A stretch of 64,000 bases of DNA from Bradyrhizobium sp. DOA9 (GTDB lineage: Bacteria > Pseudomonadota > Alphaproteobacteria > Rhizobiales > Xanthobacteraceae). The stretch spans positions 565,690-629,689 of the forward strand of contig NZ_DF820425.1 of the NCBI RefSeq assembly GCF_000617845.2, given 5' to 3'. Of the stretch, positions 1 to 64,000 are shown in pieces. The notes below the pieces were generated by a model that saw only the letters and a list, made by a program, of their open reading frames with translations, did no database searches and was not told where the DNA came from. A program made the position numbers and the translations under genes. The first letter of the stretch is position 1, and each line of letters starts with the position of its first letter.

Positions 1-663
1 ACCGCAAGGGCATTGCGGCGCGACCTCGCCACCACGTCCGAGAACTTTCCCCAGGACGTGCTGGAACTGCAGGCGCTGCTCGGCGACGTGCAGCCGAACC
101 AGGCGATCCGCGCCGTACCCGGCATGGGGACCAAGGTGCCGCTCTGGATCCTGGGATCGAGCACGTTTGGCGCGCAGCTTGCCGCAATGCTGGGACTGCC
201 GTTCGCCTTCGCCTCGCATTTCGCGCCGCAGATGATGATGCCGGCGCTGCGCGAATATCGCGCGCGCTTCGAGCCCTCGGCGCAGCTCGACAAACCCTAC
301 GCGATGATCGGCGTCAACGTGTTCGCGGCCGACAGTGATGAAGAGGCGCAGCGGATGTTCTCATCGCTGCAGCAGCAATTCATCAATTTGCGCCGGGGTA
401 CGCCAGGGCCGCTGCCGCCGCCGGTAGACGACATGGACGCGCTGTGGTCGCCGGCGGAGAAGGCCATGGTCGAGCAGTCGCTGTCGTGTTCGGCCGTCGG
501 CTCGCCCGATGTGGTGGAAGAGAGGCTAAACGCGCTGATCCGCGAGACCGGCGCGGACGAATTGATGACGACGGGGCAGATCTACGACCATGCCGCGCGC
601 CTGCGCTCGTTCGAGATCGCGGCAGAGGTGCGGGAGAGGCTGGCGAAGCAACCGGTGGTGTGA
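1..663 (+). CDS. LLM-class flavin-dependent oxidoreductase, 3' part
   Basis: The frame is open from base 1 to the stop at 661-663, so the start lies before the window. The visible C-terminal part resembles bacterial luciferase-like (LLM) flavin monooxygenases of the MsnO8 type: a 'PLWILGSS' strand, then 'GLPFAFASHFAP', then an acidic helical tail with 'GSPDVVEERL'. These enzymes use FMNH2 supplied by a reductase. A flavin reductase gene is at 3848-4465, but on the other strand, so a partnership is only possible. The gene ends convergently with the amidohydrolase gene, with a palindromic repeat between them. Confidence 0.85.
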   Translation, partial: TARALRRDLATTSENFPQDVLELQALLGDVQPNQAIRAVPGMGTKVPLWILGSSTFGAQLAAMLGLPFAFASHFAPQMMMPALREYRARFEPSAQLDKPYAMIGVNVFAADSDEEAQRMFSSLQQQFINLRRGTPGPLPPPVDDMDALWSPAEKAMVEQSLSCSAVGSPDVVEERLNALIRETGADELMTTGQIYDHAARLRSFEIAAEVRERLAKQPVV

Positions 664-679
664 GGCGCCGCTACCACGC

Positions 680-802
680 CGTCATTGCGAGCCAACGGGT
701 CCGCGCGAAGCGCGGCCCGATGACAGGCTCCGCGAAGCAATCCAGACTGCCACCGCAGCAAAACTTTGGATTGCTTCGTCGCAAGAGCTCCTCGCAATGA
801 CG
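680..802. repeat. Nested palindromic intergenic repeat (copy A)
   Basis: Outer arms CGTCATTGCGAG and CTCGCAATGACG enclose inner arms GAAGCAATCCA and TGGATTGCTTC. The transcript would fold into a long cruciform-like hairpin. Two shorter relatives occur at 26028-26116 and 28418-28498. It sits between two convergent gene ends and may act as a bidirectional terminator or a REP-like element. Confidence 0.85.
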
Positions 803-818
803 GCCGAGGGAGTTCGTC

Positions 819-1694
819 CTAATCCGGAAAGCCGAACAGCTTGGCCGGATTGTGCACCAGAATCTTCTCAAGCTCCGCCTGGTCGGGCGCGTAGCGGTAC
901 ATCAGCTCGAGCAGATCGGCATCGTTCGGCGGCTGCTTCACCGAGACCGGATGCGGCCAGTCGCTGGCCCAGACGCAGCGGTCGGGCGCGGCTTCGATAT
1001 AGGCGCGCGCGATCGGGATGACGTCGTCGTAAGGCGGACCGGCCTTCGAGGTCTTCTCGCCGAGCGAGAGCATCACCCAGAAATTGCCCTTGTCCAGCAG
1101 CTCCAGCATCTTGCGCAGGTTCGGATCGTTCTTGCCGGCCTCGGGGTCAGGCCGCGCCATGTGGTCGATCAGCACGGGGACGTCGAGATTCTCGTACTTG
1201 GCGACGCTGGAGACGATGCCGTCCTTCTCCGGCTGGATCTTGGCGTACCAGCCGAGCTCGCGGATGCGGGCAATGGCGCGGGCGAAATCGGCGTCCGACA
1301 GCACGGCGCCGAGCTCCTGGCGGAAGCTGAAGCGCGCGCCGCGCACGCCGGCATCGTGCAGCTTGGCGAGATAGGAGTCGCTCGCTTCCGCGAACACCAG
1401 TGCGTTGGCGCAGCCGCGATAGTTCGGTCCCATCGCTGCGAGCCCGTCGAGCACGACGGAATGGTCGGCGCCGTAGGTCGTGGTCTGCACGATGATGCCG
1501 CGCTCGATTCCGAGCTGCTTGTGCATGCGCAGCGCCGCTTCCCAGGTCGCGGTCGGCATCCGATAGGCCGCGCCGGGACGCTCCGGATATTTCTCGATCG
1601 GCCCCAGCACGTGGAACTGGCTGTCGATGGTCTTCGGCGGCGGCGCCTTGACCGGGCGGCGCGGGTTGGGGTCGAACGGCAGATAGGTGGGCAT
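819..1694 (-). CDS. Amidohydrolase family protein (PDC-lactonase-like)
   Basis: 291 residues, in the amidohydrolase-2 family near 2-pyrone-4,6-dicarboxylate lactonase (LigI). Members hydrolyse lactone or carboxylate ring-cleavage products in the cytoplasm. Visible family residues are His28 in 'DSQFHVLG', His178 in 'LIDHMARP' and Asp245 in 'WASDWPHP'. The first histidine of the usual HxH pair is Gln26, which would fit a metal-independent or altered site. It is the last gene of a minus-strand run with RidA, HpaH-like hydratase, FAH hydrolase and flavin reductase genes, which points to catabolism of an aromatic or cyclic acid. The exact substrate is not readable. Confidence 0.85.
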   Translation of the reverse strand: MPTYLPFDPNPRRPVKAPPPKTIDSQFHVLGPIEKYPERPGAAYRMPTATWEAALRMHKQLGIERGIIVQTTTYGADHSVVLDGLAAMGPNYRGCANALVFAEASDSYLAKLHDAGVRGARFSFRQELGAVLSDADFARAIARIRELGWYAKIQPEKDGIVSSVAKYENLDVPVLIDHMARPDPEAGKNDPNLRKMLELLDKGNFWVMLSLGEKTSKAGPPYDDVIPIARAYIEAAPDRCVWASDWPHPVSVKQPPNDADLLELMYRYAPDQAELEKILVHNPAKLFGFPD

Positions 1695-1707
1695 GCGCGA
1701 AACTCCT

Positions 1708-2103
1708 TTAGTCGATCACGGCGGTGAAGTCGCACTGCACCAGCGCGCCGCCATCCATGTTGTCCATCGGCAGCGCGTGGCGCGCCGGGCGCGAATGCTC
1801 GTCCGGAAACATCTTCAGCCATTCGACGTTGACGGGGCCGCGGTTGCCGCGGTCCTTCAGCCACACGGTCATCTTGATGATGTCATCTGTGGTGCCACCG
1901 GCGGCCTCCACCGTCGCCTTCATATGCGCGAACATGTTGGCGCATTGGGCCTCGAGACTCTCCGGCATCGCATTGGTCGCGGGATCGCGGCCGAGGATGA
2001 CGCCGGACATCACGAGATTGCCGATACGGCAGGCGTTCGGAATCGGGTTGACGTGCTTGAAGCCGCCGATGTGAATGCTCTTGCGCCGCGTTTGACCACT
2101 CAT
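1708..2103 (-). CDS. RidA/YjgF family protein
   Basis: 131 residues, the standard size of the RidA/YjgF/UK114 family, which deaminates reactive enamine or imine intermediates or, in catabolic clusters, acts on ring-cleavage products. 'GNLVMSGVILGRDP' and 'RPARHALPM' with the conserved arginine fit the family. The start overlaps nothing and lies 24 bases after the hydratase stop. A role tied to the neighbouring aromatic catabolic enzymes is inferred from position. Confidence 0.85.
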   Translation of the reverse strand: MSGQTRRKSIHIGGFKHVNPIPNACRIGNLVMSGVILGRDPATNAMPESLEAQCANMFAHMKATVEAAGGTTDDIIKMTVWLKDRGNRGPVNVEWLKMFPDEHSRPARHALPMDNMDGGALVQCDFTAVID

Positions 2104-2127
2104 GTTGCGCTCCCTTTTATTATTGCT

Positions 2128-2931
2128 TCAGACGAACTGGCACGACACCGAGCCGAAAGCGCCGTAGTCGGCATGGAACGTGTCGCCGCGGCGGATGTCG
2201 ACCGGACGCGTGAACGATCCCGCCAGAACGACTTCGCCGGCTTTGAGCTGCTCGTCATGCGGCGCGAGGCGGTTGGCGAGCCAGGCAATGCCGTTGGCGG
2301 GGTGATTGAGCACGCCGGCGGCAAGGCCGGTCTCCTCGACCTCGCCGTTGCGGAACAGCAATGCGCCGATCCAGCGCAGGTCCGCATCCATCGGGCGGAT
2401 CGGCCGGCCGCCGAGCACCAGCGCGGCATTGGCCGCGTTGTCCGAGATCGTGTCCATCACCTTTCGCGTCTTGCCGGTCTCCGGATCGACGCGATGCATG
2501 CGCGTCTCCAGGATCTCCAGCGCAGGCGTCACGTAGTCGGTGGCGTTGAGCACGTCGAAGATGGTGCAGTCGGGCCCGCGTAGCGGCGCCTTCAGCACGA
2601 AGGCGAGCTCGACCTCGATGCGCGGCGCGTGAAAGCGGTCGAACGGAACAGGCGTCGCGTCGGCGTAGAACATGTCGGCGAACAGCACGCCGTAATCGGG
2701 CTCGTTGATGCCGACCGCATTCTGCATCGCCTTCGAGGTCAGGCCGATCTTGTGGCCCTTGATGATGCGGCCGCGGCCGAGCTGGAGTTTCGTCCAGGCG
2801 CGCTGGACCGCGTAGGCATCCTCGATGCTGAAATCGGGATACTCTTTCGTGAACATCGGGATCAGCGATTTGGTGCGCTCTGCTTCATCGAGCCGCGCGG
2901 CGAGGCGCTCTATCGTGGCAGTGTCCAGCAT
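2128..2931 (-). CDS. 2-keto-4-pentenoate/2-oxohepta-4-ene-1,7-dioate hydratase family
   Basis: 267 residues, full length for the HpaH/MhpD/HpcG hydratases that add water to 2-hydroxy-2,4-dienoates after meta ring cleavage. '[12 protein letters not shown]' and the metal-binding '[14 protein letters not shown]' stretch are seen. Only three bases separate it from the FAH-hydrolase stop upstream, so the two are co-transcribed and form a hydratase plus C-C hydrolase pair as in homoprotocatechuate and catechol meta-cleavage routes. The substrate chain length cannot be told. Confidence 0.88.
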
Positions 2932-2934
2932 GAA

Positions 2935-3795
2935 CTAGCCCTCCGCAGCGACAATGTTGCGCAGCACGCCGATGCGACTGGACTCGACCTCGACGACGTC
3001 GCCGCTCCTGAGCCAGCGCGGCGGATCGAAGCGCGCACCCGCGCCGGTCGGCGTGCCCGTGACGATCATGTCGCCGGGCTTGAGGGTGGCGAAGGTCGAG
3101 AGATAGGAGATCAGGAAGTCGAACGGGAACATCAGCCGCTCAGTCGAGTCCTGCTGCCGGACCTCGCCGTTGACGCGCGTGACGATGTCGTGCGGGCCGC
3201 GCGGGTCGAGCTCGTCCGACGTCACGATCCAGGGACCGATGCTGCCGGAGCGATCGAAATTCTTGCCCTGCGTGACGTTGAACTTGCCGTGACGCAGCCA
3301 GTCGCGAATCGTGCCTTCGTTGCACAAGGTCATGCCGAAGATGTGCGACCAGGCCTGTTCGCGTGGGATGTGGCGGCCGCCCTGCCCGATCACGATGACG
3401 AGCTCGCCTTCATAGTCGAGCTGGTCGGAGACTTTGGGCTTCTCGATCGTCTGACCGGCGCCCGTCATCGAGGACATGCTGCGCACGAACAGGCTGGGAT
3501 ATTTGGGCAGGTCGGAATTATCTTTATATTCCGCGTTGCGCTCGGCGTAGTTGACACCGATGCACCACAGCTTCTCCGGCGTCAGCACCGGCGGCAGCAG
3601 GACGAGCTGGTCCAGCGCATGATCCGGCTTCTGACCCGCGACGGCCTCCTGCGCTTCGGCGAGCGCGTTGCCCGCGATCAGCGCCTTCACGTCCGAATAG
3701 TCGCGGCCGATGCGCCTGGTCAGATCGACCACGCCGCCGTCCACGGCCGCGCCATAGCGCGCCTCGCCGTCCACGAGATAGCTCAGCAGTCGCAT
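2935..3795 (-). CDS. Fumarylacetoacetate hydrolase family protein
   Basis: 286 residues. It has the C-terminal FAH catalytic fold: metal-ligand motif 'DYEGELVIVIG', 'CNEGTIRDW', 'GKNFDRSGSIGPW' and 'GTPTGAG'. Relatives hydrolyse acylpyruvates or decarboxylate and isomerise 5-carboxymethyl-2-hydroxymuconate in aromatic catabolism. It lies 3 bases before the hydratase gene and about 50 bases after the flavin reductase gene on the same strand. Confidence 0.88.
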   Translation of the reverse strand: MRLLSYLVDGEARYGAAVDGGVVDLTRRIGRDYSDVKALIAGNALAEAQEAVAGQKPDHALDQLVLLPPVLTPEKLWCIGVNYAERNAEYKDNSDLPKYPSLFVRSMSSMTGAGQTIEKPKVSDQLDYEGELVIVIGQGGRHIPREQAWSHIFGMTLCNEGTIRDWLRHGKFNVTQGKNFDRSGSIGPWIVTSDELDPRGPHDIVTRVNGEVRQQDSTERLMFPFDFLISYLSTFATLKPGDMIVTGTPTGAGARFDPPRWLRSGDVVEVESSRIGVLRNIVAAEG

Positions 3796-3847
3796 TGTAT
3801 GTCCTCCGATGATCTTGAAGCGGCGGCCGGCGATGAGGCCCGCGCGC

Positions 3848-4465
3848 TCAGTCCTTCGACTTGGGAGTCTGGAACACGCTGCCCAGCGTCACGATCTCGC
3901 CGAGGCGGGCGTAGCGCGGGCCGCCGATGCGCGCGATCGGGTCGAGCGCTTTGGTCTCGACCTTGCCGTCGTTGACGAGACCGTCGCGCAAATGGAACAG
4001 CACGACCTCGCCGACGATGAGCCGGCTCTTGGCGTCGCCGAATTCGAGGCACTGCCGGAACCGGCACTCCATCGCCACCGGGGCGGCGGCGAGCCGCGGC
4101 ACCTTGATGCGCTCGCTGGCGAGGGTCTCCAGGCCGAGATGCTCGACCTCGCTGATTTCAGGCGGATGCTCGACCGAGCTGTCGTGCACGGCGTTCATCA
4201 GCGGCATATCCGCGATGTGGATCACATATTCCTCGGTGTCGAGGATGTTGTGCGCGGTGTCCTTGTAGTCGGCACCCTTGCGGCCGACGCTGATGGCGAG
4301 CATCGGCGGCTTCTGCGAGACGAAGGTGAAGGCGCTGAACGGGGCGAGGTTGAGCACGCCCGTGGCTGACAGGCTGGTCACCCAGGCGATCGGACGCGGC
4401 ACCACGATGCCGGTCATCAGCCGGTAGATGCGCTCGGCGCCGAGCTCGGTCGGATCGATCCGCAT
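3848..4465 (-). CDS. Flavin reductase family protein (FMN-binding split barrel)
   Basis: 205 residues. The N-terminal 'YRLMTGIVVPRPIAWVTS' is the hallmark of the flavin-reductase-like split-barrel family that binds FMN and passes electrons to a monooxygenase partner. Here it is embedded in a catabolic run, 3 bases after the Bug receptor stop. A partner oxygenase might be the LLM protein at the window edge, but that is inference. Confidence 0.85.
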   Translation of the reverse strand: MRIDPTELGAERIYRLMTGIVVPRPIAWVTSLSATGVLNLAPFSAFTFVSQKPPMLAISVGRKGADYKDTAHNILDTEEYVIHIADMPLMNAVHDSSVEHPPEISEVEHLGLETLASERIKVPRLAAAPVAMECRFRQCLEFGDAKSRLIVGEVVLFHLRDGLVNDGKVETKALDPIARIGGPRYARLGEIVTLGSVFQTPKSKD

Positions 4466-4468
4466 CGA

Positions 4469-5434
4469 TCAATCCGCCCTGATATTGGCCTTGCGCACCA
4501 CCGGAATCCACTTGGCGTCCTCGCGCTCGAGATAGGCCTTGAACTCGCCCGGTGTCATCGGCGTGGCTTCGCCGCCGAGCTTTTCGAACTTGTCGATCAC
4601 GGCAGGGTCTTTCAGGATCGCGACCAGCGTCTCGTGCAGCTTCTCGACGATCGGCGCGGGCGTGCCGGCGGGCGCGAACAGGCCGGTGAAGGTCTGGCCG
4701 TCGAGATCCTTGTAGCCGAGCTCGGCGAAGGTCGGCACGTCAGGCAGCGACTTCAGCCGGTGCGGTGAGGTGACGGCGAGCGCGCGGAACAGGCCGGCCT
4801 TGATGTGCTGGAGGCTGACCGTGAGCTGGTCGAACGCGAACTGCACCTGTCCGCCCAGGAGATCGTTGATGGCCGGCGCGTTGCCGCGGTAATGCGCCGT
4901 GACCCATTGCAGCCCGAGGCTGGACTGCATCAGCTCGCTGAGCAGATGGTTGGTGGTGCCGGGACCTGGCGAGGCCATTGTCAGCTTGCCGGGCTCGCGC
5001 TTGGCGAGATCGAGAAACTCCTTGAGCGTGGTTGCCTGCACCGACGGATGAACCTCGAGCACCAGCGGCGTCATCGAGATCGTCGAGATCGGAAGAAAAT
5101 CCTTCTTCCAGTTATAGGCGTCGCGCTTGTTGATCTCGGTCGCGAACAGCACCGGGCCGTTGGCGCCGACGAACAGCGTGTAGCCGTCGGGCGCCGATTT
5201 CGCGAAGGCTTCGCCCGCGATCATGCCGCCGGCGCCGGCCTTGTTCTCGATGACGAAGGGCTGGCCGAGCTTTTCCTGGAGCTTGTCGGCGACGATGCGC
5301 GCGGCGCTGTCGACATTGCCGCCGGCGGGATAAGGCACGATCAGCTTGACGTTGCGCGCCGGCCATTGCTGGCCGGAGGCGGGCCCTGCCAACATCGCAG
5401 TGGCGGCAGCTATGGCAATCCAGATTAATCTCAT
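4469..5434 (-). CDS. Bug-family tripartite tricarboxylate transporter receptor
   Basis: 321 residues from the ATG at 5434. Residues 1 to about 22 form a Sec signal peptide ('MRLIWIAIAAATAMLAG'). The mature part has the Bug/TctC motifs 'IVPYPAGGNVDSAAR', 'ENKAGAGGMIAGE' and 'TMASPGPGTTNHL'. It is a periplasmic solute receptor, usually for carboxylates or aromatic acids. No TctA or TctB membrane gene is nearby, so it is an orphan receptor. An upstream in-frame extension to 6517 only shadows the IclR gene and is rejected. It is the first gene of the catabolic run and divergent from IclR. Confidence 0.9.
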   Translation of the reverse strand: MRLIWIAIAAATAMLAGPASGQQWPARNVKLIVPYPAGGNVDSAARIVADKLQEKLGQPFVIENKAGAGGMIAGEAFAKSAPDGYTLFVGANGPVLFATEINKRDAYNWKKDFLPISTISMTPLVLEVHPSVQATTLKEFLDLAKREPGKLTMASPGPGTTNHLLSELMQSSLGLQWVTAHYRGNAPAINDLLGGQVQFAFDQLTVSLQHIKAGLFRALAVTSPHRLKSLPDVPTFAELGYKDLDGQTFTGLFAPAGTPAPIVEKLHETLVAILKDPAVIDKFEKLGGEATPMTPGEFKAYLEREDAKWIPVVRKANIRAD

Positions 5435-5554
5435 GTTAACCTCCCGGCGGCGCTTCCAATTCCATATCGGGCGCCGATGACTTTCGTGCAGGACATCCCG
5501 ATCGGAGCGCAATCTCCAGATGCGCGCTTGCCCTGTCGAGGGAATTGTGGCGTT

Positions 5555-5575
5555 CTTGTCCATAATATGGACAAG
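5555..5575. promoter_or_regulatory. Inverted repeat operator, IclR/Bug intergenic region
   Basis: Perfect 9-bp arms CTTGTCCAT and ATGGACAAG with a 3-bp AAT centre. The site lies between the divergent Bug and IclR genes and covers the IclR start codon at 5567-5569. On the minus strand it contains TATTAT, a good -10 for the Bug operon. It is probably the IclR binding site. Confidence 0.65.
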
Positions 5576-6367
5576 AGACGCGCAACGAAACTCGCCCGCA
5601 GCGCCGTGGAACCGCGACAGGGCGCGCAGGCGATCCGGCGCGCGCTCGCGGTGCTGCGCATCCTCGCCGCAGGGCGCGAGGACGGTGTGCCATTGGTCGA
5701 GGTGGTGCGCGCCACCGGCCTCACCCGCCCGACCGTGCACCGCATCGTCCACGCGCTGATCGAGGAGGGCATCGTCGAGCGGCACCAGCGCACCGGCCGC
5801 TACGCGATCGGCAACCAGGTGCCGGAGCTGGCGCTGGCGCGTCCCCGGCCCTCGCGGCTCCTGGTCGCCGCAACTCCGTCGCTGCAGCGCGCGTCCGCCG
5901 AGATCGGCGACACGCTGTTCCTGACGGTGCGCACCGGCAACGACACGCTGTGCGTCGACCGCCGGATCGGCGTCTATCCGATCCAGGTGCTGTCGATCGA
6001 GGTCGGCGCGCGGCGGCCGCTCGGCGTCTCCAGCGCCGGCGTTGCCATTCTCGCCGCGATGCCGGCGCCGGAGGCGCGCAAGATCGTCGCGGCGAACGAG
6101 AAGCGGTTCGAAGCCTACCGGACCGACGTCGCGACCGTGCTCGGCGAGGTCACCGCCGCCAGGCGGCTCGGATACGGCATGAGGGAGATCGGCCTGGTGC
6201 AGGGAACGAAATCGATCTCGACCTGGATCAAGACGCCGGACGGCCAGCCGGCTGCGGCGATGACGGTGTCCGCCGTTCGCACGCGGCTGGGGCCAAGGCG
6301 GGAGCAGGAGGTGGCGGAGATCCTGCTGCGGGAGGCGCGGACGATCGAGCAGGCGATCGGGGGCTAA
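5567..6367 (+). CDS. IclR family transcriptional regulator
   Basis: 266 residues from the ATG at 5567. A winged helix-turn-helix occupies about residues 15-75 ('GVPLVEVVRATGLTRPTVHR'), followed by the IclR effector domain ('DTLFLTVRTGNDTLCVDR', 'RRPLGVSSAGVAILA'). IclR proteins usually control adjacent catabolic operons in response to an aromatic or carboxylate ligand. It is divergent from the Bug-led run, which it probably controls. A longer start at 5477 is open but less likely. The chosen start lies inside the inverted repeat 5555-5575. Confidence 0.88.
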   Translation: MDKRRATKLARSAVEPRQGAQAIRRALAVLRILAAGREDGVPLVEVVRATGLTRPTVHRIVHALIEEGIVERHQRTGRYAIGNQVPELALARPRPSRLLVAATPSLQRASAEIGDTLFLTVRTGNDTLCVDRRIGVYPIQVLSIEVGARRPLGVSSAGVAILAAMPAPEARKIVAANEKRFEAYRTDVATVLGEVTAARRLGYGMREIGLVQGTKSISTWIKTPDGQPAAAMTVSAVRTRLGPRREQEVAEILLREARTIEQAIGG

Positions 6368-6390
6368 GGCACGGACGGTGCCGGTTCTTC

Positions 6391-6541
6391 GCCTCTCCCG
6401 CTTGCTTGCGGGAGAGGCCGACGCGCTCGCAGAGCGCGGCGGGTGAGGGCTCTCTCCACGCAGGGGCATACTCGGCAAGTTCTCAACACCCCCAACGCGG
6501 AGACACCCTCTCCCCAACCCTCCCCCGCAAGCGGGGGAGGG
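6391..6541. repeat. Bipartite REP-like hairpin element
   Basis: Hairpin 1 (6391-6418) has 11-bp arms GCCTCTCCCGC and GCGGGAGAGGC. Hairpin 2 (6518-6541) has 11-bp arms CCCTCCCCCGC and GCGGGGGAGGG with a 2-base loop. Between them is a GC-rich spacer. The element fills most of the gap between IclR and metY. Similar 'gagaggg' debris appears near 11766. Confidence 0.7.
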
Positions 6542-6634
6542 AGCGCACCGTCACTGCGGCGCTGTCAATGGGCTGACTTGGCACACGGTTTTGTGGCACA
6601 ACGCGCCATCGCCGACCGACCAACGAGGCCACGC

Positions 6635-7930
6635 ATGCCCGCGCCGAAACCGCCTGCTTTCGAGACCCTGAGCCTGCATGCGGGCCAGCATCCGGATCCC
6701 ACGACCGGCGCCCGGGCGGTGCCGATCTACCAGACCACGTCCTACGTGTTCCAGGATTCCGACCACGCCGCGGCATTGTTCAACCTGGAGCGCGCCGGCC
6801 ACATCTATACGCGCATCTCCAATCCGACCACCGGCGTGCTGGAGGAACGGCTTGCTGCGCTCGAAGGCGGCGTCGGCGCGATCTGCACCGCGAGCGGCCA
6901 GGCCGCGCTGCACCTCGCCATCGCGACGCTGCTGAGCGCCGGCGACCACATCGTGGCGTCGAGCTCGCTCTACGGCGGCACCATCAATTTGCTGGCGCAC
7001 ACGCTGCCGCGCTTCGGCATCACCACGACCTTTGTGAAACCACGCGATCACGACGCGTTTCGTGGCGCCATCAAGCCGAACACAAAACTCGTGATCGGCG
7101 AGACCATCGGCAATCCCGGGCTCGAGGTGCTCGACATTCCCAAGGTCGCGGCGATTGCGCATGCGGCCAAGATTCCGCTTCTGATCGACAACACCTTCGC
7201 CACGCCCTATCTCAGCCGCCCGATCGAGCTGGGTGCCGACATCGTCATGCATTCGGCGACCAAATGGATCGGCGGCCACGGCATCGCGATCGGCGGCGCC
7301 ATCGTCGACGGCGGCCGCTTCGACTGGCGTGCATCCGGCAAATTCGCCGTGCTGACCGAGCCCTATGGCGGCTATCACGGCATCGTCTTCGACGAGCAGT
7401 TCGGCACGGCCGCTTTCATCATGCGGGCGCGTACGGAAGGCTTGCGCGATTTCGGCGCCTGCCTGTCGCCCACCAATGCGTTCCAGCTGCTGCAGGGCGT
7501 CGAGACGCTCGGCGTGCGCATGGACCGGCATATGCAGAACACGCTATCCGTGCTGGAGGCGCTGAAGTCCAACAAGGCGGTGGACTGGGTGCTGCATCCC
7601 TCGCTCGAAGACCATGCGGACCATCAGCTGGCGAAGCAGCTGCTGCCGCGCGGTGCCGGCTCGATCGTCTCCTTCGGCATCAAGGGCGGGCGGCCTGCCG
7701 GGCGCAAATTCATCGAAAGCTTGCGCATGATCAGCCACCTCGCCAATGTCGGCGACGCCAAGACGCTGGTGATCCATCCCGCCTCGACCACGCATCAGCA
7801 GATGGATGCCGAGCAGCTCAAGGCTGCCGGCATCGGCGAGGAGCTGGTGCGGCTCTCGGTCGGTATCGAGACCGCCTCGGACATCATCGACGACCTCAAC
7901 CAAGCGCTGCGCATCTCGCAAAAGGCCTGA
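6635..7930 (+). CDS. metY: O-acetylhomoserine aminocarboxypropyltransferase (sulfhydrylase)
   Basis: 431 residues from the ATG at 6635. It is a PLP enzyme of the Cys/Met metabolism family that forms homocysteine from O-acetylhomoserine and sulfide in the cytoplasm. 'FETLSLHAGQ' and 'VPIYQTTSYVF' open the protein, and the PLP-binding lysine is Lys210 in 'SATKWIGGHG'. The length matches MetY (about 430) rather than MetZ or MetB (380-400). An in-frame extension upstream runs through the REP-like hairpins and is unlikely. The alpha/beta hydrolase gene starts 4 bases after the stop, so the two form an operon. Confidence 0.88.
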   Translation: MPAPKPPAFETLSLHAGQHPDPTTGARAVPIYQTTSYVFQDSDHAAALFNLERAGHIYTRISNPTTGVLEERLAALEGGVGAICTASGQAALHLAIATLLSAGDHIVASSSLYGGTINLLAHTLPRFGITTTFVKPRDHDAFRGAIKPNTKLVIGETIGNPGLEVLDIPKVAAIAHAAKIPLLIDNTFATPYLSRPIELGADIVMHSATKWIGGHGIAIGGAIVDGGRFDWRASGKFAVLTEPYGGYHGIVFDEQFGTAAFIMRARTEGLRDFGACLSPTNAFQLLQGVETLGVRMDRHMQNTLSVLEALKSNKAVDWVLHPSLEDHADHQLAKQLLPRGAGSIVSFGIKGGRPAGRKFIESLRMISHLANVGDAKTLVIHPASTTHQQMDAEQLKAAGIGEELVRLSVGIETASDIIDDLNQALRISQKA

Positions 7931-7934
7931 CACC

Positions 7935-8717
7935 ATGAAGCTCTCCGTCAACGGCACCGATGTGTTTGTCGCAACCGGCGGCCGCGACTTCGACAAGTCC
8001 CTGCCCGCGGTGGTCTTCATCCACGGCGCCGGCTTCGACCATTCGACCTGGGCGCTGCATACGCGCTGGTTCGCCCATCATGGTTTTGCCGTGCTCGCGC
8101 CCGACCTGCCCGGGCACGGGCGCTCGGCTGGGCCTTCGCTCGGCAGCATCGCCGAGATGGCCGACTGGACGGCGGCGCTGCTCGATGCGGCGGGCGCTGC
8201 GAAGGCGCACCTGATCGGCCACTCCATGGGCTCGCTGATCTCGCTGGAGACGGCGGCGCGGCATCCCGACAAGGTCTCCGCGCTGAGCCTGATCGGCACC
8301 GCCGCGACCATGACGGTGGGTCCGGATCTCCTGAAAGCCGCCGAAGCCAACTCGCAGGATGCCAACGACATGGTCTCGATCTGGGGCCTCGGGTTCAACG
8401 CGGAGCTCGGCGGCAGCCTGGCGCCGGGCCTGTGGATGCATGGCGGCGCGCAGGCGGTGCTGAAATCGTGCGAGCCGGGCGTGCTGTTCAAGGATCTGTC
8501 GGCCTGCAACTCCTATACGAATGCGCTTGCCGCCGCGGCGAGCGTGAAGGTGCCGACGACGCTCATCCTCGGCGAGCGGGACATGATGACGCCGGCGAAG
8601 GCCGGCAAGGCGCTCGCCGCCGCGATCCCGCATGCAAAGACCGTCGTGGTGCGAGGTGCCGGCCACATGATCATGGCCGAGCGGCCGGACGAGCTCTTGG
8701 CGGCGCTGCGGAACTAA
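7935..8717 (+). CDS. Alpha/beta hydrolase
   Basis: 260 residues. It has an oxyanion-hole region 'VFIHGAGFDHSTW', the nucleophile elbow 'GHSMG' with Ser97, and a C-terminal 'GAGHMIMAERP' carrying the catalytic His. The fold is clear but the substrate is not. It follows metY by 4 bases, so it may act on an ester or thioester in sulfur amino acid metabolism, though many such pairings are incidental. Confidence 0.85.
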   Translation: MKLSVNGTDVFVATGGRDFDKSLPAVVFIHGAGFDHSTWALHTRWFAHHGFAVLAPDLPGHGRSAGPSLGSIAEMADWTAALLDAAGAAKAHLIGHSMGSLISLETAARHPDKVSALSLIGTAATMTVGPDLLKAAEANSQDANDMVSIWGLGFNAELGGSLAPGLWMHGGAQAVLKSCEPGVLFKDLSACNSYTNALAAAASVKVPTTLILGERDMMTPAKAGKALAAAIPHAKTVVVRGAGHMIMAERPDELLAALRN

Positions 8718-8782
8718 GCGGATCAATCTTCCGCCTCGCGCGTTGCGGTCAGACCCTCGCACTCAAGAAGGGGAACTCGACC

Positions 8783-9286
8783 ATGCCGAGACAGGAAGTC
8801 ATTCGCAAAGCCAGGCAAGACAAGCGCGCCGGCAAGTCGGCCAGCACGCAGGCCGGCGAGTTCGTCAAGGACGAGATCGACAGGATTCGCAAGGGCAAGC
8901 ACGGCGCGCGCTCGACCAAGCAGGCGATCGCGATCGGCCTGTCCGAGGCGCGTCGCGCCGGTGTCGATCTGCCGCCGCCGCGCAAGGGAAGCACCAAGAA
9001 GTCGACGCGCCGTAGTGCCAAGTACGCTTACGAGGTCGGCCAGGGCAAACGCACGCCGAAGCGGAGCCCGAAAGTATCGCGCGCCGCCACGAACGCTCTG
9101 AAGAAGGAGCCGCGCTCCACCGCATCGCGTGGTGCACTGTCGAAACAGGCCAAACGTGCCGCAAGCCGCCGAACCGCAGCGTCCCGCTCGGCCGCCGCGC
9201 GGAAAGCCAGCCACACCAAGGGCGCCAAGGTCCGCTCCGCTGCCGCAAAGAAGGCGGCACGCACAAGGGCGCGCCGCCGGAGCTGA
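8783..9286 (+). CDS. DUF6496-type, histone-tail-like basic protein
   Basis: 167 residues from the ATG at 8783, preceded by the purine-rich 'aagaagggga'. The N-terminal part (about 1-75: 'RKARQDKRAGKSASTQAGEF', 'GKHGARSTKQAIAIGLSEAR') matches a short conserved domain of bacterial proteins annotated as DUF6496. The rest is a Lys/Arg/Ala/Ser-rich low-complexity tail like histone H1, probably binding nucleic acid. It is a single gene, convergent with the sulfonate receptor gene 14 bases on. No enzymatic role is visible. Confidence 0.8.
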   Translation: MPRQEVIRKARQDKRAGKSASTQAGEFVKDEIDRIRKGKHGARSTKQAIAIGLSEARRAGVDLPPPRKGSTKKSTRRSAKYAYEVGQGKRTPKRSPKVSRAATNALKKEPRSTASRGALSKQAKRAASRRTAASRSAAARKASHTKGAKVRSAAAKKAARTRARRRS

Positions 9287-9300
9287 TCACTCAGGCTGGC

Positions 9301-10254
9301 TCAGGAGCCCGGCGTCCACTTCCAGACGATGTCGGAGACGTTGACGGGCTTCGGGATGAGGCCCAGCTTTGCGAAACGATCGGCCACCGCCTGCTGGCTT
9401 GCGATGATCTCGGCATCCAGCGGCACCACGCGGAAGTTGGAGCGACCCACGAAGCGCCTGACGGCCTCGATGTCGACGCCGGTCGCATCTGCCTGGGCTT
9501 TGGCGACGTCCTCGTGGTGTTCGTTGGCCCAGACTCCTTCGGAGGCAAAGGTCGTGTTGAGCTTCGCCACCAGCGACGGATATTTATCGACGAAATCCGT
9601 GTTTGCGATGTAGAAGGCATTCGGCTTGTGCACGTCCTTGTCGAAAGCGATGACGCGCGCCTTTTCCTTCAGCTCGGCGAGCGCCAGATAGGGATCCCAG
9701 ATCGACCAGGCATCGACCGAGCCCTTGATGAAGGCGGCGGTCGCATCGGCGGGCGCGAGCGGCGCCGGCGTTATGTCGGACCAGGACAAGCCGGCCTTCT
9801 CGAGCGCGGCAACCAGCAGATTATGCGCGCTCGATCCCTTGCCGAAGGCGACGCGCTTGCCCTTGAGATCGGCCAGCGCGTGAATCGGCGAATCCTTCGG
9901 CACGACGATCGCCTGGGTGTTGCCGTCCGATTTCACCGCAGCGACGTAGCGGATCTTGGCGCCGCCGGCCTGCGCGAAGATCGGCGGGGAGTCGCCGACA
10001 TAGCCGAAATCGACGCTGCCGACATTGATGGCCTCCAGCAGCGGCGGACCGAACTGGAAGTCGACCCACTTGATCTCGATGCCGAGCGGCTTGAAGGCGT
10101 TCTCCAGCGTCTGGCGCTGGCGCACCGCCGGGAAGAAGCCGCCCTTCTGCGTGCCGATGCGAATCTCGGCCGGCTTGTCTTCGGCCCACACGGGCGAAAC
10201 GGCCGCACTTGCCAGCAACAGAGCGCCGGCGATGATGTGTCGTCGCGTGATCAT
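9301..10254 (-). CDS. ssuA: Aliphatic sulfonate ABC transporter substrate-binding protein
   Basis: 317 residues from the ATG at 10254. There is a signal peptide ('MITRRHIIAGALLLASAAVS', about 24 residues), then the SsuA/NrtA-like fold: 'EIRIGTQKGGFF', 'VDFGYVGDSPPIFAQA', 'LKGKRVAFGKGSSAHN' and 'VDAWSIWDPY'. It would capture alkanesulfonates in the periplasm for sulfur supply. No SsuB/SsuC genes follow, so the permease is elsewhere or lost. A small conserved-looking gene precedes it by 28 bases. Confidence 0.85.
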   Translation of the reverse strand: MITRRHIIAGALLLASAAVSPVWAEDKPAEIRIGTQKGGFFPAVRQRQTLENAFKPLGIEIKWVDFQFGPPLLEAINVGSVDFGYVGDSPPIFAQAGGAKIRYVAAVKSDGNTQAIVVPKDSPIHALADLKGKRVAFGKGSSAHNLLVAALEKAGLSWSDITPAPLAPADATAAFIKGSVDAWSIWDPYLALAELKEKARVIAFDKDVHKPNAFYIANTDFVDKYPSLVAKLNTTFASEGVWANEHHEDVAKAQADATGVDIEAVRRFVGRSNFRVVPLDAEIIASQQAVADRFAKLGLIPKPVNVSDIVWKWTPGS

Positions 10255-10282
10255 TTGCAAAGTCCTTTCGGTCTGCTGGTGC

Positions 10283-10477
10283 TCAGATGGAGACAAGGTG
10301 CCGGCGCTCCGCGAACACGGCGCTCGCGGCCCGTTCGGCGTCCCGGGCCGAGCGGAACTGGCGGCCTTCGAGGCTGTCGAACAGGCGCTCGGAGGAGAAA
10401 AAGCGGAAACCGCGCTCGTCGCTGGCGATGATGCCGGCGGTGCGGTCGTGAACTTCGATGATATAGGCTTTGGGCAT
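10283..10477 (-). CDS. Small hypothetical protein upstream of ssuA
   Basis: 64 residues from the ATG at 10477 ('MPKAYIIEVHDRTAGIIASD', ending 'RRHLVSI'). It has a short alpha/beta pattern and no signal peptide or membrane segment. I do not recognise a named family. It lies 28 bases upstream of ssuA on the same strand and probably shares its transcript. An open extension to 10558 has less protein-like sequence. Confidence 0.6.
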   Translation of the reverse strand: MPKAYIIEVHDRTAGIIASDERGFRFFSSERLFDSLEGRQFRSARDAERAASAVFAERRHLVSI

Positions 10478-10865
10478 GGCTGCTCGTTCGCCGAACGGGT
10501 CGGCGCTCCTGTCAAGAGATTGCGATCGGGATTTTGGCTCGGCGATCAGCAGCAACAACAGGCGCCGGTCGCGGCCGAGACGCAGCGACGCATCATGCGC
10601 TTGCGCATGTCGCTTCTCACTCGCTGGTCATTCGATGTCATGCAGCAGCTTTCGGCTCGACGATGCAGTTTCGACGCTTCGAATATCGAGGGATTACGCC
10701 GATCGGTCAATGAAATGGCTATCCATATTTGCCGCGGCCGCGTGCGCGCACTTCTCTGCGCGCAAGCCGCCGCAGCCGAAATCATCTCGCGATCATGTCA
10801 ACACGCAAGAGGTCCGTAGCGTGGTACCGTTGCCCCGAGAGGCGCAAAGAAATGCGGAGAACGAC
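10478..10865. other. Intergenic region without a convincing gene
   Basis: A 388-base gap between two divergent genes. It is open in one plus-strand frame, but that translation is rich in Arg, Ser and Cys and looks non-coding. It should hold promoters for both flanking genes. No clear inverted repeat or known operator was found. Confidence 0.5.
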
Positions 10866-11597
10866 ATGACGCATGCTCTAAAGGGGCGCACGGCGCTCGT
10901 CACCGGCGGCTCGCGCGGGATTGGCGCGGCCATCTGTCGTGCATTGGCCGAAGCAGGTGCGGCGGTGGCGATCAATTGCCGCGAGCGGATTGGCCAAGCT
11001 GAACAACTCGCAGGCGAGATCGGCCAGCAGGGCGGCCGCGCCATCGTGGTCGCCGCGGATGTCTCGCAGCGCGAGGCCGTGGCCGGTATGGTCGAGCGCG
11101 TCACGGCCGGGCTTGGGCCGGTCGACATCCTGGTCAACAATGCCGGCATTGCGATCACGCGCGGAATCGATGATCTCACCGAGGACGATTTCGACCGCAC
11201 CATCCTGGTCAACCTGAAATCGGCTTTCCTGTGCACGCAAGCGGTGCTGCCGTCGATGCGCGCGCGGAAGTGGGGCCGCATCGTCAACATCTCCTCGGGT
11301 GCCGCGCGCGGTGCCGGCTCGATCGGCCCGCACTACAATGCGTCCAAGGCCGGCATGGAGGGCCTGACGCGCGGCTATGCTGCGCGGCTCGTGAAGGAGG
11401 GCATCACCGTCAACGCCGTGGCGCCGTCATTGATCGAGACCGACATGATGAGCGGCCAGCCCGCGCTCGTCAGCCGCATCCCGCTCGGCCGCTTTGGCAC
11501 GGCGGAGGAGGTGGCGAAGGCTGCGATGCTGCTGGTCGACAACGCCTACATGACCGGACAGACTATCGCGCTGAGCGGGGGTATAGCGTTTAATTGA
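10866..11597 (+). CDS. SDR family oxidoreductase (FabG-like)
   Basis: 243 residues. It is a classical short-chain dehydrogenase: NAD(P)-binding 'TGGSRGIG' at about residues 14-21, 'NNAGIA', catalytic Ser in 'NISSGAARG', and the Tyr/Lys pair in 'YNASKAG'. The C-terminal 'MTGQTIALSGG' is typical of FabG-type 3-oxoacyl reductases. The real substrate could be any 3-oxo or hydroxy compound. It is a single plus-strand gene with a palindromic repeat after its stop. Confidence 0.87.
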   Translation: MTHALKGRTALVTGGSRGIGAAICRALAEAGAAVAINCRERIGQAEQLAGEIGQQGGRAIVVAADVSQREAVAGMVERVTAGLGPVDILVNNAGIAITRGIDDLTEDDFDRTILVNLKSAFLCTQAVLPSMRARKWGRIVNISSGAARGAGSIGPHYNASKAGMEGLTRGYAARLVKEGITVNAVAPSLIETDMMSGQPALVSRIPLGRFGTAEEVAKAAMLLVDNAYMTGQTIALSGGIAFN

Positions 11598-11642
11598 GGG
11601 CTCGCCGCCGGTAGCGCACGCGCTCTTCCAATCTTGGAAAGC

Positions 11643-11735
11643 CGTAGGGTGGGCAAAGCGAAGCGTGCCCACCATTTGCGTGTAATTGGTGAGAATTCGT
11701 GGGCACGGCGCAAGAGCGCCTTTGCCCACCCTACG
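11643..11735. repeat. Nested palindromic intergenic repeat, second family
   Basis: Outer arms of 16 bp (CGTAGGGTGGGCAAAG at 11643-11658, complementary copy at 11720-11735) enclose inner 9-bp arms CGTGCCCAC (11664-11672) and GTGGGCACG (11699-11707). It lies between the convergent SDR and PPOX genes. Confidence 0.85.
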
Positions 11736-11785
11736 ACTCCGGACTCGCGGAAAGATACCCTTTCTCACGAGGGGAGAGGGAAAGC

Positions 11786-12397
11786 TCACCACATCGTCGC
11801 GGCTGCCCGTTCCGGCCAGGCGCGATCATACTCCGCGCCGCCGACCTTGTTGTCGCTCATTTCCGCAAGAATCTGCCCTGGCGTCGGCAGCGTCTTGGGA
11901 TCGACGCGCTTGTCGGGATTCCAGAGGTCGGAGCGGACGATGGCGCGGGCACATTGGAAGTAAATCTCGTCCACGTTCATCACCATGACGCTGCGCGGCG
12001 CCTTGCCTTCGACCTTGAACGAGGCCAGCAGCTCCGGATCGACGGAAAGATGCGCGCGGCCGTTCGCCCGCACTGCGTTGCCGGAGCCGGGGATCAGGAG
12101 CATCAGCGAGACCCTGGGGTCGCGCACGATGTTGCGCAAGGAATCGACCCGGTTGTTGCCGCGGCGGTCGGGCAGCATCAGCGTCTTGGGGTCGTGGACG
12201 CGGACGAAGCCAGGCAGATCGCCGCGCGGCGAGCAGTCGATGCCCTCTGGGCCAATGGTGGCGAGCGCGGCGAACGGCGCCTTCTCGATGAAGATGCGGT
12301 AGAGCGGGGTGACGTGGTCGGCGACTTTCACGGTCGAGGCGTCGTTGGTGGCGCCGTAGATGGCTTCAAGCTGCTCGACCGTTTCGATCACCGTCAT
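11786..12397 (-). CDS. Pyridoxamine 5'-phosphate oxidase family protein
   Basis: 203 residues. It is a split-barrel flavin or F420-type protein of the PPOX superfamily ('FAALATIGPEGIDCSPRGD', 'VLPDRRGNNRVDSL'-like segment, 'VMNVDEIYFQCARA'). It resembles the FMN-dependent MSMEG_1061-like group rather than true PdxH. It lies 28 bases after the phnN stop on the same strand and may be the last gene of the phn operon, though a role in phosphonate use is not established. Confidence 0.82.
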   Translation of the reverse strand: MTVIETVEQLEAIYGATNDASTVKVADHVTPLYRIFIEKAPFAALATIGPEGIDCSPRGDLPGFVRVHDPKTLMLPDRRGNNRVDSLRNIVRDPRVSLMLLIPGSGNAVRANGRAHLSVDPELLASFKVEGKAPRSVMVMNVDEIYFQCARAIVRSDLWNPDKRVDPKTLPTPGQILAEMSDNKVGGAEYDRAWPERAAATMW

Positions 12398-12425
12398 TCC
12401 ACTCTCTCCTTGCTGTTGCCAGCAA

Positions 12426-13022
12426 CTAATCCTGCCAGCCTTGATTCCTGATCACGCGCAGCAGCTGGCGGCTGTGATAGTCCGCGCTGCCGGCATTGAG
12501 GATGGTGACGTCCGCCTGCGCCGACGCCTCTTCGACGCTGCGCGACAGCCGCTCGGCGATGTCGCCGTCGCTCTTCCGGGCGCGCGCGGCAAGCCGCTGC
12601 GCCAAGACCTCCGGCGGCGCCGTGATCGCGACCACAACGACATTGGCATAGGCCCGGCGCAAGGCAGCGATCACAGTGCGTGAGACGTTGGCGACCACGG
12701 TGCGGCCGGCGCGGATGTCGTCGTTGATCTCGAGCGGCAACGCGTAGGAATGCCCATGGGCCTCCCAGTGCACGGCAAAGTCGCCGTGCTCGCACGCGCG
12801 GCGGAATTCGTCGGGGCTGACCGCGATATTGTCTTCATCGGCCGACGCCGCGCGCGTCACGATGCGGCGCGGGAAGACGATGTCGGGATCGTCGCTGCAG
12901 GCCGCCTGCGCCAGCCGCAGCAGGGTATCCTTGCCGGCGCCGCTGGGGCCGACCACGAGCACGAGCCGGCCGGGGCCGATCGCACCCGTCTCGCCTTCAC
13001 CCGCGGTCGCCATATCGCTCAT
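12426..13022 (-). CDS. phnN: Ribose 1,5-bisphosphate phosphokinase PhnN
   Basis: 198 residues, guanylate-kinase-like fold with Walker A 'GPSGAGKD' at residues 25-32. It phosphorylates ribose 1,5-bisphosphate to PRPP, the salvage end of the C-P lyase pathway. The start overlaps the phnM stop by 4 bases, indicating translational coupling. The next gene downstream is the PPOX protein. Confidence 0.92.
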   Translation of the reverse strand: MSDMATAGEGETGAIGPGRLVLVVGPSGAGKDTLLRLAQAACSDDPDIVFPRRIVTRAASADEDNIAVSPDEFRRACEHGDFAVHWEAHGHSYALPLEINDDIRAGRTVVANVSRTVIAALRRAYANVVVVAITAPPEVLAQRLAARARKSDGDIAERLSRSVEEASAQADVTILNAGSADYHSRQLLRVIRNQGWQD

Positions 13023-14167
13023 GCGACGCGTTGTCCTTCCCGCCAGACGCTGCGGACCACGGGAACGTGGCCTGCGACATGGACGCGGATCAAATCGGCG
13101 CGCTTGCCGGTTGCGACCTCGCCGCGGTCGGTGAGACCGACCGCTTCGGCGGGCGCTTTCGTCACCGTCCGAACCGCGGCCGGGAGGCTGATCGCAGGCA
13201 CGTGCTCGGGCAATTGCAGCGCGGCCATCAAAAGGCTCGACGGGATGTAGTCCGACGACAGGATGTCGAGCAGGCCCTCGCGCGCGAGATCGACCGCGGC
13301 GATGTTGCCGGAGTGCGAGCCGCCGCGCACCACGTTCGGCGCGCCCATGAGGATGTCGATGCCGGCCTGATGCAGGCCGCGCGCGGCCTCCAGCGTGGTC
13401 GGGAATTCCGCGACCGAGACGCGGTCGCGCACGGCATCCGCGACGTTCTCTTCGGTGGTGTCGTCGTGGCTCGCCAGCGGAATGTCGTACTGATGCGCCA
13501 GCGCCACGATCTCGCGCATGTTCGCCGCGGCATAGCGCCTCTGATATTCGAAGCGCTTAGCGAACAATTCGTCGAGCTCGGCATCGGTCTTGCCGCCGCC
13601 CTTGCCGCGGTAATAGTCGCGCAGCTTGACCTCGTCGCGGAACTGGCGCTGGCCCGGCGTGTGGTCCATCAGCGACATCAGCTTGACGTCGGGACGGTCG
13701 ATCAGCTCCTTGGCTTCCTCGACCACGCTCGGCATCGGGATCTCGCAGCGCAGATGCAGGAAGTGATCGGCGCGCAGCAGGCTGGCCTCGCGGGCCGTGG
13801 TGATGGCGGCGGCAAGCACGCCGGCGCGGCCATCGACCTCCTCGGCGCCATCCTCGCGCCAGACCCGGAGCGAATCGAACACGGTGGTGATGCCCGACGT
13901 CGCCAGCTGGCCGTCATAGGAGACGACGGCGGCGACCGGATTCCAGAACACCTTTGGCCGCGGAACGTAATGCGCTTCGAGATGATCGGTGTGGAGCTCG
14001 ATCAGGCCGGGCATGATCAGATCGCCGCCGGCGTCCTCGGCGCCCGCGGGCGCCTTCCCCTCGCCGATCTCCGCAATGCGGCCGTCGGCCAGCGCGAGCC
14101 AGCCCTGCTCGATCACCCGGTCAGCCAGCACGATCCTGGCATTGGCGATCACGGCTTCCTTCTTCAT
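13019..14167 (-). CDS. phnM: Alpha-D-ribose 1-methylphosphonate 5-triphosphate diphosphatase PhnM
   Basis: 382 residues, canonical length. It is an amidohydrolase-fold enzyme that removes pyrophosphate from the alkylphosphonate ribose triphosphate made by PhnGHIL. Visible metal-site motifs are 'ELHTDHLEAH' near residue 57, 'SHDDTTEE' and '[13 protein letters not shown]'. It overlaps phnN by 4 bases and follows phnL by 12. A divergent second copy is at 24104-25297. Confidence 0.93.
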   Translation of the reverse strand: MKKEAVIANARIVLADRVIEQGWLALADGRIAEIGEGKAPAGAEDAGGDLIMPGLIELHTDHLEAHYVPRPKVFWNPVAAVVSYDGQLATSGITTVFDSLRVWREDGAEEVDGRAGVLAAAITTAREASLLRADHFLHLRCEIPMPSVVEEAKELIDRPDVKLMSLMDHTPGQRQFRDEVKLRDYYRGKGGGKTDAELDELFAKRFEYQRRYAAANMREIVALAHQYDIPLASHDDTTEENVADAVRDRVSVAEFPTTLEAARGLHQAGIDILMGAPNVVRGGSHSGNIAAVDLAREGLLDILSSDYIPSSLLMAALQLPEHVPAISLPAAVRTVTKAPAEAVGLTDRGEVATGKRADLIRVHVAGHVPVVRSVWREGQRVA

Positions 14168-14179
14168 TTCCCCATTCCT

Positions 14180-14878
14180 TCAGGCCGCGGCGGCAAAGCT
14201 GGTGACGTCGACGATGCGGTCGGCAATCAGATGACGGATTTCGTCGTCGTGGACAATGGCCACCATGGCAACGTCCTGACGTTTCTTTTCAGCGACCAGC
14301 TCGACTACCACGGCGCGATTGGCGGCGTCGAGCGAGGCGGTCGGCTCGTCCAGCAGCAGGATCGGCAGATCCGAGATGAAGCCACGGGCGATGTTGACGC
14401 GCTGCTGCTCGCCGCCGGAGAAGGTGGCGGGCGGAAGCTGCCATAGGCGCTCGGGGATGTTGAGGCGATGCAGCAATTCGCCGGCGCGCGCCTGTGCGTC
14501 AGTCCGGCTCATGCCGTTGACAATCAGCGGCTCGGCGACGACGTCGATGGTCGCAACCCGCGGCACGGCCCGCAGGAATTGGCTGACATAGCCGATGGTG
14601 GAACGGCGGATGTTGAGCACCTGACGCGGCTCGGCGGCGGCAAGATCGACCAGCTTGCCGCGATGACGGATGCCGATCCGGCCGCTGTCGCAGCGGTAGT
14701 TGCCGAAGATCATCTTCAGGATCGACGATTTGCCGGCGCCCGACGGACCCGACAGCACGACGCACTCGCCCGGATTGACCTGGAAGGTCACGCCGCGCAC
14801 CACCGGCAACTCGATGCCGCCCTGCAGGTGCATCGTAAAGGTCTTGCCGGCGTCGGTGATGTCGATCATGGCGGTCAT
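14180..14878 (-). CDS. phnL: Phosphonate C-P lyase system protein PhnL
   Basis: 232 residues, an ABC-type ATPase without membrane partner: Walker A 'LSGPSGAGKSS', signature 'FSGGEQQRVNIARG', Walker B 'ILLLDEPTASLD'. In the C-P lyase complex PhnL acts with PhnG, H and I in forming the ribose-phosphonate triphosphate intermediate. It is 22 bases downstream of phnK in the same operon. Confidence 0.93.
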   Translation of the reverse strand: MTAMIDITDAGKTFTMHLQGGIELPVVRGVTFQVNPGECVVLSGPSGAGKSSILKMIFGNYRCDSGRIGIRHRGKLVDLAAAEPRQVLNIRRSTIGYVSQFLRAVPRVATIDVVAEPLIVNGMSRTDAQARAGELLHRLNIPERLWQLPPATFSGGEQQRVNIARGFISDLPILLLDEPTASLDAANRAVVVELVAEKKRQDVAMVAIVHDDEIRHLIADRIVDVTSFAAAA

Positions 14879-14900
14879 TGGAAAACTCGTATTGTAAAGT

Positions 14901-15698
14901 TCATGGCGGCAGGATCGAGGAAACGAGCAGCTGGGTATAGGGCTCGCGCGGGTCGTCGAGCACCTGGTCGGTGAGCCCGGTTTCGATGACGCGGCCGCCT
15001 TTCATCACCATCACGCGGTGCGACAACAGGCGCGCCACCGCGAGATCGTGGGTGACGATGACGACGGCGAGGTTCAGCTCGGCGACAAGGCTGCGCAGGA
15101 GGTCGAGCAGGCGCGCCTGCACCGAAACGTCGAGTCCGCCGGTCGGCTCGTCCATGAACACCAGCCGCGGCTCGGTGACGAGGTTGCGGGCAATCTGCAG
15201 ACGCTGGCGCATGCCGCCGGAATAGGTGCGCGGCGCATCGTCGATGCGCGCTGTGTCGATCTCGACGCGGGTGAGCCAGTCCGAGGCAGTGTCGCGGATG
15301 CGGCCGTAGTGATTCCACCCCACCGCCATCAGCCGCTCGCCGACATTGGCGCCGGCCGAGACCGCCATGCGCAGGCCCTGCGCGGGATCCTGGTGCACGA
15401 AACCCCAATCGGTGCGGAACAGGAAGCGCCGCTCGGCTTCGCCGAGCGAGGCGAGATCGCGGGCGACACCGTCGCGCATCCGGTAGGAGACGTGCCCTGC
15501 ACTCGGCGCGAGCTGGCCCGACAGCAGTTGCAGCAGCGTCGACTTGCCCGAGCCGGATTCGCCGACGATCGCCAGCACCTCGCCGGGATGGAGCGAGAAC
15601 GACACGTCGCGGCAGGCATTGATGCGGCCGAAGGACTTGCTGAGGGATTTTGCGACCAGCAGCGGCTCGTCGTTCTCGATCAAATTCTGATCAGCCAT
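14901..15698 (-). CDS. phnK: Phosphonate C-P lyase system protein PhnK
   Basis: 265 residues from the ATG at 15698. It is an ABC ATPase with Walker A 'IVGESGSGKST', signature 'YSGGMRQRLQIARN' and Walker B 'LVFMDEPTGGLD'. PhnK docks on the PhnGHIJ core at PhnJ. The start overlaps the phnJ end by 8 bases. The frame is open further upstream inside phnJ, but the chosen ATG gives the family's usual N-terminus. Confidence 0.92.
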   Translation of the reverse strand: MADQNLIENDEPLLVAKSLSKSFGRINACRDVSFSLHPGEVLAIVGESGSGKSTLLQLLSGQLAPSAGHVSYRMRDGVARDLASLGEAERRFLFRTDWGFVHQDPAQGLRMAVSAGANVGERLMAVGWNHYGRIRDTASDWLTRVEIDTARIDDAPRTYSGGMRQRLQIARNLVTEPRLVFMDEPTGGLDVSVQARLLDLLRSLVAELNLAVVIVTHDLAVARLLSHRVMVMKGGRVIETGLTDQVLDDPREPYTQLLVSSILPP

Positions 15699-16587
15699 TC
15701 GCGGCCTCCTGCGCCTTGTCCTTGTACGGCGCGGCGCTGAGGCTGCCGTGATGGCCGGCGGCCTGGCGGCTCTCGCAATAATCGGTGTCCGAGCACACGA
15801 ACATCCGCCCGCCCTTGTCGTCGGTGACGATCTCGTCGAGATAGGAATTCTCGGCCGCGCACAGCGCGCAGGGCGCGTTGAAACGATACGGCTCGAACGG
15901 GTGGTCCTCGAAATCGAGCGACACCACCTGCGTATAGGGCGGGATCGCGTAGATCCGCTTCTCGCGGCCGGCACCGAACAATTGCAACGCCGGGCAATTG
16001 TCCATCTTGGGATTGTCGAATTTCGGCGTCGGCGACGGGTCCATCACATAGCGCGCGTTCACCTTCACCGGATAGGCGTAGGCGGTGGCGATGTGGCCGA
16101 AGCGGGCGATGTCCTCGTAGAGCTTCACATGCATCAGGCCGTATTCGGCCAGCGCATGCATGCGCCGCGTCTCGGTTTCGCGCGGCTCGAGGAAGCGCAA
16201 CGGCTCGGGGATCGGCACCTGATAGACCAGCACCTGGTTCGCGTTCAGCGCCGTCTCGGGGATGCGGTGACGGGTCTGGATCACGGTTGCCTCGTCCGTC
16301 GCCGTGGTCGTCGCAACGCCCGCGGTCTTGGCGAAGAATTTTCGGATCGAGATCGCGTTGGTGGTGTCGTCGGAGCCCTGATCGATCACTTTCAGCACGT
16401 CCTGGGGACCAAGGATCGCGGCCGTGACCTGCACGCCGCCGGTGCCCCAGCCATAGGGCATCGGCATCTCGCGGCTGGCGAACGGCACCTGATAGCCGGG
16501 GATCGCGATCGCCTTCAGGATCGCACGGCGGATCATCCGCTTGGTCTGCTCGTCGAGATAGGCGAAATTGTAGGCGGGCGCGTTCAT
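15691..16587 (-). CDS. phnJ: Alpha-D-ribose 1-methylphosphonate 5-phosphate C-P lyase PhnJ
   Basis: 298 residues. It is the radical SAM subunit that breaks the carbon-phosphorus bond. The cysteine array C-X2-C-X21-C-X5-C ('CALC' to 'CSDTDYC') is complete, with spacing like that of the E. coli enzyme. The glycine-rich 'YGWGTGGVQVT' is also present. It overlaps phnI by 4 bases and phnK by 8, so subunit synthesis is tightly coupled. Confidence 0.95.
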   Translation of the reverse strand: MNAPAYNFAYLDEQTKRMIRRAILKAIAIPGYQVPFASREMPMPYGWGTGGVQVTAAILGPQDVLKVIDQGSDDTTNAISIRKFFAKTAGVATTTATDEATVIQTRHRIPETALNANQVLVYQVPIPEPLRFLEPRETETRRMHALAEYGLMHVKLYEDIARFGHIATAYAYPVKVNARYVMDPSPTPKFDNPKMDNCPALQLFGAGREKRIYAIPPYTQVVSLDFEDHPFEPYRFNAPCALCAAENSYLDEIVTDDKGGRMFVCSDTDYCESRQAAGHHGSLSAAPYKDKAQEAANG

Positions 16588-17687
16588 TCCGCGGCTTCCT
16601 TCATGGCGTCGGGCGCATTGGCATCGGCAAACTCCTGACGCAGCTTGCGCAGCAGGCCGAGCTCGGACTGGAAGTCGACATAGTGCGGCAGCTTCAGGTG
16701 CTCGACGAAGCCGGTCGCCTGGACATTGTCCGAATGCGACATCACGAATTCTTCATCTTGCGCCGGGGCCAGCGCCTCCTCGCCGAGCTCACGGGCGCGC
16801 AGCGCGCGATCGACCAGCGCCATCGACATGGTCTTGCGTTCGCTCTGGCCGAAAGCGAGGCCATAGCCGCGGGTGAAGCACGGAGCTTCTGTGGCGGAGC
16901 CCTTGAACTGGTTGACCATCTGGCATTCGGTGAGCGCGATCGCACCGAGCGGCACGGCGAAGCCGACGTCTTCCGCGACAAATTCAACCTCGACCTCGCC
17001 GAAGCGGATCTCGCCGACAAAGGGATGGTTGCGGCCGTAGCCGCGCTGGGTGGAATAGCCCATCGCGAGCAGAAAGCCTTCGTCACCGCGCGCAAGGTTC
17101 TGCAGGCGCAAATCGCGATCCGCGGGAAAGTTCAGCGGCTCGCGGGTGAGGTCGCCGACGCTGGCGCCGTCCTCGGCCTCGGGCGATGATTCGATCAGCC
17201 CGTCGCGGCCGAGAATATCGGTCACGCGCGGGGTCGGCGCGGTCGAGGCTTCGGCCATTGCCGGAGCCTCAGGCACAAAGCCTTCCGCGAGCGAAGGATC
17301 GAGCAGGCGGTGCGTGTAGTCGAAGGTCGGCCCCAGGATCTGGCCGCCCGGAATGTCCTTGAAGGTCGCCGACACCCGCCGCTGCACCCGCATCGCGCCG
17401 GTGTCGACCGGCTCGCTGGCGCCGAACCGCGGCAGCGTGGCCCGGAAGGCGCGCACCAGGAAGATCGCCTCGATCAAATCGCCGCGCGCCTGCTTGATCG
17501 CCAGCGCAGCAAGCTCGCGGTCATAGAGCGAGCCTTCGCTCATGACGCGGTCCACGGCAAGGCCGAGCTGCTCGGTGATCTGATCGAGGGAGATTTCCGC
17601 AACGTCTTGGTCACCGCGCCGCTTATGCGCCAGCAGGCGATGGGCGTTCTCGATGGCGCGCTCGCCGCCTTTAACTGCGACATACAT
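16584..17687 (-). CDS. phnI: Carbon-phosphorus lyase complex subunit PhnI
   Basis: 367 residues, full length. It begins 'MYVAVKGGERAIENAH', typical of PhnI. In the complex it is the nucleosidase-like subunit that joins the phosphonate to ribose of ATP or GTP with PhnG, H and L. It overlaps phnJ by 4 bases and lies 4 bases after phnH. Confidence 0.94.
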   Translation of the reverse strand: MYVAVKGGERAIENAHRLLAHKRRGDQDVAEISLDQITEQLGLAVDRVMSEGSLYDRELAALAIKQARGDLIEAIFLVRAFRATLPRFGASEPVDTGAMRVQRRVSATFKDIPGGQILGPTFDYTHRLLDPSLAEGFVPEAPAMAEASTAPTPRVTDILGRDGLIESSPEAEDGASVGDLTREPLNFPADRDLRLQNLARGDEGFLLAMGYSTQRGYGRNHPFVGEIRFGEVEVEFVAEDVGFAVPLGAIALTECQMVNQFKGSATEAPCFTRGYGLAFGQSERKTMSMALVDRALRARELGEEALAPAQDEEFVMSHSDNVQATGFVEHLKLPHYVDFQSELGLLRKLRQEFADANAPDAMKEAAE

Positions 17688-17691
17688 GCTT

Positions 17692-18300
17692 TCAGCTTCC
17701 CTTGCTCACGATGCGGGTGGTGCGAGGGATCGCGACCACGGCGTCATCGGCGACCAGCACCACGTCGATGCCGCGCGGAAACAGCGCTTCGTTCATATGC
17801 AGGCGCTCGAACAGGTCGAACGGCTTGACCGACGCCTGCAGCGTGGCGACGCCATCGATGCCGGGGCCGCGCAGCTCGAAGCTTCGCCCGGAGGCGAGAC
17901 TGTCGACCTGGACGATCACGGTGGTCGACCGGTCCGGATACTCAGCCGTCCCGAGCGCGAAGCGTTCGAGCGAAGGCAGCGTACCGCCGTCGCCAATGAG
18001 CGCGAACGAGGCGACCGATGAATCCTGCACGACCGGCGCGCCGGTGTGGAACTTGAGCCACTTCGTCACGTCCGAGCTTTCCGCCATCCGCGCATCGAGC
18101 CAGAGCGGCGTGTCGTGGTCGAACAGCGTCAGCGCGATCGCGGCGGTGCCGCGCATCATCGGCCCAGGCGTCCCGGCCATGGGCACGATGCGCTGAACCG
18201 AGCCCGGTCGCGCCATGGCGTCCATCACCGAGCGAAAGGTCGATTGCGCCGACAAGACCTTGTCGGCGAAACCCGGCGGCAATTCCGCAATCGTGGTCAT
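17692..18300 (-). CDS. phnH: Phosphonate C-P lyase system protein PhnH
   Basis: 202 residues from the ATG at 18300. 'FRSVMDAMARPGSVQRI' near residue 22 is the PhnH signature. It is a core subunit of the PhnGHIJ complex. It begins 4 bases after the phnG stop. An upstream extension inside phnG is rejected because the chosen start gives the normal family length of about 200. Confidence 0.93.
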   Translation of the reverse strand: MTTIAELPPGFADKVLSAQSTFRSVMDAMARPGSVQRIVPMAGTPGPMMRGTAAIALTLFDHDTPLWLDARMAESSDVTKWLKFHTGAPVVQDSSVASFALIGDGGTLPSLERFALGTAEYPDRSTTVIVQVDSLASGRSFELRGPGIDGVATLQASVKPFDLFERLHMNEALFPRGIDVVLVADDAVVAIPRTTRIVSKGS

Positions 18301-18304
18301 GATC

Positions 18305-18769
18305 TCAGCCCTCACCGCGCACCATGGTGTAGAAATCAACCTTCGTCGCGGCGGTCGCTTCCGCCGCCTGCTTGCGCGTGACCATAAGCTGCGCGCGCAA
18401 CGGCGCGATAATTTCGCGCTCCACCTCTTCGCCGAAATCGCGCGACTGCGCCAGCGCATCGCACAATGCGATCAGCCGCGCCTTCTCACCGTCGCGGCCG
18501 AGCGTGTAGCCGAAGCCGACCTCGCCGCTCGCAAGCCGCACCGCGGCGCGCGACACCGTGGCTTCGCCGAGATTGAACGGCGCGCCGTCGCCGCCGACCC
18601 GGCCGCGCAGCATCACGAGCCCGTTCTCCGGCGCGCGCAGATCCTGATGGTCCGGCAGAGATAAGTTGCGGAGGCGAGCGGCGATCTCGCCCGCCTCCGC
18701 GTGCGCCAGCACCGCCATCGCGGCCTTGCGCTGGGCTTGCTGGGTATTGTGCTGGGTCACCTGGGCCAC
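18305..18769 (-). CDS. phnG: Phosphonate C-P lyase system protein PhnG
   Basis: 154 residues, starting with GTG at 18769. 'PENGLVMLRGRVGGDGAPFN' and 'LGEATVSRAAVRL' identify PhnG, a small core subunit of the C-P lyase complex. It is the first gene of phnGHIJKLMN. Upstream lie a Pho-box-like site and a perfect inverted repeat shared with divergent phnF. Confidence 0.92.
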   Translation of the reverse strand: MAQVTQHNTQQAQRKAAMAVLAHAEAGEIAARLRNLSLPDHQDLRAPENGLVMLRGRVGGDGAPFNLGEATVSRAAVRLASGEVGFGYTLGRDGEKARLIALCDALAQSRDFGEEVEREIIAPLRAQLMVTRKQAAEATAATKVDFYTMVRGEG

Positions 18770-18797
18770 CGAACGTCTTGACAGAACTTGCCGCGTC

Positions 18798-18825
18798 GAA
18801 GTTGTCTATGATAGTAGACAACTTC
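18798..18825. promoter_or_regulatory. PhnF operator candidate
   Basis: Perfect 11-bp arms GAAGTTGTCTA (18798-18808) and TAGACAACTTC (18815-18825) around a 6-bp centre, between divergent phnG and phnF. It overlaps the predicted -10 TATGAA (18823-18828, minus strand) and start site of the phnG operon. This placement suits a GntR-type repressor. Confidence 0.75.
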
Positions 18826-18838
18826 ATACGGACGCGCC

Positions 18839-18856
18839 ATGACTGTTTCGTGACAA
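18839..18856 (-). promoter_or_regulatory. Pho box upstream of phnG
   Basis: On the minus strand TTGTCAC-GAAA-CAGTCAT, two 7-bp half-sites 4 bp apart, matching CTGTCAT at 5 and 6 of 7 positions. Ten bases downstream is TATGAA, a plausible -10 at the spacing usual for PhoB-activated promoters. It implies phosphate-starvation control of phnGHIJKLMN. Confidence 0.65.
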
Positions 18857-18888
18857 TGTTGTGATTTCTGGAGTAGGTTTCCCGCGAC

Positions 18889-19617
18889 ATGAGCATGCAG
18901 GACACAGCCTCCTCGGGCGTCGCGCTATGGCGCCTCGTTGCCGACGGCATCGAGCGCGGCATCGCGGACGGCCGCTTTGCGCCCGGCGACAAATTGCCGG
19001 GCGAGATGGAGATCGCCGAAACCTATCGCGTCAACCGCCACACCGTGCGGCGCGCGCTGGCCGCCCTCGCCGAGCGCGGCCTGGTGCGCGCCGAGCGCGG
19101 CAGCGGAACCTATGTCGAGGCGCAGAAGCTCGCTTATCCCTTGCGCTCACGCACGCGTTTCTCCGAGATCGTCGGCGCCGATGGCCGCGAGCCGCATGGC
19201 CGGCTGATCGAGGCGATCGATGACGTCGCGACGCGCGAGCTCGCGCGCGAGCTGGGATTGAAGACCGGCGCGCCTCTGGTGCGGATCGAGGCGATCCGCC
19301 TCGCCGACCGCACGCCGATCTGCGTGTCCACGACCTGGCTGTCGGCGGAACGGTTTCCGGGCGCAGGCGCCGTGTTCGCGGCGACGCGCTCGATGACAAA
19401 GCTGCTGGAGCATTATGGCGTCCGCGACTATCGCCGCGGCGCAACGCGAATCACGGCCGGCATCGTCGACGCGACCGACGCGGCCCGACTCGATCTCGCG
19501 CTGGGACGCCCGATCCTGGTGGTGGATGCGACCGACCACGATCTCGAGGGCAAGCCGCTGATGACCAAGCACTCGCGGTTTGCAGCGGAGCGGGTGGAGT
19601 TTGTGGTGGAGTCGTAG
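18889..19617 (+). CDS. phnF: GntR-family phosphonate regulator PhnF
   Basis: 242 residues. An N-terminal GntR winged helix ('FAPGDKLPGEMEIAETYRVN', 'HTVRRALAALAERGLV') is followed by a UTRA ligand domain, the HutC/PhnF subfamily layout. It is divergent from phnG and convergent with phnE2. It probably represses the phn genes until a phosphonate-derived signal binds, using the 18798-18825 inverted repeat. Confidence 0.9.
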   Translation: MSMQDTASSGVALWRLVADGIERGIADGRFAPGDKLPGEMEIAETYRVNRHTVRRALAALAERGLVRAERGSGTYVEAQKLAYPLRSRTRFSEIVGADGREPHGRLIEAIDDVATRELARELGLKTGAPLVRIEAIRLADRTPICVSTTWLSAERFPGAGAVFAATRSMTKLLEHYGVRDYRRGATRITAGIVDATDAARLDLALGRPILVVDATDHDLEGKPLMTKHSRFAAERVEFVVES

Positions 19618-19641
19618 CCCTCCACGGCACCGGACCTGCGA

Positions 19642-20487
19642 TCAGGCCACGGCCCTTCGCCCAATAATCGCAAACCGCAGCTTGCCGGAGATGAAATCGA
19701 TCGCGGCGACGGCGACCAGGATCATCAGGATCAGGAACGACACTTTCTGCCATTCCAGCACGCGGATCTGCTCGGCGAGCTGGAGACCGATGCCGCCGGC
19801 GCCGACGATGCCGATGATGGTGGCCGAGCGGGTGTTGGACTCGATGAAATAGAGCACCTGGCCGGCGATGACGGGCAGCACCTGCGGCAGCAGGCCGAAG
19901 CGGATCTCGTGCAGCGCGCTGCCGCCGGAGGCGCGGATGCCTTCGACCTGCTTCTGGTCGGCGCCCTCGATCGCCTCCGAGAACAGCTTGCCGAACGCGC
20001 CGAAATCCGACACCGCGATGGCGAGCACGCCGGCGAACGGGCCGAGCCCGACCACGTTGATCCACACCAGCGCCCAGATCAGGGTGTCGACGCCGCGGAT
20101 CGAATCCAGGAAACGGCGGACCGGGAAGCGAAGGATGTTCGACGGCACGATGTTGCGCGCAGCGAGCAAGCTCACCGGCAACGCGAACACCGCGGCCAGC
20201 GTGGTGCCGAGCAGCGCGATCGAGAGCGTTTCCCCGAGCGCCTTCAGATAGATCGGCAGCGACGAGCCGGGATCCGGCGGGATCATCATCAAGGTGATCC
20301 AGCCGAGCTGGCTGAGGCCTGCGAAGAAGCGCGACGGCGAGAAGTCGAGATCGACAAGGCCGTAGACGAGGATGGCGAGCGCCGCGGCGATCATGGCGGG
20401 CGTCGCGAGCCGCGCCGAGGCCGGCCGGTCGAACACATCGGGATAGCGCGCGCGAATCTGCGCGGTGTCGACCTCTTGCGGCGTCAC
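19642..20487 (-). CDS. phnE2: Phosphonate ABC transporter permease PhnE (second copy)
   Basis: 281 residues from a GTG at 20487, which overlaps the stop of the upstream permease as GTGA. It has about six membrane helices and the permease motif 'EGADQKQVEGIRASG' and 'GAGGIGLQLAEQI'. It pairs with phnE1 to form the membrane channel for phosphonates. It ends 24 bases from phnF, convergently. Confidence 0.92.
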   Translation of the reverse strand: MTPQEVDTAQIRARYPDVFDRPASARLATPAMIAAALAILVYGLVDLDFSPSRFFAGLSQLGWITLMMIPPDPGSSLPIYLKALGETLSIALLGTTLAAVFALPVSLLAARNIVPSNILRFPVRRFLDSIRGVDTLIWALVWINVVGLGPFAGVLAIAVSDFGAFGKLFSEAIEGADQKQVEGIRASGGSALHEIRFGLLPQVLPVIAGQVLYFIESNTRSATIIGIVGAGGIGLQLAEQIRVLEWQKVSFLILMILVAVAAIDFISGKLRFAIIGRRAVA

Positions 20488-21368
20488 GTCCGCGCCTCCT
20501 TGCCGAACAGGCGGCCGCGCAACCAGCCGGTGGTGATGTCGATGATGAAGACGGTGACGACGATGGTGAGCAGGATGGCGCTGACGTCCGAATAATAGAA
20601 CTTGCGGATGGCGACGACGAGCTCCTGGCCGATGCCGCCGGCGCCGACGAAGCCCATCACGGAGGCCTCGCGGACGTTGATCTCGAAGCGCAGCAGCGCG
20701 TAGCTGGCATAGCCGGCGGTGACCTGCGGCACGATGGCGAAGCGCATGCAGGAGAGCCAGCTCGCTCCGGTCGAGCGGATGCCCTCGACCGGCTTCATGT
20801 CGGCATTCTCGACGATCTCCGAGAACAGTTTTCCCAGCGCTCCCGTCGAGTGGATCGCAATCGCCAGCACGCCAGCCATCGGTCCGAGCCCGAAGGCGAT
20901 CACGAAGACCAGCGCAAAGACGATGCCGGGAACGGTGCGGGCGAATTCGAGCAGGCGCCGCACGACGAAGCGCAGCCAGGACGCGGGCGAGGTGTTCTCG
21001 GCCGCGAAGAAGTTGAGCGCGAAGGCGAAGGTCGCACCGATCAGCGTGCCGACATAGGAGATCAGCAGCGTCTCGCCCAGCATCTTCAGCCATTTGCGCC
21101 AGCCCCAGAACCACTCGCCGACATCGGTCCAGACCCGCTGGCCGCTGTCGAGGGTGAGGATGCGGTCGAAATAGCTGACGAAATTGCCGAAATAGGTGAA
21201 AAGCGTGCGCAAATTCACTTCGGCGCCGATCGCGGCAAGAGCCAGCGCGGCGGCAAACACGCCCGCTCCCAACAAGAGACGAAGCCGCCTGCGTGAAACC
21301 GCCTGGCGATAGGCAGCGTTCAGCGCGGCGAGCTGCTGCTCGGGGAGGATCGAAACCGCTGTCGTCAT
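20484..21368 (-). CDS. phnE1: Phosphonate ABC transporter permease PhnE (first copy)
   Basis: 294 residues. A cytoplasmic N-terminal tail precedes a helix near 28-50 and a multi-helix permease domain with 'ENADMKPVEGIRSTG' and 'GAGGIGQELVVAI'. It lies between phnD (73 bases upstream) and phnE2 (4-base overlap). Two-permease phn transporters are common in rhizobia. Confidence 0.92.
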   Translation of the reverse strand: MTTAVSILPEQQLAALNAAYRQAVSRRRLRLLLGAGVFAAALALAAIGAEVNLRTLFTYFGNFVSYFDRILTLDSGQRVWTDVGEWFWGWRKWLKMLGETLLISYVGTLIGATFAFALNFFAAENTSPASWLRFVVRRLLEFARTVPGIVFALVFVIAFGLGPMAGVLAIAIHSTGALGKLFSEIVENADMKPVEGIRSTGASWLSCMRFAIVPQVTAGYASYALLRFEINVREASVMGFVGAGGIGQELVVAIRKFYYSDVSAILLTIVVTVFIIDITTGWLRGRLFGKEART

Positions 21369-21441
21369 GGGGTCGAAACAGGTCCCGTCAAAGAAAGAGC
21401 CGGGTCCTCGGGACCCGGCTCAGGTGCATCGTCCCGAAGAT

Positions 21442-22377
21442 TCAGGACGCCTTCTTCTTACGCAGCGCGTCGACGAACTTGATCAGGTCGATCGTGCCAT
21501 CCCAGTCCTTGGTGGTGGCGGGATGAAAACCCTTCTTCTGGCCATCGGAGAGACGATCGAACGCAGCCTTGTCCTTGGCCGGCGCGTCGAAGAATGCCTT
21601 GGCAATGGCGGCCTTGGCATCTTCCGGCAGGTCGGAATTGTAGGCATAGGGACCGTTGATGATCGGCGCCGACTTGTGGACGATGCGGAAGTCGTCCTTC
21701 TTCATCGCCGAGCCGTCGGCGTTCTTCAGCATGCCCTTGGTCAGCATCTGCGCCAGCGTGGAATCATTGTCGCTGGTCCACTGGTTGGCGGCAACCTCGA
21801 CCGTTCCCTGCGCCAGCGCCAGCATCGCGTTCTCGTGGCTGCCGGTGAAGACGACTTTGCCGAAATAGCTGTCGGCATCGTGGATGCCCAGCTTATCGAG
21901 CTCGAAGCGCGGCACGTTGTTGCCGGAGGTCGAGTTCGGGTCGACGAGGCCGAGGTTCTTGCCCTTGAGGTCATCGATTTTCTTGTAGGCGCTGTTCGCC
22001 TTGACGAAGAACACGGAATAGTAGCCGGTCGAGCCGTCCGCGTTGATGTCGTTGGCGAAGGCCTCGGACTTGACGCCGGTCAGGCGGGCACGGGCGAACG
22101 AGGCCGAGCCGTAGCTGGCGATGTGAATGTTGCCGGCGCGCTGGCCTTCGATCACGGCGGCGTAGTCGTTGGCGATGCGCAGCGTGACCTTCACGCCGAG
22201 CTCCTTGGAGAGATAGCTCACGAACGGTGCCCAGCGCTCCGTGACGCCGGAAGCGTTCTCGGCCGGAACGACCGCGAAGGTCAGCTCGGGATACTTCGCC
22301 TTCCAGTCTTCGGCGGAGGCGGAGGCCGTGAACGCGAGCGCGGCGGCGCCGGCAAGAATGAGTCGACGAGTGATCAT
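21442..22377 (-). CDS. phnD: Phosphonate ABC transporter substrate-binding protein PhnD
   Basis: 311 residues from the ATG at 22377. The signal peptide ('MITRRLILAGAAALAFTASA') is followed by 'LTFAVVPAENASGVTERWAP', the PhnD/phosphite-binding fold start, then 'GLVDPNSTSGNNVPR' and 'VAANQWTSDN'. It binds phosphonates in the periplasm and delivers them to PhnE1/E2. The open upstream extension shadows phnC. Confidence 0.93.
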   Translation of the reverse strand: MITRRLILAGAAALAFTASASAEDWKAKYPELTFAVVPAENASGVTERWAPFVSYLSKELGVKVTLRIANDYAAVIEGQRAGNIHIASYGSASFARARLTGVKSEAFANDINADGSTGYYSVFFVKANSAYKKIDDLKGKNLGLVDPNSTSGNNVPRFELDKLGIHDADSYFGKVVFTGSHENAMLALAQGTVEVAANQWTSDNDSTLAQMLTKGMLKNADGSAMKKDDFRIVHKSAPIINGPYAYNSDLPEDAKAAIAKAFFDAPAKDKAAFDRLSDGQKKGFHPATTKDWDGTIDLIKFVDALRKKKAS

Positions 22378-22413
22378 ATTACCCTCTTCATTGGTTGGGG
22401 TCGGTTGACGCAA

Positions 22414-22439
22414 AGACTTGCAACGAAGACTTGCAACGA
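22414..22439 (+). repeat. Perfect 13-bp tandem repeat between phnC and phnD
   Basis: AGACTTGCAACGA occurs twice head to tail in the 74-base phnC-phnD gap. It could be replication slippage or a repeated regulatory site. No function is shown. Confidence 0.8.
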
Positions 22440-22451
22440 AACGGACGTCGC

Positions 22452-23261
22452 TCAGGCGGCCGCGGCCGTTCCGAGCGCCGGAACACCCTCCGGCGCCGGG
22501 ACGGGCATCGCGCCCATGACATCGGCGGCTTCGAGATCGTACAGCTCGCGCGCGACGTGATCGGTCAGCGCGGACGGCGCGCCGTCGAACACCACGCGCC
22601 CGGCCGCCATGCCGATCAGGCGGTCGCAATAGGTGCGGGCGAGATCGAGCGAATGCAGGTTGCAGAGCACGGTGATGCCGAAATGCTTGTTGATACGCAA
22701 AAGCGCATCCATCACGATCTTGGTATTGCGCGGATCGAGCGAGGCGATCGGCTCGTCGGCGAGGATGATGTCGGGCTGCTGCACCAGCGCGCGGGCAATC
22801 GCGACACGCTGCTGCTGGCCGCCGGAGAGCTGGTCGGCGCGCTGGGCGGCGAGCGAAGCGATGTCGAACTGCTCGAGCGCCGACATCGCCAGCGCCTTGT
22901 CCTGCTCGGGCCAGGCCTGCGACAGCGAGCGCCAGGCGGGCATCGTGGCGAGACGCCCCATCAGGACATTGGTGAGCACGTCGAGGCGACCGACCAGGTT
23001 GAACTGCTGGAAGATCATCGCCGAGCGGGCGCGCCACTGCCGCAGCTCCCTGCCACGCAGGCCCGTAACGTCGATGCCGTCGAACAGGATGCGCCCTCCG
23101 GTCGGCGTCACCAGGCGGTTGATGCTCCGCAACAATGTCGACTTGCCGGCGCCGGATCGCCCGATCACACCGACGAAGCCGCCGGGGGAAACTTGAAACG
23201 AAGCATCGTCCACCGCGGCTTTCGCGCCGAAGCGACACGTCAGGCCTTCAACCACCAGCAT
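22452..23261 (-). CDS. phnC: Phosphonate ABC transporter ATP-binding protein PhnC
   Basis: 269 residues from the ATG at 23261. Walker A 'GRSGAGKST', Q-loop 'MIFQQFNLV', signature '[15 protein letters not shown]', Walker B '[12 protein letters not shown]'. It powers phosphonate import with PhnD and PhnE1/E2. It is the first gene of the transporter operon, divergent from the acyltransferase gene, with Pho-box-like sites in the shared upstream region. Confidence 0.93.
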
Positions 23262-23305
23262 CGAGGGGCTCCAGAGTAGCTGGAGCCAACCGCTAACGCC
23301 CGTGC

Positions 23306-23323
23306 TTAACACTTGTGTGACAG
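23306..23323 (-). promoter_or_regulatory. Possible Pho box for phnC operon
   Basis: Minus strand CTGTCAC-ACAA-GTGTTAA. The first half matches CTGTCAT at 6 of 7 and the second at 4 of 7, with the usual 4-bp gap. It is weaker than the plus-strand site at 23361. Confidence 0.4.
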
Positions 23324-23360
23324 CGCTGCTGCAGTGCGGCCATCCTGCGCACATCGTCCC

Positions 23361-23378
23361 CTGTCATTTATCTGTCAT
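23361..23378 (+). promoter_or_regulatory. Perfect Pho box
   Basis: CTGTCAT-TTAT-CTGTCAT, two identical 7-bp half-sites with 4 bases between, 57 bases before the acyltransferase start. This is the alphaproteobacterial PhoB consensus and predicts induction of the 23436-26014 operon under phosphate limitation. Confidence 0.85.
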
Positions 23379-23435
23379 GACATCGTCATCCGGCCGCTCG
23401 AAGAGAGAAGCTCGCCCTCGCACTTCGGATGCAAC

Positions 23436-24107
23436 ATGGTCGCCAAAGCTCTGTCGGTTCAGCCGACCGTCGATCCCTCGGCAAAGCTGCACGAGACCAG
23501 GCTCGGCGCCTATACCGAGGTCGGCGCGCGCACGATCCTGCATGAAGTGGCGATGGGCGACTATTCCTATGTCGTGAACGATGCGCAGATCACCTACACC
23601 ACCATCGGAAAGTTCTGCTCGATCGCGGCGATGACCCGCATCAATCCCGGCAACCATCCGATGCACCGCGCCACGCAGGCGCATTTCACCTATCGCTCCA
23701 GCGCCTATTTCGAGGGCGAAAGCGACGATGCCGAATTCTTCGACTGGCGGCGCCAGCATCACGTTCATATCGGCCATGACGTCTGGATCGGCCATGGTGC
23801 GATCGTGCTGCCGGGCCGCAACATCGGCACCGGCGCGGTGATCGCCGCCGGCGCAATCGTCACCAGGGACGTGCCGGCCTACACCATCGTCGCCGGCAAT
23901 CCGGCTCGTATCGTGCGGCGGCGGTTCTCGGAGGAGATCGCCGGGCGCCTTGCAAAGCTCGCCTGGTGGGACTGGGATCACGACAAATTGCGCGCGGCGC
24001 TGCCCGATTTCCGGAAGCTCGGGATTGAAGATTTTCTCTCGACATACGAAGCACAAGCGGGCTCACTCGCCAATTCTCCTGCCAGCAAACGAAGCGCGGT
24101 CGCGTGA
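23436..24107 (+). CDS. Phosphonate-locus hexapeptide-repeat acyltransferase
   Basis: 223 residues from the ATG at 23436. It has left-handed beta-helix hexapeptide repeats ('[20 protein letters not shown]', '[20 protein letters not shown]') and the acyltransferase C-terminus '[13 protein letters not shown]'. It resembles the DapH/chloramphenicol-acetyltransferase-type proteins repeatedly found in phn operons. It may acylate an aminophosphonate, doing the job of PhnO, but this is inference. The stop overlaps the next start as GTGA. Confidence 0.85.
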
Positions 24108-25297
24108 CAGACATCTTCATTGAAGGCGGCCGGGCTCTGATCGGCGCCGATCTCGTCGAAACCTCGCTTCTCGTCTCCGGAACCGACATTGCAGAGGTCG
24201 ACGCCTCTCGCGGCCGGGCGCGGCTGGCGCTCGATGCCCGTGGCCTGCTGGTGCTGCCCGGCATCGTCGATCTGCACGGCGATGCCTTCGAGCGCCAGAT
24301 GATGCCGCGCGCCGGCGTCGACTTTCCCATCGACGTTGCGCTCGCCGACAGCGACCGCCAGGCGATCAGCAACGGCATCACCACGGTGTTTCACGCCACG
24401 ACCTGCTCCTGGGAGCCGGGCCTGCGCAGCGCCGAGAACGCGCGCGGCCTGATGGAGGCGATCGAGCGGCAGCGTCCGCAATTCGCCGCCGACACCCGCT
24501 TCCACCTGCGGCACGAGACCTACAACCTCGATGCGGAGGCCGAGATCAGTCAGTGGCTTTCGGAGGGCCGCGTCGACCTGTTCGCCTTCAACGACCACAT
24601 GGACGGTACGGTCGCCGACATGGCCAAGCCGCGCAAGCGCAACCGCATGGTGGAGCGCACCGGGCTGTCGGCCGAGGAATTCGACCGGCTGGTCGAACGC
24701 GTGGTCTCGCGCGCCGGCGAGGTGCCGGCTTCGGTTGCACGGCTGGCCGCTGCAGCCCGCGCGGCCGAGGTGCGGATGCTTTCGCATGACGATGCGACGC
24801 CGGCGATGCGCCAGGCGTTTCGCGAGCTCGGCGCCTTGATCGCGGAATTTCCGATCAACGAGGAGACGGCGCAGGCAGCGGCCAGCCACGGCGATGCGAT
24901 CGTCTACGGCGCGCCGAACGTCGTGCGTGGCGGCAGCCACACCGGCTGGACCAGGGCCTCCGACATGATCGCAAAGGGGCTCTGCTCGGTGCTGGCGTCG
25001 GACTATTATTATCCCGCGCAGCTGCTCGCCGCGTTCCGCCTGGCCGCCGACGGCGTGGTGCCGCTGACACAGGCCTGGGATCTGGTCTCCGCCGGCCCGG
25101 CGCGCGCGACCGGCCTCACCGATCGCGGCCTGCTCGCGGACGGACGCCGTGCCGACATTCTCCTCGTCGACGACAGCGTGGAGCTGCGGCCGCGGCTGAT
25201 CGCGGTGATCTCAGGCGGCAAGCTCGTGCATCTCACCGACGCGACGCGGCTGCTCACCGCCATGGCTGCGCCGCGCGAGGCTGTCGTCGCGGCGTAA
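24104..25297 (+). CDS. Second PhnM-like alpha-D-ribose 1-methylphosphonate 5-triphosphate diphosphatase
   Basis: 397 residues from a GTG at 24104. It is an amidohydrolase with '[13 protein letters not shown]', 'LSHDDATP' and '[13 protein letters not shown]', shared with PhnM. It differs from the canonical copy at 13019-14167 in the segment after the first motif ('MPRAGVDFP', then '[10 protein letters not shown]') and belongs to a distinct PhnM subgroup. It sits between the acyltransferase and the 2H phosphoesterase in a Pho-box operon. It could be redundant or act on a different ribose-phosphonate. Confidence 0.88.
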
Positions 25298-25315
25298 ATT
25301 GGTTATGCTGAGGCA

Positions 25316-26014
25316 ATGACAGGTTTCCCCCGCTACGCGATCTACTTTGCCGCAGGCCGCGACAGCGCCCTCTCCCGCTTCGGCGCCGAGCTGCTCGGCT
25401 ATGACGCCCATAGCGGAGACGAGCTGCCGTTTCCGCAACAAGCACTGCATGTCGCGCCGGACTGGCACGAGGTCAGCGCCGATCCCCGCAAATACGGCTT
25501 TCACGCCACGCTGAAGGCGCCGATGGCGCTGGCGCCCGGCAAGACCGAAGCCGATCTGAAGGCTGCCTGCGCGGCCTTCGCCGGCCGGACACGACCGATC
25601 CCGACGGTCCGGCCAATTGTCGATTCCATCAGCGGCTTCATTGCCGTCATTCCAGCCGAGCCGGTCGAGGCTCTGCAGCAGCTTGCCGCAGATTGCGTTC
25701 GCGAATTCGATCCGTTTCGCGCCGCGCTGACGGCGGAGGATCGCGCCCGTCGCAAGCCGGAGAAGCTCAGCGAGCGGCAGCGCGACCATCTCGACCGCTG
25801 GGGCTACCCTTACGTGATGGAGGAATTCCGCTTCCACATGACGCTGACGGGGCGACTGGATGCGGAACGGCGCGGGCCGATCCTTCAGATGCTGCGGGAC
25901 CGATTTGCGGCGCTGAACCTCGAGACCCTGGCGGTCGATCGCATCGCGCTGTTCAAGCAGAATGATGCCAATGCAAGATTTCGCATCATCGGCGAGTCGA
26001 CGTTAGCAAAATAG
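25316..26014 (+). CDS. DUF1045 phosphonate-locus protein, 2H phosphoesterase-like
   Basis: 232 residues. It carries two H-x-T motifs, 'GFHATLKAP' near residue 62 and 'FHMTLTG' near residue 173, the catalytic pair of 2H phosphodiesterases. The family (DUF1045) is known from phosphonate operons. No phnP was found in the window, so it may open the ribose 1,2-cyclic phosphate 5-phosphate released by PhnJ, replacing PhnP. That role is inferred. It begins 18 bases after the second phnM-like gene. Confidence 0.82.
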   Translation: MTGFPRYAIYFAAGRDSALSRFGAELLGYDAHSGDELPFPQQALHVAPDWHEVSADPRKYGFHATLKAPMALAPGKTEADLKAACAAFAGRTRPIPTVRPIVDSISGFIAVIPAEPVEALQQLAADCVREFDPFRAALTAEDRARRKPEKLSERQRDHLDRWGYPYVMEEFRFHMTLTGRLDAERRGPILQMLRDRFAALNLETLAVDRIALFKQNDANARFRIIGESTLAK

Positions 26015-26027
26015 CCAGCACGTCCTC

Positions 26028-26116
26028 CGTCATTGCGAGGAGCGAAGCGACGAAGCAATCCAGACTGTTTCCTTGGGGAAGAAGGTCTGGATTGCTTCGC
26101 TTCGCTCGCAACGACG
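26028..26116. repeat. Nested palindromic intergenic repeat (copy B)
   Basis: Same family as 680-802: outer 'CGTCATTGCGAG' and a slightly diverged 'CTCGCAACGACG', inner 'GAAGCAATCCAGA' and 'TCTGGATTGCTTC'. It lies between convergent gene ends (26014 plus strand, 26135 minus strand). Confidence 0.85.
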
Positions 26117-26134
26117 TGGGGAGACATTCTCAGC

Positions 26135-26830
26135 CTAGCGCCAGGTCGCAAGATTGAAAGCGAGCGCCACCGCGCCAACCAGAACGAGGCTGGTCGCCCA
26201 GACTGCATCCAGGTTGAACCAGCTTCGCGAGACGAACCTCAATCCCAGATGGCGGTAAACCAGCCACGCCAGACATCCACCGGCGCCGACCATGGCGGCA
26301 ACGTGCACCAGGGACACCAGCACCGCCATCCCGAGATTTGCCTTCATCAGCGCGCCCGCCGCCTGATGGCCGGCATCGAGCTCGAAGGCCTGGCAGAGCC
26401 CGAGATAGATCGGCACGAGCATCAGGGCAGCGCCATGAGCGATGGCGACGGCAAACGACCAGACCGCCAATTGCGTCGGCGGAATCCGTGCCAGCGCGCG
26501 CGGATGACGCCGGTCGATCAGCCGATAGACGCCAAAGCCGATGACGAGAAGGCTCGCGACGATCTGGATCGGACGCTGCCATTCGGCCAGCACGAGCAGG
26601 AACGCGAACGGCAGCAGCACGAGAAGTGTTGCCAGCAGATGCCCGGCCGCCAAAGCCCACAATGCACGAAAGAGCGCGAGCGGGCTCTTGTCCATGAGCC
26701 CGGCCGAAACGGCGAGCGGCCATCCCATTCCCGGATTGACCCCGTGGTAGAGACCGCTCGCAACGAGCGCGAGCCACAGCCAGCCAAGGGCCGGGCTCGC
26801 CTGCGCTCCATCTAGACCGACGGGTAGCAA
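26135..26830 (-). CDS. Putative multipass membrane protein downstream of SBP56
   Basis: 231 residues with about six hydrophobic helices. Two His-containing motifs sit in or near helices: 'GLYHGVNPGMGWPLAV' near the N-terminus and 'IAHGAALMLVPIYLG' mid-protein, which might bind metal. I do not recognise a named family, and a distant relation to NicO/LysE-type transporters is possible. Its start lies 19 bases inside the SBP56 gene, so the two are translationally coupled and likely work together. Confidence 0.75.
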   Translation of the reverse strand: MLPVGLDGAQASPALGWLWLALVASGLYHGVNPGMGWPLAVSAGLMDKSPLALFRALWALAAGHLLATLLVLLPFAFLLVLAEWQRPIQIVASLLVIGFGVYRLIDRRHPRALARIPPTQLAVWSFAVAIAHGAALMLVPIYLGLCQAFELDAGHQAAGALMKANLGMAVLVSLVHVAAMVGAGGCLAWLVYRHLGLRFVSRSWFNLDAVWATSLVLVGAVALAFNLATWR

Positions 26831-28212
26831 AAGGAGTCCGTCGAACAGTCGCCGCCCTCGAGCCTGATCTGGTGCGCACGATAGCCGTCGGGGAAGCTCA
26901 CGAAATAGTCCTTGTCGAGCTCGAGGCCGCCATTGCGACCGACATTGGCCATGACTTCCACGCCCGGAACCCCGTCGGGATAGAACTGGTCGTCCCAGGT
27001 GGAATAGAGCGAATTGGTCCAGTACACGCGCCGACCGTCGCGGCTGATCTCGACCATCTGCGGACCCGCCGCAAAGGCCTTGCCGTTCGGATGGGGCGTG
27101 CGCCGCGCGATGCCGCCGATGTGGACGGAACCCGCGAGCTTCGGCTTTCTGGGATCGCTGACGTCGTACTGGCGCATTTCACCCGTGCCCCAGCACGAGA
27201 CGTAGAGAAACCGGTCGTCCATCGACAGGTCGATGTCCGTCACCAGCGGCGGCACGGCGCCAAATCCCTGTAGTAGCGGCGGCAGCTTCTCCTTCGGCGC
27301 GGGTTCGGGAGGGATCGTCGCCGTCTTCTCGGCATGGAATTTCCCGCCCTCGCGCCACCAGGTCCAGATCGATGCTTCGAGGTTGGTGGTGTCGACCACG
27401 ACGCCGACGAAGCCGTACTCGCGAACCGGATCGTGAGCGGGCCGCACCTCCAGCGCCATCTGATGATTGGCACCGAGGTCGATGGTCTGGACGTTGCGGC
27501 GGGCGCGGAGATCCCAGAAGTGGAGGCGATGGCCATATTTATTCGCAAGCAGATCTTCCGGGACGATCCCGTTCTCGAACTGCGGCGGTAACGCCCATTC
27601 GCTCGTCACCATGTAATCGCGCGGCAGATTCCACCAGAAATCATAATGCAGCGTCTGCGGGCCACGGTCGATCTCCCATCGTCCGAGAACCTCGAACGTC
27701 TCGCAATCCATGATGAAGACGCCCGGAGGCCCATTGGTGCCGTCCTTGCCGCCGCCGCCCAGCGTGCTCACATAGATGCCGTCCGGTCCGCAATGGATCG
27801 TGTGCGGCCGCGAGTAGCCCGTCTTCTTGAAGACCTCCTCCGGCTCGATGATCTTGTGGATCTTGGCCTTCGTCGGATCGGGCTTGGTATCGATGATGTA
27901 GATTCGCGACGAGCGCAGCCCCGGGATGATGAGATAGCGCCGCTCGATGAACGCGTGTCCGGCGAGCGGCGACAAGGCGGATGAGCAAGCATTCCAGCCG
28001 AAGTGATGAAATTCGTCGCCCTTGTTGGGCATCGTGACGGTGTGGACGATCTGGCTATAGGTCGGCGATCCCGGCTTGACGTCGATGACCGCAAGAGCGT
28101 CCGGCTTCGAGAAATCCGGACTGAGCAGCAAGGTATAGGCGAAGTTCTCCGCAGGCGCTTCCATCGCAAGCTTGGGCGATGCGTGAAAGGTGGGATCCGG
28201 CCTCATCGTCAT
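26812..28212 (-). CDS. SBP56-family protein (methanethiol oxidase-like)
   Basis: 466 residues, full length for selenium-binding protein 56, a beta-propeller enzyme family whose bacterial members oxidise methanethiol to formaldehyde, H2S and H2O2. Characteristic segments are 'HFGWNACSSAL', 'GLRSSRIYIID', 'RPHTIHCGPDGIYVSTLG' and 'SLYSTWDDQFYPDG'. No signal peptide is visible. It is first in a two-gene unit with the membrane protein at 26135-26830. Confidence 0.9.
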   Translation of the reverse strand: MTMRPDPTFHASPKLAMEAPAENFAYTLLLSPDFSKPDALAVIDVKPGSPTYSQIVHTVTMPNKGDEFHHFGWNACSSALSPLAGHAFIERRYLIIPGLRSSRIYIIDTKPDPTKAKIHKIIEPEEVFKKTGYSRPHTIHCGPDGIYVSTLGGGGKDGTNGPPGVFIMDCETFEVLGRWEIDRGPQTLHYDFWWNLPRDYMVTSEWALPPQFENGIVPEDLLANKYGHRLHFWDLRARRNVQTIDLGANHQMALEVRPAHDPVREYGFVGVVVDTTNLEASIWTWWREGGKFHAEKTATIPPEPAPKEKLPPLLQGFGAVPPLVTDIDLSMDDRFLYVSCWGTGEMRQYDVSDPRKPKLAGSVHIGGIARRTPHPNGKAFAAGPQMVEISRDGRRVYWTNSLYSTWDDQFYPDGVPGVEVMANVGRNGGLELDKDYFVSFPDGYRAHQIRLEGGDCSTDSFCYPSV

Positions 28213-28417
28213 GGCACTGCCTCCCTGTTCTGTCGGTTTGCACCAACCTGGCTCGGGATCGCGGCAAAAGAAGAGCTGCTACGCGATGTCTTGTGACGCG
28301 ATGTCTTGGGCTTCTCCGCAAGGCCGGTTGGCGAGCGTACAATATGCCATCGCCGGGCTATGGGAAACGGGCGGAATCGCGTTAATTCGACGCCTTACAG
28401 CCGAAATGGGCAGCCCC

Positions 28418-28498
28418 CGTCATTGCGAGCGGAGCGAAGCAATCCAGATTCTCTTCGCGGACACATTCCTGGATTGCTTCGCTCCGCTCGCAACGACG
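28418..28498. repeat. Nested palindromic intergenic repeat (copy C)
   Basis: Shortest of the three copies: outer 'CGTCATTGCGAGCGGAGCG' with a diverged complement, inner GAAGCAATCCAG and CTGGATTGCTTC. It lies just after the 3' end of the aldolase-family gene at 28509. Confidence 0.85.
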
Positions 28499-28508
28499 AG
28501 GGAGAGAA

Positions 28509-29459
28509 TTACTTCCCCCACCTCAGCGCGAGTGCGTCGCGCTCCTTGGCGAGCTCGAGCAGCCCCGCCCGCGTCGCCGGATGCAGCGGCTGCAGCGGAT
28601 GGCGCACCGCCTCCGACTTGATCACGCCGCCGGCCTGCATCATCACCTTGCAGGCGATCAGGCCGCATTGGCGGTTCTCGTAATTGATCAGCGGCAGCCA
28701 GCGCTCATAGGCGGCCTTCGCCTTCTCGCGATCACTGGCGAAATAGGGATCGATGATCTGGCGGATGCCGTCGGGATAGCCGCCGCCGGTCATGGCGCCG
28801 GTGGCACCGGCATCGAGATCGGCGAGCAGCGTGATCGCCTCCTCGCCGTCCCAGGGGCCTTCGATGTCCTTGCCGCCCGCCTCGATCAGGCTGCGAAGCT
28901 TCGAGGCCGCGCCCGGCACCTCGATCTTGAAATAGCGGATGTTGGAAAACTCGCGCGACAACCGCGCCAGCAACTCGACCGACAGCGGCGTGCCGGCCAC
29001 CGGCGCATCCTGGATCATGATCGGGATATCGATTGCGCCGGAAAGCACCTTGAAGAATTCGACGATGCCTTTCTCCGGGACACGGAAGGTCGCGCCGTGA
29101 TAGGGTGGCATCACCATCACCATGGCGGCGCCGGCCGCCTCGGCCTGCTTGCTGCGCGCCGCGCATACGGCCGAGCTGAAATGGGTGGTGGTGACGATCA
29201 CGGGAACCCGGCCGGCCACATGGTCCAGCACCGCGTGCATCACCGTCTCACGCTCGGCATCGGTGAGCACGAACTGCTCGGAGAAATTGGCGAGGATGCA
29301 AATGCCGTGCGAGCCGGCATCGATCATGAAGTCGATGCAGCGGCGCTGGCCCTCGAGGTCGAGCTCGCCGCGCTCGTCGAAGATGGTGGGCGCGACCGGG
29401 AACACGCCGCGATAGGGGCGTTGGGCCTTGTTTGGGGTGACCGGCATCGAACTCTCCAT
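28509..29459 (-). CDS. Dihydrodipicolinate synthase/N-acetylneuraminate lyase family protein
   Basis: 316 residues, a class I aldolase TIM barrel. The Schiff-base Lys is in 'YFKIEVPG'. The usual threonine pair near the N-terminus is replaced ('ILANFSEQFVL'), and the Tyr motif is replaced by 'MIQDAPVAG'. It is therefore probably not DapA but a sugar-acid or keto-acid lyase or dehydratase of the family. The gene stands alone, with a chemoreceptor gene upstream. Confidence 0.85.
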   Translation of the reverse strand: MESSMPVTPNKAQRPYRGVFPVAPTIFDERGELDLEGQRRCIDFMIDAGSHGICILANFSEQFVLTDAERETVMHAVLDHVAGRVPVIVTTTHFSSAVCAARSKQAEAAGAAMVMVMPPYHGATFRVPEKGIVEFFKVLSGAIDIPIMIQDAPVAGTPLSVELLARLSREFSNIRYFKIEVPGAASKLRSLIEAGGKDIEGPWDGEEAITLLADLDAGATGAMTGGGYPDGIRQIIDPYFASDREKAKAAYERWLPLINYENRQCGLIACKVMMQAGGVIKSEAVRHPLQPLHPATRAGLLELAKERDALALRWGK

Positions 29460-29574
29460 CCCTGGTGTGTCTTGCGTCTGTCGCCGAGCTCACGGCAGCG
29501 AGGCGGCCCAGATGTACCCGCAGTGCCGGGCGGCGGCAATGCCCGCGCGACGTCAGGTGGAAAGAGTGCGAAAA

Positions 29575-31656
29575 TCAGGCGCTCTTCACGGCGCCCAGGA
29601 AACCCTCGACCGCGACGCGAAGACGATCGGCATCCGCCGACATCTTCTTGACGGACTCCGACAGCACCGTGCCGGCATTGCCGGTCTCCTGGTTGAGCCT
29701 GGCGACGCTGCCGATCGTGTCGGTGACCTCGCGTGTGCCCTGGGCCGCCTGCTGGAAGTTGCGCGAGATCTCCGTCGTCGCCGCGCGCTGCTCTTCGACC
29801 GCGGCGGCAATCGCCGTCATCTTCTCGTCGATGCCGCCGATGGCCCCGCCGATCGAGCGGATCGCGGCGACCGCCTGGCCGGTGGCGCCCTGGATCTCCC
29901 CGACCTGGCGCGAGATCTCTTCCGTCGCGGTCGCGGTCTGCGCCGCGAGGCTCTTGACCTCGCCCGCGACCACGGCGAAGCCGCGGCCGGCTTCGCCGGC
30001 GCGCGCGGCTTCGATGGTGGCATTCAATGCCAGCAGGTTGGTCTGGGCCGCGATCGCGTTGATCATCTTCACGACCTCGCCGATGCGGCTCGCCGTCTGA
30101 TCGAGGATCTCGACCGTCGCATTGGTCTGCTCGGCCTGGGCCACGGCCTCGCGGGCCTCGCGCGCGCTCGACTGCACCTGCGCGGAGATCTCGCCCACGG
30201 ACGCGGAGAGCTCCTCGGTCGCGGCGGCGATGGTCTCGAGATTGTTGGTGGCCTGCTCGGCGGCGGAGGAGACCGCCGCGGTCTGGCTGCTCGATTCCGT
30301 GACCAGCGAGCGCACGCCGCTTGCGGTGGCGTCGAGCTCGCGCGTCGAGGCCGCAACGCTCTGGATCACCGCCTGCACCGTGTCGTCGAAGCTGCGGCAG
30401 GCGGCATCGACGGTGCCGGAGCGGGCGAGCTGAAGCGCCTGCTGTGATTCGCGTTCCCGTCCGAGCCGCTCTGCGGTCGCCGCGCTTTCGCGCAGGCTTT
30501 CGAGCGCAGCCGCCATGGTGCCGAACTCGTCGGGATGCCGCGATTGCGGCACCGGCGTCGCATAGTCGCGGGCGCTGATGCGGGCGATGGCGTCGAGGAT
30601 GGCGCGCACCGGCCGCATCAGGCGGTTGCGCACCACGAACACGCCGGCCAGAGTCACGGCCAGGGCGAGCAGGAACGCGAAGGATTGTACGATGAGATTG
30701 GTCAGCGCTTTCGCCTGAACCGTCTCCGCGTGCGCGATCGACAGGTCGAGCGCCTTGCTCGCGACCGCGACGATGGATCCGAACGGAGCCTGGCACAACG
30801 CGTTCCATTCCGACGCCGGCATCGCGGGACGGCCGCTGCCGTCGAAGCCCTTGGTGATCTCGCCGATCTGCTTGAGGGCGCCGTCGGTCTTGGCCTTCGC
30901 CTCCTTGGCCGTGTTGACGAGGTCGGCCGGCATGTCAGGCGCAGCAAGCAGTTCCTCCATGCCGGTCCAGCCGGCGGTGACGACGCCGTTCCATCCGGCC
31001 ACGGTCTGCTTCTGGGCGTCGTCGAGCGGCTTGCTGGCGTTGACGTTCGGCCGCAGGGTCGAGCACTGGATGCCGTAGCGGTCGCGCACCTGCCAGGCGA
31101 GGCGGCGGGCCTGGATCATGCGGGCGATGTAAGGATCGTTCATCCAGGCGCGGTTCGACACCGCGGTGGACGCGAGATTGGCGGTCTCGATCACCTTGGT
31201 GACCGAATCGTACCAGAGCGCGGTGCGCTCCAGCTTGCGCTCGGCGCGCGGCAGCTTGGCCTCGTCGTAGAACAACTGGAATTTCGGCGCGGCCTCGCTC
31301 CAGCGCTGCTTCAGCGTGCCGGCGAGCTCGTCGCGGCGGGCGAATTCGACGGTGGAGAGCGCGGCGCTGATGGCGTCGAAGCCGGCCTGTTCCGCCTTCT
31401 CGGCAACGCCGAGCTTGGCGCGCGGATCGTCCTCGCCGAGCAGCGCGCTCTGGGCATCGCCGCGATTGCTGCGCAGGGCAACCACGCCATGGAAGATCGA
31501 CTTGTCGGCATTCGCGAGCCGCTCGGTCTCCAGACTGTCGCTATAGCGGCCGAAAGCCCCGACCATCTGGATCGCCGTGCTGGTCAGCGCGCCGGCCGCC
31601 AGCAGCGTCATCAGGACCAGGAGGAGCGTGCTTACCGAATTCTTAAAGATGGACAT
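29575..31656 (-). CDS. Methyl-accepting chemotaxis protein
   Basis: 693 residues. TM1 at about 8-30 and TM2 at about 310-335 flank a helical periplasmic sensor domain of about 280 residues. A HAMP linker follows ('[19 protein letters not shown]'), then a long coiled-coil signalling domain with the conserved hairpin '[20 protein letters not shown]'. It senses an unknown ligand and controls CheA. It stands alone, without che genes nearby. Confidence 0.93.
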
Positions 31657-31767
31657 GGGTCGAAGGACCTAACTCTCAGGAGAGGCCCACCTTGCACCGC
31701 CACATGCCAATGTTTCGTTAAGGTTTGAGTTGAATCGAAGCGATCCAACCTGCACGCATTCGGAATG

Positions 31768-32538
31768 CTATCCTATTCTGGTGAAATCCGGCGGGCGGCG
31801 CTCCGCAAACGCCGTAAACGCCTCGCGCGCTTCGGCGGTGCGCAGGCCCTGCGCGAACTGCTCGCCTTCGGCCTGCATCTGCGCGACCAGCGCCTCGCCG
31901 TTGCGCATCAACCGCTTGGTTGCATTGAGGGCCCCGGCCGGCTGGCGGGCGAGACGCTGCGCCAGCGCAAGCGCCTCCGCATCGAGCTTGTCGAGCGGCA
32001 CCACACGGTTGGCGAGGCCCCATTCCAGCGCCGACTTGGCCGGCACGGCTTCGCCGAGAGCGAACATCTCGTAGGCGCGGGCGTAGCCAATGCGCGCCGG
32101 CATCAACAGGCTGGAGGCCGCTTCCGGCACCAGCGCGAGGCTGACGAACGGCGTCGACAATTGCACGTTGTCGGCGAGCACGACGAGGTCGCAATGCAGC
32201 AGCATCGTGGTGCCGACGCCGACGGCGCGGCCCTGCACGGCCGCGACCAGCGGCCGGGTGCAGCGCGCCAGCGACTGGATGAAGCGCACCACGTTGCGGC
32301 TGCCTTCCGACTTACCGGCCGCGACAGCCGCGAACTCGCCGACGTCGTTGCCGGCGGTGAACATGTCGCCCTCGCCACGGATCAGGATCACGCGGGCGGA
32401 CGGATCGAGCTCGGCGGATTCGATCGCGTCGGCGAGCTTGCCGTACATCGCATCGGTCAGCGCGTTCTTCTTGTCGGGACGCGCCAGGGTGAGGGTGAGA
32501 ACTCCGCCGCTATTCTCGATCCGGACGTGCTCGGTCAT
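31768..32538 (-). CDS. Enoyl-CoA hydratase/isomerase family protein
   Basis: 256 residues, crotonase fold. 'RPDKKNALTDAMY' and the oxyanion segment 'EGDMFTAGNDVGEFA' lie in the N-terminal half, with 'AVQGRAVGVGTTMLLHCDLV' after. It probably acts in fatty or aromatic acyl-CoA degradation. It follows the MarR gene by 17 bases and is probably controlled by it. Confidence 0.88.
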   Translation of the reverse strand: MTEHVRIENSGGVLTLTLARPDKKNALTDAMYGKLADAIESAELDPSARVILIRGEGDMFTAGNDVGEFAAVAAGKSEGSRNVVRFIQSLARCTRPLVAAVQGRAVGVGTTMLLHCDLVVLADNVQLSTPFVSLALVPEAASSLLMPARIGYARAYEMFALGEAVPAKSALEWGLANRVVPLDKLDAEALALAQRLARQPAGALNATKRLMRNGEALVAQMQAEGEQFAQGLRTAEAREAFTAFAERRPPDFTRIG

Positions 32539-32555
32539 TGCTCTGCTCCGTGTTA

Positions 32556-33002
32556 TCAGTCTGAACGTCTTGGAAACTTGTCCTGGATGCTCGTCAGCCA
32601 GCGTGCGACGATGTCGATTTCCGCGGCCGTGAATCCTTCCGTCAGCACCGCATTGATCTCCGCGGCGCCCGCCTTCGCCTGCGCCAGCACGGTGCGCCCC
32701 TTCGGCGTCAACCAGATGCGAAAGGCGCGGCCATCCTCGCGGTCGGCCCGCCGCTCGACCAGCTTGGCGGCCACCGTACGGTCGACGAGGCCGGAAATGC
32801 CGGCCGGTCCCATGTCGAGTGCCGCGCCCGCCTCGCCCATCAACACGCCATCCCGCCTGCCGAGGATGAACAGCAGCCCGGCCTGGGCCGGCGTCACCTC
32901 GCTCTCCGGCCGCGCCGCCATCCAGCGCTGTACGCGGCGTTGCGCGACGCTCAGCAGGTAGATCAGCCGATGATGCTTCGCGCCGGCGACGTTATTTCGC
33001 AT
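32556..33002 (-). CDS. MarR family transcriptional regulator
   Basis: 148 residues from the ATG at 33002 (a GTG at 33023 would add seven). It has the MarR winged helix: 'EVTPAQAGLLFILGRRDGVL', 'LDMGPAGISGLVDR', wing 'DREDGRAFRIWLTPKG'. It begins within a perfect 20-bp palindrome, and a TTGACA/TATTTA promoter places the transcript start at or next to the ATG. This supports a leaderless, autoregulated mRNA covering the enoyl-CoA hydratase gene too. Confidence 0.87.
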   Translation of the reverse strand: MRNNVAGAKHHRLIYLLSVAQRRVQRWMAARPESEVTPAQAGLLFILGRRDGVLMGEAGAALDMGPAGISGLVDRTVAAKLVERRADREDGRAFRIWLTPKGRTVLAQAKAGAAEINAVLTEGFTAAEIDIVARWLTSIQDKFPRRSD

Positions 33003-33011
33003 GCGAAATAA
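32992..33011. promoter_or_regulatory. MarR operator palindrome
   Basis: Perfect 20-bp palindrome with arms TTATTTCGCA and TGCGAAATAA. It spans the -10 region and the ATG of the MarR gene, so bound MarR would block its own promoter. Confidence 0.75.
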
Positions 33012-33037
33012 ATAGCCGTACACGAGGCGATTGTCAA
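33009..33037 (-). promoter_or_regulatory. Sigma70-type promoter of the MarR gene
   Basis: Minus strand TTGACA (33037-33032), exactly 17 bases, then TATTTA (33014-33009). The ATG follows the -10 by 6 bases, so the predicted transcript start coincides with the start codon. Confidence 0.6.
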
Positions 33038-33135
33038 ACGAGCCGTTTCTCTACGGCGCCCAGGTAAGGCTGGAGACTTCGCAGCCGTGCCGCGTTGTGT
33101 TGACGCGACCCGCATCTACTTCGCTCGAAAACGCT

Positions 33136-34380
<1,245 letters not shown>

Positions 34381-34508
34381 GGACTCTCCGTTAATGGCAG
34401 CTTTGCCTGAGCACATAGACCGCGGGCGATAGGCAGCACAATAGGGCTGGGGCCCGCGCGAACCCGTTGCTTGCGATCCCTGTGAAAACCGGATTTCCTA
34501 TAGCGCGC

Positions 34509-34832
34509 TCAATCGGCCTCGACCAGCACGGCCTTTCCGGATTGCGCAACATTGATCGTTTCGAGGATTTTCGGGACGAGCAGCCGAAGGTCAGCCAGGC
34601 GATACGTCCGGGCGCAGAGAACGAGAATGGCAATCCTGTGAGCCGACAAGTTTTGCTGAAAGGAGAGATTGCGATCGACCGTGATGAAGACGTCGAAGGA
34701 GGCCGCCGCGAGCGCAAGTAGTTCGCCATTCTTGATGGTCGTCCAGCCCATCTGGCGAGCGGTCCTGACCTCCTGACCGAGGATATCGCGCCCCAATCGC
34801 CAATCGACGCATTCGTCGAGAAAGACTCTCAC
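34509..34832 (-). CDS. DUF5615 PIN-like toxin candidate
   Basis: 107 residues from the GTG at 34832. The acidic motifs 'VFLDECVDWRLG' and 'FDVFITVDRNLSFQQ' are typical of the PIN-like DUF5615 family. It is paired with a DUF433 gene whose stop overlaps this start as GTGA, the usual arrangement of this toxin-antitoxin type. It probably acts as an RNase, but activity is not shown. Confidence 0.8.
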   Translation of the reverse strand: MRVFLDECVDWRLGRDILGQEVRTARQMGWTTIKNGELLALAAASFDVFITVDRNLSFQQNLSAHRIAILVLCARTYRLADLRLLVPKILETINVAQSGKAVLVEAD

Positions 34833-35041
34833 GGCGCAGCTTCGACCAACCGCCACCTGGCTTCTTCGAGAAATGCAATCACCTGCTCACGGGTTACGGA
34901 CGGAAACCCTTCGAGGAAGTCATCGATGGATTCTCCGGCCTCCAGGTAATCGAGCAAAGTTGCCGCCGGAACTCTCGTCCCGGCGAAGACTGCTTCACCA
35001 CCAAGAATATCTGGACTGCGCGAAACGACCGACTGCTTCAT
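34829..35041 (-). CDS. DUF433 antitoxin
   Basis: 70 residues. 'ILGGEAVFAGTRVPAATLLD' and 'FLEGFPSVTREQVIAFL' are the DUF433 signature, a helix-turn-helix protein with DNA-binding antitoxin roles. It is the first gene of the pair and overlaps the PIN-like gene by 4 bases. Confidence 0.85.
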   Translation of the reverse strand: MKQSVVSRSPDILGGEAVFAGTRVPAATLLDYLEAGESIDDFLEGFPSVTREQVIAFLEEARWRLVEAAP

Positions 35042-35139
35042 GACGGATTACGCGATGACCTTTGTTCAAACCATCTTAGCAGAATGGGAGGGGAATTGAA
35101 GCGCCGTCGAGCCTCCAGGGTAGGCGCCCCCGGCTAAAC

Positions 35140-36372
35140 TCAAATCACATAGAACCCGTGCGTGCCGTCGCGGCGGAGCTGCTCGACGAGGCCGTATTCC
35201 CAATCGAGATAGGCCTGCATCGCAGCCTCTGCCACGTCGGTGCCCTCATAGGGACGGCGGTAGCGGTGGGCCGGATCGGGCTTCGGCAGGACGTGCGGCC
35301 GGCCGACCTCGAGCGCGCCGTCATAGCCGCCTTCGAGCACATAGACTTCCCAACCCATCTGCGCCAGCCAGGACGCCGTCATGTCGGCGCGGACGCATCT
35401 GTCGTCGGTCAGGACGATGCGCGCGCCGCGCACGGGCGCGGCCATGTCGGTCTCCTGCACGAGCTGGCCGCCGGGATAATGGCGGAAGCCGGGGAGATGC
35501 CCGGCCGCATAGTCGTCGGCATCGCGCACGTCGAAGCGATACAGCGTGCGATGGGTCTCTGCGACCAGCGCCGACATCTCGTTCGCGCCAATGTGACGGA
35601 CACCGGCACGATAGGCGACGTCGCGAGCGTTCGCGGGGCCGCCCTCGAACGGGCCGATGGCGCCGCGCCTGTCGGCGCCGTGATTGAGCCCGTGGCGCGC
35701 CAGCGTCCAGCCGATGGTGCCGTTGCGCAGCGCCCGCACCTTGTTCGGCACGCCGGCATTGATCAGCGATTGCGTGCCGATAATGGAGCGGGTTCGGCCG
35801 GCGCAATTGACGATGATGGTGGTTTCAGGGTCGGGCGCGGCCTGCCCTGCCCGCAGCACCAGCTCCGCGCCGGGCACGCTGACCGAGCCCGGGATGTTCA
35901 TGGTCGCGTATTCGTCGAAGCGGCGGACGTCGAGGATGGCGATGTTAGCCTTGTCGGCGATCAGCTTGGCCACCTCGTCGGCGCTCAGAGAGGGTGTATG
36001 GCGACGCGACTCGACCAGTTCACCGAACGCCTTGGAATACGAGTTGACGTCCTCGAACACCTCGAAGCCCGCATCGCGCCAGGCCTTCAGCCCACCCTGG
36101 AGCGCACTGATATTGCTGTAGCCAAGTGCAGCCAGACGTTCGGCGCCGGTCGCGACCAGCCCCTCGCCGTCATCATAGAGCACGATCGCCACGTCCTTGC
36201 GCGGCAGCCGCACCTCGGCCTCGATCGCGACCCGGTCGGCGGCCATGTTGGCGGCGAACAGCGGATGGCCGGTGGCGAAGGCAGCCTCATATCTGAGATC
36301 GAGCAGCGCGACTTCTTCACGCAGCAGCAGCGCGCGGCGGATATCGGCGGGGGTGACGCTGGGAAGCTTCAT
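35140..36372 (-). CDS. Tandem rhodanese-domain protein
   Basis: 410 residues with at least three rhodanese-like domains, near 1-100, 120-225 and 265-370. Only the middle one keeps the active-site loop 'VNCAGRTRS' with its Cys. The equivalent loops in the others read 'LYDDGEG' and 'LTDDRCV', so they are probably structural or regulatory. It would transfer sulfane sulfur. It lies 76 bases downstream of the PepSY gene on the same strand. Confidence 0.83.
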   Translation of the reverse strand: MKLPSVTPADIRRALLLREEVALLDLRYEAAFATGHPLFAANMAADRVAIEAEVRLPRKDVAIVLYDDGEGLVATGAERLAALGYSNISALQGGLKAWRDAGFEVFEDVNSYSKAFGELVESRRHTPSLSADEVAKLIADKANIAILDVRRFDEYATMNIPGSVSVPGAELVLRAGQAAPDPETTIIVNCAGRTRSIIGTQSLINAGVPNKVRALRNGTIGWTLARHGLNHGADRRGAIGPFEGGPANARDVAYRAGVRHIGANEMSALVAETHRTLYRFDVRDADDYAAGHLPGFRHYPGGQLVQETDMAAPVRGARIVLTDDRCVRADMTASWLAQMGWEVYVLEGGYDGALEVGRPHVLPKPDPAHRYRRPYEGTDVAEAAMQAYLDWEYGLVEQLRRDGTHGFYVI

Positions 36373-36448
36373 GGCGGAAACCTGACAAGGACGTGCCACG
36401 GGCTTTTGAACGATTGTCGAGATGTTGGCTAGGCTCTTCGTCAGCAAC

Positions 36449-37657
36449 TCACTCGCCCGGAACGAGCCGCCCCAGCAGCGGCTGCGCCGGGCGCCGCAGC
36501 TTGCGGCGCGACAGATAGAGCATAATGCCGGTGACCGAGAACAGCGGCATCAGGGCCGCGGCAATCATGAAGGCGAGCTTGCCGGGCCAGCCCAGCACCG
36601 CGCCGCGATGGATGTCGAGCAAATTGGCGATGATCTTCTCGCCGAACGTCTTGTCGGAATAGCGCTCGGCGGAGACCAGCTCACCGGTGATGGCATCGAT
36701 GCGGAATTCATCACGTGTGGTGTCGAGCGTCGAATCCTTGCCCCACGACCGAATCCGTATCACCGCGCGGGGCCCGGGCTGCAGCGTCAGCAGAGCCCTG
36801 GCAAAGCGGCCGCCCTCCTCACGCCGGAACGTCGTCCATGCCAGGTCGAACCCGATCGGCTGGACCGCCTCGGAGCGGGCCGCCGCGCGCGGCGCCTTCG
36901 CGGACATTTTTGGCTGCATCTTCGCGGCGCTGGCTTCGGGGCGTGCCAGCAGCCAGACGACGCCGTCCTTGTACCAGTCGAACGAGTACCACAGCCCGGT
37001 GAGCGTCATCACCAGATAGACCGGAAGAACCCAGGTGCCGATGACCGCATGCAGCGAGCGATGCAGCCCGCGCCCGCCGAGACCGAGATTGGGCTTGAGC
37101 CACATCTTCACGCTGCGCGCGCGACGGGGCCAGCGCAGCACGAGACCCGAGACCAGCATGACGATCAGGCCGAGCGCGGCCACACCGGTGATCTGACGGC
37201 CCCAGCCCTTGGCATCGCCGGGGATCAGCAGCCAGCGATGCAGCTTGCGAACCGTCGCGAAAAATTCCTCGCCGCGCGGCGCCCCGAGCACGCGCGCATC
37301 ATAGGGGTCGACATAGAGCGAATTCGGCCGCGCGCCCTGCACGTCGCGCGCGAAGCGAACCCGCACGGCGGCGGTCGGATCGCTCGACAGCATGACGGCC
37401 GAGACCTGACTTGAGACTTGGCCGAAATCCTGCCCCGCCTTCAGCCGCGCGACCAACTCGTCCGGCATCAGCGCCGGCATCTCGCGCGGCACGACGTGCA
37501 TGATGCCGGCGTTGAGATGATCGACGATCTCGTCCTCGAAACTCATGATCGCGCCGGTCAGCGCGATCAAGGCGAGCAGCAGCGCGAGCGCCAGGCCCGC
37601 GATGGAATGGACCCGGAATAGGACAGTCTTGATTATGTGCCCCGGGCGCACTGCCAT
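36449..37657 (-). CDS. PepSY-associated TM helix protein
   Basis: 402 residues with an N-terminal membrane anchor ('HSIAGLALALLLALIALTG'), PepSY-like domains and further helices near the C-terminus ('LGWPGKLAFMIAAALMPLFS'). Such proteins are the usual inner-membrane partners of TonB siderophore receptors and may reduce or process ferric siderophores. It begins 2 bases after the receptor stop, so the two form an operon. Confidence 0.87.
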   Translation of the reverse strand: MAVRPGHIIKTVLFRVHSIAGLALALLLALIALTGAIMSFEDEIVDHLNAGIMHVVPREMPALMPDELVARLKAGQDFGQVSSQVSAVMLSSDPTAAVRVRFARDVQGARPNSLYVDPYDARVLGAPRGEEFFATVRKLHRWLLIPGDAKGWGRQITGVAALGLIVMLVSGLVLRWPRRARSVKMWLKPNLGLGGRGLHRSLHAVIGTWVLPVYLVMTLTGLWYSFDWYKDGVVWLLARPEASAAKMQPKMSAKAPRAAARSEAVQPIGFDLAWTTFRREEGGRFARALLTLQPGPRAVIRIRSWGKDSTLDTTRDEFRIDAITGELVSAERYSDKTFGEKIIANLLDIHRGAVLGWPGKLAFMIAAALMPLFSVTGIMLYLSRRKLRRPAQPLLGRLVPGE

Positions 37658-37659
37658 TG

Positions 37660-39993
37660 CTAGAACTTCACCGTCGCCGAGAGAGACACCCGGCGCGCGT
37701 CGCCGATCGCGACGCCCAGATTGTTCTGCGCAGAAGTATAGTAGACGGTGTCGAACAGGTTCTTGACATTGAGCTGGTAGATGACGGGGAGCGCCTGATG
37801 CTTCGTCTCATAGATCGCGAAGATATCTGCAACCACATAGGACGGCAGCCCGAACGTGTTCAACGCATCGCCCGGCCGGTCGCCGACATAGCGCGCACCG
37901 CCGCCCAACCTGAGCTGGCCGGGAAGCACCGTCCCAAAATCATAGACCAGATAGAGCGAGGCCGTGTTCATCGCAACGTTCTGGAGCTGCTTGCCGGCAT
38001 ATGTCGGATCCTCGATCACACGCGCATCGGTGTAACCATAGCTTCCGATCATGCTCCAATTGTCGGAGAGCCGGCCGGTGACGTCGATCTCGAGTCCGCG
38101 CGAGCGGACCTTTCCGGCCGCGGTGTACACGTTGAGGCCAGTTGCGGTGTTGAGCTGGCTGACCAGCACATTCTGCTTCTCGATGTCGTAAACGGCGAGC
38201 GTGCCTGACAGGCGTTTGTCGAGATCGAACTTGAGTCCAGCCTCGTACTGCGTGCCCTCCTCGGGTGCGATGTTCGATCCGAGGACGACGCCGCCGCTAT
38301 TGCTCAGCGGAGCGATCGTCGAGTTCGGTTTCAGCGACTGGGTGTAGCTCGCATAGAGCGAAATCTGGTCGGTGAGCTTGAAAATGGCGCCGCCGAGCGG
38401 GAGCACGGCGTCCGCCGAGACGTCGGTGTTGGCTTTGAACGGCTTTCCGCGTCCAGCGATCTGATCGTAGTCCATGTAGCGGACACCACCGACCAGCGCG
38501 AAGCGTTCGGTCAGATGCAGTGTGTCCTGGAAGAACAGCGACCACTGGCCGAGCTTGTCGGTCTGGGCGCTATCGCTGTTCACGACCGTGGTGCCGGGCC
38601 CGATCAAACCGTAAACCGGGTTGTAGATGTTGAAGGACGGGGCCGCCTGCCGGATCAGGTTGTCGCGGTAGATGGTGCGATACTGTCCGTCGCCGCCGAA
38701 CAGCACCTCGTTGCGCATGCTGCCGAGCCAAAAACTGCCCGAAATGTAGGACGTCCCATAGCTCGAATTGCTGAGCGAGCCCTGCGTGCCGTCGTTGCTG
38801 CGCGTCAACACGCCAGTTGTCGCGTTGACGCCGGTGAGCCGGAGCTGGTTGGCGCTGAAGGTCTCGGTGTTGTAGCTGTAGCCGGCAAACAGCTTCCAGT
38901 CCTGATTGAGGCGATGCTCGACCGAGGCCTGGATCAGGTCGGACGTCCCCCAGACGTTATTGTAGGGCTCGTCGAGCCGGCGCGTGGCCGGGATCGCCAG
39001 CGGAGCGCCATTGATGAACGCGGTGCCGCGGTCGAACGGATAGATGAACTCGCGGTGCTCGTAGTTCAGCTGCACCGTGGTGTCCTGGCCGTACCAAGCG
39101 AGCGACGGTGCAATCAGCATCTCGCGGTGACGGCCGAAATTCCGCCAGTAATCCTCGCTGACGCCGTAGCCGATGAAACGATAGGCAAGCCCCTGGTCGC
39201 CGATCGGCCCGGTAATGTCGAGCAGGCCGTCGGCACCGGTCTTGGAGGCACTGAAAGCCGAGCCGAGCAAAGTGACCGAGCCGTGCTGATAGAGCTCGGG
39301 CCGCTCGCTGATGGTGTTGACGATGCCGCCGGGGTCCATGATGCCGTAGAGCAGCGAGGCCGGGCCCTTCAGCACCTCGACGCTTTCAACCGCAGGATTG
39401 AGGCTGCGGCCCTGCACCAGCGGCATGCCGTTGCGCATGATCGAGCCGTCGCGGTTGTCGCCGAAGCCACGGCGGATCACCGCGTCCTGGCTGCCGGCAA
39501 GCGTGTTGGCCTGGGTGACGCCGGAGACGTTGATGAGCGCATCATCGATATTGCGCGGGAGCTGGTCTTTCAGCACCTGCGCAGGCACGACGTTGACGGC
39601 CTGCGAGGTGTCGAGCGGCGAGGCGCCGCTGCGCAGCGTGGTCGAGCTCGGCATCGCGCGGTAGCCGAGCTTGGCGGCCTGTTGCGCGGCGGCTTCGGCG
39701 GCGGCGCGCTCCGACAGTGTCGGCGCCGCGGGGGCGGGATTGCGACCGGGCTGGCGGCGCGCCGCCGCTTGCGTGCGGCGTGGCGACTGCTCCGATGCGC
39801 GTGCCGGCTTCGGCCGTGGCGCCGCAGCTTCCACCGTCACCGGCGGCAGAGCCGATTGCGCCTGCGCGCTCGTCGTGATGGAGGGGCTTTCGGCAAGCAG
39901 CACGGCTGCACCGATGAGAAGTCCTGCACGGCTCTTGCCGGCACGAGTTCGATGGCCGCTGACGCAGCCATCCACGAAGGCACGCACTTTCAT
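37660..39993 (-). CDS. TonB-dependent siderophore receptor
   Basis: 777 residues. A signal peptide lies within the first 45 residues, followed by a Pro/Ala/Arg-rich linker. The plug domain begins near 110 ('DTSQAVNVVPAQVLKDQ', 'VEVLKGPASLLYG', 'GGIVNTIS'). A 22-strand beta-barrel follows, ending in the terminal Phe of 'LSATVKF', needed for outer-membrane insertion. It imports a ferric siderophore. An ICE-like box lies about 90 bases upstream. Confidence 0.92.
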   Translation of the reverse strand: MKVRAFVDGCVSGHRTRAGKSRAGLLIGAAVLLAESPSITTSAQAQSALPPVTVEAAAPRPKPARASEQSPRRTQAAARRQPGRNPAPAAPTLSERAAAEAAAQQAAKLGYRAMPSSTTLRSGASPLDTSQAVNVVPAQVLKDQLPRNIDDALINVSGVTQANTLAGSQDAVIRRGFGDNRDGSIMRNGMPLVQGRSLNPAVESVEVLKGPASLLYGIMDPGGIVNTISERPELYQHGSVTLLGSAFSASKTGADGLLDITGPIGDQGLAYRFIGYGVSEDYWRNFGRHREMLIAPSLAWYGQDTTVQLNYEHREFIYPFDRGTAFINGAPLAIPATRRLDEPYNNVWGTSDLIQASVEHRLNQDWKLFAGYSYNTETFSANQLRLTGVNATTGVLTRSNDGTQGSLSNSSYGTSYISGSFWLGSMRNEVLFGGDGQYRTIYRDNLIRQAAPSFNIYNPVYGLIGPGTTVVNSDSAQTDKLGQWSLFFQDTLHLTERFALVGGVRYMDYDQIAGRGKPFKANTDVSADAVLPLGGAIFKLTDQISLYASYTQSLKPNSTIAPLSNSGGVVLGSNIAPEEGTQYEAGLKFDLDKRLSGTLAVYDIEKQNVLVSQLNTATGLNVYTAAGKVRSRGLEIDVTGRLSDNWSMIGSYGYTDARVIEDPTYAGKQLQNVAMNTASLYLVYDFGTVLPGQLRLGGGARYVGDRPGDALNTFGLPSYVVADIFAIYETKHQALPVIYQLNVKNLFDTVYYTSAQNNLGVAIGDARRVSLSATVKF

Positions 39994-40080
39994 TCCACTT
40001 CAAGTCAAGAGCATTGAAGTGTGCGGCTGTAACAGTCGCCGCGAACGAAGAGAACCGTAACCGAGCTTGAATCGCTCTAG

Positions 40081-40097
40081 TGTTGAAGCGTTCTAAA
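40081..40097. promoter_or_regulatory. ICE-like (Irr) box upstream of the siderophore receptor
   Basis: TGTTGAA-GCG-TTCTAAA. The right half is a perfect TTCTAAA and the left half matches TTTAGAA at 5 of 7. The layout resembles the iron-control element bound by Irr in rhizobia. Confidence 0.45.
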
Positions 40098-40177
40098 CAC
40101 AGCGAAGGACCGGGCAGCAACGATCGCGACACGCTGCACGCGAATTCCCGGCAACGTGTCGGGACGCCATCGCGATC

Positions 40178-41062
40178 TCACGCGATGGCGGGCGCCACCA
40201 ATTCGTCGAGCTTCCGCTTGAGCGCGGTGCCGTCGGACAGGGCGCGGAGCGGCGGTCGCACGCGCAGCCAGCCTGCATCGCCGGTCTGCGCCGCGAGGAT
40301 CGCCTTCAGCGTCGTGAGGAAGGACGGCGATTTCACCACGATGTCGATCGCCGCCTGCATGCGCGCTTCGACGTCCTTGCCGTCGACCATCGCCTTGACC
40401 AGCTCCGGCGCAATGTTGGCCATGCCGCAGATGGTGCCGGCGCCGCCGGCGGCGATCGCGCGGGTGATATCGGCTTCGTTGCCGACGGTGATGGCAAGCT
40501 CCGGCGCGGCGGCACGGAACGCCTGGAACTGCTTGAAGTCGCCGCTGGAGTCTTTCAGACCGGCGACCACCCTGCCGTAACGTTTGCGCAAGTTCGCAGC
40601 GACATGGGTCGGGATCGCAACGCCCGAGATCTGCGGGATGTGATAGAGATAGGCGCGCAGGCGATCGTCGCCGACGCCGTCAATGATCGCAGCGAAGGCG
40701 TCCTCGATGCCTTCGGCGGTGACGCTGCGGTCGAAATAGGGCGGCAGCAACAGGACGTGGCGCAGGCCGAGGCCGAGCACGGCGCGGGTCAACGCGATGC
40801 TGTCGCTGATGGCGGGAAAGCCGCCGCCGATGCCGATGTGCTCCGGCGCAACACCGGCCTTGAGCACGGCTTCAATGGTCGCGATGCGTTCGGCGGCATT
40901 GAACGAGGTGCCTTCGCCGGTGGTGCCGAACAGCACGACACCGTCGACGCCCTCGCTGAACAACCGCTTGGCATGTGCCGCAAGCTTTACGGAATCCACG
41001 CTGCCGTCCGCTGCCAGCGGCGTTGCCGACGCCACCCAGAACCCGCGAATCGCCTCCGTCAT
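40178..41062 (-). CDS. Dihydrodipicolinate synthase family protein
   Basis: 294 residues from the ATG at 41062. It has the complete class I lyase set: 'LFGTTGEGTSF', the Tyr of 'YLYHIPQISG', and the Schiff-base Lys of 'VAGLKDSSGD'. Divergence from an FAD-linked 2-hydroxyacid oxidase and a nearby FCD-type GntR regulator argue for sugar-acid or hydroxy-keto-acid catabolism rather than lysine synthesis. Confidence 0.85.
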   Translation of the reverse strand: MTEAIRGFWVASATPLAADGSVDSVKLAAHAKRLFSEGVDGVVLFGTTGEGTSFNAAERIATIEAVLKAGVAPEHIGIGGGFPAISDSIALTRAVLGLGLRHVLLLPPYFDRSVTAEGIEDAFAAIIDGVGDDRLRAYLYHIPQISGVAIPTHVAANLRKRYGRVVAGLKDSSGDFKQFQAFRAAAPELAITVGNEADITRAIAAGGAGTICGMANIAPELVKAMVDGKDVEARMQAAIDIVVKSPSFLTTLKAILAAQTGDAGWLRVRPPLRALSDGTALKRKLDELVAPAIA

Positions 41063-41152
41063 CACACCACCCTTTGCTGCGGCCGCCGACTAAGCCTCTG
41101 ATCCCGAACGAACTTTCCTGTCGAGCGAAGCCGTTTTTGCTTTACTTTTCAT

Positions 41153-41171
41153 CTTGTACCTTACATACAAG
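41153..41171. promoter_or_regulatory. GntR operator candidate in divergent promoter region
   Basis: Arms CTTGTA and TACAAG 7 bases apart, with a wider GTACC/GGTAC pair at 41156-41160 and 41173-41177. The site lies between the divergent aldolase and FAD oxidase genes and has the TTGTA/TACAA character of FCD-type GntR sites. Confidence 0.5.
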
Positions 41172-41237
41172 TGGTACGCAAACCCTTTCCACCGTCGCGT
41201 CCCGCATGCGGCGGCCGAATCCTAAAGGAGGTCTCGC

Positions 41238-42650
41238 ATGAACATGGTGAGCCCCATTGAGCATCCCGACCAAATGCTCGGCGCGTTGCGCGACAGGCTC
41301 GGCGCGGCGGCGGTGCTTGTCGGCGCCGACGTGCCGGCGCGCAATTGCAACGACTGGAGCGCGAGCCTGCCGCAGACGCCGCTGGCGGTGATCCGCCCCG
41401 TCGATGCGCATGGCGTTGCCGAGGCGATTGCGGCCTGCCGGCAGGCGCATCTGCCGTTCGTGCCGCAGGGCGGACTGACCGGCCTGTGCCGCGGTGCTTC
41501 GCCGGAAGCTGGCTGGGTCGCGATCTCGCTGGAGCGCATGACCGGCATCGAGGAGATCGATCGCGCCTCGATGACGATGACGGTGAAGGCCGGCACGCCG
41601 CTGGAGACGATCCAGAAGGCGGCCGACGAAGCCGGCTTCTTCTTTCCGCTCGACCTCGGCTCGCGCGGCTCCTGCGCGATCGGCGGCAATCTGTCGACCA
41701 ATGCCGGCGGCAACCGCGTGATCCGCTACGGCATGACGCGCGAGCTGGTGCTCGGTCTCGAAGTGGTGCTGCCGGACGGCACCATCATCACCAGCCTCAA
41801 CAAGCTGATGAAGAACAATGCCGGCTACGATCTGAAGCATCTGTTCATCGGCTCGGAAGGCACGCTCGGCATCATCACCCGCGTGGTGCTGAAGCTGTTC
41901 CCGAAGCCGCGCTCGACCATGGCCGCGCTGTGCGCGCTGAAGGATTATGCCGCGGTGATCGCGCTGCTCGACGCCGCGCGCTCGGGGCTCGGCCCGCTGC
42001 TGTCCGCCTTCGAGGTGATGTGGCCGGATTATTGGGACGTGATCACGAGCCGCGCCGGCGTGAAGCCGCCGGTCGCCGCAGGCCACGGTCTCTACGTGCT
42101 GGTGGAAGCGCAGGGCACCGACGAGAGCGTCGACGCGCCGCGCTTTGAGAGCTGGCTCGAGGAGCTGATGGAGGGCGGGCTGCTCGCCGACGCGGCTGTC
42201 GCGCAATCGCTGGCGCAAACGCAGGCCTTCTGGCGCGTGCGCGACATCTGCGCCGAGTTCGGCCAGGTGCTGGGGCCGCACATCTCCTACGACATCGGCC
42301 TTGCGGTGGCACGCATGGACGAGTTCGTCACGCGCTGCAAGGCCGCGCTCGCTTCAGGCATCAAGGGCTGCGAGAGCGTCTATTACGGCCATATCGGCGA
42401 CGGCAACCTGCATCTCGTTTCCTGGGTTACGGGCCTTTCGGTCGCGCAGCAGCCGAAGGAGGAGATGGACGCGATCATCTACGGTCTCGTCCGCGAGCTC
42501 GGCGGCAGCGTCTCCGCCGAGCACGGCATCGGCACGTTGAAGAAGCAATGGCTGGGCCATGCCAGGAGCGAGGCCGAGATCGCGCTGATGCGGACGCTGA
42601 AAGCTGCGCTCGATCCCGATCGCCTGCTCAATCCCGGCAAGGTGATCTGA
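41238..42650 (+). CDS. FAD-binding oxidoreductase (D-2-hydroxyacid dehydrogenase type)
   Basis: 470 residues, with an exact AAAGGAGG ribosome site 6 bases before the ATG. The N-terminal FAD-binding PCMH domain ('PFVPQGGLTGLCRGA', 'GSRGSCAIGGNLSTNAGGNR') is followed by the FAD-oxidase C domain with 'YYGHIGDGNLH' and 'SAEHGIGTLKK'. It is related to GlcD, D-lactate and D-2-hydroxyglutarate dehydrogenases. It shares an operon with the GntR gene 7 bases on. Confidence 0.9.
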   Translation: MNMVSPIEHPDQMLGALRDRLGAAAVLVGADVPARNCNDWSASLPQTPLAVIRPVDAHGVAEAIAACRQAHLPFVPQGGLTGLCRGASPEAGWVAISLERMTGIEEIDRASMTMTVKAGTPLETIQKAADEAGFFFPLDLGSRGSCAIGGNLSTNAGGNRVIRYGMTRELVLGLEVVLPDGTIITSLNKLMKNNAGYDLKHLFIGSEGTLGIITRVVLKLFPKPRSTMAALCALKDYAAVIALLDAARSGLGPLLSAFEVMWPDYWDVITSRAGVKPPVAAGHGLYVLVEAQGTDESVDAPRFESWLEELMEGGLLADAAVAQSLAQTQAFWRVRDICAEFGQVLGPHISYDIGLAVARMDEFVTRCKAALASGIKGCESVYYGHIGDGNLHLVSWVTGLSVAQQPKEEMDAIIYGLVRELGGSVSAEHGIGTLKKQWLGHARSEAEIALMRTLKAALDPDRLLNPGKVI

Positions 42651-42657
42651 AAGCACC

Positions 42658-43323
42658 ATGCGATCGCTCAAGCTCGATACGCCGAAATCGCTGTCGCAGC
42701 GGGTGATGCAGCGGCTGCGCCAGGCCATCATCGACGGCGAGTTCGCGCTTGGCGCGGCCATCTCCGAGGAGATGGTGGCCAATTCTTTCGGCGTCAGCCG
42801 CACGCCGGTGCGCGAGGCGATGGGACAGCTGCAGGCGCAGGGACTGGTGGTGATCCGGCCGCAGGTCGGCAGCTTCGTGTTCACGCCGAGTGCGGACGAC
42901 ATCCATGCGCTCTGCACCTTCCGCATCGCGCTGGAGCCCAAGGCCGCCGAGCTCGCCTTCCGTCATGACCGCGACGGCGCAATTGCCACGATGAGCGCCG
43001 CGATCGCGGCGATGGAGCCGGCCATCGCGGCAAAGGACAACATCGCCTATGGCCGCGCCGACACAGCTTTTCACGAGGCGCTGTTCGCCCATTGCGGCAA
43101 CCGCTATCTCGCCGAATCCTATCAGCTCGTCTCCGGCCGCGTCGCCGCGCTCCGCACCAGTCTGACCTCGCCGATCGACGTGCGCACCCGCACGTCCTTC
43201 GACGAGCATCGCAAGCTGCTCGATCTGTTCACACGCGGTGATTTCTCCGCCTTCGACGGATTGATGACCACGCACATCACGAATTCGGGACTAGTCTACG
43301 CCAGGGCGTTGAAGGTGGATTGA
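42658..43323 (+). CDS. GntR family regulator, FadR/FCD type
   Basis: 221 residues. The winged helix 'SEEMVANSFGVSRTPVREAM' lies at about 40-60, followed by an all-helical FCD ligand domain. It begins 7 bases after the FAD oxidase stop and probably represses that operon and the divergent aldolase gene through the inverted repeat at 41153. Confidence 0.9.
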   Translation: MRSLKLDTPKSLSQRVMQRLRQAIIDGEFALGAAISEEMVANSFGVSRTPVREAMGQLQAQGLVVIRPQVGSFVFTPSADDIHALCTFRIALEPKAAELAFRHDRDGAIATMSAAIAAMEPAIAAKDNIAYGRADTAFHEALFAHCGNRYLAESYQLVSGRVAALRTSLTSPIDVRTRTSFDEHRKLLDLFTRGDFSAFDGLMTTHITNSGLVYARALKVD

Positions 43324-43329
43324 GGGCGT

Positions 43330-43494
43330 CTACCGCTCCTCCTTCGAGGCCGGCCGGTCCAGAAAATCGAGCGCCGTGTTGATCTGCTCGAGCTGATGCT
43401 CGATCCTGTCGCGGTCCTCCACCGACGGAGCCTGTTCGAGCTGCTCCACCAGCTTCTGCTTCCGCAGCAGCAAGTTCTCTATGACCGTACCCAC
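43330..43494 (-). CDS. Small coiled-coil hypothetical protein
   Basis: 54 residues from a GTG at 43494. The sequence is a single charged amphipathic helix with heptad-like leucines ('ENLLLRKQKLVEQLEQ', 'DRIEHQLEQINTALDFLDRP'). Family not recognised. It is convergent with the GntR gene 6 bases away. The frame is open to 43638, but that part looks non-coding. Confidence 0.55.
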   Translation of the reverse strand: MGTVIENLLLRKQKLVEQLEQAPSVEDRDRIEHQLEQINTALDFLDRPASKEER

Positions 43495-43691
43495 GTTTCC
43501 CCCATCGCCGGAGGCGACGTCACGGACGCCGAAACGATGGAGGCGCGCGCAACCCGGGCTCGCGTCGAACCCGCAAGCAGAATGCACGCGGGCGCGGTTG
43601 GTTCCTGCGGCCGGGTCCGGCCGGCGCCGGAACCGCATGATGGGCCAGCGAGCGGTTGAATTCGCCCGACCCTCGCCCTATGCGTAGCGCC

Positions 43692-45713
<2,022 letters not shown>

Positions 45714-45767
45714 CGCGAGAGCCGGATCGGGCTCGGGTCGGTGGCGCTTTCGCAGCTTCCAAACAAC

Positions 45768-45963
45768 AAAGTTCGAAAACAACCCCATGCACAGTAGGCG
45801 GGGGCAGCGGAATCAAAGGCTTAGCGCGGCAGGCGAGCGGATGAAGCGTGACCTCGCCTCAGCCCGTCGATCGAGCACGACTTTTTCGAATAACCGCCAC
45901 GCATTCTGCTGATTTTACGAAACCGTTGCTCCGTCGGGCAAAACAGGAGCAGAATGGCAGGAT
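45768..45963 (+). repeat. Composite degenerate repeat, copy 1
   Basis: Begins 'TTCGAAAACAACCCCATGCAC' minus one base, and ends with a block of about 60 bases (45903-45963) containing 'GATTTTACGAAACCGTTGCT'. The same two blocks, at almost the same distance, recur at 52175-52370. The second block alone recurs at 47001-47061. It directly precedes the ABC_sub_bind gene. Confidence 0.75.
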
Positions 45964-45989
45964 CTATGGCGTCACCCGGCGGGGGTCGA

Positions 45990-46970
45990 ATGAAGCGGCG
46001 CGGGTTCATGGGGCTAATCGGGGGTGCGGTGACGTGGCCCATGGTGGCACGGGCGCAGCAGCCGAAAAAGATTCCTAGAATTGGTGTGCTCTGGCAAGGC
46101 GCGAGTGCCGAAACCCATCCGTACTTTAGGCCGCTGCGAGATGGCTTCAAAGCTATCGGCTATGGCGAGGGCAGCATCATTTTCGAAGATCGGTTCTTCG
46201 ACAAAAATTCCGAAAACCTTGATGTGCTGGCAAAGCAACTGGTTGAGTTGAAGTGCGACGTTTTGATGGGGATCACCATCCCGCCGGCCCTAGCGCTTCG
46301 GAGGGCAACAAGCACCGTTCCCATTGTGTTTGTATATAACCCTAATCCGGTTGGATCCGGTCTTGTGTCGAGCCTCAATCGTCCAGGGGGAAATGTCACG
46401 GGAATCGCGCACGTCACGTCGTATCTTGCCGCGAAGCGCGTGGAACTCCTCAGGGATACCATTCCCGCGTTGTCGAGCGTTGCAATGATCTGGGACCCAA
46501 GTCCTGCATTTCAGTTTGCCACCCAACCAGAGCTAGAGGATACGCGTAAAGCAGCAAACCAGCTCGGACTGTCATTTGGGTCGTTCGAATGCGGCGGTCC
46601 AGAAGGTCTTGAAGATGCATTTTCGAAGGCGAACCAGTTTGGCGCGGCAATACTCGGAGCCAGTGTGTGGCACGTCTTTGTATTACGGCGAATTGCGGAA
46701 TTGGCCATTGCAGCAAAGCTGCCCGTGATCAGTCAGGCCGATCCTTATCCTGAGGCCGGGCTCCTGATGTCATATGGAGCAAATTGGACGATAGTAGCCC
46801 GGGACGCGGCTCCACTGGTGAAGAAAATTCTCGAAGGTGAAAAGCCTGAGAACATTCCGGTTCAGGAGCCGACGACATTTGAACTGGTGTTCAACATCAA
46901 GACGGCGGGCGTGCTCGGTCTTCAAATCCCACCCATCATGCTGGCACGCGCGACACGGGTGATTGACTGA
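45990..46970 (+). CDS. ABC transporter substrate-binding protein (ABC_sub_bind family)
   Basis: 326 residues from the ATG at 45990. It has a Tat-like leader ('MKRRGFMGLIGGAVTWPMVA', then 'RAQQ') and the ABC_sub_bind fold ('RIGVLWQGASAETHP', 'VPIVFVYNPNPVGSGLV', 'LNRPGGNVTG'). It is a common orphan periplasmic receptor in rhizobia with unknown ligand. Base composition is lower in GC than in the neighbours, and dispersed repeat blocks flank it on both sides. Confidence 0.88.
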   Translation: MKRRGFMGLIGGAVTWPMVARAQQPKKIPRIGVLWQGASAETHPYFRPLRDGFKAIGYGEGSIIFEDRFFDKNSENLDVLAKQLVELKCDVLMGITIPPALALRRATSTVPIVFVYNPNPVGSGLVSSLNRPGGNVTGIAHVTSYLAAKRVELLRDTIPALSSVAMIWDPSPAFQFATQPELEDTRKAANQLGLSFGSFECGGPEGLEDAFSKANQFGAAILGASVWHVFVLRRIAELAIAAKLPVISQADPYPEAGLLMSYGANWTIVARDAAPLVKKILEGEKPENIPVQEPTTFELVFNIKTAGVLGLQIPPIMLARATRVID

Positions 46971-47000
46971 AAGTGCCGCTTGGTCAAACGATCGCTTCTC

Positions 47001-47061
47001 ATTCTGCTGATTTTACGAAACCGTTGCTTCGTCGGGCAAAACAGGAGCAGGATGGCAGGAT
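47001..47061 (+). repeat. Dispersed repeat block, copy 2
   Basis: Near-identical to 45903-45963 over about 60 bases, sharing 'GATTTTACGAAACCGTTGCT' and 'CGTCGGGCAAAACAGGAGCA'. The two copies flank the ABC_sub_bind gene as direct repeats. Confidence 0.85.
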
Positions 47062-47090
47062 CGGAAGAATCGGGGAATTCAGAGCGGCAA

Positions 47091-47612
47091 TTATGCAGGC
47101 CCATCCCCACCGTAAAACTCGTCCTCCTCGATCACTGCGGGACGCAACTGGCCGGATAACCTGGCTCTGTGGCGGGCGGAGAACATTGGCCCACGGGCGG
47201 GCCGCAGTGGCGCGAACTGTGCGAAGCCGATAGGCGTCGGCATGTCGTCGTAGATGGCCTCCATGCCGCCTCGCATCAAGTAGGTTTCATGCCAGAAGCC
47301 GGTGCCGCGCGATGACTTCAGAAAATCCTGCCACCATTGGCGGTGCGGCATCGAACGGGACCACGCCTCCAGCGCATCAAAATCGCGCCAATATTGTCGC
47401 ATGCCAACGTGCAATGGAAACAGGGACATGATGAAATTCTCATGCAGGAGAAGCCCGTCAGGCTTCTTGTCGGCCGCGTCCTGAATCTGCGGACCCAGGC
47501 CGATCAAGGTTCTGATCCCGGTCCACGCATTGACGCGCATTCCGAGATAGATCACGACCAGATCGGGAAACGACGACAGGTCGACAGTCTGTCGTTGGAC
47601 TGCGCCCTTCAT
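47091..47612 (-). CDS. DUF4188 family protein (monooxygenase-like)
   Basis: 173 residues from the ATG at 47612, preceded by a GAGGTCAGA stretch that could serve as ribosome site. 'VIYLGMRVNAWTGIRTL', 'GLLLHENFIMSLFPLHVGMR', 'HRQWWQDFLKSSRGTGFWHE' fit DUF4188, an uncharacterised group of dimeric alpha-beta-barrel, monooxygenase-like proteins. It lies alone in the accessory patch. Confidence 0.78.
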   Translation of the reverse strand: MKGAVQRQTVDLSSFPDLVVIYLGMRVNAWTGIRTLIGLGPQIQDAADKKPDGLLLHENFIMSLFPLHVGMRQYWRDFDALEAWSRSMPHRQWWQDFLKSSRGTGFWHETYLMRGGMEAIYDDMPTPIGFAQFAPLRPARGPMFSARHRARLSGQLRPAVIEEDEFYGGDGPA

Positions 47613-47672
47613 TCTGACCTCATGACGCAATGATGGGTGTTCTTCGCGTTTTGACTGGATGCGGACGTCGGG
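47611..47672. repeat. Degenerate dispersed repeat fragment, copy 1
   Basis: Contains 'ATTCTGACCTCATGACGCA' followed by 'TTCTTCGCGTTTTGAC'. The first part recurs at 49309-49335 and the second at 48321-48351. These fragments edge single genes in the accessory patch. Confidence 0.6.
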
Positions 47673-47702
47673 CCGGCCACTGGACTCACGGCCTTCCGCG
47701 TC

Positions 47703-48161
47703 TCAGGAATTCGCGGGCGGTCGTCGCGCCACGAGAACCGTATTGACACATTGAAGAACCGTTTCGCGCTTCTGATTGCGGAGATGTAGCTGGTTGCGGA
47801 CAACGCCTCTGTCGGAATGGGACTTTGACTCACGCTTCTCCAAAATTGCCACTTCGAGATCGAGGCCGTCTCCCGGGCGCACCGGAGCGGGGAGTCTGAG
47901 TTCATCCCAGCCAAGCCCCGCAACGATGCGGAGCGAATACGGCTGTGTTCTGCTCAACAAGGAAATAAGTATCGCAAACGTGTGTGCACTCGAAGCGATC
48001 AGTCCGGAAAAGACCGAGCGTGCGGCCATCTCCTCGTTGGTATGAATGGGCAGCGGATCGAATTTTTGGGCAAATTCGATGATCTCGTTCTTTGTGACGT
48101 GGTAAGGGCCCGCCGTACGCAGCTTGCCAACCTCCGCCTCCTCGAAATACAACATGGCCAT
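47703..48161 (-). CDS. MaoC-like hotdog-fold dehydratase
   Basis: 152 residues from the ATG at 48161. The MaoC/hydratase 2 motif 'KNEIIEFAQKFDPLPIHTNE' contains the catalytic Asp/His pair, and 'FSGLIASSAHTFAI' follows. It probably hydrates an enoyl-CoA or is a bacterial acyl dehydratase. It is a single gene on the minus strand in the accessory patch. Confidence 0.85.
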   Translation of the reverse strand: MAMLYFEEAEVGKLRTAGPYHVTKNEIIEFAQKFDPLPIHTNEEMAARSVFSGLIASSAHTFAILISLLSRTQPYSLRIVAGLGWDELRLPAPVRPGDGLDLEVAILEKRESKSHSDRGVVRNQLHLRNQKRETVLQCVNTVLVARRPPANS

Positions 48162-48320
48162 TGGCGCCCCCTGAAGGACATCTGGCTGATCAGGCAACAG
48201 CTTAACCTTGCGGCCAATTAAAGTCAGCAGGTCTTCATATCACTCAGCTACGAAGTTGCGTCTCGGGTGTCGGAAGTCCACTCGGAGAACCAGCGCGGAC
48301 TCCGATTTGCCAAACCTGAG

Positions 48321-48351
48321 TTCTTCGCGTTTTGATCCGTTGCGGACATGG
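48321..48351. repeat. Degenerate dispersed repeat fragment, copy 2
   Basis: Shares 'TTCTTCGCGTTTTGA' and 'GCGGAC' with 47640-47672. It lies just upstream of the N-acetyltransferase gene. Confidence 0.55.
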
Positions 48352-48414
48352 CTCTTGCCTGAGCCGTACAGCTGGCGTGAAATGGAAGTCGTTCACTTTC
48401 GGCGGGGGCTGTCG

Positions 48415-49269
48415 ATGGATGATGGGGGTTTTGATCAAGAAAGATGGCTTGCCCGCATTGGCTACTCCGGGGGGCGGGCTCCGACGCTGGAGACATTGCG
48501 AGGTCTGGTCTTTGCCCACGCACATGCCATCTCGTATGAGAGCCTGGATATCATGCTCGGTCGCGTCCCCAAGCTGGACGTGGCGTCGCTTCAGAAGAAA
48601 ATGATCGACGGCGGTCGGGGCGGTTACTGCTTTGAGCAGAACATGCTGTTTCGGGCCGGCCTGCGCTCGCTGGGATATCGACTCACAAGTCTGCAAGGGC
48701 GGGTGGTCCGGGGCCTCGATATCGATGCACCCCGGCCCGCGATCCATATGCTTCTCATCGTCCATCTGCCCGAAGGGGACTATCTGGCAGATGTGGGGTT
48801 CGGAAATCTCGCCCCGACCGCTCCCCTCCTCTTCAAGCCTGGCGTCGAACAGGAGACGCCTCACGAGACAATGCGGTTCATCGATGTCGGCGGCGAGCTT
48901 ACTTTGCAATCGAAGCTCGGAGATGAATGGGCTCACGTCTATCGCGTGATTCCTTATCCCCGTTACGACGGCGAATACGAAATCACGAACTGGTTTACCA
49001 GCACGCACCCCGATGCGCCGTACCACAGTAACATGATTGCCGCCCGCCCGGGGCCGAACCGAACGCGCATTACGATGTTCAATGCCCGCGTGATCGTGCG
49101 GTATCCCGATGGGCGTGCCGAGCGACGGACGTTGGATGGCAATGACGCATATCGCCGCGTGGTGCGCGAAGAGTTCGGGCTGAACGTATCGCAGGAGGAC
49201 CTTGCCGCAATGCTGGAGGTCGTTGAGCAGCGTGGCGCAAAAGGGGCGCCACACCCATTCTTTTCCTAG
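48415..49269 (+). CDS. nat: Arylamine N-acetyltransferase
   Basis: 284 residues from the ATG at 48415. This start puts the catalytic triad at Cys72 ('GRGGYCFEQN'), His111 and Asp126 ('DVGFGN'), close to the family's usual 69/107/122. An earlier ATG at 48382 would add 11 residues. It transfers acetyl from acetyl-CoA to aromatic amines. It is a single gene flanked by repeat debris at 48321-48351 and 49309-49335. Confidence 0.9.
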   Translation: MDDGGFDQERWLARIGYSGGRAPTLETLRGLVFAHAHAISYESLDIMLGRVPKLDVASLQKKMIDGGRGGYCFEQNMLFRAGLRSLGYRLTSLQGRVVRGLDIDAPRPAIHMLLIVHLPEGDYLADVGFGNLAPTAPLLFKPGVEQETPHETMRFIDVGGELTLQSKLGDEWAHVYRVIPYPRYDGEYEITNWFTSTHPDAPYHSNMIAARPGPNRTRITMFNARVIVRYPDGRAERRTLDGNDAYRRVVREEFGLNVSQEDLAAMLEVVEQRGAKGAPHPFFS

Positions 49270-49308
49270 CGATTGCGCGAAGCCGCTGCGGGTCAGGTCT
49301 GCTTCTGC

Positions 49309-49335
49309 ATTCTGACCTCCTGACGCATCATGGGT
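49309..49335. repeat. Degenerate dispersed repeat fragment, copy 3
   Basis: 'ATTCTGACCTCCTGACGCA' then 'TCATGGGTT', matching 47611-47639. On the minus strand it reads like a start region with GGAGGTCAGAATG, as it does before the DUF4188 gene, but no gene follows here. Confidence 0.55.
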
Positions 49336-49379
49336 TCGCCTTTGGCTATGAGCGCGCGATGGGAATGGCGATCCGTCCG

Positions 49380-49769
49380 TTAGGCAAAGAAGCCGTAATT
49401 GATCTTCCAACCAGTGTTCTGTTCCAGTTCATCGTATAAGGCGTCGAAGCCTTGGGTTCTGCCATAGCCAGTCGCGTTGACATATCGAACGGGCTCGTTC
49501 GTCTCGAAATAGAATTGAATCGCGCCGCCGCCCAAATTCTCCGCACGCTCAAAGTAGCCATTGCAACAGGGGTAGCGTCCGCCTGCTCCGAACAACATAA
49601 GCCAGAGCCGCAGCGCGAGAGACATCTGTTTTCGTGCCTCGATCGCACCTGACGGTTCCTCGGCCAAATAGACAAACCGTACCCCCGGAAAAACCCGACT
49701 GAGCTGCAGTTGAACGTCAGCTACGCTACCCAGTGCAGTCCGGTCCGACTTACTGATCACGCCACGCAA
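49380..49769 (-). CDS. Hypothetical protein
   Basis: 129 residues. It has a mixed alpha/beta pattern with aromatic-rich C-terminal strands ('GGGAIQFYFETNEPVRYVN', 'GWKINYGFFA') and a 'YPCCNGYFERAE' segment. No signal peptide or membrane helix. I do not recognise the family. Codon use looks genuine and there is no competing frame. Confidence 0.6.
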   Translation of the reverse strand: MRGVISKSDRTALGSVADVQLQLSRVFPGVRFVYLAEEPSGAIEARKQMSLALRLWLMLFGAGGRYPCCNGYFERAENLGGGAIQFYFETNEPVRYVNATGYGRTQGFDALYDELEQNTGWKINYGFFA

Positions 49770-49881
49770 TGACTTCTGACACCCCGGCTCTCGTGCGCAC
49801 TCCTAAGCGCAAGTCAAAGTCACCCAAGTTTCGACCCAAAGCTCGTAGGACAGGTAGAACGCCACATCGAGCGAAGCGTCA

Positions 49882-50322
49882 TCATGTCGAGCGCATCCGC
49901 TCGATCAGCCCGTATATGTCTCCGAGCACATAGAGGTCGCGTACCTTGCTGCCGTCGAAGGTGAAGATGGGCATACCAGTCCACCAAACGTGACGGCCGC
50001 TTGGAGGAACCCCGAACATCTCCTGGCGGTGGTAGCCGTGAAAGCGCATCTTGCCGCTGACACGATTGCCCTCCTCGATCAGAACCAGCATGTCGGTGGT
50101 GTAGTTGCCGAATGCTGCCGTCACGAAGTCCACGTAACCGGCAAATTGACTATGTCCGACCAAGGACGGGCCTAGAGAGCCGCGAAAGGTGAAGTCAGGG
50201 AGGAAAATCGAGGGGATCAGGCTCTTGTCGGCGTGATCCCACATCTCCTTGTAAAATATGCGCACCAACTCTTTTTGGGGCGACAAAACAACACCGGTCA
50301 GATCTAGTGCTGGTTCATCCAT
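49882..50322 (-). CDS. SnoaL/NTF2-like ester cyclase family protein
   Basis: 146 residues from the ATG at 50322. 'FYKEMWDHADKSLIPSIFLP', then 'GHSQFAGYVDFVTAAFGNYT' and 'GKMRFHGYHRQEMFGVPPSG' fit the SnoaL-like polyketide-cyclase group with an NTF2 cone fold. The small-molecule substrate is unknown. It is a single gene in the accessory patch. Confidence 0.8.
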   Translation of the reverse strand: MDEPALDLTGVVLSPQKELVRIFYKEMWDHADKSLIPSIFLPDFTFRGSLGPSLVGHSQFAGYVDFVTAAFGNYTTDMLVLIEEGNRVSGKMRFHGYHRQEMFGVPPSGRHVWWTGMPIFTFDGSKVRDLYVLGDIYGLIERMRST

Positions 50323-50694
50323 TTTGGCCACCCATCCTGATCGCAACGGAGAAAGCTGAAGCCTGACATATTTGCGATCCTACCGGGAGACCAATGTCGG
50401 CTTTTTGGCCCGTGGCCGAAAATCCTGTCGGCTGTCGGCGGGTCGGTCGCGAAGTGTAGAGCGGAAGCCACTAGGATCGGACGCCATTGGCAGCTTACGA
50501 CCCATGGCCGACCCACGAGCATCTCCCGCCAGGGGCCGCTGGTGACCCAAAGAGGGACACATCGCGTTGCGAGGCGGAGAGCCCGCCCTCGTTCACCACA
50601 TTTAAACCTTAAGAATCTACGAAGAGGGCTCACCCACGGGCCGCAGGACCATGCCGACAGCCTTCCTACAGAAGCCATCATTGGACTTCGGGCA
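50323..50694. other. Intergenic region without a convincing gene
   Basis: A 372-base gap between divergent genes. Minus-strand frames are open but read as low-quality Arg/Pro-rich sequence. The stretch 50390-50540 ('ATGTCGGCTTTTTGGCC' onward) looks like degenerate dispersed debris. An AT-rich run at 50598-50622 may hold the promoter of the transglycosylase gene. Confidence 0.4.
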
Positions 50695-51741
50695 ATGAAG
50701 GTCTGGCAGACCGGCTGCATCGTGGCTGTTATCGCATCCGCGGGACTTTATCTGGCCGCCAGCAACAGACCGGCCGCGACTTTGCCGGATGTCATGCCGG
50801 AGGCGGCAGCGAGCATACCGCCTGCAGCGCGCATGACGGCCCCTACGACCATGGTGACGCCTGCCTTATACGCGGAGGCATCCACCAGACTTGCGGCCGC
50901 GCTTCGGGCGGAAAGAGCAGAGCTTGACGCGGTGATGTTGGCAGGTTCCGAGCCGTCGCGCGCCAAAGCCGAAATCGTTGATGAACCCGCCGGGCCGAAA
51001 TTGGCCTCGTTGGGACAGGATGTCATCCAATCGCTGCCGCCGGAACGCGATGGGTCCAACGGTGCTGCGAAAGCGGCGGCGACGCAGGATTTCCGTCATC
51101 TGATCTACTACGTCTGGTCCGAGCTGCCGCCCGCCGAGAAACCGGCGGAGACCGTCTTGCGTGCGTTCAAGGACATTCCTTTGGGAACGCCGGCCGAGGA
51201 GATCAAGCGCGCTGCCGACGCGTTTGGTCTCGATGTCAATTTCATGATGGCGGTTGCCAAGATCGAATCCGGCTTCAACCCCAACCAACGCACCGGGTCT
51301 TATATCGGGCTGTTTCAGCTGAGCCATTACGAGTTCGGCAAGTTCGGCTTCGGGCAGATTCGCAGTCCGCGGGACAACGCCGTTGCAGCCGCCTACAAGA
51401 TCTTGACCGAAGGCGTCCAGTTCGAGTGGATCACGCGCCGCAAGCCGGACATGAGCGATCTCTACCTGATCCATCAGCAGGGCTGGGAAGGCGCCGCCGA
51501 GCACATTAGCAAGCCCGCTCGCCTCGCCTGGAAATCGATGTGCGCCAGCAGCGAAGGCAAGGAGAAGGGTGAAAGGTGGTGCAAACGCGCGATCTGGGGC
51601 AACACACTTCCGGCCTTCAAGCGCAGCTGGAAATCGGTCGACAACGTGACGTCGGAGGCGTTCGTCGGCATGTGGCGCGGCCGGGTCGCCGAATTCTACG
51701 GGAAATACGTCGCGACTGCCGCTGCGGCGGCCGCCCAATAA
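50695..51741 (+). CDS. SLT-domain lytic transglycosylase-like protein
   Basis: 348 residues from the ATG at 50695. An N-terminal anchor or signal ('MKVWQTGCIVAVIASAGLYL') precedes a low-complexity linker, and the SLT-type domain lies at about 175-290 with catalytic Glu191 in 'AKIESGFNPN' and 'GSYIGLFQLSHYEF'. It would cleave peptidoglycan in the periplasm. The linker before the domain is long. It is a single plus-strand gene. Confidence 0.87.
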   Translation: MKVWQTGCIVAVIASAGLYLAASNRPAATLPDVMPEAAASIPPAARMTAPTTMVTPALYAEASTRLAAALRAERAELDAVMLAGSEPSRAKAEIVDEPAGPKLASLGQDVIQSLPPERDGSNGAAKAAATQDFRHLIYYVWSELPPAEKPAETVLRAFKDIPLGTPAEEIKRAADAFGLDVNFMMAVAKIESGFNPNQRTGSYIGLFQLSHYEFGKFGFGQIRSPRDNAVAAAYKILTEGVQFEWITRRKPDMSDLYLIHQQGWEGAAEHISKPARLAWKSMCASSEGKEKGERWCKRAIWGNTLPAFKRSWKSVDNVTSEAFVGMWRGRVAEFYGKYVATAAAAAAQ

Positions 51742-51796
51742 TTTCCCTCGTCGGCAGGCTTCGCGCCTTGCGGTGACGAAGTCGCGGCGCTGCAAT

Positions 51797-52090
51797 CTAC
51801 AGCGCGAGCACGACCTCGCCGGACACCGCATCCGTGACGCCGCGTCCGTTGCCCTGGTCCTCGAGTACCGCCCTGAAGCTGTCGAGGGTCTTGATCATCG
51901 CGGAGCGTGCCGCCACCAGCGCATCCTGGCTGGACCAGGTGCCGATGAGGCAGAAGGTCTGATCGCCGGTCCTGATGATGACGCCGTGCTCCAGCCCCGG
52001 CCATTTGGCCTTGCCGTCTCGGTGCGCATCGAGGAAGGCGCCTTCCTGGCCGGGCTTCACCTTGAACTTGACGACATTGTAGACCTGCAT
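51797..52090 (-). CDS. Antibiotic biosynthesis monooxygenase-like small protein
   Basis: 97 residues from the ATG at 52090. It is a dimeric alpha-beta-barrel ABM-type protein ('YNVVKFKVKPGQEGAFLDAH', 'CLIGTWSSQDALVAAR'). Such proteins include quinol monooxygenases and many of unknown role. It is convergent with the transglycosylase gene. Confidence 0.78.
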   Translation of the reverse strand: MQVYNVVKFKVKPGQEGAFLDAHRDGKAKWPGLEHGVIIRTGDQTFCLIGTWSSQDALVAARSAMIKTLDSFRAVLEDQGNGRGVTDAVSGEVVLAL

Positions 52091-52174
52091 GATGCGCCTC
52101 CGGAAAATGAATGGATGAAAATGCGAGCGCCGGACCAGGCCGGGTTCGGACCGATATTTTTGCACCCCAGCAGC

Positions 52175-52370
52175 AAAAAGTCGAAACCAACCCCATGCAC
52201 CAGCAGCCGGGACAGCAAAATCAACGACTTAGTGCATGGCGAGATGGGATCGGCTTCCCGCCAGGGCCCGGGCCGCTCGAGCGAGCACGATCTTGCCGAC
52301 TGGCCGCTGCGCATCCTGCTGATTCTACGAAACCGTTGCGCCGTCGGGTAAAACTGGAGCAAAATGGCGG
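52175..52370 (+). repeat. Composite degenerate repeat, copy 3
   Basis: Matches 45768-45963: 'GTCGAAACCAACCCCATGCAC' minus one base at the left, then 52313-52370 with 'GATTCTACGAAACCGTTGCG'. More diverged than the first two. It takes up much of the 462-base gap before the LuxR-type gene; the rest shows nothing clear. Confidence 0.7.
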
Positions 52371-52552
52371 CGTCGGACGTGGCAGGCTGGGCAAGCCCCT
52401 CCGCTGCCCGGACCGACATCCCTGGGCTTCGCAGCTCACGGAACGGAGGAGGGTGTCGCGCGTTGCCGCGCCGCTCTCAAGATGACGCTACCCAAGGACC
52501 CAGTCGCCTTTGCTGGGCGAGTTAGGACGGGAACGCCGGCGGGCCAGAACAG

Positions 52553-55500
52553 ATGCGTCGTATCCGACTCGTTATCGCAGATCGCCGTCCGATCGTTTTG
52601 CAGGGTTTTGAGTCGCTGTTTGCGGCCGAGCGTGACTTCGAGATCGTTGCGTCCTGCATCACCGGCGGCGGTTGCCTCGACGCCGTCCGGACGTTGGCGC
52701 CGGATGTCGCCCTCGTCGAGGACGGATTTTCCGACGTGCCGGCTTCCGGAATGCTCGCCGCCGTCGGTGCCGAAGACCTTCCCACGCGGCTGGTGTTCTA
52801 CACCGCATCGGTTGCCCGTGGCGACCTCGCGGCGGCAGTCGCTGCGGGCACCTGCACTGCCATTCCGATGCGCGAGGAGCCCGAAAGCCTGCTGCAGTCC
52901 CTGAGGCTGGTGGCGCCGACCGCCGACCGCGCGGCGCCCCGCAAGCCCGATAGTGGCACACTCGGCGAAAATGGCCTGACAGAGCTGACGGATCAGGAGC
53001 GCAAGATCATACGCCTGGTCGCCAGCGGCATGTCGAACAAGGAGATTGCGCGCCAGCTCAAGACCACCGCAAGCGCCATTGAGGCGCGGATCGATCACAT
53101 CACGGCGCAGCTTGGCGTCAAGAACCGGACGGAACTCGCAAGATTCACCCTGTCACGCCTTTACGGCGGCGTCGGCGCGCTTGCAGCTCTGATTTGGGCA
53201 CTGCTCGAGGACATTCGACCCGCCAGCGCGACCGAAGTCGATGCTGCGGATGCCGACACCGTCACGGTCATGACCGCAGACGGCACCGGCGCGGTCGTGA
53301 CGATCAAGATTGCCCCCCAAGCGGCGAATGCTGCTTCGGGCAAAACGGCCAGAGCCGTCCGCGCCGAAAATTCTCCGGCCGACATGCCGGCGCGGGCAAG
53401 CAGGCTCATCGAATCCCGAGCCGACATTGCCCACAGCACGATCACAGTGCCGACACTCACCCCTTCACGGGCGGGCTTGAGCAGCGCCGGCACCTTCATG
53501 ATGACGGCAGTCGGAGTCTCGCTCCTCAGCAGTCACGCCCAGGCGTCCACTGCCTGGGGCAACCCGAGCGATGGCTTTGCGTGGGCTGACGCGAACGCCC
53601 CACGCGAGTTGGCCGCCCTCGATAGTCCCGACAGGCCCGACCTCATCGGCTTCGACAAGGTGCCCTGGCTCGATCCCGACATCCACCATGACGCATTCGC
53701 CTTCGAGGCTATTCGAGGCGATGCCATGGCCAGAGGCGACGAACCTCGGATCATCGATGCGGCCGCGCACGAGGACGGCGTCGGCGCCAGCGGCAACCCT
53801 CACACCGGATCCGGCGCCATCGACGCTCTGACCGACAATGGCGGCATCGAGCCCGGGGCCGCGACGGGCGCCAAGAATGCGGAAGACAGCACAACACAGA
53901 CGGCTGCAATAGACGCTGTCGATCATGGACAATCGCAGCGCGATTTGCACGTTTCGGACGAGGGCGCCGCGGCCGGCAATCCGCAGGCCGAGCATGAGCC
54001 ACCGGGCCAAGGCTCAGATCATGGGCAATCGCAGGCTTCGGAGAATACCGCGGCAGGCGGCAACAAGCACACCGAGCTCGGTCCGGCGGAGGATGCTTCC
54101 GCGCATGGGCAATCGCAACGCGATTTGCATGTTTCGGACCAGGGCGCGGCAGCCGGCAAGCCGCACGCCGAGCACGAGCCGCCGGGCCGCAGCTCAAATC
54201 AAGGGCAATCGCAGGCTTCGGAGAATGGCGCAGCCTCCGGCAAGAAGCACACCGAACTCGCCTCGGCGGAGGACGATTCCACGCCGGGACAATCGCAACG
54301 TGATTTGCACGCTTCGGACAACGGCGTGGCAGCCGGCAAGCCGCACGCCGAGCACGAGCCGCCGGGCCACGGCTCAAATCAAGGACAATCGCAGGCTTCG
54401 GAGAATGGCGCGGCAGCCGGCAACAAGCACACCGAGCTCGCCCTGACGGGGGACGATTCCCCGCCGGGACAATCGCAGCGCGATTTGCACGCTGCGGACA
54501 ACGGCGCGGCAGCAGGCAAGCCGAATGCCGAGCACGAGCCACCGGGCCACGGCTCAGATCAAGGGCAATCGCAGGCTTCGGAGAACGCCGCGGCAGCCGG
54601 CAACAAGCACACCGAACTCGCCCTGGCGGGGGACGATTCCACGCCGGGACAATCGCAGCGTGATTTGCACGCTTCGGACAACGGCGCGGCAGCAGGCAAG
54701 CCGAATGCCGAGCACGAGCCGCCGGACCACGGCTCAGATCAAGGGCAATCGCAGGCTTCGGAGAACGCCGCGGCAGCCGGCAACAAGCACACCGAACTCG
54801 CCCTGGCGGGGGACGATTCCACGCCGGGACAATCGCAGCGCGATTTGCACGCTGCGGACAACGGCGCGGCAGCAGGCAAGCCGAATGCCGAGCACGAGCC
54901 ACCGGGCCACGGCTCAGATCAAGGGCAATCGCAGGCTTCGGAGAACGCCGCGGCAGCCGGCAACAAGCACACCGAGCTCGCCCCGGCGGGGGACGATTCC
55001 ACGCCGGGACAATCGCAGCGTGATTTGCACGCTTCGGACGAGGGGGCAGCAGCCGGTAACGATCAGGCCAAGCAGGACTCAGCCGGACTCGACTCCAATC
55101 CCGGGCAGGTGCATCGCGCTTCGGACGACGGCTCCGCAGCCGAGCAGCGCGTCAGTGACGATGTATCGGGAAGCGATGCCAGTTCCGGCCAAGCGCAGCG
55201 TGACTTGCACCAGGCGCATTCAAACGCTTCCGACGATCTGCAGGCGGAGCCGAGCCAAAAGGCTGGCGGCAACGACCAAGCCAACCATGACCCCGGTCCG
55301 GCACAAGCAGCTGACGTGCCCGCATCCGGAGATTCCTTTCATTTCAAGAATGATATGGCAGCGGCCAAAGATTCAGATCATCTCGAGAATGCGTACGCAG
55401 CCGACACGGCCGAACATGGTCTCCCTCGAGCCGGACACGCTGAACTGGCGCTGATCCCCGATGCGGACCTGGTTGGCCCGTCGCACGCGGAGCAAAGCGC

Positions 55501-55555
55501 CGCAGATCACGCAAGAGGCGTTGGGCATCATCCGACGCATGATCTTTTCGTGTAG
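52553..55555 (+). CDS. Pseudo-receiver LuxR protein with hydrophobic segments and 60-residue repeats
   Basis: 1000 residues. Residues 1-120 are a response-regulator-like receiver, but the phospho-acceptor position is Glu56 ('DVALVEDGF'), the acidic pair is reduced to Asp10 followed by Arg, and the conserved Lys is Met106, so it should not be phosphorylated. Residues 141-203 form a normal LuxR helix-turn-helix ('LTDQERKIIRLVASGMSNKE'). Hydrophobic stretches lie at about 203-218 and 309-326. Residues 459-878 are seven 60-residue repeats, with an eighth degenerate start at 879, each opening with GQSQRDLH or a variant. The C-terminus is His/Asp/Ala-rich, ending 'THDLFV'. Composition suggests a disordered acidic tail. 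It stands alone, and the role is unknown. Confidence 0.85.
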   Translation: MRRIRLVIADRRPIVLQGFESLFAAERDFEIVASCITGGGCLDAVRTLAPDVALVEDGFSDVPASGMLAAVGAEDLPTRLVFYTASVARGDLAAAVAAGTCTAIPMREEPESLLQSLRLVAPTADRAAPRKPDSGTLGENGLTELTDQERKIIRLVASGMSNKEIARQLKTTASAIEARIDHITAQLGVKNRTELARFTLSRLYGGVGALAALIWALLEDIRPASATEVDAADADTVTVMTADGTGAVVTIKIAPQAANAASGKTARAVRAENSPADMPARASRLIESRADIAHSTITVPTLTPSRAGLSSAGTFMMTAVGVSLLSSHAQASTAWGNPSDGFAWADANAPRELAALDSPDRPDLIGFDKVPWLDPDIHHDAFAFEAIRGDAMARGDEPRIIDAAAHEDGVGASGNPHTGSGAIDALTDNGGIEPGAATGAKNAEDSTTQTAAIDAVDHGQSQRDLHVSDEGAAAGNPQAEHEPPGQGSDHGQSQASENTAAGGNKHTELGPAEDASAHGQSQRDLHVSDQGAAAGKPHAEHEPPGRSSNQGQSQASENGAASGKKHTELASAEDDSTPGQSQRDLHASDNGVAAGKPHAEHEPPGHGSNQGQSQASENGAAAGNKHTELALTGDDSPPGQSQRDLHAADNGAAAGKPNAEHEPPGHGSDQGQSQASENAAAAGNKHTELALAGDDSTPGQSQRDLHASDNGAAAGKPNAEHEPPDHGSDQGQSQASENAAAAGNKHTELALAGDDSTPGQSQRDLHAADNGAAAGKPNAEHEPPGHGSDQGQSQASENAAAAGNKHTELAPAGDDSTPGQSQRDLHASDEGAAAGNDQAKQDSAGLDSNPGQVHRASDDGSAAEQRVSDDVSGSDASSGQAQRDLHQAHSNASDDLQAEPSQKAGGNDQANHDPGPAQAADVPASGDSFHFKNDMAAAKDSDHLENAYAADTAEHGLPRAGHAELALIPDADLVGPSHAEQSAADHARGVGHHPTHDLFV
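53927..55186 (+). repeat. 180-bp in-frame tandem repeat array
   Basis: Seven 180-bp units, with the word GGACAATCGCAGCG or a close variant at 53927, 54107, 54287, 54467, 54647, 54827 and 55007. A decayed eighth start at 55187 is still in exact register. Each unit codes two related halves of about 32 and 28 residues, both opening GQSQ. Units from 54467 to 55006 are nearly identical, and the outer ones more diverged. Confidence 0.93.
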
Positions 55556-55758
55556 CGGAGCAGACGCCTCCACACACCGGCATCGGTGCCGCGATATCGG
55601 CCGATCCGTCCGCTTGCCCCGAAGTGGACCTCGATCAATCGCATCTTAACGGTAGCGATCGCATTATCTCCGTCATCCATGGTTGTAGGCTCTTCCTTAG
55701 CTTTGCAAAGCAATCTTGCGGAGCGTCTCTTCCACGACCATGGCTGAAGGTCCAATCA

Positions 55759-55941
55759 ATGGGCACCGTCTATATGATCCTGCTGATCACGACCCTCGTT
55801 CTGGGGTTCGTCGCAACCGTCCTCTGGGGGCCAGACTTCGAGTGGTTTGAGCGCGATGTCGAGGCCGCTTACATCTTCAAGCTGGTCGGCATCGGGCTGA
55901 TCGTGTTCTTCTTGATCGCGATCACCTTCGGCCTCATCTGA
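55759..55941 (+). CDS. Small two-helix membrane protein
   Basis: 60 residues from the ATG at 55759. Two hydrophobic helices ('MILLITTLVLGFVATVLWG' and 'LVGIGLIVFFLIAITFGLI') flank a charged loop 'PDFEWFERDVEA'. Family not recognised. An upstream extension to 55624 looks non-coding. It stands alone after the LuxR repeat gene. Confidence 0.65.
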   Translation: MGTVYMILLITTLVLGFVATVLWGPDFEWFERDVEAAYIFKLVGIGLIVFFLIAITFGLI

Positions 55942-56047
55942 GACCTCACGGGCCCTCGAGTTCTATGCCTTTGGTCATCGCTTCAAGGTTGATGCAATCA
56001 ATTCACGCTATTGGCACGCCCAAGGTTGGCACCAGGGAAAGTGTCGA

Positions 56048-56323
56048 ATGTACTTCCTCACGGTCTGTCTGATTGTGTTGGCCTTGAGCGCCTTGGTGTC
56101 GTCTCGCCGGGCCGGGCTTCTGCCACGGACCCCTCGGGGGCGGTTTGCGGCGATTTGGCCCGGTTTCGGCGCGGGAATAGTTGCGCTGGGCCTGATCGGA
56201 TTTGAGCGTGCTCAAGGCGGCCAGGAGGCCGGTCCCTCCGTCACGAACGATCTCCTCATGCTGATTGCCGCTTTCTTTGCCGGTTGGTTTATTGGCGTCC
56301 TCGGCGAGTGGGAGTGGCGTTGA
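56048..56323 (+). CDS. Small membrane protein, hypothetical
   Basis: 91 residues with three hydrophobic segments at about 1-18, 37-52 and 69-86 ('DLLMLIAAFFAGWFIGVLGE'). No known motif. It lies 106 bases after the previous small membrane gene on the same strand. The next 298 bases hold no clear gene, only a 14-bp palindrome GAACGTGCACGTTC at 56396-56409. Confidence 0.6.
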   Translation: MYFLTVCLIVLALSALVSSRRAGLLPRTPRGRFAAIWPGFGAGIVALGLIGFERAQGGQEAGPSVTNDLLMLIAAFFAGWFIGVLGEWEWR

Positions 56324-56621
56324 GGTTGCTGCGATCAGCACGAAGCGAAGAAGCTCAACAGCGTGACGTATGCGCGGCAAAGGCGCATCAGGCGGGAACG
56401 TGCACGTTCTGCCCCGTTTGTGGTTCGACGGTGAGCACGGTGCTCGAAGCTTGAATGGGTTCAATTCCCTCCGGGAGCGCTCCTTTTTCGCGATCAGATC
56501 CGACCTGTGGAAACCCGGTGGCGTTAACCATCGCCAACGGTTCCGGCCCGAGCGAAATCGCTTCGAACTTTCTTAAATCTTGCTGGGTACCTCTCCTGGG
56601 CAGGGCGACCTGGGAGAAGAC

Positions 56622-57485
56622 ATGAGCAAGCGGGCCAAACGCCGGAAGGTCGAGACGATCGCACTGCCGATGGCCGCGCGCGTTGGAATTGGCGTCGTGG
56701 CCGTCGCCGCCTTGGGGTACGGCCTGCTGGCACGCCCGGGGAGCGTGCAGCCGGTGCGGAAGCCGTCCGCGCCCCAGGCGATGGCATCGTCAAGTCCGGT
56801 CTACGTGGCACCTCCTATTCATGCAGCAGCGCCCGCGCCGGCGGCGATTCCGCCTCCGGCGCCGCTGGTCGAGCCGCCCAAAGCCGACGCCGACGTTCCC
56901 GGAGCCTTGGTCCGGCAGGTGGTCGACTACGCCAGCCACCAAACGCCGGGCACGGTGATCATCGATACCCGGAACACGTTCCTCTATCTCGTCCTGAACG
57001 ACACGCAGGCGATGCGCTATGGCATCGGTGTCGGCCGCGAAGGTTTCGCGTGGTCCGGCGAGCAGACCGTGGCGCGCAAGGCAGAATGGCCGGACTGGCG
57101 CCCGCCTGCGGAGATGGTCTCGCGTCAGCCCTATCTGCCGCGGTTCATGGCGGGCGGGCCCGGCAATCCGCTCGGCGCCCGGGCGATGTATCTCGGCGAG
57201 ACCGAATATCGCATTCACGGCACCAACAAGCCGGAGACGATCGGCAAGCGGGTATCGTCCGGCTGCATCCGCCTGACAAACGAGGACGTCACCGACCTCT
57301 ACGAGCGGGTGAAAGTCGGCGCGAAGGTGATCGTGCTTCCGACCAATGCGGCGCGCCGACCATCGCAAGGAACGCCGCCCGACGCCGCATCCCGATCGCC
57401 GGACCCGGCCTCGCCGTCGAACCGGCCGCCCGCAACCAGCGCGCAAGTGCCCTCATCCGGACCGAAGATCGCCGAGGTGCAGTAG
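56622..57485 (+). CDS. L,D-transpeptidase (YkuD/ErfK family)
   Basis: 287 residues from the ATG at 56622. An N-terminal membrane anchor (about 18-37) is followed by a Pro/Ala-rich spacer and the YkuD domain. The catalytic pair is His199 ('YRIHGTNKPETIG') and Cys215 ('SSGCIRLTNEDV'). It makes 3-3 peptidoglycan cross-links or attaches proteins in the periplasm. The C-terminus is a disordered Pro/Ser tail. It is a single gene. Confidence 0.9.
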   Translation: MSKRAKRRKVETIALPMAARVGIGVVAVAALGYGLLARPGSVQPVRKPSAPQAMASSSPVYVAPPIHAAAPAPAAIPPPAPLVEPPKADADVPGALVRQVVDYASHQTPGTVIIDTRNTFLYLVLNDTQAMRYGIGVGREGFAWSGEQTVARKAEWPDWRPPAEMVSRQPYLPRFMAGGPGNPLGARAMYLGETEYRIHGTNKPETIGKRVSSGCIRLTNEDVTDLYERVKVGAKVIVLPTNAARRPSQGTPPDAASRSPDPASPSNRPPATSAQVPSSGPKIAEVQ

Positions 57486-57523
57486 CGCGCGCTCGCACGT
57501 CCTGCTCGCAAAGGGATTGGCGT

Positions 57524-57542
57524 TGCGCCCATTTTGGGCGCA
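57524..57542. promoter_or_regulatory. Inverted repeat between the transpeptidase gene and higB
   Basis: Perfect 7-bp arms TGCGCCC and GGGCGCA around ATTTT, 15 bases before the higB start. It is probably the HigA operator. Without a T-run it is a poor terminator for the upstream gene. A second small palindrome CCGCATGCGG (57554-57563) covers the start codon. Confidence 0.5.
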
Positions 57543-57557
57543 TGCTAGCGTTGCCGC

Positions 57558-57884
57558 ATGCGGATCATAGCCCGGCGTACGTTGCGGGAGTTCGTCGAGG
57601 CGCGGCGAGGACATAAGGACCACGCCGCCCTCAAAGCTGCCCTCGATGCCTGGTTCGATGAGACCAAGAAGGCGCGGTGGTCCAGCGCCGCGGACATCAA
57701 ACGCAGCTACGCGACCGCCAGCATCATCTCGGCAGATCGCGTCGTCTTTAACATCAAGGGAAACGACTATCGACTCGTCGCCGCCATTGATTTCGAGAAG
57801 AGCATCGTGTGGATCAAATGGATCGGCACGCACCGAGACTACGACAGGATCAACGTAAGAGAGGTTCGACATGGCGAGGACTGA
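57558..57884 (+). CDS. higB: HigB-type toxin
   Basis: 108 residues, the HigB/RelE-like mRNA interferase family ('KAALDAWFDETKKARWSSAA', 'FNIKGNDYRLVAAIDF', 'WIGTHRDYDRI'). It would cut mRNA on ribosomes. The order toxin then antitoxin, with a 14-base overlap with the next gene, is standard for HigBA. Confidence 0.88.
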   Translation: MRIIARRTLREFVEARRGHKDHAALKAALDAWFDETKKARWSSAADIKRSYATASIISADRVVFNIKGNDYRLVAAIDFEKSIVWIKWIGTHRDYDRINVREVRHGED

Positions 57885-58251
57885 GATCAAGCCGATTCGG
57901 ACGAAACGGGATTATGAGGCCGCCCTCAAGGAGGTGGAGCGCCTCTGGGGTGCCAAGTCGGGCACACCAGAGGGCGACCGGCTGGATGTGCTCGCGACGC
58001 TGATCGATGCATACGAGGCTGTGCATTACCCAATGGATCCACCTGACCCTATTGAGGCCATCAAGTTTCGGATGGAGCAGCAAGGGCTCACCCGGCGGGA
58101 CCTGGAAGAGATCATTGGGACGCGCACCCGCATCGCCGAGGTTTTGAACCGAAAACGCGGGCTATCGATCACGATGATCCGGCGCCTTCACGAGCGCCTT
58201 GGCATCTCCGCAGACGTCCTGATCAGGCCTAGTCGAAAAAAGGCGGCCTAG
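57871..58251 (+). CDS. higA: HigA-type antitoxin
   Basis: 126 residues. The N-terminal toxin-binding part is followed by an Xre-type helix-turn-helix near 70-115 ('GLTRRDLEEIIGTRTRIAEV', 'LNRKRGLSITMIRRLHERLG'). It neutralises HigB and represses the operon, probably through the inverted repeat at 57524. Confidence 0.88.
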   Translation: MARTEIKPIRTKRDYEAALKEVERLWGAKSGTPEGDRLDVLATLIDAYEAVHYPMDPPDPIEAIKFRMEQQGLTRRDLEEIIGTRTRIAEVLNRKRGLSITMIRRLHERLGISADVLIRPSRKKAA

Positions 58252-58369
58252 TGAACGTGACGGCAGCTCGCGGCGAGAGACCGAGAGCGCCCGGGAGATC
58301 GGGCTCCGCGCAATATCTTTACTCGAACTGAGTCTCGCCACACCGGCCGATGGCCGCTAGATTGCCTTC

Positions 58370-59392
58370 ATGAAGAAAATCGGATTCCTCTCGTTCGGGC
58401 ACTGGACGCCCTCGCCGCAATCCCGGACGCGCTCTGCCAGCGATACGCTGCTGCAATCGATCGAGCTGGCGGTCGCGGCCGAACAGTTAGGTGCCGACGG
58501 CGCCTATTTCCGCGTCCACCATTTCGCGCGGCAGCTGGCCTCGCCGTTTCCGCTGCTTGCGGCGGTCGGCGCGAGGACGAGCCGGATCGAGATCGGCACG
58601 GCCGTGATCGACATGCGCTACGAGAACCCGCTCTACATGGTGGAGGACGCCGGCAGCGCCGATCTCATCGCCGGCGGACGGCTGCAGCTCGGCATCAGCC
58701 GCGGCTCGCCCGAGCAGGTGATCGACGGCTGGCGCTATTTCGGCTATCGGCCGGCCGAGGGCGCGAGCGATGCCGACATGGGGCGACGCCATGCTGAGGT
58801 CTTCCTCGACCTCCTGCGCGGCGAAGGATTCGCCGAGCCCAATCCGCAGCCGATGTTTCCCAACCCGCCCGGGCTGCTGCGCCTGGAGCCGCATGCGCAG
58901 GGGCTGCGCGAGCGGATCTGGTGGGGCGCCGGCTCGAACGCGACCGCCGTGTGGGCGGCCAAGCTCGGCATGAACCTGCAGAGCTCGACGCTGAAGAACG
59001 ACGAGACCGGCGAGGCCTTTCACGTGCAGCAGGCGGCGCAGATCCGTAGCTTTCGCGCGGCGTGGAAGGAAGCCGGCCACGGCCGCGAGCCCCGCGTCTC
59101 CGTCAGCCGCAGCATCTTCGCGCTGATCGACGATCGCGACCGCGCCTATTTCGGCGGCGAGCGCGGCAGCGAAGACCAGATCGGCTTCATCGACCCGCGC
59201 ACGCGCGCGATCTTCGGTCGCTCCTATGCGGCCGAGCCGGACGTGCTGATCGAACAGCTGCGCCAGGACGAGGCGATCACCGAGGCCGACACGCTGCTGC
59301 TGACGATCCCGAACCAGCTCGGCGTCGACTATTGCGCGCATGCGATCGAGGCGATTTTGACGCATGTGGCGCCGGCGCTGGGGTGGCGTTGA
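58370..59392 (+). CDS. LLM-class flavin-dependent oxidoreductase
   Basis: 340 residues, complete. It is a luciferase-like TIM barrel with 'GADGAYFRVHHFARQLASPF', 'RIEIGTAVIDMRYENP' and 'GRLQLGISRGSPEQV'. It would use reduced FMN to oxidise an unknown substrate. It is a single gene between the HigBA pair and the VOC gene. Confidence 0.88.
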   Translation: MKKIGFLSFGHWTPSPQSRTRSASDTLLQSIELAVAAEQLGADGAYFRVHHFARQLASPFPLLAAVGARTSRIEIGTAVIDMRYENPLYMVEDAGSADLIAGGRLQLGISRGSPEQVIDGWRYFGYRPAEGASDADMGRRHAEVFLDLLRGEGFAEPNPQPMFPNPPGLLRLEPHAQGLRERIWWGAGSNATAVWAAKLGMNLQSSTLKNDETGEAFHVQQAAQIRSFRAAWKEAGHGREPRVSVSRSIFALIDDRDRAYFGGERGSEDQIGFIDPRTRAIFGRSYAAEPDVLIEQLRQDEAITEADTLLLTIPNQLGVDYCAHAIEAILTHVAPALGWR

Positions 59393-59504
59393 GTGCGGTG
59401 CGTGCCCGGAGCTTGGGACCGGGAGACAGGATCACGCGCCCGTGCCGCGCTATGCTATCCTGTCTCCTCCACAACGAGCTCGCCACCATTCGCCGGGCCG
59501 CGCG

Positions 59505-59903
59505 ATGAATCAGCGTCTGTCCCTCGTTAGTCTCGTGGTCGCCGACTATGACGAAGCGATCGCCTTCTTCACGGGCACCCTTAACTTCGAGCTTTGCGAG
59601 GACACGCCGCTCGGCGGCGGCAAGCGCTGGGTGACGGTGCGGCCGCGCGGCAATCCGGGTTCTGGCCTGCTCCTGGCGCGGGCAGACGGTCCGGCGCAGA
59701 CGGCGCGCATCGGCGACCAGACCGGCGGACGCGTCTTCCTCTTCCTGGAAACGGATGATTTCGAGCGCGATCATGCGCGCATGATGGCGGCGGGCGTACG
59801 TTTCGTCAGACCGCCGCGGCACGAGCCCTATGGCATCGTGGCGGTTTTCGAAGATCTGTGTGGCAACCGCTGGGACCTCATCCAACCGTCCAGCCGCGAT
59901 TGA
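59505..59903 (+). CDS. VOC family (glyoxalase-fold) protein
   Basis: 132 residues from the ATG at 59505. It has paired beta-alpha-beta-beta-beta modules ('LVVADYDEAIAFFTGTLNFE', 'FEDLCGNRWDLIQP') typical of glyoxalase/bleomycin-resistance-like proteins, with the metal-ligand Glu possibly in 'VFEDLCGN'. The substrate is unknown. It lies 112 bases after the LLM gene. Confidence 0.87.
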   Translation: MNQRLSLVSLVVADYDEAIAFFTGTLNFELCEDTPLGGGKRWVTVRPRGNPGSGLLLARADGPAQTARIGDQTGGRVFLFLETDDFERDHARMMAAGVRFVRPPRHEPYGIVAVFEDLCGNRWDLIQPSSRD

Positions 59904-59940
59904 CGCCCGACGCAGCCATAACGATGGCAGCGCGCTGATG

Positions 59941-59976
59941 CTTGATGATTGACATCAAGACATCAGATCCTATATG
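59941..59976 (+). promoter_or_regulatory. Promoter and inverted repeat of the VapBC-like operon
   Basis: Arms CTTGATG and CATCAAG (59941-59959) with 5 bases between overlap a TTGACA (-35, 59949-59954). After 16 bases comes TATATG (59971-59976). The predicted start site is only about 2-4 bases before the ATG at 59986, so the mRNA may be leaderless, and the repeat is a likely antitoxin operator. Confidence 0.6.
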
Positions 59977-59985
59977 TTTTGATGC

Positions 59986-60231
59986 ATGAGAACGACGCTG
60001 ACCATCGACGACGACGTCGCGGCGCAACTCAGGCGGCTGCGCCGCCATGGCGACCTCAAATTCAGGGACCTCGTCAACGAGGCATTGCGGCGGGGCCTGC
60101 GGGACATGAACCAGGCGCCGCGAAGGCGCGAGGTCTTGCGTACCCGGGCCTTCGACATGGGTAAGCCACTCATCAACATCGATAACGTCGCGGAAGCGCT
60201 GTCGCATCTCGAAGGCGATGGCTTCAAGTGA
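59986..60231 (+). CDS. VapB-like antitoxin (ribbon-helix-helix)
   Basis: 81 residues. 'MRTTLTIDDDVAAQLRRL' then 'KFRDLVNEALRRGLRDM' is a ribbon-helix-helix DNA-binding antitoxin, with a C-terminal toxin-binding tail ('FDMGKPLINIDNVAEAL'). The stop overlaps the toxin start as GTGA. Confidence 0.87.
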   Translation: MRTTLTIDDDVAAQLRRLRRHGDLKFRDLVNEALRRGLRDMNQAPRRREVLRTRAFDMGKPLINIDNVAEALSHLEGDGFK

Positions 60232-60659
60232 TCCTTGTTGATGCGAACATTCTTCTTTATGCCTGCAATTCGACGGCCGATCTGCACGCCGAAAGCCGCA
60301 AGTGGCTGGACGAGAAGCTGAATGGAACGGCTCGCGTGGGACTGCCGTGGCCAAGTCTGCTCGCATTCCTGCGCATCGCAACGAACCCAAGAGCGTTTCG
60401 CAAGCCGCTGAGCATCGCGGACGCGTGGGAGCAGGTTTCGAGCTGGCTCTCTGCGGAAACGGTCTGGGTGCCCGAACCAGCTGAGCACCACGCCGCTGTG
60501 TTAGGCAAGCTCCTGGCGCTTCCCGGCATTTACGGAAATCTCGTTCCGGACGTTCATCTTGCAGCGCTCGCGATCGAGCACGGGCTCACCCTGTGTTCGA
60601 CCGATGGAGACTTTGCGAGATTTCCGGAACTCACCTGGTTCAATCCGCTTGCCGCGTGA
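60228..60659 (+). CDS. VapC-like PIN-domain toxin
   Basis: 143 residues from a GTG at 60228. PIN-domain acidic residues are seen in 'MILVDANILLYA' (Asp5), the 'LVPDVHLAALA' segment and 'CSTDGDFARF'. It is expected to be a Mg-dependent RNase. It is coupled to the RHH antitoxin by a 4-base overlap. Confidence 0.88.
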   Translation: MILVDANILLYACNSTADLHAESRKWLDEKLNGTARVGLPWPSLLAFLRIATNPRAFRKPLSIADAWEQVSSWLSAETVWVPEPAEHHAAVLGKLLALPGIYGNLVPDVHLAALAIEHGLTLCSTDGDFARFPELTWFNPLAA

Positions 60660-60675
60660 CGCGCTCCCAGCGCGC

Positions 60676-61995
60676 TCACCCCGTCTTCGTCCCCGTGATG
60701 ACGGCCAGCGCCTCGACGAGGCGGTCGAGATCGGCCTCTTCGGTGAACAGCGCCGGGGTCACGCGGATGCACTGGCCCTTCGCAACGCCGGCGCGGCGCA
60801 CGGTCATGATCCTGTAGCTGTCCCGAAGCTTCGCGACGATGGCCTCGTTGTCGGCCTTTCCGGTCTTGCCGGCGAGACGGAAGGACGTGATCGCACCATA
60901 GGAGCCGGCTTCATCCGGCGTCAGGATCTCGATGTCCCTGAATCCGCGGACGCGGCTCACCCAATAGTCGCGCAAATGGCGCAGGCGCGCCTGCTTGGCC
61001 GCCGGGCCGATCTGCTGATGCAGCGCCAGCGCCGTCGGCACCGTCAGCACCGTGGCGAAATTGACCGTGCCGGTATGCACCCGCGAGCGGATGTCGCTTT
61101 CCGGAAAATCCTCGTCGCCCATGTCGCGATCGATGGCCGCGAGGCGATCCTTCCTGATGTAGAGGAAACCGACGCCGAGCGGCGCGCCGATCCATTTGTG
61201 CAGATTGAATCCGACGAAATCGGCCTCGAGCTCGCTCACCCGGAAGTCGAGCTGTCCCCAGGAATGGGCGGCATCGACGATGGTGTCGATGCCCTTGGCC
61301 TTGGCCATGCGGGCGATCTCGGCGACTGGCATGACGAAGCCGGTGCGATGGCTGACATGGGTGAGGAGCAGAAGCCGCGTCCTCGGATTCGCCTCGATGG
61401 CGCGGGCATAGGCATCGAGCACCGCCTGGCGGGTCGCGGGCTCCGGCAGGTTGAACTTGACCACGTCGACGCCGCGGCGCGCCTTCAGCGCGTTCATCGC
61501 ATATTGCATCGAATCATAGTCGAGATCGGCATAGAGCACGCCATCGCCCGGCTTCAGCCTGTTGTAGCCGCCGATCAGGAGCTGAAGCGCTTCGGTCGCG
61601 CCGCGGGTGAGCGCGATCTCCTCCGGCAGCGCGCCGACCGCCTCCGCCACCTTGGTGCGCACCGCCTCGAAATCCGTGCCCGCACGCAGCCGCGCGTAAT
61701 AGGTGTTCTGATAATTGACCATGTCGGACTGGCGGATGAACTCGCGCCTGACGGGCTCGGCCATGATGCCCCAATAGCCGTTCTCGAAATTGACCACGTC
61801 GGGCGTGACGGCATAGAGCCCCTTCACGGCCGCCCAATAGGGCTTGTCGGTTACGACAATGGCCGCCGGACCGGTCGGCTGCGGCGGAAGGCTCTCGGCG
61901 GCAAAGACGGGCGCCGCAAGCGGCGCCACAGCCGCGGCCGCAAGGCCCTTGAGCATCGCGCGGCGGTCCGCCGAAATCCTCTTGATCGATTGCAT
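60676..61995 (-). CDS. Tat-exported class V aminotransferase-fold PLP enzyme
   Basis: 439 residues. The Tat-type leader ('DRRAMLKGLAAAAVAPLAAP', about 33 residues) is followed by a class V PLP fold resembling isopenicillin-N epimerase-like enzymes ('LTRGATEALQLLIGGY', 'VDAAHSWGQLDF', PLP-Lys in 'GFNLHKWIGAPLG'). A periplasmic PLP enzyme is unusual. The substrate is unknown. It converges with the vapC-like gene. Confidence 0.87.
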   Translation of the reverse strand: MQSIKRISADRRAMLKGLAAAAVAPLAAPVFAAESLPPQPTGPAAIVVTDKPYWAAVKGLYAVTPDVVNFENGYWGIMAEPVRREFIRQSDMVNYQNTYYARLRAGTDFEAVRTKVAEAVGALPEEIALTRGATEALQLLIGGYNRLKPGDGVLYADLDYDSMQYAMNALKARRGVDVVKFNLPEPATRQAVLDAYARAIEANPRTRLLLLTHVSHRTGFVMPVAEIARMAKAKGIDTIVDAAHSWGQLDFRVSELEADFVGFNLHKWIGAPLGVGFLYIRKDRLAAIDRDMGDEDFPESDIRSRVHTGTVNFATVLTVPTALALHQQIGPAAKQARLRHLRDYWVSRVRGFRDIEILTPDEAGSYGAITSFRLAGKTGKADNEAIVAKLRDSYRIMTVRRAGVAKGQCIRVTPALFTEEADLDRLVEALAVITGTKTG

Positions 61996-62451
61996 GTCAG
62001 CTCTCCCCAGAACGTTTTCGAGCGAAGCGCCGTCGGGCTCGCATCAAGAGAACGCGCCAAACAACAATCCGGAGCTCCGTGCCGACGTCATTGGAACGGA
62101 GCCCCGGCGCGCCGGGAAAAGAGCAACGGATGATGCAGCTGAGATGACCGGAGCATGACAATGCGATGATCGGAACGCCGACGCCGCGCTTCAGATCGAA
62201 GCGAATCGCGCGGAAGTCTACGGAAGTCGAACCATTTCGCGAGCCATCGAGTCCGGCGCTGGCGGCGACAGCGGCGTCCTCGCCGGGCAGATGAACGGTG
62301 AATGAATGAACGCGATGTGCGTTGCGGCGCGGAACTGCACCAGGCCACATCGATGCGTCAGCGTGTCCGAAGAAGGAACGTTTGCGCGATTACCAATTTA
62401 TCCCGTGCCTGATTGGCGATTTGATTTTTGGAAACCCTGGAGGAAGTGAAC
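61996..62451. other. Intergenic region without a convincing gene
   Basis: A 456-base gap between divergent genes. Small open frames here are not convincing. It must hold the promoter of the secreted-protein operon, and an AGGAAG ribosome site precedes 62452. Confidence 0.45.
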
Positions 62452-62955
62452 ATGAGGATCCTGAAGCTCTCTGCGGCTGCGGCCGCGCTGCTGGCCGGCA
62501 CGGCGCTCGCAGTTGCGCAATCGAGCTCGACGATCGGTACCGGTGGCTCATCGGCCGGCGGCGGCACCAGCAACTCCACCGTAGGCACCGGTGGCTCTTC
62601 GGCTGGCGGCAGCGGATCGGGCTCTGCATCGACGCTCGGCACGGGCGGTTCGTCGGCCGGCGGCGGCACCAGCTCTTCGACGGTTGGCACCGGCGGCTCC
62701 GCGGCGGGCAGCGGTTCGGGCAGCGGCTCGGCCTCGACGCTCGGCACCGGTGGCTCGTCGGCCGGCGGCGGCAAGAGCTCGTCCAGCGTCGGCACCGGCG
62801 GTTCTGCGGCGGGCAGCGGCTCCACCGTTGGCCAGTCCGGCGCGTCGAAATCGCCCGGCACGGGCGACGGCAAGTCCGGCAGCCATGCCAGCGACATGGG
62901 CCTCGAGAAGGGCAAGGGCCACAACAAGGACGAGTGGAAGAAGGACAAGAACTAG
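62452..62955 (+). CDS. Secreted Gly/Ser-rich repeat protein A
   Basis: 167 residues from the ATG at 62452, with a GGAGGAAG ribosome site. A signal peptide (about 24 residues, cleavage after 'ALAVAQ') is followed by six copies of a GTGGS motif, usually as GTGGSSAGGG or GTGGSAAGSG with S/T linkers. The C-terminus is charged ('GLEKGKGHNKDEWKKDKN'). No known domain. It is the first of three adjacent small secreted proteins of similar composition. Confidence 0.8.
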   Translation: MRILKLSAAAAALLAGTALAVAQSSSTIGTGGSSAGGGTSNSTVGTGGSSAGGSGSGSASTLGTGGSSAGGGTSSSTVGTGGSAAGSGSGSGSASTLGTGGSSAGGGKSSSSVGTGGSAAGSGSTVGQSGASKSPGTGDGKSGSHASDMGLEKGKGHNKDEWKKDKN

Positions 62956-63011
62956 TCCGATCCGGGGAGCGGCACGCGCCGCTCCCTTTCGTCCATTGAG
63001 GAGGAGCCGCA

Positions 63012-63365
63012 ATGAACAAGGCAATCGTTGCGATCACGGTGCTCGCCCTGACGGGGAGCGCTGCATCGGCAGAGACCATGGAAAAGACCGGAAAGACGAG
63101 CTCGGGCGCAACCTGCAAGGTCACCGTTGAGAAGCATGCAGACGGCAGCATCACCGCCGCCGGCGCATCGAGCTCGGGCACGACGGGCTCGACCGCATCG
63201 AGCGGCTCGCTTTCGAGCTCGAGCTCGGCCGGCGGATCGTCGGTCAATGTGCAGGCAGGCGGCGGCAACGTCTCGAGCTCGTCATCGACAGCGGGCGGAC
63301 CTGGCTCCACCAGCGCCAGCACCATCACCGTCAACGGCTGCACGATCTCGACCTCGTCGCCTTAG
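63012..63365 (+). CDS. Secreted Ser/Gly-rich protein B
   Basis: 117 residues. A signal peptide ('MNKAIVAITVLALTGSAASA') precedes a short folded-looking part with a Cys ('GATCKVTVEKHADGS'), a Ser/Gly-rich centre and a C-terminal 'ITVNGCTISTS' with a second Cys that could form a disulfide with the first. No known domain. It lies 56 bases after protein A. Confidence 0.75.
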   Translation: MNKAIVAITVLALTGSAASAETMEKTGKTSSGATCKVTVEKHADGSITAAGASSSGTTGSTASSGSLSSSSSAGGSSVNVQAGGGNVSSSSSTAGGPGSTSASTITVNGCTISTSSP

Positions 63366-63393
63366 ACACGAAGCCATCGAAAAGAGGATGAAC

Positions 63394-63822
63394 ATGAGAA
63401 CGCTTCTTACGACCTCGGCGGTCGCGCTTCTGCTTGCCGCTACTTCACCATCGCTGGCGCAGACCAGCATCACCGGCGGCAGCGGCGGCTCGGCCGCGGC
63501 GGGCGGCACGTCCGCCTCCACGGTCGGCACCGGCGGCACGTCCACCTCCGCGACGGGGCGCACCGGCTCCTCGATCGCGGCCGGCGGCAGCGCGGCTGCC
63601 GCCAGCGGCAAGACGCAGACCGGCGTCAACATGAACAAGGGCAACGGTCCGGTGCTGAACTCCAACGCCCGCGCCCAGGCTCATGACGGCGGCACGTTCA
63701 GCCGCTCGCACACGCGCACCAAGGTCAAGGCCGGCGAGGAAGTCGGCTCGACCACCAAGACCATGTCGCATGTGCCGGGCTCGAAGCCGACCATGTCACG
63801 GACGACGACGACGGCGCGCTAA
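63394..63822 (+). CDS. Secreted Gly/Ser/Thr-rich protein C
   Basis: 142 residues from the ATG at 63394, chosen because AAAGAGG sits 6 bases upstream (an ATG at 63388 would be too close). A signal peptide ('MRTLLTTSAVALLLAATSPS') precedes a 'TVGTGGTSTSATG'-type repeat part and a basic Thr/Ser-rich C-terminus ('TRTKVKAGEEVG'). It shares the GTGG motif with protein A. The terminator follows. Confidence 0.78.
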   Translation: MRTLLTTSAVALLLAATSPSLAQTSITGGSGGSAAAGGTSASTVGTGGTSTSATGRTGSSIAAGGSAAAASGKTQTGVNMNKGNGPVLNSNARAQAHDGGTFSRSHTRTKVKAGEEVGSTTKTMSHVPGSKPTMSRTTTTAR

Positions 63823-63852
63823 AGAATCGTGCGGCCCTATTCCTCACGACCT

Positions 63853-63880
63853 GCTGCCCGGCTTGCCCGGGCAGCTTTTT
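63853..63880 (+). terminator. Rho-independent terminator of the secreted-protein operon
   Basis: Perfect 9-bp arms GCTGCCCGG and CCGGGCAGC with a 5-base loop, followed by TTTTT. It lies 30 bases after the protein C stop. Confidence 0.85.
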
Positions 63881-63907
63881 CCGTCTTGTGACTTTTCCGT
63901 CTTGTGA
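63877..63907 (+). repeat. Tandem 16-bp duplication after the terminator
   Basis: TTTTCCGTCTTGTGA occurs at 63877-63891 and again at 63893-63907, a perfect copy 16 bases apart. It is probably slippage. Confidence 0.8.
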
Positions 63908-63913
63908 TCCGGC

Positions 63914-64000
63914 TCAGCCACCATGCAGGCTGCGGCTGATCCGGGTCACGACGGGATCCCATCGCCGCTTCTGGGCGGCCGGATAATTGATCAGAACGCA
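63914..64000 (-). CDS. C-terminal end of a minus-strand gene (partial)
   Basis: The minus-strand frame is open from the window edge to a TGA at 63914-63916, 28 residues ending 'TRISRSLHGG', including 'INYPAAQKRRWDPVV'. The composition is protein-like and the upstream terminator would separate it from the convergent secreted-protein operon. Too short to identify. Confidence 0.4.
   Translation of the reverse strand, partial: CVLINYPAAQKRRWDPVVTRISRSLHGG

Follow-up and report, generated by a model that had tools for sequence, protein, structure and literature searches.

Regulators of the NarL/FixJ type consist of a receiver with the (beta-alpha)5 fold, equipped with a phospho-Asp, an acidic pair and a Lys, followed by a GerE-type helix-turn-helix (HTH). 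ToxR and CadC join winged-helix OmpR-type heads to a full membrane span, and FlgM is an anti-sigma factor whose export reports on flagella. Among secreted proteins, the PrsDE substrates of R. leguminosarum are described as at least 13 dissimilar exported proteins from scattered loci, with cadherin-like proteins among them (PMC2275737).

Here, we analyzed a gene in a 64-kb stretch of the Bradyrhizobium sp. DOA9 genome (the window). Judged by its sequence, its product (the window protein) is a Bradyrhizobium chimera, in which a NarL-like receiver–HTH head is followed by a tail known from cadherin/VCBS-RTX exoproteins, where it usually stands behind a FecR-like head. Evidence of this kind also covers the junction at a hydrophobic segment, the homology of the C-terminus, a VCBS relic (at the family level), the loss of the phospho-site and the HTH contacts in the window's branch, and a conserved GGAAC-N16/17-CGTT upstream. 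Our literature searches returned no description of a receiver–HTH head on a VCBS/RTX-type tail.

Results

The gene is a single ATG frame without a break (52553–55555, +) and encodes 1000 aa. In relatives, too, a single frame holds head and tail in this order, and two genes joined by error or by a frameshift can therefore be ruled out. These relatives, whose existence in Bradyrhizobium under the name LuxR had been guessed in the initial annotation, which also noted the unbroken frame, were found by a homolog search; heads of this family in open frames of at least 500 aa occur in at least 81 of 195 Bradyrhizobium-genus genomes.

Residues 4–120 (52562–52912, +) form a pseudo-receiver. An AlphaFold model shows the (beta-alpha)5 fold over these residues (block pLDDT 76–94), with the GerE HTH after it as in NarL/FixJ regulators. 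The NCBIfam NarL profile matches residues 5–198 (E 4e-21, below its equivalog cut-off), and the Pfam Response_reg match is only at E 0.21, below the cut-off. In the alignment with NarL, D14, D59 and K109 are replaced by R11, E56 and M106, S87 corresponds to T84, and D13 is kept as D10. The receiver-like domain that had been proposed, lacking the phospho-Asp, one acidic residue and the Lys, is thus borne out. Nearly all aligned rows have another residue at the phospho-Asp position. In the window's clade, the receiver is the part with the lowest dN/dS (0.19; the estimates in this study are based on 5, 8, 6, 4 and 6 sequences and omit L069 as well as L027, L030, L033, L034, L065, L075 and L077, which have no anchor motif).

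The LuxR/GerE-type HTH (residues 142–200; 52976–53152, +) matches the Pfam GerE family at residues 144–198 (E 4.6e-12). It is, therefore, canonical at the profile level, as had been stated, but not at the contact positions: K188, V189 and K192 of NarL, which we take to be base-contact residues of the recognition helix and for which a literature search gave nothing usable, correspond to E177, A178 and D181. The contact Lys/Val are kept in 44/44 outer rows (those outside the window's clade, including the two short ones L063, 239 aa, and L071, 219 aa) versus 0/16 nearest rows, in a count from which L043, L048, L052, L053 and any locus containing masked bases were omitted. At the K192 position, H or Y also occurs in the outer forms, and H is found in 3/3 standalone relatives. 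With these changes in all 16 nearest rows, the claim of a working DNA-binding head is not supported. The net charge of the HTH is kept, however (mean +3.75 in the window's clade, +2 in the window protein and mean +3.05 in the outer rows), so the head of the window protein may still bind DNA. Outer forms whose HTH is intact may also do so.

A rule by which the HTH is kept with RTX and lost without RTX was broken by all seven long-tailed outer proteins examined for it (L057, L060, L061, L066, L074, L075 and P0112), in which Pfam shows neither a VCBS nor an RTX family, although they keep the HTH. The tails of L061 and L066 match no NCBIfam family, and that of L075 has a weak serralysin-type remnant. 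The dN/dS of the HTH is 0.33 in the window's clade and 0.10 in L057/L061/L066/L067/L072/L074 (receiver, 0.27). Since the strongest selection on the HTH is found in the outer branch without VCBS/RTX, loss of the HTH is not a simple consequence of tail erosion. In a quick tree of the heads, whose outgroup branch is very long and whose basal forks are poorly supported, a 73-row clade has an SH-aLRT support of 100 and a 9-row set that includes the window protein has 98. As to whether the LuxR head came onto this kind of tail once, a separate tree needs three changes, but a one-clade constraint is not rejected (p-AU 0.496, 99 columns).

The junction with the tail is a short hydrophobic segment (residues 203–220; 53159–53212, +), where the homology between LuxR-headed and FecR-headed proteins begins. 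The LuxR-headed P0111 and a FecR-headed protein of the DOA9 genome (L024; Pfam FecR 17.7 bits, under its 24-bit cut-off) align from residues 219 and 137 on, respectively, with 64% identity over 729 columns. The shared linker occurs in 157 proteins: 36 with a LuxR head, 113 with a FecR-like head, none with both and 8 with neither; the counts come from the linker, and a pattern for the hydrophobic segment alone found 13/120. The segment is missing from the standalone regulators of L066, L067 and L072. It is conserved, with a core of 13–15 residues, and even the most favorable stretch of 19 residues sums to an insertion energy of about +2.9. A standard transmembrane helix is doubtful on these grounds, and the segment appears signal-like rather than a full membrane span.

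The second hydrophobic stretch (309–326) falls inside a decayed VCBS/cadherin-like repeat at about residues 260–358 (53330–53626, +), as seen at the level of the family profile (profile–profile match 99.3%, E 1.4e-20; shuffles ≤0.4%). Consequently, of the two spans proposed in the initial annotation, the first is a real segment but too short to be called a span with confidence, and the second belongs to a VCBS relic. VCBS_repeat is above the cut-off in 5/8 clade members; a family scan of the window protein by itself gave no VCBS or cadherin match, and none of any family over residues 222–1000. The pLDDT is below 50 over residues 216–345, where the model ends, and this region shows no folded periplasmic sensor domain of the ToxR/CadC kind.

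Further along, a tandem array (53927–55056, +; 180 bp × 6.3 copies, 91% matches) encodes a disordered hydrophilic spacer, in agreement with the 60-residue repeats and the disordered tail noted earlier. Each 60-residue unit consists of two half units beginning GQSQ. With a loose pattern, 15 GQSQ-like units are counted in the window protein, whereas the remaining rows of P0001–P0089 have a median of 2 and at most 7. In the window's clade, no other part evolves faster than the array (dN/dS 0.61). RTX nonapeptide repeats, present in 18/20 outer proteins (precomputed Pfam PF00353 or PF08548), were not found in the window protein.

The C-terminal module (residues 926–1000, SFHF ... HxxHDLFV; 55328–55552, +), overlooked in the initial annotation, is conserved and is predicted to be a type I export signal. 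The window protein closes with DSFHF...HDLFV. Endings of D/E plus three hydrophobic-type residues occur in 112/120 LuxR-headed and 105/120 FecR-headed homologues, and in just 3/415 ORFs from sampled regions of the genome, namely the window protein and two RTX proteins; in the same sample, the RTX ORFs L096, L099 and a giant-frame piece in L100 are without it. A D-h-h-h ending is, we assume, the rule for PrtG-type signals, for which a literature search gave no confirmation in words. C-terminal profiles of clade A and the FecR-headed proteins, built from only those rows that already had the ending, matched at 98.4% (E 1.1e-14; 30 column shuffles ≤3.8%, reversed 3.1%). By homology, then, the module corresponds to the C-terminus of VCBS/RTX exoproteins. 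The last 72 residues evolve fast (dN/dS 0.32 in the window's clade and 0.71–0.81 in the outer groups), with nothing but SFxF and the final residues conserved. The view that the tail lies outside the cytoplasm is supported insofar as the C-terminus resembles that of exoproteins, but the suggested route is type I export and not a periplasmic loop.

The genome has four PrtD-type and five HlyD-type candidate exporter genes over the cut-off, with the nearest PrtD match about 430 kb from the gene. No dedicated exporter gene beside it was seen by ORF clustering over the relatives' loci or by eye in 11 loci, as judged from ORF starts. A distant exporter is no objection, because PrsDE substrates are described as being encoded in diverse places (PMC2275737).

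Upstream of the gene lies a predicted EcfG-type promoter motif, GGAAC-N16-CGTT (52440–52464, +), also overlooked at first, which begins 113 bp before the ATG and exactly matches the EcfG consensus GGAAC-N16/17-CGTT (PMC3892343). Within the window, two exact matches against 0.90 expected are insignificant alone. In the window's clade, the motif stands at −89 to −113 in 16/17 loci, with differing spacer sequences and against a background of 0.01 per 300 bp strand; it is found in 0/19 outer loci and 1/8 P0093-like loci, in a survey that left out L034, L065, L075 and L077 (no anchor) and included L042, which is without the motif. A NepR gene is found in the genome. The gene is thus likely, as a prediction, to be switched on by general stress (EcfG). 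The motif came to light in a listing of upstream sequences made for a dyad search; no autoregulatory dyad upstream was common to more than two loci.

Discussion

What might a regulator head without its phospho-site do on the tail of an exoprotein? The explanation that we favor, which in our judgment has about an even chance of being correct, is a protein that is induced by stress, exported through a type I system and equipped with a regulator head put to a new use, where export and EcfG control are predicted from sequence features. EcfG would turn the gene on, and a PrtD-type exporter from another place in the genome would accept the C-terminal signal, leading to export, C-terminus in front, through a type I system of the PrsDE/PrtD kind. 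The acidic Gly/His/Ser-rich repeats would serve as an easily exported spacer that sets the C-terminal module apart. Last to pass would be the short hydrophobic segment and the folded head, which would be retained by stalling at the inner membrane, as may happen to FecR-like heads, or would exit the cell too. The head is probably no longer a phospho-switched transcription factor. On the other hand, RTX repeats, the usual partner of the export signal, are absent from the window protein, and the type I apparatus would need to unfold the folded head. The kept HTH charge, and the outer branch in which an eroded tail goes with a strongly selected HTH, also speak against this reading.

Extended to the whole family, a phospho-dead NarL-type head would sit on its own type I-secreted adhesin, and export would empty the cell of the regulator, letting control read the secretion or matrix status. 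In the window's branch, the regulator would have been retired, placed under general-stress control and kept as a last-to-leave cap. We offer this wider scheme tentatively, as a rather unlikely one.

Could residues 203–220 anchor the head, with the tail outside and kinase-free DNA binding, as in ToxR/CadC? The segment is conserved, and in all four groups examined a net positive charge precedes it and a net negative one follows, as expected for an N-in/C-out orientation. A-x-A-like sites follow it in 16/16 nearest rows (control 0.70), which makes a signal-anchor possible, and the head is under purifying selection. However, the same segment also stands behind the FecR-like head, the core is short with an unfavorable insertion energy, the second span is a VCBS relic, and the HTH contacts are changed. 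The DNA-binding head held at the membrane, as the initial annotation had it, is thus not the best reading, and such a membrane-tethered one-component regulator seems unlikely.

By analogy with FlgM, the head might instead bind DNA inside the cell, with type I export draining it so that transcription would report export activity. The outer forms do combine a contact-intact HTH under strong selection in one group with an export-type ending, and in L066, L067 and L072 a standalone relative with an intact phospho-site is encoded some 3.8 kb upstream. Yet the window protein is without the contact residues, its genome holds no close standalone relative (next match E 8e-11), and the conserved upstream dyad was not found. 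We consider this self-exporting regulator unlikely.

A cytoplasmic transcription factor would need no export at all, its vestigial disordered tail having been brought by the fusion and merely modulating the head. The eroded RTX and VCBS, the fast-evolving repeats and the kept HTH charge agree with it, but the SFxF and the D-h-h-h ending survive the erosion and the contact residues do not, which leaves it improbable. A fusion in decay that has no function of its own would fit the tree, along which RTX, VCBS and the HTH contacts are lost step by step, but it is highly improbable given the open frame, the dN/dS (head, 0.19–0.33; C-terminus, 0.32) and the positionally conserved promoter motif.

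If the exported, stress-induced protein is the true reading, secreted matrix proteins have acquired regulator heads across a whole genus of nitrogen-fixing symbionts, and the outer forms offer a test case for export-coupled transcription through a type I system. In the window's branch, a DNA-binding domain would be losing its contact residues while the fold and the export signal are retained. A part built for gene control thus seems to be re-used on a predicted secreted protein of a sticky-protein family. Databases list such genes under the name 'LuxR regulator', and tallies of regulators may therefore include them wrongly.

How does the protein compare with known systems? The NarL/FixJ regulators (NarL, DesR, LiaR/VraR) match window residues 1–200 in fold and domain order, whereas the window protein lacks the phospho-Asp, the second acidic residue and the Lys, has changed HTH contacts and adds an 800-residue tail. 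In ToxR and CadC, too, a head of the DNA-binding type precedes a hydrophobic segment, with an outer part beyond it, but the span of the window protein is doubtful and its C-terminus is exoprotein-like. With FlgM-type export-coupled regulators, the outer forms share the idea of a regulator removed by secretion, although the protein and the export system differ. The PrsDE-exported cadherin-like proteins (the Rap family and others; PMC2275737, PMC9298526) are similar in their cadherin/VCBS type, C-terminal export region and exporter encoded elsewhere; the cited passages mention no receiver–HTH head in them, and the window protein is without recognizable cadherin and RTX parts. The FecR-headed VCBS-RTX proteins of Bradyrhizobium (L024:5568–10313, P0121–P0240) share the hydrophobic segment, the linker and the C-terminal module, with a VCBS/RTX tail as in P0111, and carry a FecR-like head where the window protein has its receiver–HTH.

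Results

The frame at 52553–55555 (+) runs uninterrupted for 1000 amino acids, as the initial annotation had claimed, and contains a 180-bp unit repeated in tandem 6.3 times. Of the two head domains proposed, the HTH was clear (Pfam GerE, E 4.6e-12) and the receiver weak by profile (Response_reg, E 0.21); an NCBIfam NarL-type regulator match, below its equivalog cut-off, spans residues 5–198 (E 4e-21). The AlphaFold model (61 sequences in the alignment) predicts a receiver fold and an HTH, with a low-confidence helix at 205–220 and pLDDT <50 across most of 216–345. Foldseek pairs the model with full-length regulators of the NarL family, 5hev being the best (E 9e-11), and also with the NarL receiver 3eul (target TM 0.87–0.90 for two chains).

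The same head was matched at E 1e-30 or better in 137 of 195 same-genus genomes. Among the 150 matches listed, frames of ≥500 aa account for at least 92 rows in at least 81 genomes and frames <350 aa for at least 56 rows in at least 56 genomes, with both kinds in at least 30. A whole-genome scan gave 53 loci (50 titled Bradyrhizobium and three MAGs titled Hyphomicrobiales, Beijerinckiaceae and Alphaproteobacteria), their tails being unreadable where bases are masked (L048, L053) or contigs end; the upstream region of L054 is likewise affected. The window's genome has one copy of the head (next match E 8e-11).

The receiver had been called dead, and alignment with NarL agrees: R11, E56 and M106 replace D14, the phospho-Asp D59 and K109. 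Arg occupies the D14 position in 80/80 clade rows covering it and in 42/44 outer rows, the LuxR-headed rows outside the window's clade. At the phospho-Asp position, 81 of the 82 covering clade rows have E and one has D; among the outer rows it is A (27), E (10), G (5) or D (2). The conserved Lys is M in all 86 covered clade rows and K in 38/44 outer rows. Because three standalone relatives retain the Asp, the missing phospho-site marks the tailed family.

Where does the tail come from? Some relatives carry VCBS annotation, with cadherin_4, RTX and Peptidase_M10_C domains within. The same genome encodes a 1582-aa protein (L024:5568–10313) with six cadherin_4 stretches, RTX, M10_C and a FecR-like head (FecR 17.7 bits, below the 24-bit cut-off). 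Its alignment with the LuxR-headed P0111 begins at the hydrophobic segment (P0111:219, L024:137; 64% identity in the piece), and the standalone regulators of loci L066, L067 and L072 end shortly past the HTH, without this segment. The hydrophobic segment is thus where the fusion was joined. The shared linker occurs in 157 proteins, behind a FecR-like head in 113, a LuxR head in 36, neither in 8 and both in none; its tree has three changes of head label, and a single clade is not rejected (p-AU 0.496).

At L066, L067 and L072 a standalone regulator from the tailed gene's own head family, its phospho-Asp kept, lies at an offset of about −3.8 kb from that gene. By coordinates, such pairs also occur in genomes G005, G018, G066, G067, G087, G116, G135 and G193, the spacing over all pairs being about 3.8–4.7 kb. 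The neighbor could be a phospho-competent partner or the parent of the tailed gene. Separately, P0093-like tailed genes (L041, L051; L043) lie downstream of another LuxR-type response regulator, starting M-R-I/V-L-I-V-D-D-H.

Two hydrophobic stretches had been proposed as a membrane link. We set the second (residues 309–326) aside as a membrane span: it lies inside a decayed VCBS repeat, as a profile built from this region in 78 clade members (69 post-filter) aligned at 99.3 probability (E 1.4e-20) with VCBS repeats taken from other proteins, against ≤0.4 for one reversed and eight column-shuffled controls. The VCBS_repeat model was above cut-off in five of eight clade members tested (P0017, P0045, P0046, P0051, P0064) and below it in P0028, P0030 and P0093; the window protein searched by itself gave no VCBS match. 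The first stretch (203–218) has a core of 13–15 residues with a summed 19-residue insertion energy of about +2.9, preceded by positive and followed by negative charge. An A-x-A-like site follows it in 16/16 nearest rows, 88/89 clade rows, 19/20 outer proteins and 93/109 FecR-headed proteins (random control, 0.51–0.73). This stretch may be a weak anchor, a signal-like element or a piece of the secreted tail.

Downstream of the repeats, the family retains SFxF and a final H-D-h-h-h. Among the matches listed, 112/120 LuxR-headed and 105/120 FecR-headed proteins end in D/E plus three mostly hydrophobic residues, as do 37/39 complete loci of ≥500 aa. C-terminal profiles, built from rows picked for having the ending, matched at 98.4 (clade A vs. 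FecR-headed), 97.3 (outer vs. FecR-headed) and 99.0 (clade A vs. outer), with shuffle controls (30 each) of at most 3.8, 0.4 and 3.8, respectively. Across ten regions of the genome picked around RTX or exporter genes, 3/415 ORFs of ≥150 aa had the ending, the window protein sharing it with the FecR-headed one and with an RTX protein of 400 aa; three further ORFs with RTX motifs in this sample (L096, L099, L100) lacked it. Genome-wide, four PrtD-type and five HlyD-type matches exceeded the cut-off, none near the window gene. Around 6.68 and 7.10 Mb of G000:C1, an open frame of 9838 aa carries RTX repeats, and genes for a type I exporter, HlyD, Peptidase_C93 (LapG-type) and RTX proteins form a cluster.

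Upstream, positions 52440–52464 (+) match GGAAC-N16-CGTT exactly, given in a section of PMC3892343 as the EcfG consensus of R. etli. The window holds two exact matches where 0.90 would be expected, which is weak by itself; the second (30782–30806, −) is at chance level unless conserved. The motif lies at −89 to −113, with varying spacers, in 16/17 clade-A loci examined, which share ancestry and are not 16 independent events. It occurs in 0/19 outer and 1/8 P0093-like loci (background 0.01 per 300-bp strand) and was not found at the FecR-headed gene L024. A NepR gene is present in the genome.

The recognition helix has also changed. We take NarL K188, V189 and K192 to be its base-contact positions; the outer rows carry H or Y at K192, leaving K188 and V189 as the informative positions. 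K188 and V189 are kept in 44/44 outer rows each, and in 49/89 and 18/89 of P0001–P0089. In the window's nearest 16 rows they become Q/E (10, 6) and A (16), with D/E (11, 5) at K192; the window protein has E177, A178 and D181. Mean HTH-region net charge is +3.75 in these 16 and +3.05 in the outer rows (window protein, +2), which speaks against a simple loss of DNA binding. In a quick head tree with NarL as a long outgroup and a weakly supported base, the window and the rows with altered contacts fall in a 73-row clade (SH-aLRT 100) that excludes the outer forms.

Median pairwise dN/dS for receiver, HTH and C-terminal part (72 residues) was 0.19, 0.33 and 0.32 in the window's clade (five sequences, 10 pairs), 0.22, 0.39 and 0.51 in the remaining clade-A loci (n = 8), 0.18, 0.22 and 0.35 in P0093-like loci (n = 6), 0.39, 0.27 and 0.71 in L060/L062/L064/L073, and 0.27, 0.10 and 0.81 in L057/L061/L066/L067/L072/L074. 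These medians indicate that the receiver is most guarded in the window's clade and the HTH in some outer forms, and they rule out a free-drifting pseudogene for the window protein (receiver 0.19, HTH 0.33).

Elsewhere in the window, the Gly/Ser-rich ORF 62428–62955 (+) opens with a signal-like stretch and repeats TIGTGGSSAGGG-like units, in the manner of an exported repeat protein. Adjacent small ORFs at 57558–58251 (+) have the appearance of a HigB/HigA-type pair, and ORF 60228–60659 (+) appears PIN-like.

Discussion

Could a regulator head travel with an exported tail? Stress would switch on the window gene, and its product would leave C-terminus first via a PrtD/PrsD-type system, the head arriving last and then being retained or released. 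In the window's branch, the head would no longer be a normal transcription factor, with DNA binding probably lost. What the sequences show directly is the architecture, the homologies, the residue losses and the upstream motif; gene control, export, the loss of binding and the head's fate are inferred from them. Tail erosion and HTH loss are not tied, because an outer branch with an eroded tail keeps its HTH. For the forms of that outer branch, it is the better guess that the head binds DNA, and export-coupled gene control is the boldest.

We found no description of a receiver–HTH head on a type I exoprotein in titles and abstract openings of the openly licensed literature. RTX proteins, according to a passage of PMC3034196, undergo type I export via a C-terminal signal that is about 60 residues long and is not cleaved off, and part of PMC2275737 reports that R. 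leguminosarum PrsDE exports at least 13 dissimilar proteins whose genes lie in diverse places.
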